A DNA stretch of 55,458 nt, from assembly GCA_945861515.1 (NCBI GenBank), contig CAMAVA010000004.1, forward strand, positions 1 to 55,458, read 5' to 3'. Source of the stretch: Brevundimonas vancanneytii. GTDB lineage: Bacteria > Pseudomonadota > Alphaproteobacteria > Caulobacterales > Caulobacteraceae. The translations under genes and the position numbers were made by a program. Under the pieces are notes generated by a model that saw only the letters and a program-made list of their open reading frames with translations, was not told the origin of the DNA and did not search any database. Positions within the stretch are counted from its first letter, which is position 1. Each line of letters starts with the position of its first letter. This document shows, piece after piece, positions 1 through 55,458 of this stretch.

Positions 1-165
1 GCCCTGCGGCAAGGCAACGTGTTGCGGGAGCAGAACTTCGGCCTGATCACGATCGACTGGACCCCGCCGGCGCCCCGCGTCCTGGTCGAGGTGCGGGACG
101 TCAAGGGCCAGCCCCGCCTGAGCCTGCCTCTGGATACCGCCACGCTTCGCCATACCTCTGACTGA
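1..165 (+). CDS. C-terminal fragment of a CDS running in from the left edge; possibly PhoD-like metallophosphatase
   Basis: Frame 1 open from base 1 to TGA at 163-165: ALRQGNVLREQNFGLITIDWTPPAPRVLVEVRDVKGQPRLSLPLDTATLRHTSD. The family guess rests only on the FGLITIDW...RDVKG pattern. Confidence 0.5.
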   Translation, partial: ALRQGNVLREQNFGLITIDWTPPAPRVLVEVRDVKGQPRLSLPLDTATLRHTSD

Positions 166-229
166 ACAGGCCTTGCCGGGCCCCCAGGTCGGCGGAAGGT
201 TGTCGCTTGACGGTCGATGGGGGAACTTC

Positions 230-1681
230 ATGAAGAAGACGGCGCTGGTGGGCTTGATGGTCGTAACCGCCGGCGTGGCCTTTGCCGCCGAGCCGTCGGC
301 GGTCCGGCAAACCCGCACCTATCTGGACCGGATCAAGTCCGACGATCCGGCGATCCGTTCGGTTCTCTGGGTGAACCCGCGGGCCCTTTCCGAAGCTGCC
401 GCCGCAGACAGCCGTGCCGGCGGCAAGGCGCCTCCCCTTAACGGCTTGCCCCTGCTGGTGAAGGATAACGTCGACGTCGCTGGTCTGCCGAACACGGCGG
501 GATCCATGGCCCTGAAGGACAATGTGCCGGCGGTGGATGCGCCCGTCATTGCCCGGCTTCGCGCCGCTGGCGTGGTGATCCTTGGCAAGACCAACCTGTC
601 AGAGTGGGCCAACATCCGCTCCTCCGACTCCTTGAGCGGCTGGAGCGGCCTGGGCGGCCAGACCCGAAATCCCTTTGACAAGGCCCGCAGCCCTTGTGGC
701 TCGTCCGCCGGATCCGGCGCAGCCATGGCTGCGGGACTGGCGGCGGCGGCCATAGGCACCGAGACCGATGGTTCGATCACCTGCCCCGCCTCGATCAATG
801 GCCTTGTGGGTCTCAAGCCGACAGTCGGGCTGGTGTCGCGCACCGGCATCATTCCGATCAGCGCCAGCCAGGACACCGCCGGTCCGATGACTACCACCGT
901 CGAGGCCGCGGCCCGATTGCTGACGGTCATGGCCGGTTCCGATCCAGCCGACCCCGCGACCACCGAGGCCGACCGTCGGCGAACGGACTATGCAGCGGGC
1001 CTGACCCCTGCCAGCCTGAAGGGCGTGCGGATCGGCGTCATGCGATACGCCGCCGGTTTTCATGCGCCCACCGATGCGGTGTTCGAAAATGCCCTTTCGG
1101 CCCTGCGGGCCCAAGGCGCGGTACTGGTCGAGATCAAGGAATTTCCGGACCGCAACGCCATCGGAGGCCACGAAATCGTCGTCCTGCTGACCGAACTCAA
1201 GGTCGGTCTGAACCAGTACCTTGCCGGCACGGACCCCGCCCGGGTCAAGACCCGGACCCTCGCGGACCTGATCGCCTTCAACCGTCAGAATGCCGAAGCG
1301 GAAATGCCCCTGTTCGGCCAGGACCTGTTCGAACAGGCTGAAGCCACCAGGGGCCTGGACGATCCGGCCTATATCAAGGCCCTTTCGGAAGGCCGCCGCC
1401 TGGCGGCCGGCGGACTTGACCGACTGTTCAAGGACAATCAGATCGTGGCCCTGGTGGGGCCGACAGTCGGTCCGTCATGGCTGATCGACCCTGTGCTGGG
1501 AGATCGATACGTCGGCGGCGGCGCCGGCAATGCGGCGGCCGTTGCGGGATACCCTCATTTGACCGTCCCCATGGGCAAGGTGTCCGGACTGCCCGTCGGG
1601 CTTTCCTTTGTCGGCCCGGCCTGGAGCGAAGCGAAGTTGCTCAGCCTGGGCTACGCTTATGAGCAGGCTGTTGGTCCCTGA
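230..1681 (+). CDS. Amidase signature family protein with signal peptide
   Basis: Start MKKTALVGLMVVTAGVAFA (signal peptide); GGSSAGSG-type motif (SPCGSSAGSGAAMAAGLAAAAIGTETDGSITCPAS) typical of amidase signature enzymes. Confidence 0.9.
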   Translation: MKKTALVGLMVVTAGVAFAAEPSAVRQTRTYLDRIKSDDPAIRSVLWVNPRALSEAAAADSRAGGKAPPLNGLPLLVKDNVDVAGLPNTAGSMALKDNVPAVDAPVIARLRAAGVVILGKTNLSEWANIRSSDSLSGWSGLGGQTRNPFDKARSPCGSSAGSGAAMAAGLAAAAIGTETDGSITCPASINGLVGLKPTVGLVSRTGIIPISASQDTAGPMTTTVEAAARLLTVMAGSDPADPATTEADRRRTDYAAGLTPASLKGVRIGVMRYAAGFHAPTDAVFENALSALRAQGAVLVEIKEFPDRNAIGGHEIVVLLTELKVGLNQYLAGTDPARVKTRTLADLIAFNRQNAEAEMPLFGQDLFEQAEATRGLDDPAYIKALSEGRRLAAGGLDRLFKDNQIVALVGPTVGPSWLIDPVLGDRYVGGGAGNAAAVAGYPHLTVPMGKVSGLPVGLSFVGPAWSEAKLLSLGYAYEQAVGP

Positions 1682-1691
1682 ACGATCGCCG

Positions 1692-3107
1692 TCAGGCTCC
1701 GTCCGACAGGGAATCTGGATTGGAGCCTGGACCTGATCCCATTTCGGGCCCGGGAGGCGGGGTTAGCAGTCCGCAGAACAGCCCAAAAAGACAGGCCAGC
1801 GCCTGGGTCCGCAGCGGATAGTCGACCACCGAGTGCAACAGGAGGATCAGGATTGCGATCCCGGCGGCTCGTCCGATGGCCGTGCTGGACGATGATCCTC
1901 GCAAGGCCCCGCAGACACCGAACCCAGCCCAGATGAGGAAAGCCAGAAAGCCCGCTGGAAACAGGACGCCGGCCTCAAGCCACAGTTCGAGATAATCATT
2001 GTGGGCATTGTTCAGATAGGTGGGATCCACCATCTCGGCGGGCTCCGCTGCCCTGAAGATGGCCTCGAAGGCGCCAAGTCCCGATCCCGCGGGCTGAAAC
2101 TTCAGCGCTTCCTGCAGAATGATGGGCCAGGTCAGGAAACGCGACTCGCTCGACTCCAGCCGGTCAAACCGGTCCAGCACCGCTCCGGCCCCCACCTGGA
2201 CAGCGAGAAAGGACACGCAGGCCACGCCAAGCACCATCCACGAGCGTCGGCTCCAACCCCGCCCACTGGCATGCTGATCGCGCAGAAAGCTGGCGAGACT
2301 GAGGACAAGGGCCAGCCCCCCTAGAACCAGCCCGGCCCTGGACCGGGTCGCCAGGATCCCGACAACAAAAAGCCCGCTCAAGGCGATGAACAGCCAGGGC
2401 GTCAACGCCAATCGTTGGCCCGACTGCTCGCCCCACCGACTGGCCAGGGCGCCGAGAAATGGCAGCGCCGCCGCAAGCGCGACGGCCTGATGATTCCGGT
2501 TGGCGAAGAATCCGTTCGGCAACCCCGAATGAACCTCCGGAGCGACCCTCAAGATCGATCCGAAAAGGCTGGTTACCTGCAGGGCCCCCAGGACCATGCC
2601 GATGATCATCAAGCCAGTCACCAGAACCATCAGCAGGATGCGGGCCTGGCTGTCCAGGGACGCTGCCGCCAGCGCGATCGCAACAGGCGGCCAAAGCCAG
2701 AGAAAGCTGTCCCAGGTGCGCTGGGGATCGAGGCTCAGCGGGTGGGGCTCGACAGCAACGCCCGCCACCTCCAGAGTCTGGAGCGCGAGTTCACGGCCGG
2801 GCAGAGCAGTCCATAGAGCCGGACTCAAGGGAACCAGCTGGATCAGAACCACGCCCATCATCAGACCGGCCAGTCCGATCAATCCCCACGTCGCGCCTTG
2901 AATTCGGCCCTGTGACAGTCGCCAGCAAACAATCGGCAAAAGCGTCAGGGCCGATAGCTGCAACGCTAGGAAAAGCGTTTGCCGTCCTTGAGCGGAGCCC
3001 CCGAATACCATGGCGGCAACCAACATCGCCGCAGAGATCCAGAAGATCAGGCGCCTTGAGCTCGGCGCGGCCAAGTGCCCGGCTAAGGGCCTCCCATTTT
3101 CGCTCAT
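1692..3107 (-). CDS. O-antigen ligase/polymerase-like (Wzy) membrane protein
   Basis: 471 aa, multiple hydrophobic segments, conserved NNAHNDYLELWLEAGV motif of O-antigen ligase family; 4-nt overlap with the upstream gene. Confidence 0.85.
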   Translation of the reverse strand: MSENGRPLAGHLAAPSSRRLIFWISAAMLVAAMVFGGSAQGRQTLFLALQLSALTLLPIVCWRLSQGRIQGATWGLIGLAGLMMGVVLIQLVPLSPALWTALPGRELALQTLEVAGVAVEPHPLSLDPQRTWDSFLWLWPPVAIALAAASLDSQARILLMVLVTGLMIIGMVLGALQVTSLFGSILRVAPEVHSGLPNGFFANRNHQAVALAAALPFLGALASRWGEQSGQRLALTPWLFIALSGLFVVGILATRSRAGLVLGGLALVLSLASFLRDQHASGRGWSRRSWMVLGVACVSFLAVQVGAGAVLDRFDRLESSESRFLTWPIILQEALKFQPAGSGLGAFEAIFRAAEPAEMVDPTYLNNAHNDYLELWLEAGVLFPAGFLAFLIWAGFGVCGALRGSSSSTAIGRAAGIAILILLLHSVVDYPLRTQALACLFGLFCGLLTPPPGPEMGSGPGSNPDSLSDGA

Positions 3108-4366
3108 CTCTTTTCGGCCGAGCCGGCAAGGACGATCCCACGGACAGGTCGAACCTGAAGATCGTCGAAGATCACCTCAACGGGTTGTGAACGGTCTGAG
3201 GTGACGGGAGCCAGCCTCAGAACCTGAGCCTCGCAGCCATGCTCGGGACGGGCAAACTGCGCTCTTGTCGTTGTCCAGCCGGCCCCACGAACCCGGATCC
3301 GCTGACTGAAAAAGACAGGTCCGCCGAAACAGACCAGGTCCAGGCGAAAACGTTCGTTGGAAACGCCTGCAACCCCCTTCGCTCTGATCGAGATCTGCAT
3401 CACCCCGGCCGGCAGAAAGAGATACTGGCCGATCAAGGGCCGGGAAGACGAATAGAGGTCATGCCGAACGCTCAGCTGGCCGCCGGGCCTGCCATCGGAC
3501 GGCTTCCATTCGACAACCCCCTCCGTGTCGGTGATTACCTGCCAGTTGAACGGTGGGGGCCCCGGGAGCCCGCGAAACCCGCCATCATAGACGAAGCTGT
3601 TCCGGTCGCTGATCGGATAGAGCCCCGTCCACATCCGACGGGCGCCACCATAGTCCTTGATGGCAAGGTGGCGGCGCAGAAGAGGCTCGAATTCACGGTC
3701 GCCGATCCGCAACTTCGCTGCGGCCATCTCCAGCAACAGAGCATCAGCGGCGCTGATCGGCGCTGACGAGGCGAGATCGCTGATAAACCCCGCGCGCCAA
3801 ACAGGGCTGTCGGCCAGTCGGGAGACGAGGGCCTGGCGCGCTGCGGGTTGATCCAGCACCGAGGCGGTTTCGAAAACGAGCAAGGACCTGGCCGCCGCAT
3901 TGCGGCGCAAAAGCAGGTCCATGGAGCGGAACGCCATGTCATGGTCGCCCGACGCGAGGCCTTCGCGCATACGCCAGAGTTCTGCCGCGGTATCGCGGCG
4001 CGACAAACGGGTCATCTGCGCCACGCGCCGGACCAGGGCCGCCCGGTCACCTGATTCCAAAGCCTGCACCGAAAGCGCCTTCAAGGCCTGCAGGTCGTAC
4101 GGGTTCAGGGCAAGGCGCCGGGCTGCCGTAACGTCGCGAGGAAGGTCGCTTGATGAGCGGGCTGCAACATTGGCCGGCCCATCAGCAGGACGCCACAACA
4201 GCGTCGGCGACTCTGAACGGCCGATCCGGTCCTTCGTCCGAACCGCCGATAGGCAGACCATGATCGCCAGGCCGGCGCAGACCAATGTGACCAGTCCGGT
4301 CGAGAGGACGGCGAGACGCCGTCGCGTGTCGGTGCGAATTTTACCGCGCGGGGTTCCCGATCGCAT
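3104..4366 (-). CDS. Uncharacterised exopolysaccharide-locus protein (N-terminal TM, helical/TPR-like middle, beta-rich C-terminal domain)
   Basis: Single N-terminal TM, repeated helical segments, C-terminal beta-rich segment (LSVRHDLYSSSRPLIGQYLFLPAGVMQISIRAKG...VEVIFDDLQVRPV); embedded in EPS operon. Confidence 0.75.
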   Translation of the reverse strand: MRSGTPRGKIRTDTRRRLAVLSTGLVTLVCAGLAIMVCLSAVRTKDRIGRSESPTLLWRPADGPANVAARSSSDLPRDVTAARRLALNPYDLQALKALSVQALESGDRAALVRRVAQMTRLSRRDTAAELWRMREGLASGDHDMAFRSMDLLLRRNAAARSLLVFETASVLDQPAARQALVSRLADSPVWRAGFISDLASSAPISAADALLLEMAAAKLRIGDREFEPLLRRHLAIKDYGGARRMWTGLYPISDRNSFVYDGGFRGLPGPPPFNWQVITDTEGVVEWKPSDGRPGGQLSVRHDLYSSSRPLIGQYLFLPAGVMQISIRAKGVAGVSNERFRLDLVCFGGPVFFSQRIRVRGAGWTTTRAQFARPEHGCEAQVLRLAPVTSDRSQPVEVIFDDLQVRPVRGIVLAGSAEKR

Positions 4367-4380
4367 GGCGCGGCGCGAGA

Positions 4381-6657
4381 TCAGCCGGCATCCTTCTGGA
4401 GCTGTCTTTGGCCATACTGATAGGCATAGGCATAGCCATACCCGTATCCGTACCCATAGCCTGCCGTCTGGGCGTCAAACTTGGTCAGGACAGCGCCCAG
4501 AATGTTGGCCTGGGCCTGCAAGAGTCTGCGGAGGGCCATCCGGACGACGCTGCGGCGGGCCACGCCGGCTTCCACGACCAGCATTGTGGCGGATGCCCGC
4601 GCAGCCAGGATCGGGGCGTCGGCCAGGCCGATGATCGGCGGTCCATCGACAATCACGATATCGAAAAGCGACTGGGCTTCCCGCAGCAGGGTCGAAAGGC
4701 GAAGGCCCGCCAGCAGCTCCACCGGATTGGGGGGAAGCGGCCCACAGGTCAGCACTTTCAGCCCGGCCTGATCGGTGTCTTGCAACGCCGTATGGAGTTC
4801 AAGTCCTGTCAGGACGTTGCTCAGGCCCACAGCATTATCAACCCCCATGAGCCTGTGGATCGAGGGATTGCGCAGGTCTGCGTCGACAAGCAGCACGTTC
4901 AGGCCTAGCTGCGCAAAACTGCGGCCCAAGGTGACGGACGTCGTGCTCTTGCCCTCGGAGGGACGGCTGCTGGTGACCAGCAGGCTGCGCGGCGCGCCGT
5001 TCGACGTGACAAACTGCAGCGCCGTTCGCGTCGATGTATAGGCTTCTGAAAAACTGGATCTTGGATCCGAGAAGGCCTGATGCGGGGTTGTACCCTTGTC
5101 GAGGGCTGGAATGACTCCGATCCCGGTCAAGCCGAGCTTCGCTGTCAGATCATCCGGGGTTCGGATCGCTTCATCCAGCAGCTCCAGGAACAGGGTCGCC
5201 GCGCCGGCCAGCCCTAGCCCGACGACCAGGGCAATCGCCATGTTCAGCGGCAGTTTGGGCGAAGACGGAGCGCCGGGCGCGCGGGCGCGGTCGACAACCG
5301 ACACATTGTTGTTGCCGACGCCGCCGGCGACCCCGACCTCCTTGTAGCGCTGCAGCAGGCCATCATAGAGGCTGCGATTGGTGTCGACCTCGCGCTGGAG
5401 GATGGTGTTCTTGATGTTCCGCTCCCGAAGATCGATGAAAGATCCTTTGAGCCCCTCGACCTGGGCCGCCAGTGATTGCTCTTGGTTGCGCGCCACCTCG
5501 AACCGGGACCGGATTGAGGCTCGAATGTTCTCTCCGGCCCCCGAAAGCTGGCGATCAACCTCGTCCATCTGGGCTTTGAGTTGCTGCATCTCGGGCATGC
5601 CGGGCGCAAAGACCTTCAACTGCTCCTGATAGGTCGCCGCCAGTTTGGCGCGCTGCTGCAACAGGGACTGGATCGTCGGGTCGCTCAAGGCTTCTGGCTG
5701 CGACAGTATCGACATGGACTGGGCCTGGCGCCAGCGCTGCTCGGCCTTGATCCGCTCACCCTTGGCGACCGTCAGCATACTGTTGATGGCCGAGAGATCG
5801 GCCGCCGTGAGCGACTGGCTGGCGGTGTCGGCTTGCGCCGCGCCGCTTGTCGGCATGACATTGATGATCTGCTGCCGGGCGCCGTAAGCGACCAGTTCCT
5901 TTTCTGAGTCCTCCAGCTTCTGCTTGACCTGGGCGAGCCGCTCTTCAAGGAACTGACGCGCATAGGACGAAGACTCGAAACGCCGCTCAAGACTGAGGGT
6001 CTGGAAGTTTTCGGCCAGGGCGTTGACGATCCGCGCCGAAAGCTCAGGGCTTGGGCTGGTGAATTCAAGATTGACCAGCCGTGATAGTCCCTGTTGTCGA
6101 ACGGACGTGTTTCCCAGGATCAGGTTGGTCAGGCGATCCTCGATTTTCGACGGCGGAAGGATCTCGTTACCCTTGGCGTCCTCTTCCAGACCGGCAAAAC
6201 TTCTCATCTGAGGATCCCGCGCCAGATCCAGCTTCTGGACAACCCGCCGGGCCAGGGTGTCGCTCTTCAGCAGGCCGATCTGGGTGTCTAGAAACTCGGC
6301 GCCGGTCATGGCCTCTCTCGGGGCCAGGTCGGTCATCTCGACGATCTTGCTGGACTCCCTGTCTATCTGAATGGTGGTTTTCGCGGTGAACAGCGGCTGG
6401 GTCAGAAGCGTGATGGCAAGACCCAGGAAAAGGCAGGCCAAAACCACGCCGCCGATAACCCAACGGTGCTTGACAATGGCCCCCCAGATCGCTGCGATTT
6501 CGCGCCGCCTCTGGTCGTCGAACGGCGCTTCGTCCGGCCGGCCGTCTATATCCAGGTACTGGGCATAGGATACGGGCGTCGAGCGACGTCCTGAATCCAT
6601 TAGCCGATGCGCATGAAACCCGGCTTCCTCTGGGTCGTAGTCGCTTTGCAATGCCAT
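4381..6657 (-). CDS. Polysaccharide biosynthesis tyrosine autokinase (Wzc/ExoP type)
   Basis: Wzz-like N-terminus with coiled coil, BY-kinase Walker A SSRPSEGKSTTSVTLG, Walker A' LLVDADLRNPSIH, Tyr-rich tail GYGYGYGYGYAYAYQYGQ. Confidence 0.95.
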   Translation of the reverse strand: MALQSDYDPEEAGFHAHRLMDSGRRSTPVSYAQYLDIDGRPDEAPFDDQRRREIAAIWGAIVKHRWVIGGVVLACLFLGLAITLLTQPLFTAKTTIQIDRESSKIVEMTDLAPREAMTGAEFLDTQIGLLKSDTLARRVVQKLDLARDPQMRSFAGLEEDAKGNEILPPSKIEDRLTNLILGNTSVRQQGLSRLVNLEFTSPSPELSARIVNALAENFQTLSLERRFESSSYARQFLEERLAQVKQKLEDSEKELVAYGARQQIINVMPTSGAAQADTASQSLTAADLSAINSMLTVAKGERIKAEQRWRQAQSMSILSQPEALSDPTIQSLLQQRAKLAATYQEQLKVFAPGMPEMQQLKAQMDEVDRQLSGAGENIRASIRSRFEVARNQEQSLAAQVEGLKGSFIDLRERNIKNTILQREVDTNRSLYDGLLQRYKEVGVAGGVGNNNVSVVDRARAPGAPSSPKLPLNMAIALVVGLGLAGAATLFLELLDEAIRTPDDLTAKLGLTGIGVIPALDKGTTPHQAFSDPRSSFSEAYTSTRTALQFVTSNGAPRSLLVTSSRPSEGKSTTSVTLGRSFAQLGLNVLLVDADLRNPSIHRLMGVDNAVGLSNVLTGLELHTALQDTDQAGLKVLTCGPLPPNPVELLAGLRLSTLLREAQSLFDIVIVDGPPIIGLADAPILAARASATMLVVEAGVARRSVVRMALRRLLQAQANILGAVLTKFDAQTAGYGYGYGYGYAYAYQYGQRQLQKDAG

Positions 6658-6690
6658 TGGACGTCGAGTCTCCGTACGTTCAAAAAGGAG

Positions 6691-7419
6691 CTAGTACGCA
6701 CGGAAGATTGCGAGGCCGGGCAGAGCGCCGATGACCTCCCGCCAGGCGCCCTTTAGTTGCGACCCGTCCACAACGACAATGTCATTGCCCCTGATTTCCG
6801 GGTCCGGGGCCGCTCCCTTTCGAATCTTCTTCAGATCAAAAACGGCCACCGTTCGCTCCCCGCCGATGGTTCGGAACACGACAACACGGCTGAGATTGGC
6901 CAGTTTGATGTCCGGCCCCTTGGCCATTGATATAGCCTGGATCAAGGTGGTGGGCCCCGTCAGAGGATAGACACCGGGCTGGACCACGGACCCGTCAACC
7001 GTCACGCGTTGACTGAGGATTTCACTGACCCAGACAGCGACCTGCGGCGCCTGAAGATATCGGCCTCGAAGCCGGTCTGCGATTTCCGCCGAGAGTTCCG
7101 GAGCCGTCTTGCCGGCGGCTGTGACAGTCCCGATCAGCGGCAACAGCAGCCGCCCGCCAGCATCGACCTGGACATCTTCCATGGTCAGGTCCTTGACTTG
7201 GTAAACATTGATACTGATGCGATCGAGCGGGCCGATCCGGTATCCCTCAGCGGGCCCCGATGGCGCAGGGTCAGCCCCGGTCGGCGAGAACTGGGTCAGA
7301 CTTCGAGTGTCGGCCGTGTTGCCGGACGCGCAGGAGCATGTCACCAGAAAGCAAAAAAGGGCCGCCAGCCATGCTGGATCATGATTGCGCATGGTCTCCT
7401 CCGCAGGTTTTGGAGCCAA
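6691..7419 (-). CDS. Polysaccharide export protein (Wza/GumB family)
   Basis: Lipoprotein-like N-terminus (FLVTCSCASG), YRIGPLDRISINVYQVKDLTMEDVQVDAGGRLLLPLIGTVTAAGKT Poly_export motif, SLBB-like region. Confidence 0.93.
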   Translation of the reverse strand: MAPKPAEETMRNHDPAWLAALFCFLVTCSCASGNTADTRSLTQFSPTGADPAPSGPAEGYRIGPLDRISINVYQVKDLTMEDVQVDAGGRLLLPLIGTVTAAGKTAPELSAEIADRLRGRYLQAPQVAVWVSEILSQRVTVDGSVVQPGVYPLTGPTTLIQAISMAKGPDIKLANLSRVVVFRTIGGERTVAVFDLKKIRKGAAPDPEIRGNDIVVVDGSQLKGAWREVIGALPGLAIFRAY

Positions 7420-7504
7420 GGGCGCGGCAAACCTGAAACACGGGTGTGCCTTTGTGTTGTGGTGTTTTCGGTTTTGATTTTTCTGAATTCATTTTCCTGA
7501 CCTT

Positions 7505-8224
7505 CTAGTGGGCCCGAAAGAAAAACATATGCGGAATAGTCATCACAAGAATTCGGATGTCAGACCAGATCGACCATGTAGCAATGTAACGGCTGTCCAA
7601 CGCCAGCCTGCGACGCATCTCGAAGACATCGCCGCCGCCTCGCGAGCCACTGATCTGAGCCAGCCCTGTTATGCCCGGCCGCGCGCGGAACCTGAGGTCA
7701 TAGCCTTCAATTTCTTCAGCGAACTTCCGATCATGGTCCACGGCATGCGGGCGTGGACCGACCAGCGACATCTCCCCCCGCAGGACATTCAGCAGTTGGG
7801 GCAGTTCATCGATACTGGATCGCCTGAGCAGCGCGCCCAGACGGGTTATGCGGGGATCGTTCACACTGGCCGGAGACGTGTCATCTGCGGCGCAGACCAC
7901 CATGGACCGAAACTTGAAAACCGGGAACGGTCGCCCGCGGAGCCCGGTCCGCATCTGTCGGAACAGCGCCGGGCCGGGCGAATCAAGGCGAACCGCCAGG
8001 GCAACGCAGACGAGGGCGGGCGCAAGCAGTATCAGCAACAGCACAGAGGCCACCAAATCGAGTCCGCGCTTCCAGACGCTTCGCGCTGGATGAGAGACAT
8101 GGATGGCACTCTCCACCACGGGCAGAGCCGTGGACAGAGCACCACCGACCGGAGATAGGCCGCCGAGCGATTCAGGGTCGGCGCCATCCTGGACGATTGG
8201 GCGAGTTGGAGCAGCATCGCGCAC
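7505..8224 (-). CDS. Undecaprenyl-phosphate sugar phosphotransferase (bacterial sugar transferase, WcaJ C-terminal type)
   Basis: KRGLDLVASVLLLILLAPALVCVALAVRLDSPGPALFRQMRTGLRGRPFPVFKFRSM...LLRRSSIDELPQLLNVLRGEMSLVGPRPHA. Confidence 0.95.
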   Translation of the reverse strand: MRDAAPTRPIVQDGADPESLGGLSPVGGALSTALPVVESAIHVSHPARSVWKRGLDLVASVLLLILLAPALVCVALAVRLDSPGPALFRQMRTGLRGRPFPVFKFRSMVVCAADDTSPASVNDPRITRLGALLRRSSIDELPQLLNVLRGEMSLVGPRPHAVDHDRKFAEEIEGYDLRFRARPGITGLAQISGSRGGGDVFEMRRRLALDSRYIATWSIWSDIRILVMTIPHMFFFRAH

Positions 8225-8301
8225 AGCAAACCCTCCCCCCGGTGAAGGGGCGGGCGCAGGTAGTTGGCGCCCAAACGAAACTGGATGAGGGGCCCTTCAA
8301 G

Positions 8302-8319
8302 GGCCGCATGGCTGCGGCC
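8302..8319. other. Intergenic hairpin, 7-bp perfect stem (GGCCGCA-TGGC-TGCGGCC)
   Basis: Perfect inverted repeat; overlaps an alternative hairpin GGCCC-TTCAA-GGGCC at 8291-8305. Confidence 0.5.
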
Positions 8320-8348
8320 TTTGGGGTCTCGCGGGGTCGACTCGAACC

Positions 8349-8636
8349 CTATTTGGGGCTTTTGCCGCTTTCATTGTCGTTGATGTTGTAGAGCGCGCCG
8401 CCCACCAGAACGACGCCCGCGGTCACGAACACGATCATTTCGGGGGTCATCTCGGCAACCTGACGGTTGACGCGACCCTTGGGAGCCGTGGTCCGCTCGA
8501 GGGCCTTGGTCGGCAGGTTCCGGGCTGCAGGCGCCGAGGTTCCGGTGGGATTCGACTGGGCCGAGGCCTGGCCGGCCAGGAGGGCGACACCGAGGGCGGC
8601 AACCATCACAGACTTGGTCATCATGATCGTTCTCAT
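8349..8636 (-). CDS. Small protein with signal peptide and one TM helix, unknown function
   Basis: MRTIMMTKSVMVAALGVALLAGQASAQ signal peptide; EMIVFVTAGVVLVGGALYNI TM segment. Confidence 0.7.
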   Translation of the reverse strand: MRTIMMTKSVMVAALGVALLAGQASAQSNPTGTSAPAARNLPTKALERTTAPKGRVNRQVAEMTPEMIVFVTAGVVLVGGALYNINDNESGKSPK

Positions 8637-9027
8637 ATCCAGCAGGCGCCCAGAGGCGAGCACCCAATATGTGGGTAATAGCCAGACTTCATTACACTCA
8701 CAATGGGGACTTTAACAACTTGGCCGTTTTCTGAGGGTTACTGCGCGATTTTACGATTCCTGCCCGCTCTTTAGGCGCCTGGCGATCTGGAAGCGCCCGG
8801 GACAGCAGGGCCGGTTTCTTTCGTCTCGCTTGGGTCCCGCCGCACCCGACCAGCCGGATTGCTGGTTCGCCCCGGACCGATGAGCAGGGAAGACGCAGAG
8901 TCGGCGACCGTGGCCCCAAATTTCAGCGATGTGCATCACTCAGACGCCGCGGTTGCCGCCTGAACTTGCCAAGCCAGTGATCCTGGAGCACATATGCTGC
9001 AGTGCAACGTATCGAGGGCTGGCTGGC

Positions 9028-9219
9028 GTGCTCGACCATTCCTACTCTTTCCAACTCAGCGTCGAATCCGACTCGCGTTGGCGCTGGTCCGTCGTTGACG
9101 TCGATGGCCGCCTCAACGCCAGCGGGCTGTCCCGTTCCGAAGAAGCCGCCCGCCATGCCGCCTTTCGCGAAATCGGTCAGCTGGCCCGAAAGTCCAGCTC
9201 GGAACCGGTTCGCCAGTGA
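9028..9219 (+). CDS. Small hypothetical protein (about 63 aa; GTG start proposed)
   Basis: Protein-like composition FQLSVESDSRWRWSVVDVDGRLNASGLSRSEEAARHAAFREIGQLARKS; longer ORF 8929..9219 has an implausible N-terminus. Confidence 0.5.
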   Translation: MLDHSYSFQLSVESDSRWRWSVVDVDGRLNASGLSRSEEAARHAAFREIGQLARKSSSEPVRQ

Positions 9220-9322
9220 TGACTTTCTGCTAAGGCTTGTATAGCAGTCGCTCGGGCGGGGCCGGGCATGGGCGAGGCGACCTCGCCTGCTGCCTGGCGA
9301 AACATCACCTTCCGAGGGTCAA

Positions 9323-11530
9323 GTGCTTCATCCTGTCATCATGTGCGGCGGCGCCGGTACACGACTGTGGCCAGCGTCACGGCCCGATCGTCCGAAACCC
9401 TTCATTCCGCTGGTTGGTCCCGTTTCGATCTTCGCCCGGACCCTGGAGCGGCTTGCCCATCTTCCAGACGCCGCAGAGCCGATCATTGTCGCGGGCGCCG
9501 GGCATTCAAGACTGATCGAGGAAAGCCTTGAAGCCGCCGGACTGGGCGGTTTGGTGATCATCGAACCGGAGCCCCGCGACAGTGGGCCGGCCATGGCGGC
9601 GGCCGCCCTGGTGATTTCAGCCCGGGACCCCGATGGGGTCTGCATTTTCCTCGCAGCAGATCATCACATTCCTGAACCCCTCGCCTTCGCCCGGGTCGTG
9701 GGCCTCGCTACCGAGCAGGCCTGCCGGGGCGGGATCGTGACCCTGGGCGTTTCCCCTGATCAAGCGAGCAGCGCCTATGGCTATATTCGGCCGGGCAAGA
9801 CCTTCGATGGCGGGGTCCGGTCCGTGGAAGCCTTTGTCGAAAAGCCGGATTCCTCCCGTGCTGTCGAACTGATTGCAGAAGGCTGCCTCTGGAACAGCGG
9901 CATGTTCATTACCCGGGCGCAGGTCTTGATCGACGAGCTGGCGATCCATGCTCCGGACATGCTGGCGGCTGCCACCCGGGCGGTCAATGAGGCCCGCAGC
10001 GACGGTGTCAGGCTGTTGCTCAGCGATGCCTTTCGCACGGCGCCCAAAACATCGATCGACTATGCCGTCATGGAGAAGACCACACAGGCCTTTGTCGCAT
10101 CCGCCGACTTTGCCTGGTCGGATCTGGGCGCCTGGGACGCCGTCCTTGCTGCAGCCCCCAGCGATGCCACCGGCAACTATGTTTCAGGATCGGCATACCT
10201 GGACCGGTCTGAAGGCTGCCTTGTCAATGTCGGCGACGGCATGACGGTGGCGGTGGTCGGGGGGCGCAACCTCGCTGTGATCGCCGACCAGGGCGATGTG
10301 ATGATCTGCGACATGGGTCAGCTGGACGGGGTGAAGTCCGTTGTCGAGAAGATCCATATGACCCGGCAAGGCGTCTCAACGGCCGCAACCACGGAAACGG
10401 TCCGGACCTACGACCGCTGGCTGAATGTTTCAGCCCTGCCCCTGTGGTGGAGCCTCGGGGCTGACCATCATCAGGGAGGATTTCATGAGGCGCTGTCCCT
10501 GGACGGCGAGCCGGTTCTGGCCAACCGGCGACTCCGTGTCCAGGCCCGGCAAACTCATGTCTACGCCCAGGCCGGACTGTCCGGTTGGACGGGTCCTTGG
10601 ACCCAGGCCGTCAACCACGGCCTGGCAGCCCTCGAAGGGCAGTTTCGTCGAGAGGACGGCCTTTTCCGAACCTTGACAACGGCGACTGGCGTCGCCGTCG
10701 ATGAAACCGCCATGCTCTATGATCAGGCCTTTGTCCTGTTGGCTCTGGCCTCCTCGACCCGGGCCGGAATCAAGGGAGACGCCAATCGCAAGCTGGCGCT
10801 TGAACTGCTCTCCGCCGTACGGACGACCTTCAGCGCGCCAGCCGGGGGGTTCAGGGAGGCGGCGGGCCACAGCCACCAATCAAACCCCCTGATGCACCTT
10901 TTCGAAGCCAGCCTGGCCTGGATCGAAACCGATGGCGCGCCTGTCTGGCGCGAACTGGCGGCAGAGGTTGCCGCCCTGGCCCGCGATCACTTCATCGACG
11001 CCAAAGGCGGTTTCCTGCGGGAGTTCTTCGAGCCTGACTGGTCACCCGCCGAGGGCGACGCCGGACGGGTGGTCGAGCCCGGACACCAGTTCGAATGGGC
11101 CTGGCTCTTGATGCGCTGGGGCGTCATCGCTGGCGAAACCTGGCCGCTGGACGCCGCTGCCGGTCTCTACCGTTGTGGCCTCAGGGGTATTGACCTGCGC
11201 CGCGGCGTGGCTGTCGATGAACTGGATCCGGACCTGCGCGTGAGCCGGGCTTCAGCCCGCCTCTGGCCACAGACAGAATGGCTGAAGGCGGCCGCGCTTC
11301 TGGCCGAACTGCAACCTGGCCTTCAGGCGGCCTACCTGGCGGATGTCGGCCGGGCCGCCCAAGGCTTGGGTCTGTACCTGGCCAATCCGGTCCTGGGTGT
11401 CTACCGTGACAAACTGGACATTGCCGGCGCCTTCAAGGAAGAGCCAGCGCCAGCGAGCTCCCTCTATCACATCGCCGGGGCGGTCGAGTCCTTGAACCGA
11501 CTTGGGCGCCTTGGTCTGATTGAGGGCTGA
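9323..11530 (+). CDS. Fusion of mannose-1-phosphate guanylyltransferase (ManC-like) and AGE-family epimerase/isomerase domain
   Basis: N-term PVIMCGGAGTRLWPASRPDRPKPF and FVEKPD; from about residue 360 an AGE domain (RWLNVSALPLWWSLGADHHQGGFHEAL...EPGHQFEWAWLLMRWG...RLWPQTEWLKA). GTG start. Confidence 0.93.
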   Translation: MLHPVIMCGGAGTRLWPASRPDRPKPFIPLVGPVSIFARTLERLAHLPDAAEPIIVAGAGHSRLIEESLEAAGLGGLVIIEPEPRDSGPAMAAAALVISARDPDGVCIFLAADHHIPEPLAFARVVGLATEQACRGGIVTLGVSPDQASSAYGYIRPGKTFDGGVRSVEAFVEKPDSSRAVELIAEGCLWNSGMFITRAQVLIDELAIHAPDMLAAATRAVNEARSDGVRLLLSDAFRTAPKTSIDYAVMEKTTQAFVASADFAWSDLGAWDAVLAAAPSDATGNYVSGSAYLDRSEGCLVNVGDGMTVAVVGGRNLAVIADQGDVMICDMGQLDGVKSVVEKIHMTRQGVSTAATTETVRTYDRWLNVSALPLWWSLGADHHQGGFHEALSLDGEPVLANRRLRVQARQTHVYAQAGLSGWTGPWTQAVNHGLAALEGQFRREDGLFRTLTTATGVAVDETAMLYDQAFVLLALASSTRAGIKGDANRKLALELLSAVRTTFSAPAGGFREAAGHSHQSNPLMHLFEASLAWIETDGAPVWRELAAEVAALARDHFIDAKGGFLREFFEPDWSPAEGDAGRVVEPGHQFEWAWLLMRWGVIAGETWPLDAAAGLYRCGLRGIDLRRGVAVDELDPDLRVSRASARLWPQTEWLKAAALLAELQPGLQAAYLADVGRAAQGLGLYLANPVLGVYRDKLDIAGAFKEEPAPASSLYHIAGAVESLNRLGRLGLIEG

Positions 11531-11927
11531 AGACTACTTTCCACTGGCGTCAAGCCTTCAGACGAAGCCCGCATCGCATGCAGACCCGGTGACCTGGCAG
11601 GGAACTGCTGTCTCGCCAGAAATGTCCGTCCAGCAGACATTTCAGCAGCCGGTTCCAGCTGATTTTTGACAGGTCCATGCGCGCCCCCAGCTCGCAGCCG
11701 TTCGTCCTTGAAGCGGCCCACCGACAGTCAATCGCCCGGCTCGGGGATTACAACCATTTTGAGTCTATCTGGTCCCGTTCGTCGCACGGGGTGGGCTGTA
11801 TGCAGCCGATCAGGACGCTGACAGATCAAGACTTGAGCGATTCCAGGCGCCCCTGCGTCATGGTCGACGAACCCGGCTCCCTGTGCCAACTGGCCCCCAA
11901 GCGACCAATTCAGAAAAGGGCCGACCC

Positions 11928-12710
<783 letters not shown>

Positions 12711-12721
12711 ACCGAAAACGC

Positions 12722-12754
12722 AAAAAGGGCGCCCACCAGGTCCGGTGAGCGCCC
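12722..12754 (-). terminator. Rho-independent terminator for efp
   Basis: GGGCGCCCACC-AGGTCC-GGTGAGCGCCC (one mismatch in 11 bp); on the minus strand it is followed by TTTTTG. Confidence 0.8.
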
Positions 12755-12775
12755 CAAAGCCTAGATGACGGACAA

Positions 12776-13342
12776 TCAGTCCTTGGCGCGCTCGTAGTAG
12801 CTGCCATCCTCGGTCAGGATGACGATGCGAGTGCCGGCGGCGATATAGGGCGGCACCATCACGCGGGCCCCGTTGGACAGGGTCGCAGGCTTGTAGGACG
12901 AAGACGCGGTCTGGCCCTTCATCGCCGGCTCGGTGTCGACGATCTCGAAGGTCACCCGGGCCGGCAGCTCCATGGCGATCGGCACATTCTCGTGGATCGA
13001 CAGGAAGACGGTCATGCCGTCACTCAGCCACTGGGCTTTGTCGCCGATCATGTCACCCGAAACGATATACTGGTCGAAGGTCTCGGGGTTCATGAAGTGG
13101 TAGCCCTCGCCGTCCTGATACAGGAAGGTGTGTTCCCGTTCATCGACAAAGGCCCGTTCGACGGACTCGGTGGTGCGATAGCGTTCCGACACCTTCACAC
13201 CGTCCGAGATGCGGCGCATGTCCAGCTGGGTCACGGGCGTGCCCTTGCCGGGGTGGATGTTCTCGACGTTCAGAACGACATAGAGCTTGCCGTCGACATC
13301 GACGACGGAACCTTTGCGGAGCGAGCTGGCGGCAACCTTCAC
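12776..13342 (-). CDS. efp: Elongation factor P
   Basis: [43 protein letters not shown]; full-length EF-P with Lys in the PGKG loop. Confidence 0.97.
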
Positions 13343-13475
13343 AGGGTAGTTTCCTCTTGGGCGCGGAACAGTCGCAAGGGCGCACTGCCATCCGCTAGAT
13401 AGGGTGTTGAGCGCTCTCCTATAGAGTCGCGGCGGGAATCGCCAGTCGTCTCCGTTTCAGGCCCAGGACCCAGAC

Positions 13476-14534
13476 TTGAACGCTCCGCCCGCATCCTCCT
13501 GGTGGCGACCCGATCGGCACCAGGACCGTCGTCCGTTTCTCATGACCCGGAACCGGATCACTGCCGCTGTGCGCAACTGGTTTGCCGGTCAGGACTTTGT
13601 CGAGGTGGAGACTGCGGCCTTGCAGGTTTCGCCCGGCAATGAGGCCCATCTCCATGCCTTTGCCACAGAAGCGCATGAACTGACCGGTCAATCCGCCACC
13701 CGCTACCTGCGCACCTCACCCGAGTTTGCCTGCAAGGCGCTGCTGGCCGCTGGAGAAGAACGGATCTTCGATTTCGCCCGGGTCTGGCGCAATCGCGAAC
13801 GAGGGGCCCTGCACCACCCCGAATTCACCATGCTGGAGTGGTACCGGACCGCAGCCCCCTATGACCTGCTCATGGAAGACTGCCATGCCCTGCTGATCCT
13901 GGCTGCGGAGACCGCCGGGACCGGCCAGCTTCGGTTCCGGGGACGGATCTGCGACCCCCTCGCCGCCCCCCAACGGGTTACGGTTGCACAGGCTATCGAG
14001 CGCCATGCCGGCATCGACCTGCTGTCGACCCTGGACGCCGGGGGAGAGACAGACAGGGCCGCCCTCGCCGCCAGCGCTGCAGCAGCCGGCATCAGGGTCG
14101 CCGACGACGACAGCTGGGCCGATATCTTCAGCCGGATCCTGGTCGAAAAGGTCGAACCGCACCTGGGTATCGGCCAAGCCACCGTCCTGTGCGAATACCC
14201 CGTCTCCGAGGCGGCCCTGGCCCGGCCCAAGCCGACAGACCCCAGGGTCGCCGAGCGGTTCGAGCTCTATGCCTGCGGAGTCGAGCTTGCCAATGCCTTT
14301 GGCGAACTCACCGACGTCGATGAACAGAGGCGACGGTTCGAGATCGAAATGACCGAGAAGTCCCGGCTCTATGGCGAACGCTACCCGATCGACGAGGATT
14401 TCCTGTCAGCCCTCGCCATCATGCCGCCCGCCTGCGGGTCGGCCCTCGGATTTGACCGGCTGGTGATGCTGGCCACCGGCGCGAGCCGGATCGAACAGGT
14501 GCTGTGGTCTCCGGTCTCGGAGATCGACCGTTGA
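13476..14534 (+). CDS. epmA: EF-P--(R)-beta-lysine ligase EpmA (PoxA/GenX)
   Basis: LysRS-like class II core without anticodon-binding domain: RYLRTSPEFACKALLAAGEERIFDFARVWRNRERGALHHPEFTMLEWYR; next to efp and epmB. TTG start or a downstream ATG. Confidence 0.95.
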   Translation: MNAPPASSWWRPDRHQDRRPFLMTRNRITAAVRNWFAGQDFVEVETAALQVSPGNEAHLHAFATEAHELTGQSATRYLRTSPEFACKALLAAGEERIFDFARVWRNRERGALHHPEFTMLEWYRTAAPYDLLMEDCHALLILAAETAGTGQLRFRGRICDPLAAPQRVTVAQAIERHAGIDLLSTLDAGGETDRAALAASAAAAGIRVADDDSWADIFSRILVEKVEPHLGIGQATVLCEYPVSEAALARPKPTDPRVAERFELYACGVELANAFGELTDVDEQRRRFEIEMTEKSRLYGERYPIDEDFLSALAIMPPACGSALGFDRLVMLATGASRIEQVLWSPVSEIDR

Positions 14535-14579
14535 TGTCAGGTGTTTGCGCAGGCTCGCCATATGGGCCATAGGCGCGCG

Positions 14580-15617
14580 ATGACCTGCAGCATCACCCTT
14601 CGCTCGCCCGAGGCCCTGGCCGAACGCGGCCTGGCTGACCGTGGTAAACTGGCAAGGCTGCAGCAGGTGGCGGACCGCTACGCCGTGGCCATCACGCCGG
14701 CGATCATGGACCTCATCGATCCCGAAGACCCCCTTGATCCCATAGCCCGCCAGTTCCTTCCCTCCGAGTCCGAGCTCGACTCCACGCTGCTGGAGCGACC
14801 GGACCCGATCGGAGACCAGGCCCACAGCCCGGTCGAGGGGGTGGTTCACCGCTATCCAGACCGTGTCCTGCTCAAGGTCACCCACACCTGCGCCGTCTAT
14901 TGCCGCTTCTGTTTCCGGCGGGAAATGGTCGGCCCCCAAGGCGAAGGAACCCTGACTGCGACCGCGCTGGACCGCGCCATGAGCTATATCGCCGAGCGGC
15001 CTGACACCTGGGAAGTGATCCTGACAGGCGGCGACCCTTTGGTTTTGTCTCCGCGCCGGCTGCGGGACCTGATGGAGCGGCTGGCGCGGATCGACCATGT
15101 CAAGGTGGTCAGGCTCCATACCCGTGGCCCCGTGGTCAACCCCGGCTCCGTAACGCCCGAACTCATTGAGGCGCTCAGGGTTTCCGGCAAGGCGACCTGG
15201 ATCGCACTGCATGCCAATCACCCCCGCGAGCTGACCCCAGCGGCCCGCGCCGCCTGCGCCAGGCTCATCGACGCCGGAATCGCCATGGTCAGCCAGACGG
15301 TGCTGCTGAGGGGCGTCAATGACGACCTGCAGACCCTCGGCGCCCTGATGCGGGCCTTTGTCGAGACCCGGATCAAACCCTATTACCTGCACCAGGGCGA
15401 TCTGGCGCCCGGCACGGCCCATTTCCGGACCTCGATCGAGGAGGGACAGGCGCTGATGCGGTCCCTGCGCGGCGCCTATTCGGGCCTCTGCCAGCCCAGC
15501 TATGTGCTGGATATCCCGGATGGTCACGGCAAGGTCCCGGTTGGCCCCAACTATCTGGACGACGGCCAGGTCGAGGACCCTGCTGGAAGACTTCACGCCT
15601 ATCCGCCTACGGCCTGA
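14580..15617 (+). CDS. epmB: EF-P beta-lysylation protein EpmB (lysine 2,3-aminomutase family, radical SAM)
   Basis: Radical SAM CxxxCxxC (HTCAVYCRFCFRRE), KamA family; immediately downstream of epmA. Confidence 0.95.
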   Translation: MTCSITLRSPEALAERGLADRGKLARLQQVADRYAVAITPAIMDLIDPEDPLDPIARQFLPSESELDSTLLERPDPIGDQAHSPVEGVVHRYPDRVLLKVTHTCAVYCRFCFRREMVGPQGEGTLTATALDRAMSYIAERPDTWEVILTGGDPLVLSPRRLRDLMERLARIDHVKVVRLHTRGPVVNPGSVTPELIEALRVSGKATWIALHANHPRELTPAARAACARLIDAGIAMVSQTVLLRGVNDDLQTLGALMRAFVETRIKPYYLHQGDLAPGTAHFRTSIEEGQALMRSLRGAYSGLCQPSYVLDIPDGHGKVPVGPNYLDDGQVEDPAGRLHAYPPTA

Positions 15618-15643
15618 ACGGTCGCAGGCCGGACCTGGTCTGA

Positions 15644-16033
15644 TCAGGCCGGTTTCCAGGCTGCGAAGATCAGGGCAGGCCAGAGCACGATGATCAGCAG
15701 AAAACTCAGACTCACGCCCCATGGAACGGCGTCCCAGCCCTGCGCCCGCATCTGCGGAACGACGAACAGACCCAGATAGAGGGACTTGTAGATCACCTGC
15801 AGCAACAGAACGCCGACGAAGGCCCGAGGGGCGATCAGTCCGAACGCAGAACAGACCAGAATTGCGGCCCAAAGGCTGGCGACGAGCAGTCGCAGACCAG
15901 CCGACTCCGGAACCTTGCCCTCAAAGACCGCAAGGCTGGGCCCGCCGGCCATAAGCAAAAGGGACCCAACGACGGGTGCCAGGATCAGAATATTCAGGCC
16001 GTAGGCGGCACGCAGCAGGGTATCCAGCATCAA
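15644..16033 (-). CDS. Hypothetical integral membrane protein (four TM)
   Basis: 129 aa with four hydrophobic segments. Confidence 0.75.
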   Translation of the reverse strand: MMLDTLLRAAYGLNILILAPVVGSLLLMAGGPSLAVFEGKVPESAGLRLLVASLWAAILVCSAFGLIAPRAFVGVLLLQVIYKSLYLGLFVVPQMRAQGWDAVPWGVSLSFLLIIVLWPALIFAAWKPA

Positions 16034-16080
16034 CAGGCCTCCAGACCGATGTTGGTCTACGCGACAAGCCTGGATGCAGA

Positions 16081-17283
16081 TCAGGGCTTCAATCGGCCGG
16101 CGGCGATTTCCCGCGCCTTCCAGTCCATGCCGTTTCGAATGCGGTTGCCGACAGCGGGATGGTCATAGAACAGCGCCTCCTCCAGCGCTCCCGGCGTGGC
16201 TGCGCGATACTCCACAGTCTTCATCAAGGCCCGGGCCAGGCCATCGGGCTCACGGGCTGCCATCAGGGAGAAGTTATCGGCATCGGTTTCGGCAATCCGC
16301 GAAATCGAGCTCATCAGGGGGCCGCCCAGCACGCCGATCACCACAAGCACGGCCACAAATACCGGGTAACCTGCCGGATCGGCGATCCCCTTGACCTCGC
16401 CGGCGCCCAGCAGCCGCGCCATCGGGGCAAAGAACCGGTCCACCAGCCAGAAGGCGATGACCAGAAGCAGGCTCATGGCCCCAAGCTGCCAGAGAATGTG
16501 CTGACGGGCATAGTGTCCCATCTCATGGGCGACCACGGCCCGCACCTCTCCCATGTCGGCGCCGGCCTTGAACATGGTGTCGCTCATGGCGACCCGCGCC
16601 GAGCCGAACAGCCCGGAAACATTGGCCGTGTAACGGTTGGATTGCTTGGACCCGTCATAGACAAAGATCTTGTCCGACGGCACGCCATGGGCCTTGGCCA
16701 GTTCGACGACGGCATCGCGGACCGGCCCGGGCGGGGCCGGGGTGTAGTTGTTGAAGATCGGCTCTATGGCGATCGGTGACACCACAAGACCGATCACCAG
16801 AAAGACCAGGGACAGGCCCGAACCCCAGACCCACCAGGTTTTCGGAGCCCGGCGCAGGAGGGCGTAAAAGAGAATCGTCAGCAGGGTTCCGACCACAAGT
16901 CCGATCACCGAACCGATCGCCCATTCGCCCAGCCAGCCCGGAAGGCTCTGGCTGGTCAGGCCGTACTGGCTCTCGCGCCACCAGGATTCATAGATCGTCC
17001 AGGGCAGGCCCAGCAGGGTGAGCATCAGCTGCGCCGCGGCAAGGACGGCCAGTGACGCCAGCCAGGGGCGCGACCTCCAGCCCTCGATCGACTGCCGTAT
17101 CCGGACCAGCACACCGCTACGGATGACCAGCCAGGAGACCAGCAGAGACACGATCGCCGACCCCAGGATCAGCCAGTGGCCGCCCTGGGTGTAGGCTTGC
17201 GCCTTGGCATGGGCCTGCGGTGTGATGGTGGACAGATATCGCGCCGTCTCTGCGGCGGCGTCGAACACGGCTGGACTGTTCAT
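16081..17283 (-). CDS. M48 family metallopeptidase (Ste24/CAAX protease-like)
   Basis: VVAHEMGHYARQH zinc motif, multi-TM, ETDADNFSLMAA. Confidence 0.95.
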   Translation of the reverse strand: MNSPAVFDAAAETARYLSTITPQAHAKAQAYTQGGHWLILGSAIVSLLVSWLVIRSGVLVRIRQSIEGWRSRPWLASLAVLAAAQLMLTLLGLPWTIYESWWRESQYGLTSQSLPGWLGEWAIGSVIGLVVGTLLTILFYALLRRAPKTWWVWGSGLSLVFLVIGLVVSPIAIEPIFNNYTPAPPGPVRDAVVELAKAHGVPSDKIFVYDGSKQSNRYTANVSGLFGSARVAMSDTMFKAGADMGEVRAVVAHEMGHYARQHILWQLGAMSLLLVIAFWLVDRFFAPMARLLGAGEVKGIADPAGYPVFVAVLVVIGVLGGPLMSSISRIAETDADNFSLMAAREPDGLARALMKTVEYRAATPGALEEALFYDHPAVGNRIRNGMDWKAREIAAGRLKP

Positions 17284-17340
17284 GGCGACGATTTCCCCTC
17301 GTGCGGCGAAGGCGTCGCCCGAAATGCTGCGTCTGTCAGC

Positions 17341-18870
17341 TTAATTCGCCGCAAGGTGCAGATTGAAGCCGAGCCGTTCAAACTGGGTCGCCGGGACGCC
17401 CAGGGACTGAAGGGCAAGCTGCATCTGCCGGGCCAATTCAACCTCAAGCGGCGAGCCGGCCAGATTGTCCGTCTCCCCCGGATCCTGCTGCAGATCATAA
17501 AGGCGATGACCGCCGGGTTTCATCCGCGACCAGAAGGGAACCGGATCGCCGGCCTGCCAGATCTGGTGGATCACCGGGATGTCCGATCCCGGCATCCGAT
17601 CCAGAAACGCCCGCCCGTCCGGCGGAGGAAGGGCCTGGTCCCGGCTCAGCACATGGGTGGGCATGGTCGACCAGCGGTTCGACAACATGGACAGGGGCGC
17701 ATTGGCGGGGACCGGCGACCGGACATATTTGTGCCGGCCGGTCACAAGCTGGACATCGCGCCCCCAGACCCCTGTCAGGAGCCAGTCCCGGACGCTGTCT
17801 GTTTCTCCGCGAAGCACCGGCAACAGGGAATGGCCGTGGGTGCGATGCTCCACCGCAACCTCGAACAGGTCTGCGAGGGTTGCATGAAGATCGACCGCTG
17901 TGGTCAGGGCTGGGACATCGCCAGGCTCAAGTCCAGGATAGTGGATCAGCAACGGAATATGGGCGAGCGGTTGATAGACCGGGACACCTGGTTTTCCCCA
18001 GATGTCCTTTTCGCCCAGATAGTGGCCATGGTCGGTGCAGATCACGATCAGGGTGTCGTCCCGGAGATTGTGGCGATCCACTGCCTCCAGGACCCTGCCC
18101 AGCCAATGGTCGATCATCGACAGCTTGCCGCCGTAGCTGGCCCGGAGCTGCCTAGCCTGGGCCTCGCTGAGAACGCCTTTTTCGATGGCGCCCTGCATAT
18201 AGGGCGGCCAGATCAGATGCGGCCCCTGCCAGTCAGGATCATAGAGTGAAGCCCAGGGCTCAGGCGTATCGAACGGCTCATGCGGGTCGAACTCATCGAC
18301 AAACAGCAGGAAACGCTCATGGGCCCCGGCATTGTCGTCCAGCCAGCGGGCCGCCGCACTCATGGTCCGGGGACCGGGAAAATCGGCCTCGTCCCGAAAC
18401 CAGCCCCTGGAATTGTCATAGGGCATGTGGCCCCGTCCAAATCGGGGCGCGCCCTGCCAGCTGGGGTCGGGCCGTGTCTTCCACGGGTCGCCCTCATGTC
18501 CCCGCTCGTAGTCCCAGGCCGTGAAGTCGACGTGGTAGTTCTCGCCGCCGCTTTCGAACAGATGCGGATGATCGCTGATCAGCTGGGTGGTCACGCCAGC
18601 CCTCGCCAGGCTGGCCGTGATGGCCTCTTCCCAGAGCTCGACGGAGCCCCAGGCCCGCCAGAGGAAATCCAGGGATCCGCAGAGGATGTCATGCCGGGCC
18701 GGCATGCAGGGCAGCGAGCCCGTATAGTGGTTGGTGAATCGCTGCGCCCCCGCGGCGAAGCGATCCAGGTTCGGGGTTGCGAACTCCGTGCCGCCATAGG
18801 CGCCGAGCATATGGCGGTTCAGGCTGTCCAGCAGGATGACAATGGCGTTGCGGGGCTTCTGACGGGGCAT
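17341..18870 (-). CDS. Type I sulfatase
   Basis: AIVILLDSLNRHMLGAYGG, TGSLPCMPARHDILCGS (CxPxR formylglycine motif), CTDHGHYLGEK. Confidence 0.95.
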   Translation of the reverse strand: MPRQKPRNAIVILLDSLNRHMLGAYGGTEFATPNLDRFAAGAQRFTNHYTGSLPCMPARHDILCGSLDFLWRAWGSVELWEEAITASLARAGVTTQLISDHPHLFESGGENYHVDFTAWDYERGHEGDPWKTRPDPSWQGAPRFGRGHMPYDNSRGWFRDEADFPGPRTMSAAARWLDDNAGAHERFLLFVDEFDPHEPFDTPEPWASLYDPDWQGPHLIWPPYMQGAIEKGVLSEAQARQLRASYGGKLSMIDHWLGRVLEAVDRHNLRDDTLIVICTDHGHYLGEKDIWGKPGVPVYQPLAHIPLLIHYPGLEPGDVPALTTAVDLHATLADLFEVAVEHRTHGHSLLPVLRGETDSVRDWLLTGVWGRDVQLVTGRHKYVRSPVPANAPLSMLSNRWSTMPTHVLSRDQALPPPDGRAFLDRMPGSDIPVIHQIWQAGDPVPFWSRMKPGGHRLYDLQQDPGETDNLAGSPLEVELARQMQLALQSLGVPATQFERLGFNLHLAAN

Positions 18871-18946
18871 GAGTGACCTGATGTTTTGGGCAGGAGGCCA
18901 CGCCTGCGCCCTCCTGTCAGGTCAAAAATGTCCGCAGCTGTATTCC

Positions 18947-21649
18947 TCAGCGGTGGGCTAGCGCCGCCTGGGCCGCCGCCAGCCGGGCGATCGGCACCCG
19001 GAAGGGCGAGCAGCTGACATAGTCCAGCCCGACCCGCTCGCAGAAGTCGATGGAAGCCGGATCGCCGCCATGCTCGCCGCAGATGCCCAGCTTGACGTCC
19101 GGCCGGACGGCCCGGCCACGTTCCGTGGCGATACGGATCAGGTCGCCCACCCCTTCCTGGTCCAGACTGACGAAGGGGTCCTTGTCGAAGATTCCCTTGT
19201 CGATGTAGTCGTTCAGAAACTTCCCAGCGTCGTCCCGGCTGATACCGAAGGTGGTCTGGGTCAGGTCATTGGTGCCGAAACTGAAGAACTCGGCATATTC
19301 CGCAAGGTCGCCAGCCCGCAGGGCCGCCCGCGGCAGTTCGATCATGGTGCCAACCAGATAGGGCAGCGCCAACCCCCTCTCGGCCAGCACGGCGGAGGCG
19401 GTACGATCGGTCAGCTGGCGCAGAAACCGCATTTCCTCGCCCTTGCCGACCAGCGGATGCATGATTTCCGGCACCGGCGCTGGCTTGCCAGAGGCCGCGA
19501 TATCGCAGGCCGCCTCCATGATGGCTCGCACCTGCATTTCGTAGATTTCCGGGAAACTCACCCCCAGCCGGCAACCGCGATGGCCCAGCATCGGGTTGCT
19601 CTCATGCAGTTCCCGGGCCCGGCGCATCAGCTTGGCCGGGTCCAGACCGGTCGCTTCAGCGACAGCCAACAGGTCGGCTTCTTCATGCGGCAGGAATTCG
19701 TGCAATGGCGGATCCAGCAGCCGGATCGTGACCGGCAGGCCCTCCATGATGGTGAACAGCTCGACGAAGTCGGCCTTCTGGAAGGGTGCGATCTTGGCAA
19801 GGGCGACGCGCCGGCCGCTCTCGTCGTCGGCCAGGATCATCTCCCGCACAGCCGCGATGCGGTGCTCGTCAAAGAACATGTGCTCGGTCCGGCACAGGCC
19901 GATGCCCTCGGCGCCGAACTGCCGCGCCGTCCGGGCGTCGAGCGGGGTTTCGGCATTGGCCCGGACCTTGAGCCGCCGGACCTTGTCGGCCCAGACCATG
20001 AGGCTCGCAAAATCGCCCGTCAGCTCCGGTTCAATCATCCGGACCGAGCCTGCCATCACCTCGCCCGTGGAGCCGTCGATCGTGACGGTCTCGCCCTCGC
20101 GGAAAACCTTGCCCCGCACCGAGAAGCTGCGGTCCTTCAGGTCGATAGTGATCTCGCCGGCGCCGGAGACACAGGGAATGCCCCAGCCTCTGGCCACCAC
20201 AGCGGCGTGACTGGTCATGCCGCCGCGAGCCGTGATGATCCCGCGGGCGGCATGCATGCCCTTGATGTCTTCAGGGCTGGTCTCGTGGCGGACCAGAATC
20301 ACGGCTTCACCCGATGCGCCGCGCCGTTCGGCATCTTCGGAACTGAAGACGATCGCCCCGACGGCGGCGCCCGGACTGGCCGGCAGGCCCTTGGCGACGA
20401 CCAGACGTTCGGCGTCCGGTGCGATGGTAGGATGCAGCAGCTGATCCAGGGCGCCCGGCTCGATCCGGGAAACCGCCTCTTCTTCCGTGATCAGCCCTTC
20501 GCTGGCCATATCGACGGCGACTTTCAGCGCCGCCTTGGCGGTGCGCTTTCCATTGCGGGTCTGCAGCATCCAGAGCCGGCCCTGCTCGACCGTGAACTCC
20601 ACATCCTGCATGTCGCGATAATGGCGCTCTAGGGTGGCGGCAACGCTGCTGAACTGCGCGAAGACCTCCGGAAGCGCCTCCTCCATGGAGGGATTGGCGT
20701 CTTCCATCTCCTCCCGCGCGGCGCGGGTCAGGGATTGGGGAGTTCGGATGCCGGCCACCACGTCCTCGCCTTGGGCGTTGATCAGGAACTCGCCATAGAG
20801 ACGCGCCTGGCCTGTCGAGGGATTGCGAGTGAAGGCCACGCCGGTGGCCGAGGTTTCACCCAGATTGCCGAACACCATGGACTGGATATTGACCGCCGTG
20901 CCCCAGCTTTCGGGGATGTCGTGCATGCGGCGATAGAACTTGGCCCGGTCATTCATCCAGCTCTGGAAGACGGCGCCGACGGCGCCCCACAGCTGCGCCT
21001 GCGGGTCTTGCGGGAAGGGCTGTCCCAGATCGCGCTCCACAGCCTGCTTGTACTCGGCGACGATCGCTTCCCAATTGGCGGCCGTCAGGGCCGTATCCAC
21101 CGAAACACCCAGCCGGTCCTTGTGGTCGTCGAGGATTTCCTCGAAGGCGTGATGGTCCAGTCCCAGCACGACGTTCGAATACATCTGGATGAAGCGACGA
21201 TAGCTGTCGAAGGCAAACCGGCGGTCGCCTGACAGCTTCGCGAGGCCTTCCACGGTCGCATCGTTAAGGCCGAGGTTGAGAACCGTGTCCATCATGCCGG
21301 GCATCGAGGCCCGGGCCCCCGAGCGAACCGAGACCAGAAGGGGATTGGCGGCATCTCCGAAAACCTTGCCGGTCACGGCTTCGATCTTGCCCAGGCCCGC
21401 TGCGACCTGTTCGGTCAGATCCTCAGGATAGACCTGACCGTCATCGTAGTAGCGATTGCAGGCTTCCGTCGTGATCGTGAAGCCAGGAGGCACCGGCAGG
21501 CCAAGGGACGACATTTCAGCGAGGTTCGCGCCCTTGCCGCCCAGCAGGTTCTTCATGGATGCGTCGCCGTCGGCGCCGCCGCCACCAAAACTGTAGACCC
21601 AGCGGTTCGTCATTGAGTCGTCCCTTTTCGTATCGGTTCCGAAAACCAC
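18947..21649 (-). CDS. ppdK: Pyruvate, phosphate dikinase
   Basis: Full-length PPDK (GGGGADGDASMKNLLGGKGANLAEM; ARGGMTSHAAVVARGWG; LGICGEHGGDPASIDFCERVGLDYVSCSPFRVPIARLAAAQAAL). Confidence 0.97.
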   Translation of the reverse strand: MVFGTDTKRDDSMTNRWVYSFGGGGADGDASMKNLLGGKGANLAEMSSLGLPVPPGFTITTEACNRYYDDGQVYPEDLTEQVAAGLGKIEAVTGKVFGDAANPLLVSVRSGARASMPGMMDTVLNLGLNDATVEGLAKLSGDRRFAFDSYRRFIQMYSNVVLGLDHHAFEEILDDHKDRLGVSVDTALTAANWEAIVAEYKQAVERDLGQPFPQDPQAQLWGAVGAVFQSWMNDRAKFYRRMHDIPESWGTAVNIQSMVFGNLGETSATGVAFTRNPSTGQARLYGEFLINAQGEDVVAGIRTPQSLTRAAREEMEDANPSMEEALPEVFAQFSSVAATLERHYRDMQDVEFTVEQGRLWMLQTRNGKRTAKAALKVAVDMASEGLITEEEAVSRIEPGALDQLLHPTIAPDAERLVVAKGLPASPGAAVGAIVFSSEDAERRGASGEAVILVRHETSPEDIKGMHAARGIITARGGMTSHAAVVARGWGIPCVSGAGEITIDLKDRSFSVRGKVFREGETVTIDGSTGEVMAGSVRMIEPELTGDFASLMVWADKVRRLKVRANAETPLDARTARQFGAEGIGLCRTEHMFFDEHRIAAVREMILADDESGRRVALAKIAPFQKADFVELFTIMEGLPVTIRLLDPPLHEFLPHEEADLLAVAEATGLDPAKLMRRARELHESNPMLGHRGCRLGVSFPEIYEMQVRAIMEAACDIAASGKPAPVPEIMHPLVGKGEEMRFLRQLTDRTASAVLAERGLALPYLVGTMIELPRAALRAGDLAEYAEFFSFGTNDLTQTTFGISRDDAGKFLNDYIDKGIFDKDPFVSLDQEGVGDLIRIATERGRAVRPDVKLGICGEHGGDPASIDFCERVGLDYVSCSPFRVPIARLAAAQAALAHR

Positions 21650-21736
21650 CGGAATGTCTTCAGATAGCGCCCGAGGGCCCCAGGGGAAACACCCTCAAGC
21701 GGCGCAGACTGCAGAGCGCGTCTCCGAAAGGGGCTT

Positions 21737-23752
21737 CTAGCCGGTCACGAGCGAAAAGTCCGCCACCCTGCCCATGCTGTCGCGAACCTGCTGCAGAAGC
21801 CGAAGTCGGTTGTCCCGTTCCGCCGCCACCGGCGAATTGACCAGAACGGCCGTAAAAAAGGCGTCCACCGGGGTGCGGAGCGCGGCAAGCGCCGTCATGG
21901 CCCCGGTGAAATTCTCAGCCGCCATGGCAGCGTCAAGCCTGGGCAGAACAGTTTGCAGCGCCCCGAACAGGGCCGCCTCTTCGACCGGTTCCGAAACGGC
22001 GATCGGCGCCCCTTCCGGCAATGGCCCCTTTTTCTCTTCCGCCTTCAGTATGTTCACCGCGCGGCGATAGCCAGCCAGCAGGTTGGCGCCGTCCTCCGTC
22101 TTGAGGAAGGCATCGAGCGCATCAACCCGTGCGACGATCCGCACCAGATCGTCGTCCTTCAGGGCAAACACGGCATCCACCAGATCGAACCGCTTGCCCT
22201 CGTCCCGAAGCGCGACCTTCAGGCGATCGGCGAAGAACGGCAGGAGGCTTTCGGCTTCATTGCCCGCCGCCCCGAGAGCCGGAGCGAGCGACAGTCTGAG
22301 CTGACTTTCCAGGACAATTCTGATCACGCCAAGAGCGGCACGGCGAAGGGCAAAAGGATCCTTCGATCCCGTCGGCTTTTCCCCGATAGAGAAAAACCCG
22401 GTCAAGCTGTCCAGCTTGTCTGCCAGCGCCACTGCGATACCGAGCGACGAAGCTGGAACGGAATCACCCGGCCCCTGCGGTCGATAGTGGTCCCGGATGG
22501 CCTCGGCGATCTCCGGATCCATGCCGTCAGCCAGCGCGTAATAACGCCCCATCACCCCTTGCAGTTCGGGAAACTCGCCGACCATCTGGCTGGCCAGGTC
22601 GGCCTTGGCCATCCGAGCGGCGGCTTCGGCAAGGTCGGGATCAGCGCCGACCATGGGCGCAATCTGGCGGGCCAGGGCGGCGATCCGCTCCACCCGCTGC
22701 GCCATGGTGCCCAGCCTGGCTTGGAAGGTGACCCCGGACAGCTTTTCCAGCCAGGGCTCGAAACCGGTCTTGCGATCCTCGGCCCAGAAGAACCGCGCAT
22801 CGGACAGGCGGGAAGACAGCACCTTGGCGTTACCGTCGGCGATCAGCCTGCCGCCATCCGACGCTGCGATATTGGCCACAGTGATGAAATGCGGCGCCAG
22901 CCTGCCTGTCGCCGGGTCCCGCACGGCAAAATACTTCTGATGGGTCCGCATGGAGGTGCGGATCACTTCCGGCGGAAGGTCCAGAAATTCGGGATCCATG
23001 TCACCCAGAACCGGGGTCGGCCATTCCGCCAGGCCGGCAACTTCCTCCAGCAGCCCCTCGTCCTCGACCAGTTCCAGGTTTCGCGCGAAACACAGGGTCC
23101 GGGCGCCTTCCAGAATCCGCGCCTTGCGCTCCTCGACGTCCAGAACGACGAAATGTCCGGCCAGGGCCTCGCGATACTCGTCAAAATCCCGGGCCCGGAA
23201 CGCCTGGCCGCTGCCCATGAACCGGTGGCCCTGGCTGAGGTCGGACGCGGTCAGCCCTTCAAAGCTGATCGGGACTACCTGTCGGTCAAGGACACAGAGA
23301 ATGCGTTGCAGCGGCCTGACCCAGCGCAGCCGGCCATGGCCCCAGGTCATGGATTTGGGCCAGGGAAAGTTGCGGACCGTCTGTTCCACCAGTTCGGCGA
23401 TGATGTCCGTCGCCGGCCGGCCCGCCGACTGGATGCGGCCAAACCAGAGACCGTCGCGCTCGACCAAACTGTCCCTGGTCAGGCCGGTCTTGCGCAGAAA
23501 GCCTTCGATGGCCTGGTCCGGCGCGCCGACCCTGGGCCCTTTAAGTTCCTCGTCCCGGTCCGCCTGGGCCAAGGGCAGGCCCTCGACCACAAGGGACAGG
23601 CGGCGCGGGCCGGCGAAGGCCTTCATCCCCTCGCTGATCAGGCCGGCGGCGGACAGGCCGTCGCGCATCATGCGCTCGAGATCGCGGGCCGCCTGGGCCT
23701 GCATGCGGGCGGGGATCTCTTCGGAGAAGAGTTCGAGGAGCAGTTGGGGCAT
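21737..23752 (-). CDS. glyS: Glycyl-tRNA synthetase beta subunit
   Basis: MPQLLLELFSEEIPARMQ N-terminus; typical GlyS core. Confidence 0.97.
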   Translation of the reverse strand: MPQLLLELFSEEIPARMQAQAARDLERMMRDGLSAAGLISEGMKAFAGPRRLSLVVEGLPLAQADRDEELKGPRVGAPDQAIEGFLRKTGLTRDSLVERDGLWFGRIQSAGRPATDIIAELVEQTVRNFPWPKSMTWGHGRLRWVRPLQRILCVLDRQVVPISFEGLTASDLSQGHRFMGSGQAFRARDFDEYREALAGHFVVLDVEERKARILEGARTLCFARNLELVEDEGLLEEVAGLAEWPTPVLGDMDPEFLDLPPEVIRTSMRTHQKYFAVRDPATGRLAPHFITVANIAASDGGRLIADGNAKVLSSRLSDARFFWAEDRKTGFEPWLEKLSGVTFQARLGTMAQRVERIAALARQIAPMVGADPDLAEAAARMAKADLASQMVGEFPELQGVMGRYYALADGMDPEIAEAIRDHYRPQGPGDSVPASSLGIAVALADKLDSLTGFFSIGEKPTGSKDPFALRRAALGVIRIVLESQLRLSLAPALGAAGNEAESLLPFFADRLKVALRDEGKRFDLVDAVFALKDDDLVRIVARVDALDAFLKTEDGANLLAGYRRAVNILKAEEKKGPLPEGAPIAVSEPVEEAALFGALQTVLPRLDAAMAAENFTGAMTALAALRTPVDAFFTAVLVNSPVAAERDNRLRLLQQVRDSMGRVADFSLVTG

Positions 23753-23798
23753 GACAGGTCTTACTGGCCGCTTGGGGAAAGGGCTTGAATGGCGGCGG

Positions 23799-24704
23799 TC
23801 ATGCCGCCTTCTCCTGCTGTTCCAGCCAGGCTGAAGCACAGAGTTTGCAAAGGTCGCGAATTCGCCCGATGTAGCTGGCCCGTTCGGCGACCGCGATGGC
23901 GCCCCGGGCATTCATCACATTGAACAGGTGGCTGGCCTTCAGAACATGGTCATAGGCCGGCAGGACCAGGGACTGACCCTGAGGCCCCTTGCTGGCCAGG
24001 ATCAGCGGCGCCTGCCGCTCCATGTCCTCGAACTGCCGCTTCAGGGTTTCCACATCGGCGACCTCGAAATTGTAGGCGCTCATCTGGCGCTCGTTTTCGA
24101 GGAAGACATCGCCATAGGTCAGGCCGCCGCCCGCCGAAGACGGGTCGTTGAATGGCAGGTCGTAGACATTGTCGACCCCGAACACATACATGGCGAGGCG
24201 CTCGAGACCGTAGGTCAGTTCTCCGGCCACCGGATAGACATCCAGTCCGCCGACCTGCTGCATATAGGTGTATTGCGACACCTCCATGCCGTCGCACCAG
24301 ATTTCCCAGCCAAGGCCCCAGGCGCCGACCGTGGGATTTTCCCAGTCGTCCTCGACGAAGCGGATGTCATGCTCACGCGGGTTCAGGCCGATCGCCTCCA
24401 GCGAGCCCAGATAGAGGTCCTGCATATTGGGAGGATTGGGCTTCAGCAGCACCTGATACTGGTAATAATGCTGCAGACGGTTGGGATTCTCGCCATAGCG
24501 ACCGTCTCCTGGACGTCTCGACGGTTGAACATAGGCGGCATTCCACGACTTCGGCCCGAGGGCGCGCAGCACAGTCGCCGGATGCAATGTGCCGGCGCCC
24601 ACCTCGATATCATGCGGCTGAAGAATGACGCAGCCCTGCTGGCTCCAGTACTGGTGCAGGGTCAGGATCAGGCTCTGGAAGCTTTTGGGGGGCGTGCCGG
24701 TCAT
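23799..24704 (-). CDS. glyQ: Glycyl-tRNA synthetase alpha subunit
   Basis: [78 protein letters not shown]. Confidence 0.98.
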
Positions 24705-24734
24705 GGGATCGATCTGAAGCGCGTTCGCAGGTGC

Positions 24735-24766
24735 AAAAAGTCGGCGGACCATAGGGCCCGCCGACT
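24735..24766 (-). terminator. Rho-independent terminator of the upstream minus-strand gene (24807-25145), before glyQ
   Basis: AGTCGGCGG-N10-CCGCCGACT perfect 9-bp stem; minus-strand tail TTTTTGC. Confidence 0.75.
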
Positions 24767-24806
24767 GGGTCTTCAAGCGAAGCGCAGACTTCGCAGACGG
24801 CCCGGG

Positions 24807-25145
24807 CTAGTTGCCCAGCGCGGCTGTCCGGGTTCCGCCCCGCGATTCAGGCGGATACTTGGCGCGGTTCTCGGCCGTATCCTTGACCGGGCCGTTGGTC
24901 ACAACCACCAGTTCGGTCGGCGGCGGAACGGCGCCAGCAGTCTGCTCCGACGGGGCAGGGCCCACCTCCGCAGGCGAAGTCGGCGCGGTGGTCATCGATT
25001 CGGCTTCGAGCGACGGATTGGTCGAGCCCGTTGCCGGGTTGCGGAGAAGACTGCCCTCCAGGCTCGGGGCGGGAGACTGCGCCTGAACCGACCCTGCCAA
25101 CAAGACGGCGGCGGCGACGGCGGTCAGGAAATGAAGCTTGTGCAT
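24807..25145 (-). CDS. Small exported hypothetical protein
   Basis: MHKLHFLTAVAAAVLLAGSVQAQ signal peptide followed by Pro/Thr/Ala-rich region. Confidence 0.7.
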   Translation of the reverse strand: MHKLHFLTAVAAAVLLAGSVQAQSPAPSLEGSLLRNPATGSTNPSLEAESMTTAPTSPAEVGPAPSEQTAGAVPPPTELVVVTNGPVKDTAENRAKYPPESRGGTRTAALGN

Positions 25146-25641
25146 TGTGAACCTTCTGGGTCTGGGTGCAGGGGCGGCCGGGCGGGCGTCCGAAACGAAG
25201 CCCGGTTTGAAACGTCTCTGGATCGATCGGACCGACGCGGTATGGGTTGCGAGTGCTGTTCTGAGGCAGAACAAACGCCCGGGTTTCGTCCAGGTCGGCG
25301 CCCTTGCAGGCATTGGCCCCCGACAGGGAAAACAGCGCGCCATCGGGTCGCTCGGTTGCCATCATCACGCGCTCGTGAATGGCCTGGATCAATCCTGACG
25401 CTTGGGCCGGTTTCAAAAGCGCCCTGGTAGGGGCCTGAAGCGCCTGGGCCATATAATTGATAACTCAGGGGAAATCGGAGTAGTCAGAGCGGAACCCCCG
25501 CTCCGCTGGCTCTGCAACCGCGCTGCCAAGCCGAAATTCGTGTGGGTTTTCCTGCAGCCACTTTCGAAGACTTCAAACTCGAGGCAGGCGCCTGTTTTCT
25601 AGGCGAAACTGGATGCAACCCGCCCACCGTTCACGCTGCAC

Positions 25642-25654
25642 ACCACTTTCTGGT
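25642..25654. promoter_or_regulatory. Candidate NtrC-like dyad (ACCA-N5-TGGT) upstream of glnK
   Basis: TGCACACCACTTTCTGGTCGA; resembles an NtrC half-site arrangement; 148 bp upstream of the glnK start. Confidence 0.3.
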
Positions 25655-25712
25655 CGAGTCCGGGCCTTCACACCGCCGTGACGGGGGAACTGGACCGATA
25701 GCCTTCATGTGA

Positions 25713-26141
<429 letters not shown>

Positions 26142-26176
26142 CCCAAAACACACATCGCTCAAAGGGGATTGCGACG

Positions 26177-27697
26177 ATGAAATTCTTCAAATCTGGACGG
26201 CTGGCGGGGCTCTTGCTCGCCGCCGCCATTGTCGGGGGGCCTATGGCCGCTCCGGCATTTGCCCAGGAGGCTGCGCCCGCCGCTGAGGCTCCGGTTGCGG
26301 CCGCACCGGCGGCTGCGGAAGCGGCCCCGGCCGCCGAGGCTCCGGCTGCCGCTGAAGCGCCGGCCGCCCCAACCCCTGACAAGGGTGACACCACCTGGAT
26401 GATGATCTCGACCATTCTGGTCCTTCTCATGATCATCCCGGGCCTTGCCCTGTTCTACGGCGGCCTGGTCCGCTCCAAGAACATGCTGTCCATGCTGGTG
26501 CAGGTCACCACGGTGGCGGCCATCGGCATCATCGCCTGGGTGTTCTGGGGCTATTCCCTCGCGTTTACGGACGGCGGCGGTCTGAACAAGTATGTCGGCG
26601 GACTGGCCAAGCTGGGCTTGAACGGCGCCATCTTCAATGCCGACGGCGCCTTCACCAATGTGGAGACCTTCTCCAGGGACGTCGTCATTCCCGAGCTCAT
26701 CTTCGTGGCGTTCCAGGCGACCTTTGCCGCCATCACGGCGGCCCTGGTTCTCGGCGGCGTCGCCGAGCGCATGAAGTTCATGGCCGTGGTGGTTTTTGCC
26801 GTCCTTTGGCCCCTGCTTTCCTACTACCCCATGGCCCACATGGTCTGGTGGTGGGCTGGCGCGACCTCGGCTTTCGGTCAGACGGCTGACGCCCTTGCGG
26901 GCGGCGCAGGTCTGCTCTGGGGCTGGGGCGCGCTCGACTTCGCCGGCGGCACGGTCGTTCACATCAATGCCGGTATCGCCGCTCTCATGGGCTGCCTGAT
27001 CCTCGGCAAGCGTACGGGCTACCAGAAGGAACCCATGCAGCCCCATTCCCTGACTCTGACCATGGTCGGCGCGGGCCTGCTCTGGGTTGGCTGGTTCGGC
27101 TTCAACGCCGGCTCCAACCTGGAAGCCAACGGCTATGCGGGCCTCGCCCTCATCAACACCCTCGTGGCCACGGCTGCAGCGGGCGTTTCCTGGCTGGTCG
27201 TCGAGCAGGTGACCCGTGGCAAGGCCAGCGGTCTTGGTCTGGCCTCCGGTATTGTCGCCGGTCTGGTTGCCGTCACACCGGCCGCCGGCTTCGCCGGTCC
27301 GGTCGGCTCGATTGTCCTCGGTCTGATTGTCAGCCCGGTCTGCATCTTCTTCTGCTCGATCGTGAAGAACGCGCTCAAGTACGATGACAGCCTCGACGCC
27401 TTCGGCATTCACGCCGTCGGCGGCATTGTCGGCGCCATCGCGACCGGCATCCTGGTCAATCCGGCCCTGGGCGGCGCGGGCGTGGTCGACTTCACCAATG
27501 GCAAGACCGGCTACGACATGGCCTTCCAGGTCACAGCCCAGATCAAGGCTGTCGGTGTCGCCGTGGTCTGGTCCGCCGTGGCCAGTTCGATCGTGTTCTT
27601 CCTCATCAAATTCATCTTCGGCCTGCGCGTCAGCGTCGAAACCGAAGAAGATGGTCTGGACATCGCAGAGCATGGGGAGCGGGCTTACCACTCCTAA
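26177..27697 (+). CDS. amtB: Ammonium transporter
   Basis: Signal peptide, Ala/Pro/Glu-rich linker, Amt core (DFAGGTVVHINAGIAALMGCLILGKR); follows glnK. Confidence 0.97.
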   Translation: MKFFKSGRLAGLLLAAAIVGGPMAAPAFAQEAAPAAEAPVAAAPAAAEAAPAAEAPAAAEAPAAPTPDKGDTTWMMISTILVLLMIIPGLALFYGGLVRSKNMLSMLVQVTTVAAIGIIAWVFWGYSLAFTDGGGLNKYVGGLAKLGLNGAIFNADGAFTNVETFSRDVVIPELIFVAFQATFAAITAALVLGGVAERMKFMAVVVFAVLWPLLSYYPMAHMVWWWAGATSAFGQTADALAGGAGLLWGWGALDFAGGTVVHINAGIAALMGCLILGKRTGYQKEPMQPHSLTLTMVGAGLLWVGWFGFNAGSNLEANGYAGLALINTLVATAAAGVSWLVVEQVTRGKASGLGLASGIVAGLVAVTPAAGFAGPVGSIVLGLIVSPVCIFFCSIVKNALKYDDSLDAFGIHAVGGIVGAIATGILVNPALGGAGVVDFTNGKTGYDMAFQVTAQIKAVGVAVVWSAVASSIVFFLIKFIFGLRVSVETEEDGLDIAEHGERAYHS

Positions 27698-27730
27698 GTC
27701 CTCTCCCGTCTCCGGGGGGAGAAATGCGGG

Positions 27731-27756
27731 GGGCGCGACGGGCAACCGTCGCGCCC
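27731..27756 (+). terminator. Terminator-like hairpin after amtB
   Basis: GGGCGCGACGG-GCAA-CCGTCGCGCCC, perfect 11-bp stem with GNRA-type loop, then TTCGGCGTTTT; lies between convergent genes. Confidence 0.75.
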
Positions 27757-27813
27757 TTCGGCGTTTTGCGGATGATGTTCACACGGGCCAGGGGCATCAT
27801 CAGCCTAGGCCGA

Positions 27814-28683
27814 TCAGCCCAGCCGGCAGCGCCGGACCCACCAGTCGGGCCGCATGGACTGCAGCCGTTCGGCCAGGCCCTCCGCTTCGATGTCTCCGGC
27901 GCAAAGCGCAAAACAGGTCGCCCCCGACCCGCTCATCCGCGCCAGCAGCGTTTCAGGCTCGCCTCGCAGGGTTTCAAGCACCTCGCCAATCGCAGGCTGA
28001 AGCGCCACCGCCGGCTCTTCAAGGTCGTTGCGACAGGTCGCCAGGACAGCAGCCGTCTCGATCACGTCCTCGAAACGCTCCGGCAGCCACGGCCGCTGGG
28101 CGTCGCCCGGACAGCCTGCCGCGTCATAGGCGCGATAGACCTGCGGCGTGGATGAGGCCACCCCCGGATTGACCAGGACAGCATCGAGCGCCGGCATTTC
28201 GGGGGCGGCGAGCAATCGATCGCCGCGTCCCTCCCCGATCACCGTCCGGGCCCAGAGACACGCAGGTCCGTCCGAGCCTAGCCTGGCGGCGATGGCGGTC
28301 AGCCATTCGTCCTGGACCGCCAGCCCCAGCGCCTGACGAAGCAGCCTCAAGGCCGCCCCCGCATCGGACGAACCGCCGCCCAGTCCGGCCGCCACCGGCA
28401 GCTGCTTGTCGAGGATCAGGCGAAAGGGCGGCTGTGGCCCGCCGACATGGGCCAGCAGGGCTTGAGCCGCTCGCTCCACCAGATTGTCAGGCTGACCCTC
28501 GAGCGGTCCCGAAAATGGCCCTGTCACCTCGAAATCCGGCGCCTCGGCCGGCTGCACCGCTACGGTGTCACCGATATCGGCAAACACCATCAATGTGCTG
28601 ACAGGATGGAATCCGTCCTCCGCGGGCGTGCCGACATGCAGGAACAGATTGACCTTGGCCGGGGCAAAGGCGGTCAGGGACAT
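27814..28683 (-). CDS. ispE: 4-diphosphocytidyl-2-C-methyl-D-erythritol kinase
   Basis: FAPAKVNLFLHVG, KQLPVAAGLGGGSSDAGAALRLL, ARMSGSGATCFAL (GHMP kinase motifs). Confidence 0.96.
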   Translation of the reverse strand: MSLTAFAPAKVNLFLHVGTPAEDGFHPVSTLMVFADIGDTVAVQPAEAPDFEVTGPFSGPLEGQPDNLVERAAQALLAHVGGPQPPFRLILDKQLPVAAGLGGGSSDAGAALRLLRQALGLAVQDEWLTAIAARLGSDGPACLWARTVIGEGRGDRLLAAPEMPALDAVLVNPGVASSTPQVYRAYDAAGCPGDAQRPWLPERFEDVIETAAVLATCRNDLEEPAVALQPAIGEVLETLRGEPETLLARMSGSGATCFALCAGDIEAEGLAERLQSMRPDWWVRRCRLG

Positions 28684-28725
28684 GGCAAGTCTCCAACGGA
28701 GCCATCAGGCGCCGCACCAGGTGGA

Positions 28726-30435
28726 TCAGCGCTGAACCACCACCGGCTTGACACCCTCAAGCCCGGTTTCCAGTTTCCGCTCGATCTTTTGCTTAAGGCT
28801 GTCGGACGGCTTGAGTTGCAGGGCGCGGTTCCACTGGAACCTGGCCTCGATGCGCCGTCCCACCTGCCAGTAGGCGTCACCCAGATGGTCGTTGATATCC
28901 GGATCGGCTGGTTCCAGCAGGACGGCCTGTTCGAGATTTTCCACGGCGTTTCGATAGTCGCCAAGCCGGAAATAGGCCCAGCCCAGGCTGTCGATCATCG
29001 CGCCGCTGCGGGGATTGGCCGCGACGGCCTTTTGCACCATGGCCGTAGCCTCGGCGAGCCGCTCTCCGCGATCGATCCAGCTATAGCCCAGAAAGTTCAG
29101 CAGTTCGGGCTCGTCCGGCTGCATCTTCAAGGCGACCAGCAGATCGGCCTCGGCGCCGGCCCAGTTGCCTGAGCGCTCCCTGGCGACCGCACGCAGATAG
29201 AGCAGTCGCCAGTCGGTCTTCTGGCCGTCCATCTGGATGATCCGGTCCAGCAGCACAGCGGATTCCGAATACCGTTCATTGGCCCGGAGGATGTCGGCAT
29301 AGTTCACAAGGGCATTGCGATCCCCCTGGGCGGCGGCTTCCTCGGCGAGTTTCAGAGCCTTGTCAGGCTCGCCTGCGCTTTGGAAGGACCAGGCCAGTCT
29401 TGACCGCGCCAGGGCCGAAGCGCTGGACCCGGCCTTGACCCTTGAAAATGCGGTCCGGGCGTTGTCGGCATCGCCCATGTTCGCATAGACGTCGCCCATC
29501 TGAATCCAGATGTCCTCTCGATCCGGATCGAGGCGAGCGGCGAGATTGAGATAGCTGAGGGCCAGTTCGTACTGCTTTTCAGTGGCCATCGACGCCGCCG
29601 GGGTCAGCAGGGCGCGTGCCGCGCCCTGCCGGATCGACAGCATGGCCGGCGGCTTGCCGCCATTGACGGCACGGTTGCGCGCCAGGGAAAGCTCCCGGTC
29701 TCCCGGCTCGATCGCCAGGGCAGCGTCATAGACCGCGACCGCATCGGCGCCGCGCTTTCGCCGCTCGAGGAATGCGCCATAGTCATGGGCGAAGATGACC
29801 GAGGCGTCGCCATAGGTCATCAGGATCTTGAAGTTGGTCTCTGCCTCATCGAACCGTTTGGCGCGCTCGTAAAGCAGGGCCTGGTTGAGCAGGCCGAATA
29901 CCTCGACCAGCCTGTCGCCCCTGAGAGTTGGGCGGGCGACAGCCGCTGGCAGATCACCCGCCGCGGCGGCAGCCCACGGCGCCAGAAGGACGGAGGCCTG
30001 ACGATGAGGAAAACCCATGCCCTGTTCCACAAGGATGGTCTGGGCCAGGGCGCCGTTGCCGGAGGCCATGTCCTCGACCGCTTTGGTCAACTGACCCATG
30101 CGAACACGGAATGCCACGCCTTCGCCGTCGGTCGGCGCGAGGCGAGCGGCTTCCGGAACATTGCCCGCAAACAGCGCCGCCTGAAACGCGCGCTCTTTCA
30201 GCGACCCCACCTCGGCGCCCGCCGCCTGGGCGCGCGCGAAATAGCCCGAGGCCTCTTCATTGCGACCGTCGGCCTGGGCTGCCTGACCCGCCAGGAACTG
30301 GCCGTAGCCCGAGCGCCCCTCGGCCGCCGGCTGTGTGGGCCGCAGTTGAGCTTCCTCGGCCGTGGGGCCGGTGGTGGCGCAGGCCGCCAGAGCAAGAAGG
30401 GACAGGGCGACGGTGGAAAGGGCGAGGCGCTTCAT
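28726..30435 (-). CDS. TPR-repeat lipoprotein
   Basis: MKRLALSTVALSLLALAACATTG (lipobox LAAC); multiple TPRs including EPELLNFLGYSWIDRGERLAEATAMVQKAVAANPRSGAMIDSLGWAYFRLGDY. Confidence 0.9.
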   Translation of the reverse strand: MKRLALSTVALSLLALAACATTGPTAEEAQLRPTQPAAEGRSGYGQFLAGQAAQADGRNEEASGYFARAQAAGAEVGSLKERAFQAALFAGNVPEAARLAPTDGEGVAFRVRMGQLTKAVEDMASGNGALAQTILVEQGMGFPHRQASVLLAPWAAAAAGDLPAAVARPTLRGDRLVEVFGLLNQALLYERAKRFDEAETNFKILMTYGDASVIFAHDYGAFLERRKRGADAVAVYDAALAIEPGDRELSLARNRAVNGGKPPAMLSIRQGAARALLTPAASMATEKQYELALSYLNLAARLDPDREDIWIQMGDVYANMGDADNARTAFSRVKAGSSASALARSRLAWSFQSAGEPDKALKLAEEAAAQGDRNALVNYADILRANERYSESAVLLDRIIQMDGQKTDWRLLYLRAVARERSGNWAGAEADLLVALKMQPDEPELLNFLGYSWIDRGERLAEATAMVQKAVAANPRSGAMIDSLGWAYFRLGDYRNAVENLEQAVLLEPADPDINDHLGDAYWQVGRRIEARFQWNRALQLKPSDSLKQKIERKLETGLEGVKPVVVQR

Positions 30436-30501
30436 GGAGCCTAACTTGCCTCAATCCATGGCGCGAGCAAGGCGCTTCGCCGTCCAGCCGTCATCCTCAC
30501 C

Positions 30502-32187
30502 TTACATGTTGGGATAATTGGGCCCGCCGCCGCCTTCCGGAGTCGTCCAGACGATGTTCTGCGACGGGTCCTTGATGTCGCAGGTTTTGCAGTGGACACA
30601 GTTCTGGGCGTTGATCTGGAACTTGGGATTGGCGCCGGCCTCGTCGTACAGCACTTCATAGACCCCGGCCGGGCAATAGAGACGGGCCGGCTCGCCATAG
30701 CGTGGCAGGTTGACGCTGATCGGGATCGAGGGATCCTTCAGGGTCAGGTGCGCCGGCTGGTCTTCCTCGTGGTTGGTCGCCGAAAGGAACACGGACGACA
30801 GCTTGTCGAAACTGATCACGCCGTCAGGCTTGGGGTAACTGATGGCCTTGTAGTCCTTGGCCAGCCCGGTCGAGGCGGCGTCGGTCTTTTCATGCGCCAT
30901 TGTGCCGAAGATGGAAAATCCGCCCAACAGGTGGGTGCACCACATGTCGAACATGCCCACGGCGCCGCCCATGAAGGTGCCCAGCTTCGTGAGGATCGGC
31001 TTGGCGTTGCGGACGACTTTCAGTTCCTTGGCGACCCAGGAGCCTTCATAGGCGGCCTGGTATTCGACGAGTTCATCGCCCGCCCGCCCGGCAGCCAGGG
31101 CCTTGAACGCCTCTTCAGCGGCCAGCATGCCGGTCTTCATGGCATTGTGACTGCCCTTGATCCGGGGAACATTCACAAATCCGGCCGAACAGCCGATCAG
31201 GACCCCGCCGGGGAAGGTCAGCTTCGGAACCGACTGATAGCCGCCTTCGGTGATGGCTCGCGCGCCATAGGCAATGCGCTTGCCGCCTTCCAGGTGCGGT
31301 TTGACCGAGGGGTGGTGCTTGAACCGCTGGAACTCGTCGAAAGGCGAGAGGAAGGGGTTCTTGTAGTTGAGGTGCACCACATAGCCGATGGACACATAGT
31401 TGTCCCCGAAGTGGTACATGAAGCTACCGCCGCCGGTCTGGTTGTCCAGCGGCCAGCCGGTGGTGTGCTGCGCCAGGCCCGGCTGGTGCTTTTCAGGCGG
31501 CACCTGCCAGAGTTCCTTGATGCCGATGCCGTACTTCTGCGGCGACTTGCCCTTGGCCAGGTCGAACTTGCTGATCAACTGCTTGGCCAGGGACCCGCGC
31601 ACGCCCTCGGCGATGAACACATACTTGCCGTGCAGTTCCATGCCCGGCTCATAGCTGTGCTTCTTGTGGCCATCCTTGCCGATACCGACCACGCCGACCA
31701 CGACGCCCTTGACCGAGCCATCCTCGCGCCAGACCAGCTGGCTGGCGGCAAAGCCTGGATAGATCTCGACGCCCAGCGCCTCGGCCTGGGTCGCCAGCCA
31801 GCGGCAGACATTGGCCAGGGAGCCAATATAGCAGCCTTCATTGTGCATGAAGGGCGGCAGGGCGAACATGGGAAGCGACGCTTCGCCCTGGGGCCCCAGA
31901 ACCAGGAACCGGTCCTTGGTGACCGGGGTTTCCAGCGGCGCGCCCTGTTCCTTCCAGTCGGGAATCAACTCGGTCAGGGCCTTCGGATCGAGCACTGCAC
32001 CGGACAGGATATGAGCGCCGACTTCCGAGCCTTTCTCCAGAAGAGCCACCGAAAGCTCGGTTCCGGCTTCCGCCGCCAGTTGCTTCAGCCGAATGGCGGC
32101 CGAAAAGCCTGCTGGTCCGCCGCCGACAATCACGACGTCGTACTCCATGGCTTCCCGCTCTTCGGCGGCGCCGGCCTCTTCACTCAT
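30502..32187 (-). CDS. Electron transfer flavoprotein-ubiquinone oxidoreductase
   Basis: YDVVIVGGGPAGFSAAIRLKQLA FAD motif; C-terminal 4Fe-4S motif NAQNCVHCKTCDIKDPSQNIVWTTPEGGGGPNYPNM. Confidence 0.97.
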   Translation of the reverse strand: MSEEAGAAEEREAMEYDVVIVGGGPAGFSAAIRLKQLAAEAGTELSVALLEKGSEVGAHILSGAVLDPKALTELIPDWKEQGAPLETPVTKDRFLVLGPQGEASLPMFALPPFMHNEGCYIGSLANVCRWLATQAEALGVEIYPGFAASQLVWREDGSVKGVVVGVVGIGKDGHKKHSYEPGMELHGKYVFIAEGVRGSLAKQLISKFDLAKGKSPQKYGIGIKELWQVPPEKHQPGLAQHTTGWPLDNQTGGGSFMYHFGDNYVSIGYVVHLNYKNPFLSPFDEFQRFKHHPSVKPHLEGGKRIAYGARAITEGGYQSVPKLTFPGGVLIGCSAGFVNVPRIKGSHNAMKTGMLAAEEAFKALAAGRAGDELVEYQAAYEGSWVAKELKVVRNAKPILTKLGTFMGGAVGMFDMWCTHLLGGFSIFGTMAHEKTDAASTGLAKDYKAISYPKPDGVISFDKLSSVFLSATNHEEDQPAHLTLKDPSIPISVNLPRYGEPARLYCPAGVYEVLYDEAGANPKFQINAQNCVHCKTCDIKDPSQNIVWTTPEGGGGPNYPNM

Positions 32188-32299
32188 GGTCAGTCCCCGG
32201 TTCGATCCTGTTGAACTGCTTATCTGAAGCAGACCCAACGGTGGTCAAGCGGCAAACGGGCGCGGCGGGGTGCTGAAGCCCGGAAAGGTCGCGTAACAT

Positions 32300-33181
32300 T
32301 TGAAAACCGGGTCGATTATCCTGTTCAGCGTGACCTTCTCTATGAGTCCGGCCTATCCTGACCCGATGATCCCGTCCCCCGAGAGCCGTGCTGCGGAAAG
32401 TCTTCTTGCCTTCTGGGCGGACGCCGGCGTGGAGGCCCAGTACGGCGAAGAGCCGTTTGACCGGCTGGCCGAAGGCGCCGAACGGCTCGCGGTCAAGGCG
32501 AGGCCGGCGGCGCAGGCTGCCCCCGTTTCTCCCCTCGCCAGAGCGCAGGGTCCTGACATCGACGCCGCCGTTGCGCTGGCAAGGCACGCCGCCAGGGCGG
32601 CCATGACGCTGGACCAGCTGGCCCAGGCGATCGCCGACTTCGAAGCCTGTCCCCTCCGCTACGAAGCCGCCCGGCAGGCCGTGTTTTCGAGGGGAAGTCC
32701 GTCCGCCCCCCTGATGGTTATAGGAGAAGGCCCCGGCGCCGATGAGGATTCGCAGGGCGCGCCCTTCGTCGGTCGGGCCGGCAAACTGCTGGACCGGATG
32801 CTGGCGGCAGCCGGTCTTTCGGACCGTGTCTTCATCACCAACACGGTCTTCTGGCGGCCACCTGGCAACCGCACGCCGACCCCGTCGGAACAGGCCATCT
32901 GCGCCCCGTTCGTGGAAAGAGCGATCGCCCTGGTGAACCCCAGGCTCCTGTTGCTCGCCGGCGGAGCTTCGGCCAAGGCCTTGCTGCGGCGGGAGGAAGG
33001 CATCCTTGCCCTTCGAGGGCGCTGGTTTGAGTGGAAGTCAGAGGATGGCGAAATGGAGATTCCGACCATGCCGACCCTGCACCCCGCCTTTTTGCTTCGC
33101 CAGCCTGCCGCCAAGAAGAGGGCCTGGCAGGACCTTCTCACCCTGACGGAGAGGCTTGATCGGCCGGACCGTCCCCACTAA
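32300..33181 (+). CDS. Uracil-DNA glycosylase superfamily, family 4-like
   Basis: VIGEGPGADEDSQGAPFVGRAGKLLDRML, NTVFWRPPGNRTPTPSEQAIC, TLHPAFLLRQ. Translation contains only two Cys. Confidence 0.92.
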   Translation: MKTGSIILFSVTFSMSPAYPDPMIPSPESRAAESLLAFWADAGVEAQYGEEPFDRLAEGAERLAVKARPAAQAAPVSPLARAQGPDIDAAVALARHAARAAMTLDQLAQAIADFEACPLRYEAARQAVFSRGSPSAPLMVIGEGPGADEDSQGAPFVGRAGKLLDRMLAAAGLSDRVFITNTVFWRPPGNRTPTPSEQAICAPFVERAIALVNPRLLLLAGGASAKALLRREEGILALRGRWFEWKSEDGEMEIPTMPTLHPAFLLRQPAAKKRAWQDLLTLTERLDRPDRPH

Positions 33182-33231
33182 GCCTGCTCGCTTCCAGTTT
33201 GGGGACTCCGGCGGGGCGCTTGGAGAACATC

Positions 33232-34863
33232 ATGGGCCTGGCCACACGACCGACCGGAAACCTCCGGGCCTCTGTGGCCTTGGCGGTGACCCTGGCCATA
33301 TCCCTGATCTGCGCCCTGCTGGCCGCGCCGGCCCTGGCGGCCGAAGGGCCCCTGTCGCGATCAGACGCTGCCCTGTATCGGCAGGCCTTCAGTGCTGCCG
33401 ACAAGGGCGACTTCAAGACCGCCGAGTCGGCCCTCGTCAAGGTCAGGGACCAATCCCTCGCAGGTCATGTCGCCCTGGTAAAGCTCATGCATCCAACGGC
33501 CTACAAGGCCTCCTATGCGGATCTGGCCGCCTGGCTCAAAAGCTATTCCGATCTCGGCGGGGCCGAGCGCGTCTATGCCCTGGCCCAGAAACGCCAGCCG
33601 CCGAGAACCCCGGAACCCAGGGCGCCGACATTTCTGGCTGCGATCCGCGATTGGAACAGCAGTTCGCAGCCTGTCTCTGGCGATCGCAGCTTCGCCGCTC
33701 GCGATGCCTATTATTCCGGAGAAGTCAGCCGCGCCTGGGCGCTCGGCCCCAGCTCTGGCGAGCCATGGATTGCCGGTCTGGCAGGATGGCGCCTGGGCAA
33801 GGTCGAAGAAGCCCGGCGCTTTTTCCTGCAGGTCGCATCGGACGAAAGCCTGGACGACTGGACTCGCGCGGCCGGATGGTTCTGGGCCGGTCGGTGCGCC
33901 GAACGTCTTGGCCAGACAGCGGCGGCCCTTGATGATTTCGGGCAGGCGGCCGCCATGCCGCACACCTTCTACGGTCTCATCGCGTCCAGGAAGTCAAATG
34001 CGCTTCCCGCCAGACCGCTGGCCGAGCAGGCTCAAACCCCTCAGTCCGGAACACCGTTGTTGATCAGGGTCTCCGACCGGGACGAACGCCGTGCGGACGG
34101 GCTGCTGGAACGCGAGCCGCGGGCGCGACGGGCGGCAGCCCTGACGCAGATCGACCGCCCTGTGGAGGCGGCCCAGGAATTGCGGGTCGGGCTGGCGCTG
34201 GCGCGCAGCGAGACCGCCCAGCGCGAATGGCAGGCCCTGATCGTCACATTGCGCACGCCGCTGCAGGTCGCCGCTCCGGCTGCGCCTGTGTCCAGGCGCG
34301 CCAAGGCCCGCCCGTATCGGCCGGAGACCTACGAAACGCCCGAGCTCTATCCCGATGGCGGTTTCACCCTCGATCGCGCCCTGATCTATGCCCTGGTCCG
34401 CCAGGAAAGCCGGTTCAACCCCTATGCCTACAGCGCTGCCGGGGCGATCGGCCTGATGCAGGTTCGTCCGGAATCTGCCGCCCGCGCCGCTGGCGATGAC
34501 CAGCTTGCGAAAAACATCATGCCGCTGTTTGATCCCCCGACCAACCTGCGGGTCGGACAGGACTACATGCACTGGCTGATCGAAAGGGGCCTTGGCGGCG
34601 GGGATGAAGCCTTCGACCTGTTCAGGGTCATCGCCGCCTACAATGCCGGCGCCGGGGCCGTGCTCAAGACCCGCAGCCGACTGGAGCCGGACGCCGACGC
34701 CCTGCTGTTCATCGAAAGCCTGCCGGCCCGAGAAACCCGCGACTATGTGGAAAAGGTGGCGTTCGGCTACTGGACCTATCGCAGCCAGTTTGGCCAGCCA
34801 GCGGCAACCCTCGACGCCGCCGCCCGCTACGCCCGGCTGGTCGACATGCGCGCCGACCGCTGA
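33232..34863 (+). CDS. Soluble lytic murein transglycosylase (Slt family)
   Basis: Signal peptide, superhelical middle, SLT domain ALVRQESRFNPYAYSAAGAIGLMQV...AAYNAGAGAVLK. Confidence 0.95.
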   Translation: MGLATRPTGNLRASVALAVTLAISLICALLAAPALAAEGPLSRSDAALYRQAFSAADKGDFKTAESALVKVRDQSLAGHVALVKLMHPTAYKASYADLAAWLKSYSDLGGAERVYALAQKRQPPRTPEPRAPTFLAAIRDWNSSSQPVSGDRSFAARDAYYSGEVSRAWALGPSSGEPWIAGLAGWRLGKVEEARRFFLQVASDESLDDWTRAAGWFWAGRCAERLGQTAAALDDFGQAAAMPHTFYGLIASRKSNALPARPLAEQAQTPQSGTPLLIRVSDRDERRADGLLEREPRARRAAALTQIDRPVEAAQELRVGLALARSETAQREWQALIVTLRTPLQVAAPAAPVSRRAKARPYRPETYETPELYPDGGFTLDRALIYALVRQESRFNPYAYSAAGAIGLMQVRPESAARAAGDDQLAKNIMPLFDPPTNLRVGQDYMHWLIERGLGGGDEAFDLFRVIAAYNAGAGAVLKTRSRLEPDADALLFIESLPARETRDYVEKVAFGYWTYRSQFGQPAATLDAAARYARLVDMRADR

Positions 34864-35444
34864 GCCGACCGCCAGCGCTCAAGATCGGCCCCGGTGTCGA
34901 TGTCCTGGAGTGTTTCCAGCCGGACAACAGGGCTTCCCAGGGCAAGGACGGTATCCGTCAGGGTTTGATCAGAAGACCAGCGGATGGCTTTCAGTTCTGC
35001 GCGACGGGCCCGGCCAGAGGACAGGGCGAGCAACCAGAACCCCCCATCCAGGGCAGGACCGATCGCCGCCCCGCCCTGTCGCAGCGCCTTGAGGCTGGCG
35101 GCAATCCTGGACCGGTCGACCCCAGGCGCGTCCGTTCCTATAACGACCACGGGTCCGCTGGCATGGCTGCGTAAGCCCGAGCAAATCCGAGCGCCCAGGT
35201 CTCCGCGGCCCTGAGCCTCAACCGCATCGGCGCGCCAGCGAGGGTCTGCTGGCTGTCCGGCGAGCCGGATCACCAGCCGCCAGCGGGGGTCGCGCAGGGT
35301 CCTGATCAGCCGGCTGCTCATGGCGCGATACAGTCGCCAGGCCTCCACAGCGCCGATATCCCGGGCCAGCCGGGTCTTGCCGATGCCGATCGCCGGGGCC
35401 CTGGCAAAGACCACCAGGGTTGGACGCTGGCCCTTAGCCGCCAT
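34827..35444 (-). CDS. TIGR04282-type (DUF2064) nucleotidyl/glycosyl transferase-like protein
   Basis: TLVVFARAPAIGIGKTRLARDIGAVEAWRLYRAM; VVIGTDAPGVDRSRI; GPALDGGFWLLAL. Confidence 0.9.
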   Translation of the reverse strand: MAAKGQRPTLVVFARAPAIGIGKTRLARDIGAVEAWRLYRAMSSRLIRTLRDPRWRLVIRLAGQPADPRWRADAVEAQGRGDLGARICSGLRSHASGPVVVIGTDAPGVDRSRIAASLKALRQGGAAIGPALDGGFWLLALSSGRARRAELKAIRWSSDQTLTDTVLALGSPVVRLETLQDIDTGADLERWRSAQRSARMSTSRA

Positions 35445-36111
35445 ACCGCCTCGCCAGGTCCTCCGGCGCGGCGCCGGCAAGGTAGCGGGCCAGCAGTCCC
35501 CAGTTACCCAGGCTGCGGCGCAGATATCCATCGCGACGGAACCGCAAGGCCGACGTCGTCGCCCTGGCGTCCAGCGGATAAAGCCGACGGGCGCCGATAC
35601 GCTGGACCAGATCGACATCTTCCATCAGGGGAAGGGACCGGTAGCCCCCCACGGAGTCCAGCAGGCTGCGAGAAATCAGAAGCCCCTGATCTCCGTAGGG
35701 CAGGCCCAGCAAATGGCATCGCAGGGCGACGCCGGCTTCCCACAGACGCGGTTTCCAGCCCCGGTCATCCAGGGCGAACCTGAAATAGCCGGCACGGTCG
35801 TCGGGCCCCTCCAGATGCGCCAGCACCGGGTCGGTCCAGTCCCGGGCCAGTCTTGTGTCGGCATGCAGCACCAGCAGCCAGGGCGACCGGGCCGCTGCAC
35901 AACCTGCCGCAAGCTGGACGCCCCTGCCCTTTTCGGTCCGGATCACCCGCGCCCCGGCGTCCTCGGCAATCTCCAGTGTTGCGTCCGTCGAGCCGCCATC
36001 GACAAGAATCAGTTCCTTGACCAGTCCATCGACCGCCGCCGGCACCAGGGCCGACAGGCTCGCCGCAAGGCAGGCCTGGGCGTTCAACACGGGGATGACC
36101 ACTGAAATCAT
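35434..36111 (-). CDS. TIGR04283-type family 2 glycosyltransferase
   Basis: ISVVIPVLNAQACLAASLSAL...ELILVDGGSTDAT...LLVLHADTRL; overlaps the preceding gene by 11 nt. Confidence 0.92.
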   Translation of the reverse strand: MISVVIPVLNAQACLAASLSALVPAAVDGLVKELILVDGGSTDATLEIAEDAGARVIRTEKGRGVQLAAGCAAARSPWLLVLHADTRLARDWTDPVLAHLEGPDDRAGYFRFALDDRGWKPRLWEAGVALRCHLLGLPYGDQGLLISRSLLDSVGGYRSLPLMEDVDLVQRIGARRLYPLDARATTSALRFRRDGYLRRSLGNWGLLARYLAGAAPEDLARRYGG

Positions 36112-36201
36112 GCCGCCTTCATGACCGGTCGGACGCCGGGATGAAAGGGGTTGAATCGGACCTCTTGAGTTCTTGTTTTGTTCTATTCGAAGTGATATCC
36201 C

Positions 36202-37413
36202 GTGCCGGTGTCACCGATCCCCACCCAGACCAAGGGCCGCGGAGCCCGATCCAATGCCGCAAGCCGGTTTCTGAGCCGTCAGAAGGAGGCGTTCGACGAT
36301 GGCTGGACCAGCGACGACCAGACGCCGAAGCCGCTGCGGACCGTGGTCGAACCGGACATGGCCAGGTCCATCATCACCCGCAACAACAGCCCCGATATCG
36401 CCTTTGACCAGTCGATCAATCCCTATCGCGGTTGCGAGCATGGCTGCGTCTATTGTTATGCCCGGCCGGCCCACGCCTATCTGGGCCTGTCGCCGGGTCT
36501 GGATTTCGAGAGCCGGCTCTTCTTCAAACCCTTCGCCCATGAACTGCTGGCCAGGGAGTTGTCGAAGAAACGCTACAGCCCGCAGGTCATCCATATCGGC
36601 GGCGATACCGATCCCTACCAGCCCATCGAGAAATCGCTGCGGATAACCCGGCAGGTGATCGAGACCCTTTACCGGTTTCGCCATCCCTTCACCCTGATCA
36701 CCAAGTCCGCCCTGATCCTGCGGGATCTCGACGTCCTCGCGCCGGCCGCCGCAGAGGGCCTGGCAAGGGTCGCGATCTCGGTCACGACCCTGGACCGGAA
36801 ACTGGCCCGCAGCATGGAACCCCGGGCGGCCACTCCGGGCCGCAGGATAGAAGCCATCCGCGCCCTCAGCGCGGCCGGCGTGCCGACGGTCGTGATGTTC
36901 GCCCCGGTGATTCCCGGCCTGAATGACCATGAACTGGAAGGGGTTCTCGAAGCTGCCGCCGAGGCCGGAGCCAGCAGTGCTGGCTATGTGCTGGTCCGCC
37001 TGCCCCGGGAAATCAGCGGTCTGTTCCAGCAATGGCTGGCCACAGACCAGCCCCTTCGGGCCAGCAAGGTCATGTCCTTGATCCGCCAGACGCGCGGCGG
37101 CGCCGACTACACGGCAGACTGGGGCCTTCGACAGACCGGCGAGGGACCGGTCGCCGAATTGGTGGCCGCAAGGTTCAAGGCCGCCAGCCGCAGGCTGGGT
37201 CTGGACCAGCCGCGCCCGGACTTGACTCTTGACCTGTTTGCCGTTCCCGCCCGATGCGGTGACCAGATGGAGTTGTTCGGCGGCGAAACCAGCCGCCGCG
37301 AAGGCCCGTCGTTCGCTGCCGCGTCGCCCGGAACTAGCGGGAAAAAACGCCGACCAGCTCGACATGTGGCGACCACAGGAACTGGTCCACCGGCAACACC
37401 CGCTCCAGGGTAA
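36202..37413 (+). CDS. PA0069-family radical SAM protein (SplB-related)
   Basis: NPYRGCEHGCVYCYARPAHAYLGLSPGLDFESRLFFKP (CX3CX2C). Confidence 0.93.
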   Translation: MPVSPIPTQTKGRGARSNAASRFLSRQKEAFDDGWTSDDQTPKPLRTVVEPDMARSIITRNNSPDIAFDQSINPYRGCEHGCVYCYARPAHAYLGLSPGLDFESRLFFKPFAHELLARELSKKRYSPQVIHIGGDTDPYQPIEKSLRITRQVIETLYRFRHPFTLITKSALILRDLDVLAPAAAEGLARVAISVTTLDRKLARSMEPRAATPGRRIEAIRALSAAGVPTVVMFAPVIPGLNDHELEGVLEAAAEAGASSAGYVLVRLPREISGLFQQWLATDQPLRASKVMSLIRQTRGGADYTADWGLRQTGEGPVAELVAARFKAASRRLGLDQPRPDLTLDLFAVPARCGDQMELFGGETSRREGPSFAAASPGTSGKKRRPARHVATTGTGPPATPAPG

Positions 37414-38653
37414 AGCCGGCGTCCACCAGGATCCTGGCATCCCGGGCAAAGGTCGCTGGATCGCAGGACACACCCACCACCCGGGCAACCTTGGAAAGGC
37501 CGATCTCCCGCGCCTGTTCCATGGCTCCGGCCCTGGGAGGGTCAAAGACCACGGCGTCGATCTTCGCCAGTTCCCGGGCCAGGGCCGGCCGGCGGGCCAG
37601 GTCTCGCGCCTCGGCAATGATGGATTTCAGGCCTGGCGCCGAGCCGCCCGCTGCCTTGAGGGCCGCAATGGCGGGCGCGGAGGAGTCGGCCGCCATCACA
37701 GTGCCCACCTGGGCAAGACGGAAGGTGAAGGTTCCGACCCCGCAATAGAGATCAGCGATCCGCGCCGCCCCTGAAACCGCCTCGACGGCGAACTGGGCCA
37801 TGGCGACTTCGGCCTGGGGCACGGCCTGCAGGAAGGCGCCCGGCGGCAGGGCGACCGAGGCCGGTCCCAGGGTGACCACCGCCTGGCGGGCCCCGTAGAT
37901 GGCGTCGCCGTCGAGCGTCACACGGGCGAAATCCCCCGCTTCGGCAGCCTGGGCGGCGCGCACCCTGGCGTCGGCCGAAAGACCGCCGCTGCGCTTTTCG
38001 ACGCCGGTAATGTTCACGTCCAGGCCCGTCCGCGTCACCGTGACATGCAGCGTCGGGGCCGACTTGGGGTGTTCCAGAAACGGTCTGGCCAGCAGTCTGA
38101 GGGCCGGAAAGGCCGCAACCAACCGGGGATCGGCGATGGTGCAGATGTCCAGCGGCGTCAGTTTCCAGGATCGGCGGCCCTTGAAACCCAGTAGGGCGCC
38201 AGATTTGCCACCCGGCCGCGCGTGCAGCGCCAGACGACGACGGGAACCGGGAGGCGATGCAAACGCCGCCAGCACTTCAGTCTCGAGGGACTCACGGGAC
38301 AGGGCCTCGATCACCCGCTCGCGCTTCCAGGCGAGATAGGGCTCGGCCGACCAGTGCTGCAGCGAACACCCCCCACATTCGCCGAAATGCGGACAAGGCG
38401 CCGCAATACGGTCCGGGCTCGGCTCCAGGATGCTGTCAAGTTCGGCCCTTGAGCCTTCAGGAAAGACCCGCACCTTCTCGCCGGGCAGGGTCAGGGGCAC
38501 AAACACGCCTCGGTCCCCGATGCCATCGCCCTGGGCGCCCACGCGATCGATCTGGATATCTCGGGTGTCGGTCAGCGGACCTCTCCATGGGGAACCGGGA
38601 CGCCTTCGGGCCCGTCCGGGACGGAGAGAAGGCGGTGCAAGTTGTCTGCTCAT
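37334..38653 (-). CDS. TrmA/RlmD-family class I SAM-dependent RNA methyltransferase
   Basis: CPHFGECGGCSLQHW Fe-S Cys motif, DLYCGVGTFTFRLA, VFDPPRAGA, VVGVSCDPATFARDA. Confidence 0.94.
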   Translation of the reverse strand: MSRQLAPPSLRPGRARRRPGSPWRGPLTDTRDIQIDRVGAQGDGIGDRGVFVPLTLPGEKVRVFPEGSRAELDSILEPSPDRIAAPCPHFGECGGCSLQHWSAEPYLAWKRERVIEALSRESLETEVLAAFASPPGSRRRLALHARPGGKSGALLGFKGRRSWKLTPLDICTIADPRLVAAFPALRLLARPFLEHPKSAPTLHVTVTRTGLDVNITGVEKRSGGLSADARVRAAQAAEAGDFARVTLDGDAIYGARQAVVTLGPASVALPPGAFLQAVPQAEVAMAQFAVEAVSGAARIADLYCGVGTFTFRLAQVGTVMAADSSAPAIAALKAAGGSAPGLKSIIAEARDLARRPALARELAKIDAVVFDPPRAGAMEQAREIGLSKVARVVGVSCDPATFARDARILVDAGFTLERVLPVDQFLWSPHVELVGVFSR

Positions 38654-38783
38654 CGCATACTATGAACCGTCCGGTCAGCATTCGTTCAGGATCGGACTCT
38701 CATCATTGAAAAAATGCGGCGGGGCCTGTCTAACGTTCCAAGGGCTGTACGGCCTCGCCACAGATGGAAAAGGAAAGAGTTCA

Positions 38784-39203
38784 ATGCGTGGATTGATGAC
38801 CTTCGTTCTGGCCGCGACCCTGATCGCCCCGGCTTTGGCCGCACCCGATCTGGCGGCCGCCCAGCAGTACCGTGACTACGGCAAGGGCGACATCTGTCGG
38901 CAGGAAAAGCAGGAAGCCAAGCGTGAAGGCACCGTGGCCGGCGCCTTGATCGGCGGCGCTCTGGGCGCAGCGGTCGCCGGAGATGGCAACCGTGCCGAGG
39001 GCGCACTGCTCGGCGGAACGGTCGGCGCCCTTACCGGCCGCGAAGTCGGGCGACAAAGCGTTCGCTGCGCCAGCTACCCCAAACGCATCAGCACCCGTCG
39101 CGACAATTGCCGCTGGGTTCAGGAGTATCGCGGCAATCGCTGGCAGGGTTTCGAGGTCTGCAAGTACGGCGATGGCGCCTGGCGTCCGAGCGGCCGTTAC
39201 TAG
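38784..39203 (+). CDS. Glycine zipper 2TM domain protein, exported
   Basis: MRGLMTFVLAATLIAPALA signal peptide; GTVAGALIGGALGAAVAGDGNRAEGALLGGTVGALTGREVG. Confidence 0.9.
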   Translation: MRGLMTFVLAATLIAPALAAPDLAAAQQYRDYGKGDICRQEKQEAKREGTVAGALIGGALGAAVAGDGNRAEGALLGGTVGALTGREVGRQSVRCASYPKRISTRRDNCRWVQEYRGNRWQGFEVCKYGDGAWRPSGRY

Positions 39204-39210
39204 GCCATTG

Positions 39211-39231
39211 CGGGCCTCATCTGGAGGCCCG
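39211..39231. other. Hairpin downstream of glycine-zipper gene 1 (CGGGCCTC-ATCTG-GAGGCCCG)
   Basis: Perfect 8-bp inverted repeat 8 nt after the stop; no U-tract. Confidence 0.5.
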
Positions 39232-39326
39232 GCCACGACCCAAAACCGCCGCAAAGCTTTGTATTGTGGTCTCTTGAGCTGACTTGAATTCGCAGGTCGG
39301 CACGGGCGCAACGCCCTGCTTGAAAC

Positions 39327-39353
39327 GGGCGAACGGCACATCGCCGTTCGCCC
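39327..39353 (+). other. Strong leader hairpin before glycine-zipper gene 2
   Basis: GGGCGAACGGC-ACATC-GCCGTTCGCCC, perfect 11-bp stem, 22 nt upstream of ATG 39376; preceded by GGGCG-CAA-CGCCC at 39304-39316. Confidence 0.6.
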
Positions 39354-39375
39354 CTGGCTTCGCGGAGTGGATGAG

Positions 39376-39981
39376 ATGTTCCGTCGTAACCGTCTTCTGG
39401 CCGCTGCAAGCAGCCTGCTGATCTGCGCCACAGCCCTGGCTGGCGCCCCCTCAATGGCTGCTGCCCAACCTTCCGGTCCGAAATCCGCGCCCTCGGAACC
39501 GGCTGGAGACGGATACGCCCCTGAACCCTATGCCTACGACGCCTGTCGTCGCGACCGGGTTCAGCGAGGAACTGGCGGCGCTCTGTTGGGCTCCGGTCTT
39601 GGCGCCCTGGCGGGCTCCAACGTCGCTGGAAATGGCGCCCGTACAGAAGGCGCGGTCCTCGGAGGCGTGCTCGGCGCGATCATCGGCGGCAATGTCGGGG
39701 CATCCTCGACAGCCTGCGTCGAAGGCGAATACACCCAGCCTGCCCACGATGCCCAGGCTGCAGGCGACGCCGAAGCGGATGCCTATGCGGGCGACGAACC
39801 GCCCCCCGGACCCGACGCCGGCTATGCTGGTGGCCCGCCCCCGGCGGCAGGGCCCGGCTACGGTCAGTCCCACGACTCCGCCGAGACCTGCCGGGTCAAG
39901 AAGCGGCGGGTTGTCCAGGCGGACGGCTCCGTCCGCAAGGAGTTTGTCCGGGTCTGCAAGTCCAGCTCGACCTCGTACTGA
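39376..39981 (+). CDS. Glycine zipper 2TM domain protein, exported (paralog of 38784-39203)
   Basis: Signal peptide; GGALLGSGLGALAGSNVAGNGARTEGAVLGGVLGAIIGGNVG; Pro-rich linker. Confidence 0.88.
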   Translation: MFRRNRLLAAASSLLICATALAGAPSMAAAQPSGPKSAPSEPAGDGYAPEPYAYDACRRDRVQRGTGGALLGSGLGALAGSNVAGNGARTEGAVLGGVLGAIIGGNVGASSTACVEGEYTQPAHDAQAAGDAEADAYAGDEPPPGPDAGYAGGPPPAAGPGYGQSHDSAETCRVKKRRVVQADGSVRKEFVRVCKSSSTSY

Positions 39982-40033
39982 CCGAAAGACCGCTAACCCC
40001 CGCTCCCAGGCCGAGGGCTGTGGTGGTTGCTTC

Positions 40034-41026
40034 CTATCTGGTCTTCTCAGCCACCGGCTTTGGGGTCGCCCGTTTGGCGCCGGCCTTGAACTCGGGCTTC
40101 ATGAATTTGACCAGGACCCTCTGGCCCACCAGGAAGGGTGTGCCGTCTGCCGAAACCACGACCTCGACCACCCGCTCGTCGCTCCGTTGCGAAGGGTCAT
40201 CGGAGGCCAGCTTGCGGGCGCCAAACACGCCGGCCCGGCGCAAGACCTTGCCGACATAGACCTTTTCAGGGTCCGATTCCGGCTGCATCTCGACCTCCTG
40301 CCCTTCGCGGACATTGGGGATATCAGCCTCGACGATTTCAGCCCGGACGATCCGCGCCGTGTTGGGCTCCAGATCGAACATGGTCGAGACGTTCAGGGTC
40401 GATGCGCCAGAGCCGGGATTGGCGTAGCGCCGGGCAATCCGCCCATCGGTAGGCGCCCGGATGACCGTCAGTTCGAGGGCGTACTCGGCCTCTCGCAGAG
40501 CAGCCCGACATGTGGCGACAGAGGCGCGCTGGGCGTTGATCTGGGCTTCCCAGTCACGGATCTCGTCCTGCTGACGATCAAGCCGCTGGCGGGCGACGAA
40601 GTTGCTGGCAGCCAGGTCCTGAAGCCGTCCGTACTCCCGGCGGGCGGCTGTCAGCTTGACCTGCAGCACGCCGATCTGGGCCTCGGCCTGGGCGACCTGG
40701 GCCCGCGCGCGATCCACCGCCAGGCGCGGATCATCGTCTTCCTGCCGCGCCAGAACCTGGCCGGCGGTGACAGACTGGCCTTCCTCGACGAATACGGCCT
40801 TGACCACGCCGCCGCGACGCGCCGCGACCTGGATTATCCCGCCCTCCACATCGGCCTTGCCATTGGCGATGGCAGCAAATGGACTGGGCGCGACCATCTT
40901 GGCCGCGGCTTCGGTCTTCTTCTTCTTTTCGGCGCCCTGGCCTTTCAGGACAAAGAATCCGCCCACCAGGACGATGAGCAGGACTGAAATGATCCAGAAC
41001 CAGCGGCTGCGCAGAAAGCCAGGCAT
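40034..41026 (-). CDS. HlyD/DevB-type periplasmic adaptor of an ABC exporter
   Basis: N-terminal TM, GGIIQVAARRGGVVKAVFVEEGQSVTAGQVLARQED biotinyl-lipoyl-like hairpin, coiled coil; next to ATPase and permease genes. Confidence 0.92.
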   Translation of the reverse strand: MPGFLRSRWFWIISVLLIVLVGGFFVLKGQGAEKKKKTEAAAKMVAPSPFAAIANGKADVEGGIIQVAARRGGVVKAVFVEEGQSVTAGQVLARQEDDDPRLAVDRARAQVAQAEAQIGVLQVKLTAARREYGRLQDLAASNFVARQRLDRQQDEIRDWEAQINAQRASVATCRAALREAEYALELTVIRAPTDGRIARRYANPGSGASTLNVSTMFDLEPNTARIVRAEIVEADIPNVREGQEVEMQPESDPEKVYVGKVLRRAGVFGARKLASDDPSQRSDERVVEVVVSADGTPFLVGQRVLVKFMKPEFKAGAKRATPKPVAEKTR

Positions 41027-41049
41027 GCTTTTCGAAGTCCCTTGCGAAA

Positions 41050-41805
41050 TCAGTGGGAGAGCGGTGGCGGATTGGCGTCAGGCGTGCGCCGCACGTCGTC
41101 CAGAATCCGTCCGTCCTCGATGTGGATCACCCGGTCGGCATAGGCCTCCAGGCGGGGGTCATGGGTGACGCAGATCACGGCTGCGCCATGTTCGGTCGCC
41201 GCCCGGCGCAGCAATCGGATGACAATCTGACCGTTCTCGCCGTCCAGGGCCGAGGTCGGCTCGTCGGCAAAGATCAGGTCAGGGTTCTTGGCCAGGGCCC
41301 GGGCGATGGCGACCCGCTGCTTCTCGCCGCCGGACAGCTCGGCCGGCCGCTGGTTCATCTTGCTGGACAGCCCGACCTCGGCCAGGGCGGCTTCTGCCCG
41401 GCGTACGGCCTCTGAGCGGGAAACCCCCTGATATTTCAACGCCGTCATGACTTGCTGGCGGGCCGTCAGGGCCGGGAACAGGTTGAAGCCCTGGAAGATA
41501 AATCCGCAGTGATCCAGGCGGAACCGATCGATCCTGCCGGACGACAGGCTCCAGAGGTCGCGGGCCTCCAGCGCCGAGACCTGGCCTTCATCGGGCTTCA
41601 GCAGTCCCGAAAGGGCCGCCACCAGGGTGGACTTGCCGGACCCGGAGGGGCCCATGACCATGGTCACATCGCCATGCCGGGCATCGAAATCCACGCCCTT
41701 GAGCACTTCGACATAAGACTTGCCCGTCTTGAAACGCTTGGTGATGCCCTTGGCCTGCAGGGCAATCTCACCCAGCCGGTTGGATGGACTGGCGACAGCG
41801 CTCAT
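41050..41805 (-). CDS. ABC transporter ATP-binding protein (LolD/MacB/DevA type)
   Basis: [46 protein letters not shown]. Confidence 0.96.
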
Positions 41806-42974
41806 CGCAGGAGATCCGCAGGCTGGCTGTTCTTCAGCACGCCCAGGGACAACAGCCCCGAAAGCATGGCGATGATCAGCAGGAAGATCGAGATGGCGAT
41901 CACGATGGGCGCCGGAAAGGCCATGGGCAGACCGCCGGCGGAGGCCAGCATCGAAACCAGCCAGGTCAGAACACCGGCCGCGATAACGCCAATCACCCCG
42001 ACCCAGAAGCTCAGTTCCATCACGATGACCCGCAAATCCCCCATGGAAACGCCGAGCGCCCGGAGGGATGCGAACTCCTTGATGTTAGCCATGATGGCGC
42101 CGCGCAGGGTCTGCCAGGTGATGGCGATGCCAATCACGGCGCCCATGATCACGGCAAAGATCAGGATGATGCTGATGAACTGCTCCTTGAACATGGCGCT
42201 TTCATTGGCCGCCGATAGCTCCGGTCGGGTCCAGGCCTTGAACTTGCCCGCGCCCATGACATTGAGCTGGGCGGCGACCACCTCGGCTCGGGCCGGATCC
42301 GCGATCTTGACCATCAGGGGCGCAACGCGCGGTCCCGTATCGGCCTCGCCCAGCATCCGCAGGGTGTCGCGGGACATGACCAGGGTGGCCTGCATCATGT
42401 TCGGATAGCCCGTTGTGATGGCGGCGATGGTCACGGTCTTGCCGTTATAGATGGCCTTGTCGCCCAGCTTGACGCCCAGTCGGCCCAGGGCCGTTTCATC
42501 GACGGCCACGGCATAGGGCTGACGCAGGGTCTCGACCAACTGTGTGCTGTAGTCGGTGGGAACCGTCACGTAGCCGGGAATGGCGTCAATCACGGTGACA
42601 TTGACGAACTCGGTCTTGCGGTTCTTGGGACCGCCCGGCTTGGCCGTCCCCGGGTCCTCCGGCGGCGGAATATTCTGGAAGCGGCCCCCCGAGCCGTCCA
42701 TGGGGGCCACCTGCACCACCTCGGGATGGCCGATGACGATCGGCATCAGGCGACGGGGAAGGCCGGACGGCCCCCCGTTGAACAGCGCCGTTGCGCCCGG
42801 TCCCAGCACCATGATGTCGGCGCGCGCGCGGTCGATCTGGGCGGTGAATCCCTTGCCGATCCCCATGAACATGCCAACGAACGCCAGGACCAGCAGACCG
42901 GAAAAGGCCAGGGCCACGACCGCCGCCATATAGCGACGCCATTCATAGATCAGTGTGGCCAGTGCGAGCGACAT
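41802..42974 (-). CDS. ABC transporter permease (FtsX/MacB/DevC type)
   Basis: N-terminal TM, large periplasmic domain, three C-terminal TM; ATGA overlap with the ATPase gene. Confidence 0.92.
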   Translation of the reverse strand: MSLALATLIYEWRRYMAAVVALAFSGLLVLAFVGMFMGIGKGFTAQIDRARADIMVLGPGATALFNGGPSGLPRRLMPIVIGHPEVVQVAPMDGSGGRFQNIPPPEDPGTAKPGGPKNRKTEFVNVTVIDAIPGYVTVPTDYSTQLVETLRQPYAVAVDETALGRLGVKLGDKAIYNGKTVTIAAITTGYPNMMQATLVMSRDTLRMLGEADTGPRVAPLMVKIADPARAEVVAAQLNVMGAGKFKAWTRPELSAANESAMFKEQFISIILIFAVIMGAVIGIAITWQTLRGAIMANIKEFASLRALGVSMGDLRVIVMELSFWVGVIGVIAAGVLTWLVSMLASAGGLPMAFPAPIVIAISIFLLIIAMLSGLLSLGVLKNSQPADLLR

Positions 42975-43200
42975 GGTCCGCTGCAACCCTCCGAGGACAG
43001 GGGGTCCGTATGGACGTATGGCCGGCCAGCTTCCAAGTTAAATCGGGGTAAGGCCGCCGGCCGGTCCCGGGACGTCGTTCCAGCGGCCCATCCGTCAGCA
43101 ATCTGTCATTCTCGGACTGGTCACAGCCACGCCAGGCGCCATATGGCTGAATTGGCCGTTTCCAGCGGACTTCGTTTGACCCTTGCCGAGAAACCTATCC

Positions 43201-45282
43201 ATGACCCGCATCCCCCTGACTTCGTTTGCCTTGATGGGCGTCATGGGCCTGGCTGCCCTGTCAGCGGCGCCTGCCCGGGCCGATGAGGGCATGTGGACCT
43301 TCGACAGCCTGCCCACAGCCGAGATCAAGGCAGCCTACGGCGTCCATCTGGATGCAAAATGGCTGGACCGGGTCCGGTTGTCTGCCGTTCGGCTGCAGGG
43401 GTGCTCCGCCTCGTTCGTTTCGCCCAATGGCCTGATCCTGACGAACAACCACTGTGTGCAGAGCTGCACCAGCGCCCTCTCGGCCGGCGGCAAGACGGAC
43501 TATGTCAAGTCGGGGTTCCGCTCGGTGCTGCGTGAAGAGGAACTGAAATGTCCGGGCGCCACGGCCGAGGTGCTGCTGACAATCACCGATGTCACCCAAC
43601 GCGTGCGGACCGCGACGGCGGGGCTCACCGGACAGGCCTTCGTCAAGGCCCGTGACGGGGCCATGAGCGCCGCTGAAACCGAAGTCTGCGCCAACAGGGC
43701 AGGCCTGCGGTGCCAGACAATCTCCTTCTACCGGGGCGGCCAGTACAAGGTCTATCAGTACCAGCGCTATACGGATGTCCGGCTGGTTTTCGCGCCGGAG
43801 TTCGATATCGCCTTTTTCGGCGGCGACCCCGATAACTTCAACTTCCCGCGCTTCGATCTCGATGCGGCTTTCCTGCGAGCCTACCAGGACGGCAAACCGG
43901 TCCAGACCCGGACCTATCTCCCCTGGTCCGAGCAGGCGCCCAAGGCCGGAGATCCCACCTTCGTTGTGGGCAATCCCGGATCGACGGAACGGCTGCTGAC
44001 CGTGGCCCAGCTGGAGACCCAACGCGACCTGACCATTCCAGTCAGCCAGCTCCAGCGTTCGGAGTATCGCGGCCGGCTGATCGAAATGGCCCGTACTGGC
44101 CCGGAGGCCAGGCGGATAGCGGGGGATGCCCTGTTCGGCGTCGAGAATGGCTTCAAGGTCTTCTATGGCCGCCAGCTCACCCTGAACGATCGCGCCTTCA
44201 TGGACGCCAAGCGGCAGGCAGAAGCCGAGCTGAAGGCCAGGGTCCTCGCCGACCCGGCCCTGGCCGCCACCATCGGCGACCCCTGGACGGAGATCGCCAA
44301 CGCCCAGCAGGTGATCGCCGAAAACTATCTGCCCTATCGCCAGCTCGAGACCGAGGCCGGCGGCGGATCGCGTCTTTACGGCTGGGCTCGCACCCTGGTG
44401 CGCAGCGCACAACAGCGCGCCAAACCGCCCGCGGAAAGGTCCGCTGACTATTCGGACTCCCGCCTGGCCCAGGCGGAGCGCGCCTTGATGGCACCGAATC
44501 CGGTCGAATTGGATATCGAGGTCCTGAGGCTTGAGCACTGGCTTCTGAAGACCCGCGAATACCTCACCGCCGACCACCCCGGGACCCGGACTTTGCTGGG
44601 CAAGGAAAGCCCGCAAGACCTCGCGGCCAATCTGGTCAAGACCAGCCGCCTGTCCGATCCGGCTGTCCGCAAGAGCCTGTGGGATGGCGGCCTTGAGGCC
44701 GTCACAGCCTCTGACGACCCGATGATCCAGTTCGTGATCGCCACTGAAGGCCAGGGCAAGGCCCTTCGGGAACTGTGGGAGACGCAGATCAGCGGCCCGG
44801 TGGACCGGGCCGCAGAGCGGATCGCCCAGGCCCGCTTCGCCGTCTATGGCGCGAGCGTCTATCCTGACGCGACCTTCAGCCTGCGCCTCTCCTACGGCAA
44901 GGTGGCGGGGTGGACCTCCGGCGGACGGACGGTCGAGCCCTTCACGACCCTCGGCGGGACCTTCGACCGCGCGACCGGGTCCGCCCCTTATGCGCTGCCG
45001 CAGAGCTGGCTTGACGCCCGCAGCCGCCTGAAGGCCGACACCGTCTTCAATTTCGTCACCACCAATGACATCATTGGCGGAAACTCGGGCTCGCCGGTGA
45101 TCGACGCCCGGGGCCGGGTGATCGGCACGGCCTTCGACGGCAATATCCACAGCCTCGGCGGCGCCTATGGCTATGATGGGCGGCTAAACCGGACGGTGGT
45201 AGTTTCGACGGCCGCCATCACCGAGGCCCTGCGCACCGTTTACGGCCTGGACGGACTGGCCCGCGAACTGACCGGGAAATAG
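43201..45282 (+). CDS. S46 family dipeptidyl-peptidase
   Basis: Signal peptide; SPNGLILTNNHCVQSC catalytic His; DIIGGNSGSPVIDARGRVIGTAFDGN catalytic Ser. Confidence 0.95.
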   Translation: MTRIPLTSFALMGVMGLAALSAAPARADEGMWTFDSLPTAEIKAAYGVHLDAKWLDRVRLSAVRLQGCSASFVSPNGLILTNNHCVQSCTSALSAGGKTDYVKSGFRSVLREEELKCPGATAEVLLTITDVTQRVRTATAGLTGQAFVKARDGAMSAAETEVCANRAGLRCQTISFYRGGQYKVYQYQRYTDVRLVFAPEFDIAFFGGDPDNFNFPRFDLDAAFLRAYQDGKPVQTRTYLPWSEQAPKAGDPTFVVGNPGSTERLLTVAQLETQRDLTIPVSQLQRSEYRGRLIEMARTGPEARRIAGDALFGVENGFKVFYGRQLTLNDRAFMDAKRQAEAELKARVLADPALAATIGDPWTEIANAQQVIAENYLPYRQLETEAGGGSRLYGWARTLVRSAQQRAKPPAERSADYSDSRLAQAERALMAPNPVELDIEVLRLEHWLLKTREYLTADHPGTRTLLGKESPQDLAANLVKTSRLSDPAVRKSLWDGGLEAVTASDDPMIQFVIATEGQGKALRELWETQISGPVDRAAERIAQARFAVYGASVYPDATFSLRLSYGKVAGWTSGGRTVEPFTTLGGTFDRATGSAPYALPQSWLDARSRLKADTVFNFVTTNDIIGGNSGSPVIDARGRVIGTAFDGNIHSLGGAYGYDGRLNRTVVVSTAAITEALRTVYGLDGLARELTGK

Positions 45283-45337
45283 CAGACCCGGATCAGGCCC
45301 TTGCCGGCTGGAGGAATGCTGGATAGGGCCATGGTCC

Positions 45338-46159
45338 ATGACCCTGGATCCTGATCTTCTCGCCCGGCTGGACAGCTTTCTGATCGACCTGAACCGAGCG
45401 TCGTCGGAAGCCATCCTGCCCCTTTTCAGGGCAGACCACGGGCTGGAGGACAAGGGGCTGTCCGGCGGTCCGGATGCTGTGTTCGATCCGGTGACCGAAG
45501 CAGACAAGGCTGCGGAACGGGCCATAAGGGCCCTGATCGAGGCGGCCTTTCCTGATCACGGGGTCATCGGAGAGGAATACGGAGAGGACCGGCCGGACGC
45601 GGAGTTTGTCTGGGTTCTGGATCCGGTGGACGGAACCCGGGCCTTCATCGCCGGCCTGCCCCTATGGACGACCCTAATCGGCCTGCGCCATCAGGGCAGA
45701 CCGGTCCTGGGCTCCATCGGCCAGCCCTATATCGGCGAGCTGTTCATCGGTCATCCGGGGGCATCCCGGCTGATCAGCCGGGGCAGCGAGACGCCCCTTC
45801 GCGTCCGGGCATGCCCGAAACTGGCAGACGCCATTATCTGCACCACGGATCCGGCCATCCTGACCGACGCAGAGTTGGGCGCCTGGACTGAGGTCAGATC
45901 CGCGGCCAGGCTCGCCCGCCTGGGGCTGGATGCTTACGGCTATGCCATGGTCGCCATGGGCCGGATGGATCTGGCCCTCGACACCGGCCTCAAGGTCTGG
46001 GACGTCGAGGCGGTCATCCCGGTGATTCAGGGCGCCGGCGGCGTGGTCACCCAATGGGACGGTCAGCCGGCCCGCACGGATGGCGGCCAGTTCGCCTTTG
46101 CCGGAGATCCGGCCTGTCTCGAAGCCGCTCTGGTCGCCCTGCGTCGATCAGCCCGATGA
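45338..46159 (+). CDS. hisN: Inositol-monophosphatase family, probable histidinol-phosphatase
   Basis: FDPVTEADKAAERAIRALIEAAFPDHGVIGEEYG; WVLDPVDGTRAFIAGLPLW; WDVEAVIPVIQGAGG. Confidence 0.9.
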   Translation: MTLDPDLLARLDSFLIDLNRASSEAILPLFRADHGLEDKGLSGGPDAVFDPVTEADKAAERAIRALIEAAFPDHGVIGEEYGEDRPDAEFVWVLDPVDGTRAFIAGLPLWTTLIGLRHQGRPVLGSIGQPYIGELFIGHPGASRLISRGSETPLRVRACPKLADAIICTTDPAILTDAELGAWTEVRSAARLARLGLDAYGYAMVAMGRMDLALDTGLKVWDVEAVIPVIQGAGGVVTQWDGQPARTDGGQFAFAGDPACLEAALVALRRSAR

Positions 46160-47113
46160 TTCCGGAGCCCACTGATCCAGGAGGGGGTCAAGCTGGGCCC
46201 AGACCTGTTGTCGGATGGCGTCGGTTTCCTGGAACAGTTCGTGGAAGGCGCCCTCGATCGACTGCCATCGTCCCTTGGGGATTCTGGCGACGATCTGTTG
46301 CTGGTCGTGGTTGTCGACCAGGGCCTCCTGCGCCGCACCCAGCACAACGACCGGGATCGCCAGCCGGGAGACTTCCGGCGCGGTCTTCAGCCAGGCCGAC
46401 GCCGTAAAGGCGAACTCCAGCCAGGACCAGGTTCCTGCGCCCAGGGCCAGGTCAGGACAGGCCCGAAGCGGAGCCAGGTTGCGATCGTACCGGACCCGGT
46501 CATGGGTCAGGATGTTGTCTTCGAAGGGTCCGCCCATGGGCGTTCCCGGCTGACCCAGAATATAGCCGTCCCCGCGGTATCGGCTCATCACCCAGGACAG
46601 GGCGCGCACAGCCGGTTTGGGCCGCCCGGGCGTCTGCAGGCCCAACATCGGCGCCGACAGAAAGGCGCCCGCAAAGCGTTTGGCCTGTCCCTGCGCCAGG
46701 GCCACCAGAGTCAGGCAGCCTCCCATGGAGTGGGCCATGGCGACCCAAGGCAGAGGAAGACGGCACTCGAAGTGATCCAGGATCGCTCGATAGTCGGAAA
46801 CAAAATCTGCGAAGCCAACAGCATGCCCCTTCAAGGGATCGGGCAGGATGCGCTCGGAAAGCCCCTGGCCGCGCCAGTCATGAACCAGGACGGCAAACCT
46901 GCGGTCCTGAAGCTCTCGCACCACCTCGAAATACTTCTCGATGGTTTCAGTTCGGCCCGGACTGATGACCACTGAACCCCTGGCCTTGCCTTGGGGCAGG
47001 AACAGGGCGACCCGCAACCGGGCGCCGCCAGCCCCGGTCACCCATTCCGCAGCCCCGCCCGGGGGAACCGGCGCCTCCGCGACGCCGATGAGAGGCGGCT
47101 GAACCGCCGTCAT
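46148..47113 (-). CDS. Alpha/beta hydrolase, lysophospholipase/monoacylglycerol lipase-like
   Basis: VLVHDWRGQGLSERIL, VAMAHSMGGCLTLVAL nucleophile elbow; ATGA overlap with the upstream gene. Confidence 0.92.
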   Translation of the reverse strand: MTAVQPPLIGVAEAPVPPGGAAEWVTGAGGARLRVALFLPQGKARGSVVISPGRTETIEKYFEVVRELQDRRFAVLVHDWRGQGLSERILPDPLKGHAVGFADFVSDYRAILDHFECRLPLPWVAMAHSMGGCLTLVALAQGQAKRFAGAFLSAPMLGLQTPGRPKPAVRALSWVMSRYRGDGYILGQPGTPMGGPFEDNILTHDRVRYDRNLAPLRACPDLALGAGTWSWLEFAFTASAWLKTAPEVSRLAIPVVVLGAAQEALVDNHDQQQIVARIPKGRWQSIEGAFHELFQETDAIRQQVWAQLDPLLDQWAPESSG

Positions 47114-47787
47114 GCGCGGTCGGCCAACAACAGGGCGGCGGGCGAGCGGGCAAACTTGAGAGTGGTCACACCTGGCATCTGTTCCGGATCAAAGGCAGGG
47201 TGACCCTTTTGCTGGGGAAGCGGCCGGCTGACCCCCGCAGCATTCAGGGCCTGACCACTTCCAGCGCCCCGAAAGACAATGCGTTTGACCTTCGGCGCCG
47301 CCAATCCCAATACCCCGGCCTTTGAGCGGATCGCCGCCTCGCATTGCTGGATCGCCGCGACCAGTTCGGCAGTCTCCATTGATTGGCGCGGAGCCGTCGT
47401 GGCCTGCAATTCCATGCTCAGGCTGATCTTTGCGGCCTTGGGCGCCGTCATCTCGACCTGGGCTTCCGACTTCAGCTGGCTCAGGCTTGGCGTGAACAGG
47501 ACACGGCCATCATTGCCGATCCCGAGCGCTGTTCGAGCACCCGAGGGGCCAATCAGCGCCAGGGTCACGCCGGTCGGCCGGCGGCCATCCTGCTTCAGGT
47601 AATAGGCCATGACAAACCGGCTGCGCTGCGCCGGCGGCAGACCCAGATACATGTCCAGATAGGGATAGAGCTTCGCCAGCTTCACGGACTTCGCTTCTGC
47701 GGCGGCAGTCGTGGCGATGACGATGGGCGGCAGCAGGACCAGGGCGGTCAACACCGCGCGGCGGGTCTGGTTCATGATCTGTGTCAT
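47110..47787 (-). CDS. Exported protein of unknown function (paralog of 48343-49026)
   Basis: Signal peptide; YLDMYLGLPPAQRSRFVMAYYLKQDGRRPTGVTLALIGPSGARTALGIGNDGRVLFTPSLSQL shared with 48343-49026. Confidence 0.85.
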   Translation of the reverse strand: MTQIMNQTRRAVLTALVLLPPIVIATTAAAEAKSVKLAKLYPYLDMYLGLPPAQRSRFVMAYYLKQDGRRPTGVTLALIGPSGARTALGIGNDGRVLFTPSLSQLKSEAQVEMTAPKAAKISLSMELQATTAPRQSMETAELVAAIQQCEAAIRSKAGVLGLAAPKVKRIVFRGAGSGQALNAAGVSRPLPQQKGHPAFDPEQMPGVTTLKFARSPAALLLADRA

Positions 47788-47809
47788 CCTCGATAGGAAC
47801 GCCCCGTCC

Positions 47810-47852
47810 CATAAAAACAGAACGGCGCGGAAGGGTCACCCCCTCCGCGCCG
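47810..47852 (-). terminator. Rho-independent terminator downstream of the SCP2 gene
   Basis: CGGCGCGGA-N12-TCCGCGCCG perfect 9-bp stem; minus-strand tail TTCTGTTTTTATG. Confidence 0.75.
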
Positions 47853-47885
47853 CACCGACTGGCCTCAAGAAGGCCGTCGATCCAA

Positions 47886-48194
47886 TCAGGCCATCTTGGC
47901 GAACAGGGCGCCCATCTTCGGCTGCAGCGACATGGCAAGGCCCATGTCGGACAGCTTCAGACGGCCGCTCATGAAGGCCATGGTGGCGTCCAGCTTGCCA
48001 GCGCCCATTTCCAGCAGGTCCGCCAGGGACAGGGTCATGGTCAGGTCGGCCGGCGAGTCTTCATTGGTGACCGTACCGCCATCGATGTGGATGAAGCCGT
48101 CACCCTTCAGGTCGAACTTCAGGGACTTGCCGAGGCCGGAGTCTTCTCCGACGGCAGCCTTCACGCGATCAGTGATTTCTTGCAACGTAGCCAT
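47886..48194 (-). CDS. SCP2 sterol-binding domain protein
   Basis: FDLKGDGFIHIDGGTVTNEDSPADLTMTLSLADLLEMGAGKLDATMAFMSGRLKLSGDM-like SCP2 pattern; stand-alone domain. Confidence 0.93.
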   Translation of the reverse strand: MATLQEITDRVKAAVGEDSGLGKSLKFDLKGDGFIHIDGGTVTNEDSPADLTMTLSLADLLEMGAGKLDATMAFMSGRLKLSDMGLAMSLQPKMGALFAKMA

Positions 48195-48342
48195 GACGCT
48201 CTCCCTTTATTGCGCTGAATTCGGGGATAGCTTGGCCGGGCTCGCCGGGCAAGCGAACAGCGATCCGGGGGCCAAAAAAGTGACGGGGGCGACACCTTCC
48301 TTGAAGGCTCTGTGACAGCTGCCCTACGCTCCGGCTCCGGAC

Positions 48343-49026
48343 TCAGCCGAAAACGACTCCCGAATGCTTGGGGCCGGCAAACTCCATCCGGAGCGGAAGC
48401 TTGGCGAAGCGAAGCTTGGCTGCGGCGCCCATCAGCGATGGATTGAACGCCGGCGCCCCGTTGAACTGCGGCAGCGGCATGGCCTTGCCGTCGGCCATCA
48501 CGGCCGATCCCGAGCCCCCGCCCGGAAACGCCACCTGCACCATCTTTGGCGCCACCATGCCAAAACGCCCCGCGGCCTTCTTCACGATGGCGTTCACGTC
48601 AGTCAGGCTGGCCGCGACAATCTTGGCGTCCATTTCAAGGGTTGGACGGGCCGCCCAGACCAGACCGATCCGGACCGAATACCCTGACGAGTCCTGTCCC
48701 TCGAAAATGATCCGGGACTTTTCCGTCAGCTGACGAAGGCTGGGTTCCCGTTCGAACCGACCATCGCTGGCGATGGGCACATGGGTTCTGGTGCCGTCCT
48801 TGTCGACGATGACCGCCTTGATTCCCTGGGCGGGCTTGCCGTTCTGCGTGAGGTAGAAGGAAACCTTCAGCCGGGCGCGTTCCGCCGGCGTCATCCGCAA
48901 AAAGTTGTCCAGGAAGACAAAGACCCGAGCAACTTCGATTTCTCGTTGCGCCGCCATCACCGGGGTTGCGAACAATGGAAAGGCCGCCAGGGGGATCCTG
49001 AACAGGAACCGACGATCAACCGTCAT
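48343..49026 (-). CDS. Exported protein of unknown function (paralog of 47110-47787)
   Basis: Signal peptide (LAAFPLFATPVMA); VFVFLDNFLRMTPAERARLKVSFYLTQNGKPAQGIKAVIVDKDGTRTHVPIASDGRFEREPSLRQL. Confidence 0.85.
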   Translation of the reverse strand: MTVDRRFLFRIPLAAFPLFATPVMAAQREIEVARVFVFLDNFLRMTPAERARLKVSFYLTQNGKPAQGIKAVIVDKDGTRTHVPIASDGRFEREPSLRQLTEKSRIIFEGQDSSGYSVRIGLVWAARPTLEMDAKIVAASLTDVNAIVKKAAGRFGMVAPKMVQVAFPGGGSGSAVMADGKAMPLPQFNGAPAFNPSLMGAAAKLRFAKLPLRMEFAGPKHSGVVFG

Positions 49027-49925
49027 TTGGGCTTCACCAGTTTCAGAGTCATCCGGTCGCTCTCTCCGACGGCGTCATACTCGGCATGATTAAAGCCTGC
49101 CTGGGGCGGCTGTCCACGCGGGGAAGAAAGCCGGGTCGGCGGAAGTGTCCATACACCGAAAGGATGGCGGCGGTCATCCTTGGGATTGGCGTTGATTTCA
49201 CTCGCAGATTCAAGCGCAAAACCCGCTTCCTTCGCCAACTGGATGGCATAGTCCTGTTGCACATAGCCATCGGCGGCGAGGGGATCCTGAACGGCGCCAG
49301 GCAGACCCCGATGCTCTTCGATCCCCAGCACGCCGCCCGGCTTCAGGGCCGCAAAGGCATCCTTGAAGGCCTTGTCGGCGATTCCCGCTGCAATCCAGTT
49401 ATGGAGGTTGCGCAGGAACAGCACCATGTCCGCTGTCCCCGCCGGCGCCACCGGGCCGCTGGAGGGACCAAAGGCCGTCACCTGGACGTCGCCATAAAGT
49501 CTGGCGTTGTCCCTGAGCTTGCGGCCATAGGCCTCGACCACTTCAGTGACGGCGGGGTCCGAAGCCTGCAGGTTGGCCGCGTAGAGTCGACCCTTGCTGG
49601 CGTCCAGATAGGGCGCGAGAATATCGGTGTACCAGCCGGCGCCCGGCCAGAACTCCACCACAGTCATTCCAGGCTTCAGCCCCCAGAAGGTCAAGCTCTC
49701 GACAGGGTGGCGATAGGGGTCGCGGGCTCGATCTGCCGCAGATCGCCAGGCTCCCGCCACCGCATCGGCGATGGTTACAATCCTGTCCGGATCGGCAGGC
49801 CCTGTTCTGTCGAGCGAGACGGCGCCTGCGGGTGGCGGGCGTTCCTTGCATGCTGCCAGGCCGAAGGCAGCGGCGATCCCGACTGCAAGGTCACGTCGGG
49901 ACAGCCCTGATTCACTCGGCGCCAT
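49023..49925 (-). CDS. Predicted class I SAM-dependent methyltransferase with Tat/lipoprotein-type signal (COG4798-like)
   Basis: SRRDLAVGIAAAFGLAAC N-terminus; TVVEFWPGAGWYTDILAPY motif I; ends YDAVGESDRMTLKLVKPK. Confidence 0.88.
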   Translation of the reverse strand: MAPSESGLSRRDLAVGIAAAFGLAACKERPPPAGAVSLDRTGPADPDRIVTIADAVAGAWRSAADRARDPYRHPVESLTFWGLKPGMTVVEFWPGAGWYTDILAPYLDASKGRLYAANLQASDPAVTEVVEAYGRKLRDNARLYGDVQVTAFGPSSGPVAPAGTADMVLFLRNLHNWIAAGIADKAFKDAFAALKPGGVLGIEEHRGLPGAVQDPLAADGYVQQDYAIQLAKEAGFALESASEINANPKDDRRHPFGVWTLPPTRLSSPRGQPPQAGFNHAEYDAVGESDRMTLKLVKPK

Positions 49926-50009
49926 GGCATTGATCATCCAGGTCGCCCCCGCAGACCGCACTGCCCTGGGACTTACCTTGACCGGGGGCCAAGGTCAAAA
50001 GGCCATGTC

Positions 50010-50870
50010 TCACTTCGGCTTGACGAACCGAAGTGTCATGCGGTCACTTTCCCCGATCGCGTCATAGGCGCTGCGGTCAAAGGCCGGGTTGGCCGGCTGT
50101 CCGGCCGGGGCGGTTCGCTTGACCGGCGGCAAGGTCCAGACGCCGAAGGGATGATCCTTGTCGTCGGCGGGGTTTGCGTTGATTTCGCTGGCGGCGGCCA
50201 GCTTGAAGCCTGCGCGCTCTGCGGCCGCGACGACAAAGGCGGTGGACATGTAGCCGGACGGGGCGCCGGGCGCCTGGGGAAGCGGATCAGAGCGGTGCTC
50301 CTCCACGGCAAGAACACCCCCCGGCTTCAGCACATCGTAAAAATCGGACATCACCTTGTCCAGCAAGCCGGCCGGCGACAGCCAGTTGTGGATGTTGCGC
50401 GCCGTCAGAACCAGATCAGCCGATCCAGCGGCTCCGAGACGAGCAGAGACCGGGCCGAAATTGGCGAAGCGAACCGCGCCATAGACATTCTGATCGGCAA
50501 ATCGCGCTTCAAGCGCCGCGCGGGCCTTCCGGGCGCCCTCGGAGAGCGCAGGATTGTCCAGGTCGGCCACCCCGGCTGTGTAGGTTCCTCCGGTCGCCTT
50601 GGCATAGGGGGCCAGGATTTCAGTCCAGTAGCCGCCCCCGGGGCTCACCTCGATGACCGACAGGCCGGGCCGCAACCCCCAGAAGGAAAGGCTTTCGTAG
50701 GGGTGGCGCGCCGGATCGCGGGCCTTGTTGGCCTCTGTGCGGTGCGTGCCGGCAATGGCTGCCGTCAGCGCAGCATCTGGCTTGCTGGCGACCGGCGAGG
50801 CGGCAGCGATGCCCCCAAGGGCGATGGACAGAAGGCTGCCCGCGATCAAGACCCATCGACGGTTCTGCAT
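50010..50870 (-). CDS. Predicted class I SAM-dependent methyltransferase with signal peptide (paralog of 49023-49925)
   Basis: MQNRRWVLIAGSLLSIALGGIAAASPVA signal; SVIEVSPGGGYWTEILAPY motif I; ends YDAIGESDRMTLRFVKPK. Confidence 0.88.
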   Translation of the reverse strand: MQNRRWVLIAGSLLSIALGGIAAASPVASKPDAALTAAIAGTHRTEANKARDPARHPYESLSFWGLRPGLSVIEVSPGGGYWTEILAPYAKATGGTYTAGVADLDNPALSEGARKARAALEARFADQNVYGAVRFANFGPVSARLGAAGSADLVLTARNIHNWLSPAGLLDKVMSDFYDVLKPGGVLAVEEHRSDPLPQAPGAPSGYMSTAFVVAAAERAGFKLAAASEINANPADDKDHPFGVWTLPPVKRTAPAGQPANPAFDRSAYDAIGESDRMTLRFVKPK

Positions 50871-50891
50871 GCTGGTTATCCCTCTGATGCT

Positions 50892-50926
50892 CGGAATGTC
50901 GCAGCAGATATGGCTGCGACATTCCG
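50892..50926. other. Perfect 14-bp inverted repeat (CGGAATGTCGCAGC-AGATATG-GCTGCGACATTCCG) in a divergent intergenic region
   Basis: Read directly; no T-tract on either side. Confidence 0.9.
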
Positions 50927-50937
50927 GTTTGGGGAGT

Positions 50938-50965
50938 CTTGAAATCCAAAAAGCTGTTCCCACCT
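50938..50965 (+). promoter_or_regulatory. Candidate sigma32 (RpoH) promoter of hsp20
   Basis: CTTG-N17-CCCACCT, against the alphaproteobacterial pattern CTTG-N17-CYTATNT. Confidence 0.5.
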
Positions 50966-50972
50966 TCTGACC

Positions 50973-51067
50973 GAGGCGCCGAATTCGGGCCTCACGGGAG
51001 CCTGACGAGACCAGATCGGTGCGTCACTTCCCGGCTATTGCAACCTTGCTTGACCAAGAAGGATGTT
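50973..51067 (+). ncRNA. ROSE-like RNA thermometer in the hsp20 5' UTR
   Basis: Three predicted stem-loops; the last pairs CCUU(G)CUU (51044-51051, containing UUGCU) with AAGAAGG (51056-51062), the Shine-Dalgarno. Confidence 0.75.
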
Positions 51068-51074
51068 ACTGAAA

Positions 51075-51533
51075 ATGCGAACGATCGACTTCTCTCCCCT
51101 CTACCGCTCCGTTGTCGGTTTCGACCGACTGGCCTCCCTGCTGGACGCTGCGGCCGCCCAGGACAGCACAACGGGTTATCCTCCCTACAATATCGAACGG
51201 ACCGGCGAAGACGCCTACCGCGTCGAGATCGCCGTGGCCGGCTTCCGCCCGGATGAACTGATTATCGAGGTCAAGGAAAACCTCCTGGCCGTCCAGGGCC
51301 GCAAGGCCGCCAATGACGATGCCCGGAAATTCCTGCATCGCGGCCTCGCTGAGCGGAATTTCGAGCGCCGGTTCCAGTTGGCTGACTATGTCATCGTCCA
51401 TGACGCCAATCTTGCCGATGGCCTGCTGTCGATCAGCCTCAAACGCGAACTGCCGGAGGCTCTCAAGCCGCGCACCATCAAGATCGGCGTTTCCAACGCC
51501 GCCAATTTGATTGATGCGGAAAAGGCAGCCTGA
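51075..51533 (+). CDS. Small heat shock protein, Hsp20 family
   Basis: MRTIDFSPLYRSVVGFDRLASLLD; alpha-crystallin core NIERTGEDAYRVEIAVAGFRPDELIIEVKENLLAVQGRK. Confidence 0.97.
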   Translation: MRTIDFSPLYRSVVGFDRLASLLDAAAAQDSTTGYPPYNIERTGEDAYRVEIAVAGFRPDELIIEVKENLLAVQGRKAANDDARKFLHRGLAERNFERRFQLADYVIVHDANLADGLLSISLKRELPEALKPRTIKIGVSNAANLIDAEKAA

Positions 51534-51556
51534 GGCCTCGAACCTCGGCGATTACC

Positions 51557-51585
51557 GGGGCGGCGCGCCAGCGCCGCCCCTTTTT
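51557..51585 (+). terminator. Rho-independent terminator of hsp20
   Basis: GGGGCGGCGC-GCCA-GCGCCGCCCC-TTTTT, perfect 10-bp stem. Confidence 0.95.
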
Positions 51586-51593
51586 CGTGTCGC

Positions 51594-52850
51594 TCAGGTT
51601 TCCATTCCGATCACGGAACTGATCTCTGCGTCCCGGAAGCTGGTCCTGAGAAGTTTTGCGCCGGTCAGGTCGGCGCCCCGCAAATCGGCGCCGTCCAGAA
51701 TCGCCGAGGTCAGATCTGCAGCCTGTGCCCGGGTATAGCGCATCCTGGCCTGGTTGAGGGTCGCTGGACTGGACCGTTCGGGCGTCAGGGGAAGCACGCC
51801 GACCAGGGAGCCGCGCAGGTCTGATTTTGTGAGATTGGCGCCCGCCAGCTTTGCGCCTCGCAGATCTGCCCCACGGAGGTCGGCGCCCCTCAGGTCCGCA
51901 CCCTCCAGATTGGCGCCCTGCAGCTGGGTCCCGGTCAGGTCCATGCCGACCAGGCAGGCGCCCCTGGCGCTCATGGCCGTCAAGCGCAAGCCCCTGAGCC
52001 TGGACCCCAGGGGACGAAGATCAGCACCATCGAACCGGGCGGGGGCTGCCCGCTTGCCACCGCTTTCGCACCAGGCCTGATTCCCGAGCGCAGCTTCCAA
52101 CCATTGCGGCGCCAGGGCGACGGCGTCGGCTGACGGAGATGCCAGAACACCCTTGAGACAGGTTCCGCTCATCTTGGCGACCGAAACGTCGACGCCGCTG
52201 ATCACGGCGCCCGAGAGGTCCGCGCCTTCCAGATTGCAGCCTGAAACCTGTGCGCCCTCCAGGTTGGCGCCGGTCAGATTGGCATCCTTGAGGTTGGCCC
52301 CCGTCAGAACAGCGCCCCGCAATGAGCAGTCCGAAAAATCCGAGGAGAAGGCAGACATCCCGTGCATCTGTGTTCCGTCGAGCGTCGCCCCGACAAACAG
52401 CACGCCGTTGGCCCCCGACGACCGGTCTTCATGGCGCAGGCCGTTTAGTCCCTTGCTGGGATGAGGAACGGCGATCTGCCCTTCTCGAAAATCGGCCTGG
52501 GTCAGGTCCGCTTGAGTCAGATTGGCGCCATGCAGGCAGACCCCGCGCAGATCCGCCCGGATCAGACTGGCCTGGATCAGATTGGCCCGGCGAAGATCCG
52601 ACCCGAACAGATTGGATCGATCAAGCCTGGTCCGGATCATCCTGGCGCCATCGAGAACAGACGCCGAAATGTCGGCATCGGAAAGATTGCGGCCCGACAG
52701 GTCCAGGCCAGACAGATCCATGAAGCGCAAGGTCGCACGTTTGCCGCCGGGCCGGCCGCTGAGCAGCCGCTCATGGCCGTCGATCAGAAGGTCCAGCTCA
52801 TTCTGGCTGATGCGCCGACGTCCGGTCAGAGGCGTTTGAGCCAATTGCAA
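51594..52850 (-). CDS. Pentapeptide repeat protein
   Basis: Repeated A(D/N)LxG pentapeptides, for example GANLEGADLRGADLRGADLRGAKLAGANL. Confidence 0.95.
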   Translation of the reverse strand: MQLAQTPLTGRRRISQNELDLLIDGHERLLSGRPGGKRATLRFMDLSGLDLSGRNLSDADISASVLDGARMIRTRLDRSNLFGSDLRRANLIQASLIRADLRGVCLHGANLTQADLTQADFREGQIAVPHPSKGLNGLRHEDRSSGANGVLFVGATLDGTQMHGMSAFSSDFSDCSLRGAVLTGANLKDANLTGANLEGAQVSGCNLEGADLSGAVISGVDVSVAKMSGTCLKGVLASPSADAVALAPQWLEAALGNQAWCESGGKRAAPARFDGADLRPLGSRLRGLRLTAMSARGACLVGMDLTGTQLQGANLEGADLRGADLRGADLRGAKLAGANLTKSDLRGSLVGVLPLTPERSSPATLNQARMRYTRAQAADLTSAILDGADLRGADLTGAKLLRTSFRDAEISSVIGMET

Positions 52851-52980
52851 GGGCAGTTCCTCAGGGGACGGGAAAACGAATCGATGGCCGAACAGGGATA
52901 CGCCAGAATTCTGGCCAATGGGTTAGCGACCGTGATTGAGCGATGCGCCTTGCCAAATCAGCCATCAGATCGAAATCGAC

Positions 52981-54240
52981 CTAGGCTGAACGCTTCCAGT
53001 CCATGCCCTTTGCGCCGTCCAGCCTGACCTCGGACAGGTCCACACCTCGAAACTGGGCGCCCGTGACATTGGCGCGTGACAGATCAGCGCCCTTGAAAAT
53101 CGCCTTGCGAAAGTCTCCGCCGGCCAGATCCGCATTCTTCAGATTGGCGCCGGTCAGATCGCAGGGCAAAAGTCTGTCAACGGACAGCAGCAGCGGCCCC
53201 ATCTGGACGTCCCGCATATCAGCGCCGGCCATGCGGGCGCCGGCAAGGCGAGCCCCCCGCAGGTCGGCTCGTCGCAGGTTGCAGGCCCGTAGATCGGCCC
53301 CGTCGAGCTGAGCGCCCTGAAGCTGCGCGCCTTCCAGGTCGAGACCGTAAAAAGTGGCCTGTCTCGCAGACAGGGCGGTCAGGTTCATCCCCTTCAGGCT
53401 GCCCAGAGCTCGCAGGTCGGCGCCATTGAAGCTGGATGGCCGGCCTTCGCCGCCGCCCGTTTCGCACCAGCGCGCATGATCCCGGATCATGACCTCGTAG
53501 GGCAGCTCCGAGACAGAGGCTCCGGAGGGCCGATCGGTCAGGACGCCCTTCATGTTGGCGTCGGAGACATTCCAGGCAAACGTCTTGGCCCCGACCAGGA
53601 TCACATCGGTCAGGTCAGCCCCGGACAGGTCGGCGCCCGACAGATCGGCGCCGGCCAGGTTGGCCCCGCTCATGGACGCCTGCTTGAGGTTCGCCCTGAC
53701 CAGTTTCGCGTCCTTGAGGATCGCGTCGGTGAAGTCCGCCTTGACCGCCACGACGCCGGACAGGCGAGACCGCTCCAGATTGGCGCCCGACAGATTTGCC
53801 CCCCGCACATCGCCAGACCTCACCCGGTGTTCGAGGATTCGATAACCCTTTGCCGCATCGGCAGCCGCCAGCACCCCTTCACGCAGGTCCGCTTCGAACA
53901 GATCGGCGCCCGAGAGATCGGCGCCGCGAAGACAGCAGCCCCGAAGATCAGCCCGGCGCAGCGACGCCTCGGTCAGGATGGCGTCCTGAAGATCGGCCCC
54001 GAAGAAGCTGGCATTGTCGAATCGCGCGCCGGCGAGATTGGCTTCCGCCAGGCAGGCGCCGGCGAAATCGGCATCGCAGAGATTGCGTCCCTTCAGGCTG
54101 AGGCCCGTCAAGTCACAAAAGCTGAAAACCGCCCGAGCACCGCCGCCCCGCCCGGACCACAGCCGATCATGGCGGGCGCAGATCAGATCGACATCCTGTT
54201 GCGTCAACCGGCGAACAGTTGACGAGGGCGCGGCGGTCAT
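52981..54240 (-). CDS. Pentapeptide repeat protein (paralog of 51594-52850)
   Basis: Repeats GANLAGADLSGADLSGADLTDV; shared N-terminal module and WCE(S/T)GG...F(D/N)GADLR(P/A)LGS segment. Confidence 0.95.
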   Translation of the reverse strand: MTAAPSSTVRRLTQQDVDLICARHDRLWSGRGGGARAVFSFCDLTGLSLKGRNLCDADFAGACLAEANLAGARFDNASFFGADLQDAILTEASLRRADLRGCCLRGADLSGADLFEADLREGVLAAADAAKGYRILEHRVRSGDVRGANLSGANLERSRLSGVVAVKADFTDAILKDAKLVRANLKQASMSGANLAGADLSGADLSGADLTDVILVGAKTFAWNVSDANMKGVLTDRPSGASVSELPYEVMIRDHARWCETGGGEGRPSSFNGADLRALGSLKGMNLTALSARQATFYGLDLEGAQLQGAQLDGADLRACNLRRADLRGARLAGARMAGADMRDVQMGPLLLSVDRLLPCDLTGANLKNADLAGGDFRKAIFKGADLSRANVTGAQFRGVDLSEVRLDGAKGMDWKRSA

Positions 54241-54266
54241 GCGCGGACTCCTTCAGCAGGAGTCTT

Positions 54267-54288
54267 GGAAGAATAAGCTTAATCTTCC
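54267..54288. other. 22-bp near-perfect palindrome GGAAGA-a-TAAGCTTA-a-TCTTCC between the RibD-like and pentapeptide genes
   Basis: Read directly. Confidence 0.8.
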
Positions 54289-54290
54289 GC

Positions 54291-54761
54291 TTACGCTGGT
54301 TTCTGAATTCGGGTCTCTGCATCCTTGTGCGTCCGAAACCAGTTTTCATACATCAGCGCATCGGAAGCCTGAGCCGAAAGCAGCCCGATTTCCACGGCGA
54401 TACCTGCGGCAAGCAGCCGCTCTGAGCCCTGTCCTGATGCAAAAGGCGATGGGTCCGCGCAGGCGATCACCACCCTGTCGACGCCGGCCAGGACCAGCAG
54501 CTCGGCGCAGGGCGTTCCGCCTGACGACCTGGCGCCACAAGGCTCCAGGGTGACAAACGCCGTCGCGCCACGGGCCGCCTCGCCCGCCTCGGAAACGGCC
54601 TGATCCTCGGCATGTGGGCGTCCGCCGACGGCTGTCGCGGCGCGGGCGACGATCACCCCGTCCTTGACCAGGACACAGCCGACAACAGGGTTGGGGGCGG
54701 TCCTGCCCAGATTGGCCAGGGCCGCCTCGATTGCGGCCTGCATGAAGGCTTCGTCCGTCAA
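54291..54761 (-). CDS. RibD-like deaminase (CDA superfamily), deaminase domain only
   Basis: NLGRTAPNPVVGCVLVKDG, HAEDQAV, LEPCGARSSGGTPC zinc ligands; 156 aa, no reductase domain. Confidence 0.88.
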   Translation of the reverse strand: MTDEAFMQAAIEAALANLGRTAPNPVVGCVLVKDGVIVARAATAVGGRPHAEDQAVSEAGEAARGATAFVTLEPCGARSSGGTPCAELLVLAGVDRVVIACADPSPFASGQGSERLLAAGIAVEIGLLSAQASDALMYENWFRTHKDAETRIQKPA

Positions 54762-55458
54762 CCGAGCGTCGGCAACGGTTGCGCCCGATCCGTATCCAGA
54801 TAACGGGCCGAAATCGGCTTCAGATCGCCATCCAGTTCGACCACGAGCGGATTACCGGTCGGAATCTCGACACCGACAATTTCGCTATCGGGCACGGCGA
54901 ACAACAGCTTCACGATGGCCCGCAGGGAATTGCCGTGGGCCGCCACAAGCACGGTTTCGCCTGATGCCAGATGTGGGGCGATTTCTGCCGTCCAGTAGGG
55001 CTCGACGCGCTCGAGGGTCGTCTTGAGGCTTTCAGTGTCTGGAATGGCCAGGCCGGCGTAGCGAGGATCGGTGGTGAAATCATAGTCACCGCCCGGCGCC
55101 AGAGGCGGAGGCGGCACGTCGTAAGATCGCCGCCAGATTGTGACCTGGGCATCTCCGTGTTTTTCAGCTGTTTCGGCCTTGTTCAGGCCGGTCAGCCCGC
55201 CATAGTGGCGCTCGTTCAGCCGCCAGTCCCGAATAAAGACCAGATCAGGCTGGCCTGCCGCCTGCATGGCCTCGGCGCCGGTGCGGATGGCCCGGGTCAG
55301 AACCGAGGTATAGGCCCGGTCCACGACAATTCCGGCCGCCTTGAGCAGGTCTCCGGCGCGCCGGGCCTGGGTTTCGCCTTCAGCGGTGAGATCCACATCC
55401 ACCCAGCCGGTGAAACGGTTTTCGAGGTTCCACTGGCTCTGGCCGTGGCGAAGAAGAA
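54758..55458 (-). CDS. gpmA: 2,3-bisphosphoglycerate-dependent phosphoglycerate mutase, N-terminus cut by the window edge
   Basis: Frame stays open to the edge: LLRHGQSQWNLENRFTGWVDVDLTAEGE...; LNERHYGGLTGLNKAETAEKHGD; AAHGNSLRAIVKLL. Confidence 0.95.
   Translation of the reverse strand, partial: LLRHGQSQWNLENRFTGWVDVDLTAEGETQARRAGDLLKAAGIVVDRAYTSVLTRAIRTGAEAMQAAGQPDLVFIRDWRLNERHYGGLTGLNKAETAEKHGDAQVTIWRRSYDVPPPPLAPGGDYDFTTDPRYAGLAIPDTESLKTTLERVEPYWTAEIAPHLASGETVLVAAHGNSLRAIVKLLFAVPDSEIVGVEIPTGNPLVVELDGDLKPISARYLDTDRAQPLPTLG

Follow-up and report, generated by a model that had tools for sequence, protein, structure and literature searches.

ROSE-type RNA thermometers, and their occurrence in C. 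crescentus, are already known from the account given in PMC3669281, which places them upstream of small heat-shock genes of alpha- and gammaproteobacteria, namely rhizobia, C. crescentus, Salmonella and E. coli (citing Waldminghaus 2005 and Nocker 2001), and lists elements with three to four hairpins for C. crescentus (citing Waldminghaus 2005 among others). In the short ROSE-like thermometers of Pseudomonas ibpA, a sigma32-dependent gene, the motif opposite the Shine-Dalgarno (SD) sequence melts on heating, hairpin I stays intact, and stabilising mutations locked the thermometer (PMC3669281). In ROSE-G elements, found upstream of ABC transporter genes, the xUGCU anti-SD motif is CUGCU, and its bulged G faces another G that is bulged in the SD (PMC12857270).

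The hsp20 leader analysed here lies in a 55,458-bp stretch of DNA from Brevundimonas vancanneytii, of the family Caulobacteraceae (the window; Table 1). It has in common with the known ROSE elements, to which it is likened from sequence alone, a U(U/C)GCU anti-SD, a 3′-terminal hairpin occluding the SD, stable upstream hairpins and a small heat-shock gene, but differs in sequence and in hairpin layout outside the terminal hairpin. The Pseudomonas ibpA elements have the same motif, the same terminal hairpin logic and a non-melting hairpin I, but consist of two hairpins rather than three (PMC3669281). As in ROSE-G, a G is bulged in the anti-SD motif; unlike ROSE-G, the motif is UUGCU and the SD core is fully paired, with no bulge on the SD strand. 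The four consecutive U opposite the SD that characterise FourU thermometers are not found, the anti-SD being CCUUGCUU. The ROSE features that were checked are all present: U(U/C)GCU opposite the SD, an unpaired G in the anti-SD strand, two to four hairpins (here three) with the 3′-terminal one holding the SD, and a position upstream of a small heat-shock gene, identified by its Pfam HSP20 match. By sequence and predicted structure the leader fits every defining feature of ROSE examined, though its scores place it outside all Rfam ROSE models. The hsp20 mRNA very probably combines a sigma32-type promoter with a three-hairpin ROSE-type thermometer, in which a labile third hairpin (SL3) would release the SD on heat shock.

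Table 1 Features of the hsp20 locus (positions in the window; free energies at 37 °C).
Feature	Position	Strand	Details
Sigma32 (RpoH)-type promoter	50938..50965	+	CTTGAAA (-35), N13, TCCCACCT (-10)
SL1, stable 5′ hairpin	50973..50993	+	GAGGC-G-CCG-AAUU-CGG-GCCUC; minimum free energy (MFE) structure; -13.8 kcal/mol
SL2, stable middle hairpin	50995..51033	+	MFE structure; -16.8 kcal/mol
SL3, presumed thermosensing hairpin	51040..51066	+	MFE structure; -6.0 kcal/mol
Shine-Dalgarno, sequestered in SL3	51059..51063	+	AAGGA; from sequence
hsp20 coding sequence, small heat-shock protein	51075..51533	+	152 aa; ATG 51075
Intrinsic-terminator-like hairpin with T tail	51557..51580	+	pattern scan

A sigma32-like promoter had been proposed in the preliminary description, and the bases are as claimed, CTTG (50938-50941) and CCCACCT (50959-50965) being separated by N17. 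The longer pattern CTTGAAA-N12..15-CCCAYNT occurs once in the window (0.02 expected), and CTTG is found upstream of hsp20 in 67/70 family orthologues, where N17 is also the most frequent spacing to the -10 core; a predicted promoter of sigma32 type is conserved in the family. A pattern scan of 50850-51620 found no sigma70-like promoter. Transcription would start at about 50970. The product of the coding sequence is Hsp20 (PF00011; E 1.8e-17, 63.7 bits), a relative of which was found in 299/299 sampled family genomes, with the best matches beginning at residue 1. ATG 51075, previously suggested as the true start, is favoured over ATG 51063 because in the frame of the latter a stop precedes the start codon in 33/70 relatives. 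The hairpin 3′ of the gene probably ends a single-gene hsp20 transcript.

SL1, SL2 and SL3 together constitute both the predicted MFE and the centroid structure of the leader at 37 °C (-38.2 kcal/mol, z = -2.74; RNAfold), with 1/200 shuffled sequences as stable. This is the fold given in the preliminary description, every base of which, including the bulged G51048, was found as described. In SL2 the outer helix (50995-51000/51028-51033) encloses UGACG..CGUCA (51003-51007/51022-51026) and a small ACC..GGU helix. In the SL3 core the anti-SD (CCUU-G-CUU, 51044-51051) is paired with AAGAAGG (51056-51062), UUGCU (51046-51050) lying opposite the SD; the stem extension C51041-G51065/A51042-U51064, also described earlier, is lengthened by one further pair, G51040-U51066, and A51043/A51063 form a mismatch. 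The core pattern CCTTGCTT-N3..8-AAGAAGGA (CCTTGCTTN{3,8}AAGAAGGA) occurs once in the window (0.00 expected). SL3 is far less stable than SL1 or SL2. Its predicted free energy drops from -6.0 to -9.8 kcal/mol when the bulged G is deleted in silico, as would follow from a bulge that determines the melting point.

The fold of 50970-51077 is unchanged from 20 to 60 °C (RNAfold), save for a single isolated pair in the folds for 20 and 25 °C. With 18 extra coding bases, SL1-SL2-SL3 is the MFE structure at 25-60 °C, and at 20 °C the MFE structure retains SL1 while the remainder re-pairs, with the SD still paired. The mean predicted unpaired fraction of the SD is at most 0.1 at 20-42 °C, and by nearest-neighbour folding the SD opens little at 42 °C, where about 7% is predicted to be unpaired. 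The temperature series advised in the preliminary description thus upholds the structure across 25-42 °C and yields only slight opening of the SD, so that computation alone does not demonstrate a response in the right range. Such limited melting, together with the conserved sigma32-type promoter and the stable SL1 and SL2 at the inferred 5′ end, would also fit a hairpin that merely keeps translation constantly low, heat induction being wholly transcriptional via sigma32 and SL1 and SL2 serving only to shield the mRNA 5′ end.

Within the family, the structure was assessed on an alignment (A2) of 64 distinct leaders and 33 pairs, with 500 shuffles as control. Standard pairs occupy 93.6% of cells (shuffle mean 88.8%), 17 pairs have double changes (shuffle mean 9.9) and 105 cells are double-changed (shuffle mean 29.8), values equalled in none of the 500 shuffles. 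The covariation score is 0.220 (0.142 in shuffles), and pairing falls to 53% when partners are slid by one column. This signal is carried by SL1, with 98.9% of cells paired and compensatory changes at 6/10 pairs, and by SL2, with compensatory changes in both outer and inner helices. The SD-core pairs of SL3 are nearly invariant in the family, and hence little evidence alone, because one strand is the ribosome-binding site. An initial RNAalifold run on the first MAFFT alignment replaced SL3 with a GCA/UGC mini-hairpin, which was judged artefactual and put down to invariant letters and to misalignment of the SD columns. The leader of the C. vibrioides orthologue has the same three hairpins, and SL2 is probably accessory, as it is missing from the two-hairpin leaders of one genus (g18; L038 and L039), which keep SL1 and SL3.

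The bulged G of SL3 is invariant in 64/64 aligned relatives and unpaired in the structure that they support; in 20/95 motif-bearing relatives scoring of the local MFE structure did not return the canonical form with the bulged G. Retention of the unpaired G in essentially all relatives, though its loss would lock the SD tighter, argues against constantly low translation, as does the presence of the same motif in the tested Pseudomonas ibpA thermometer (PMC3669281), and purely transcriptional induction is accordingly improbable as an account of this leader.

The SD hairpin extends well beyond the family. U(U/C)GCU was found near the start codon in 95/96 leaders of an order-wide set, and no more than 50 bases from the start in 78/78 hsp20 relatives of a second collection, sharing some genomes with the first; the background frequency is 7% of 50-nt tiles. 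Leaders from families f2, f159, f160 and f161, which belong to the same order, also retain the motif near the start codon. The UUGCU motif with its unpaired G, singled out in the preliminary description as the hallmark of ROSE, is present here, and U(U/C)GCU is general among relatives. The lone family leader lacking U(U/C)GCU (L075, genome G009) has CUGCU by the SD, recalling the ROSE-G motif.

A bulged-G SD hairpin can form in 139/140 distinct alpha- and gammaproteobacterial hsp20 leaders. The two pairs flanking the SL3 core are kept in 138/139 (67.9 shuffled) and 137/139 (87.5 shuffled) leaders, counts that use the best offset per leader, which favours pairing, and both alternate among C-G, A-U, G-C and U-A forms across these classes. 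Core plus flanks are present in 51/54 non-Caulobacteraceae leaders, but in a mean of only 20.5 (maximum 29) when 3′ halves were swapped among them and the offset re-optimised; the shuffle and swap controls leave relatedness among the sequences in place. Covariation of the predicted SL3 thus stems from the wider alpha- and gammaproteobacterial set and goes beyond these controls. Absence of covariation in homologues, which would have told against the element, was not encountered: covariation was seen at family level for SL1 and SL2, and in the wider set for the SL3 flanks.

A covariance model built from the 64 family leaders, the window sequence among them, was used to search the whole 3.42-Mb genome. 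The window site scored 74.8 bits, partly by construction as it is in the model, so that the gap to the second match (18.8 bits) and the matches elsewhere are the informative part; the next-best sites (18.8 and 15.3 bits) were treated as chance. In a sample of relatives (41 genomes) the model found one site in each of 25 same-genus genomes, falling just before hsp20 matches wherever both are listed, and none in 16 genomes that belong to the order but not to the family, under stricter filters with which weak matches are lost. Across the class, most of 289 genomes had no match under the same kind of filters, and the sole match in another family is immediately 5′ of an hsp20 gene there. Judging from these searches, the complete three-hairpin form appears to be a trait of the family.

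The Rfam ROSE model (RF00435) has no match in the window at its gathering score (45 bits), in 50700-51300 at E up to 5, or in the genome, and no Rfam family reaches cut-off in the leader. ROSE_3 (RF02523) gives a partial match of 17.6 bits, below its 43-bit gathering cut-off, which aligns SL1 with its hairpin 1 only. The Rfam scan advised in the preliminary description was thus negative at cut-off, and is uninformative because the C. vibrioides and Bradyrhizobium orthologues also fail; membership was rejected as a decisive test, the Aeromonas hsp20 locus likewise having no match at cut-off. RF00435 does score above cut-off elsewhere in family genomes, mostly before additional hsp20 genes where checked, but it matches neither the hsp20 leader of the window nor the corresponding leaders of the relatives scanned. 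SL1 resembles hairpin 1 of ROSE_3, to which SL2 is additional; the leaders of genus g18 with SL1 and SL3 only match ROSE_3 over its full length at 31-34 bits, and two three-hairpin relatives do so at 21-25 bits, all below the cut-off of 43. The simplest reading of these matches is a ROSE_3-like element plus an extra SL2, which may have been gained in the one form or lost from the other. That the leader acts as an attenuator, or as a translational switch responding to a ligand or protein, is very unlikely: SL2 is conserved and varied enough for a binding site, but there are zero Rfam matches at cut-off, genus g18 lacks SL2 yet has SL1 and SL3, the element is tied to hsp20, and attenuation was rejected as a pattern scan found no terminator-like site in the leader.

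In the preferred thermometer reading, hsp20 would be transcribed from the sigma32-type promoter into an mRNA whose 5′ end is SL1-SL2-SL3. SL1 and SL2 are stable and would not be expected to melt, and in SL3 the anti-SD would cover the AAGAAGG of the Shine-Dalgarno region in a helix weakened by the unpaired G. At growth temperature ribosomes would be held off, and on heat shock SL3 would loosen and Hsp20 be made. Melting of SL3 in the physiological range and control at the level of translation are inferred by analogy with the known elements. The leader is a real, structurally well supported and ordinary ROSE-type element on comparative grounds, and its thermometer role is putative.

A comparatively supported, putative ROSE thermometer appears to front the core hsp20 gene in most sampled Caulobacteraceae genera, and the Rfam models miss this hsp20 orthologous group as well as the scanned Bradyrhizobium orthologues. 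Evidence of covariation for the bulged-G hairpin spans alpha- and gammaproteobacteria, and the alignment at hand could seed the missing RNA family. Two details are new at the level of predicted structure: the Caulobacteraceae form resembles ROSE_3 but has an additional hairpin in the middle, and the other hsp20 of the genome also has a ROSE-like leader. A more speculative extension, rather doubtful at present, is a Caulobacteraceae-specific ROSE subfamily outside Rfam, in which a two-hairpin ancestor resembling ROSE_3 acquired the strongly covarying SL2 and this hairpin has its own role (melting-point tuning, mRNA stability or factor binding), SL1 being a 5′-end module common to the second hsp20 leader and some alphaproteobacterial clpB leaders.

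The second hsp20 lies outside the window (contig C144, gene at 1323), and its ROSE-like leader (L105; 1240-1340) contains an SL1-like GCCGAATTCGGGCC plus GAGTCGCTTGGTTTCAAAAGGACTC, with a UCGCU motif whose G is bulged opposite AGGA. Of 26 leaders from the genus, most have similar hairpins, among which GAG:CUC is changed to GAA:UUC. SL1 as a genome-wide 5′ hairpin of heat-shock genes was rejected: a pattern scan gave 49 matches (38 in the reversed control), a loose promoter test on 30 loci left only the hsp20 leader and one other match (L193/L194), and clpB leaders of the genus bear a different hairpin. Many of these clpB leaders (L137-L164, that of this genome being L148, gene at 1492) have a common conserved hairpin of the type CCGGUUGUGCUUGAUCAAGGCGACCGG, located downstream of a sigma32-like promoter (CTTGTGTG...CCACACCTACAT) and ahead of the start codon, and with apparent compensatory changes. 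Weak ROSE_3 matches with an SL1-like 5′ hairpin were also seen before clpB, not hsp20, in two other alphaproteobacterial families (L135 and L136).

The neighbouring regions of the window (49023-50870 and 51594-54240, both minus strand) encode a pair of proteins similar by eye, one with a weak methyltransferase match below cut-off, and two tandem pentapeptide-repeat proteins. Directly upstream of the hsp20 promoter, within the presumed leader of the divergent minus-strand gene (ATG at 50870), is a perfect 14-bp inverted repeat (CGGAATGTCGCAGC-7 nt-GCTGCGACATTCCG; 50892-50926). It is very stable (z = -8.07), has 0 further exact copies in the window, and may be an operator or a leader hairpin.
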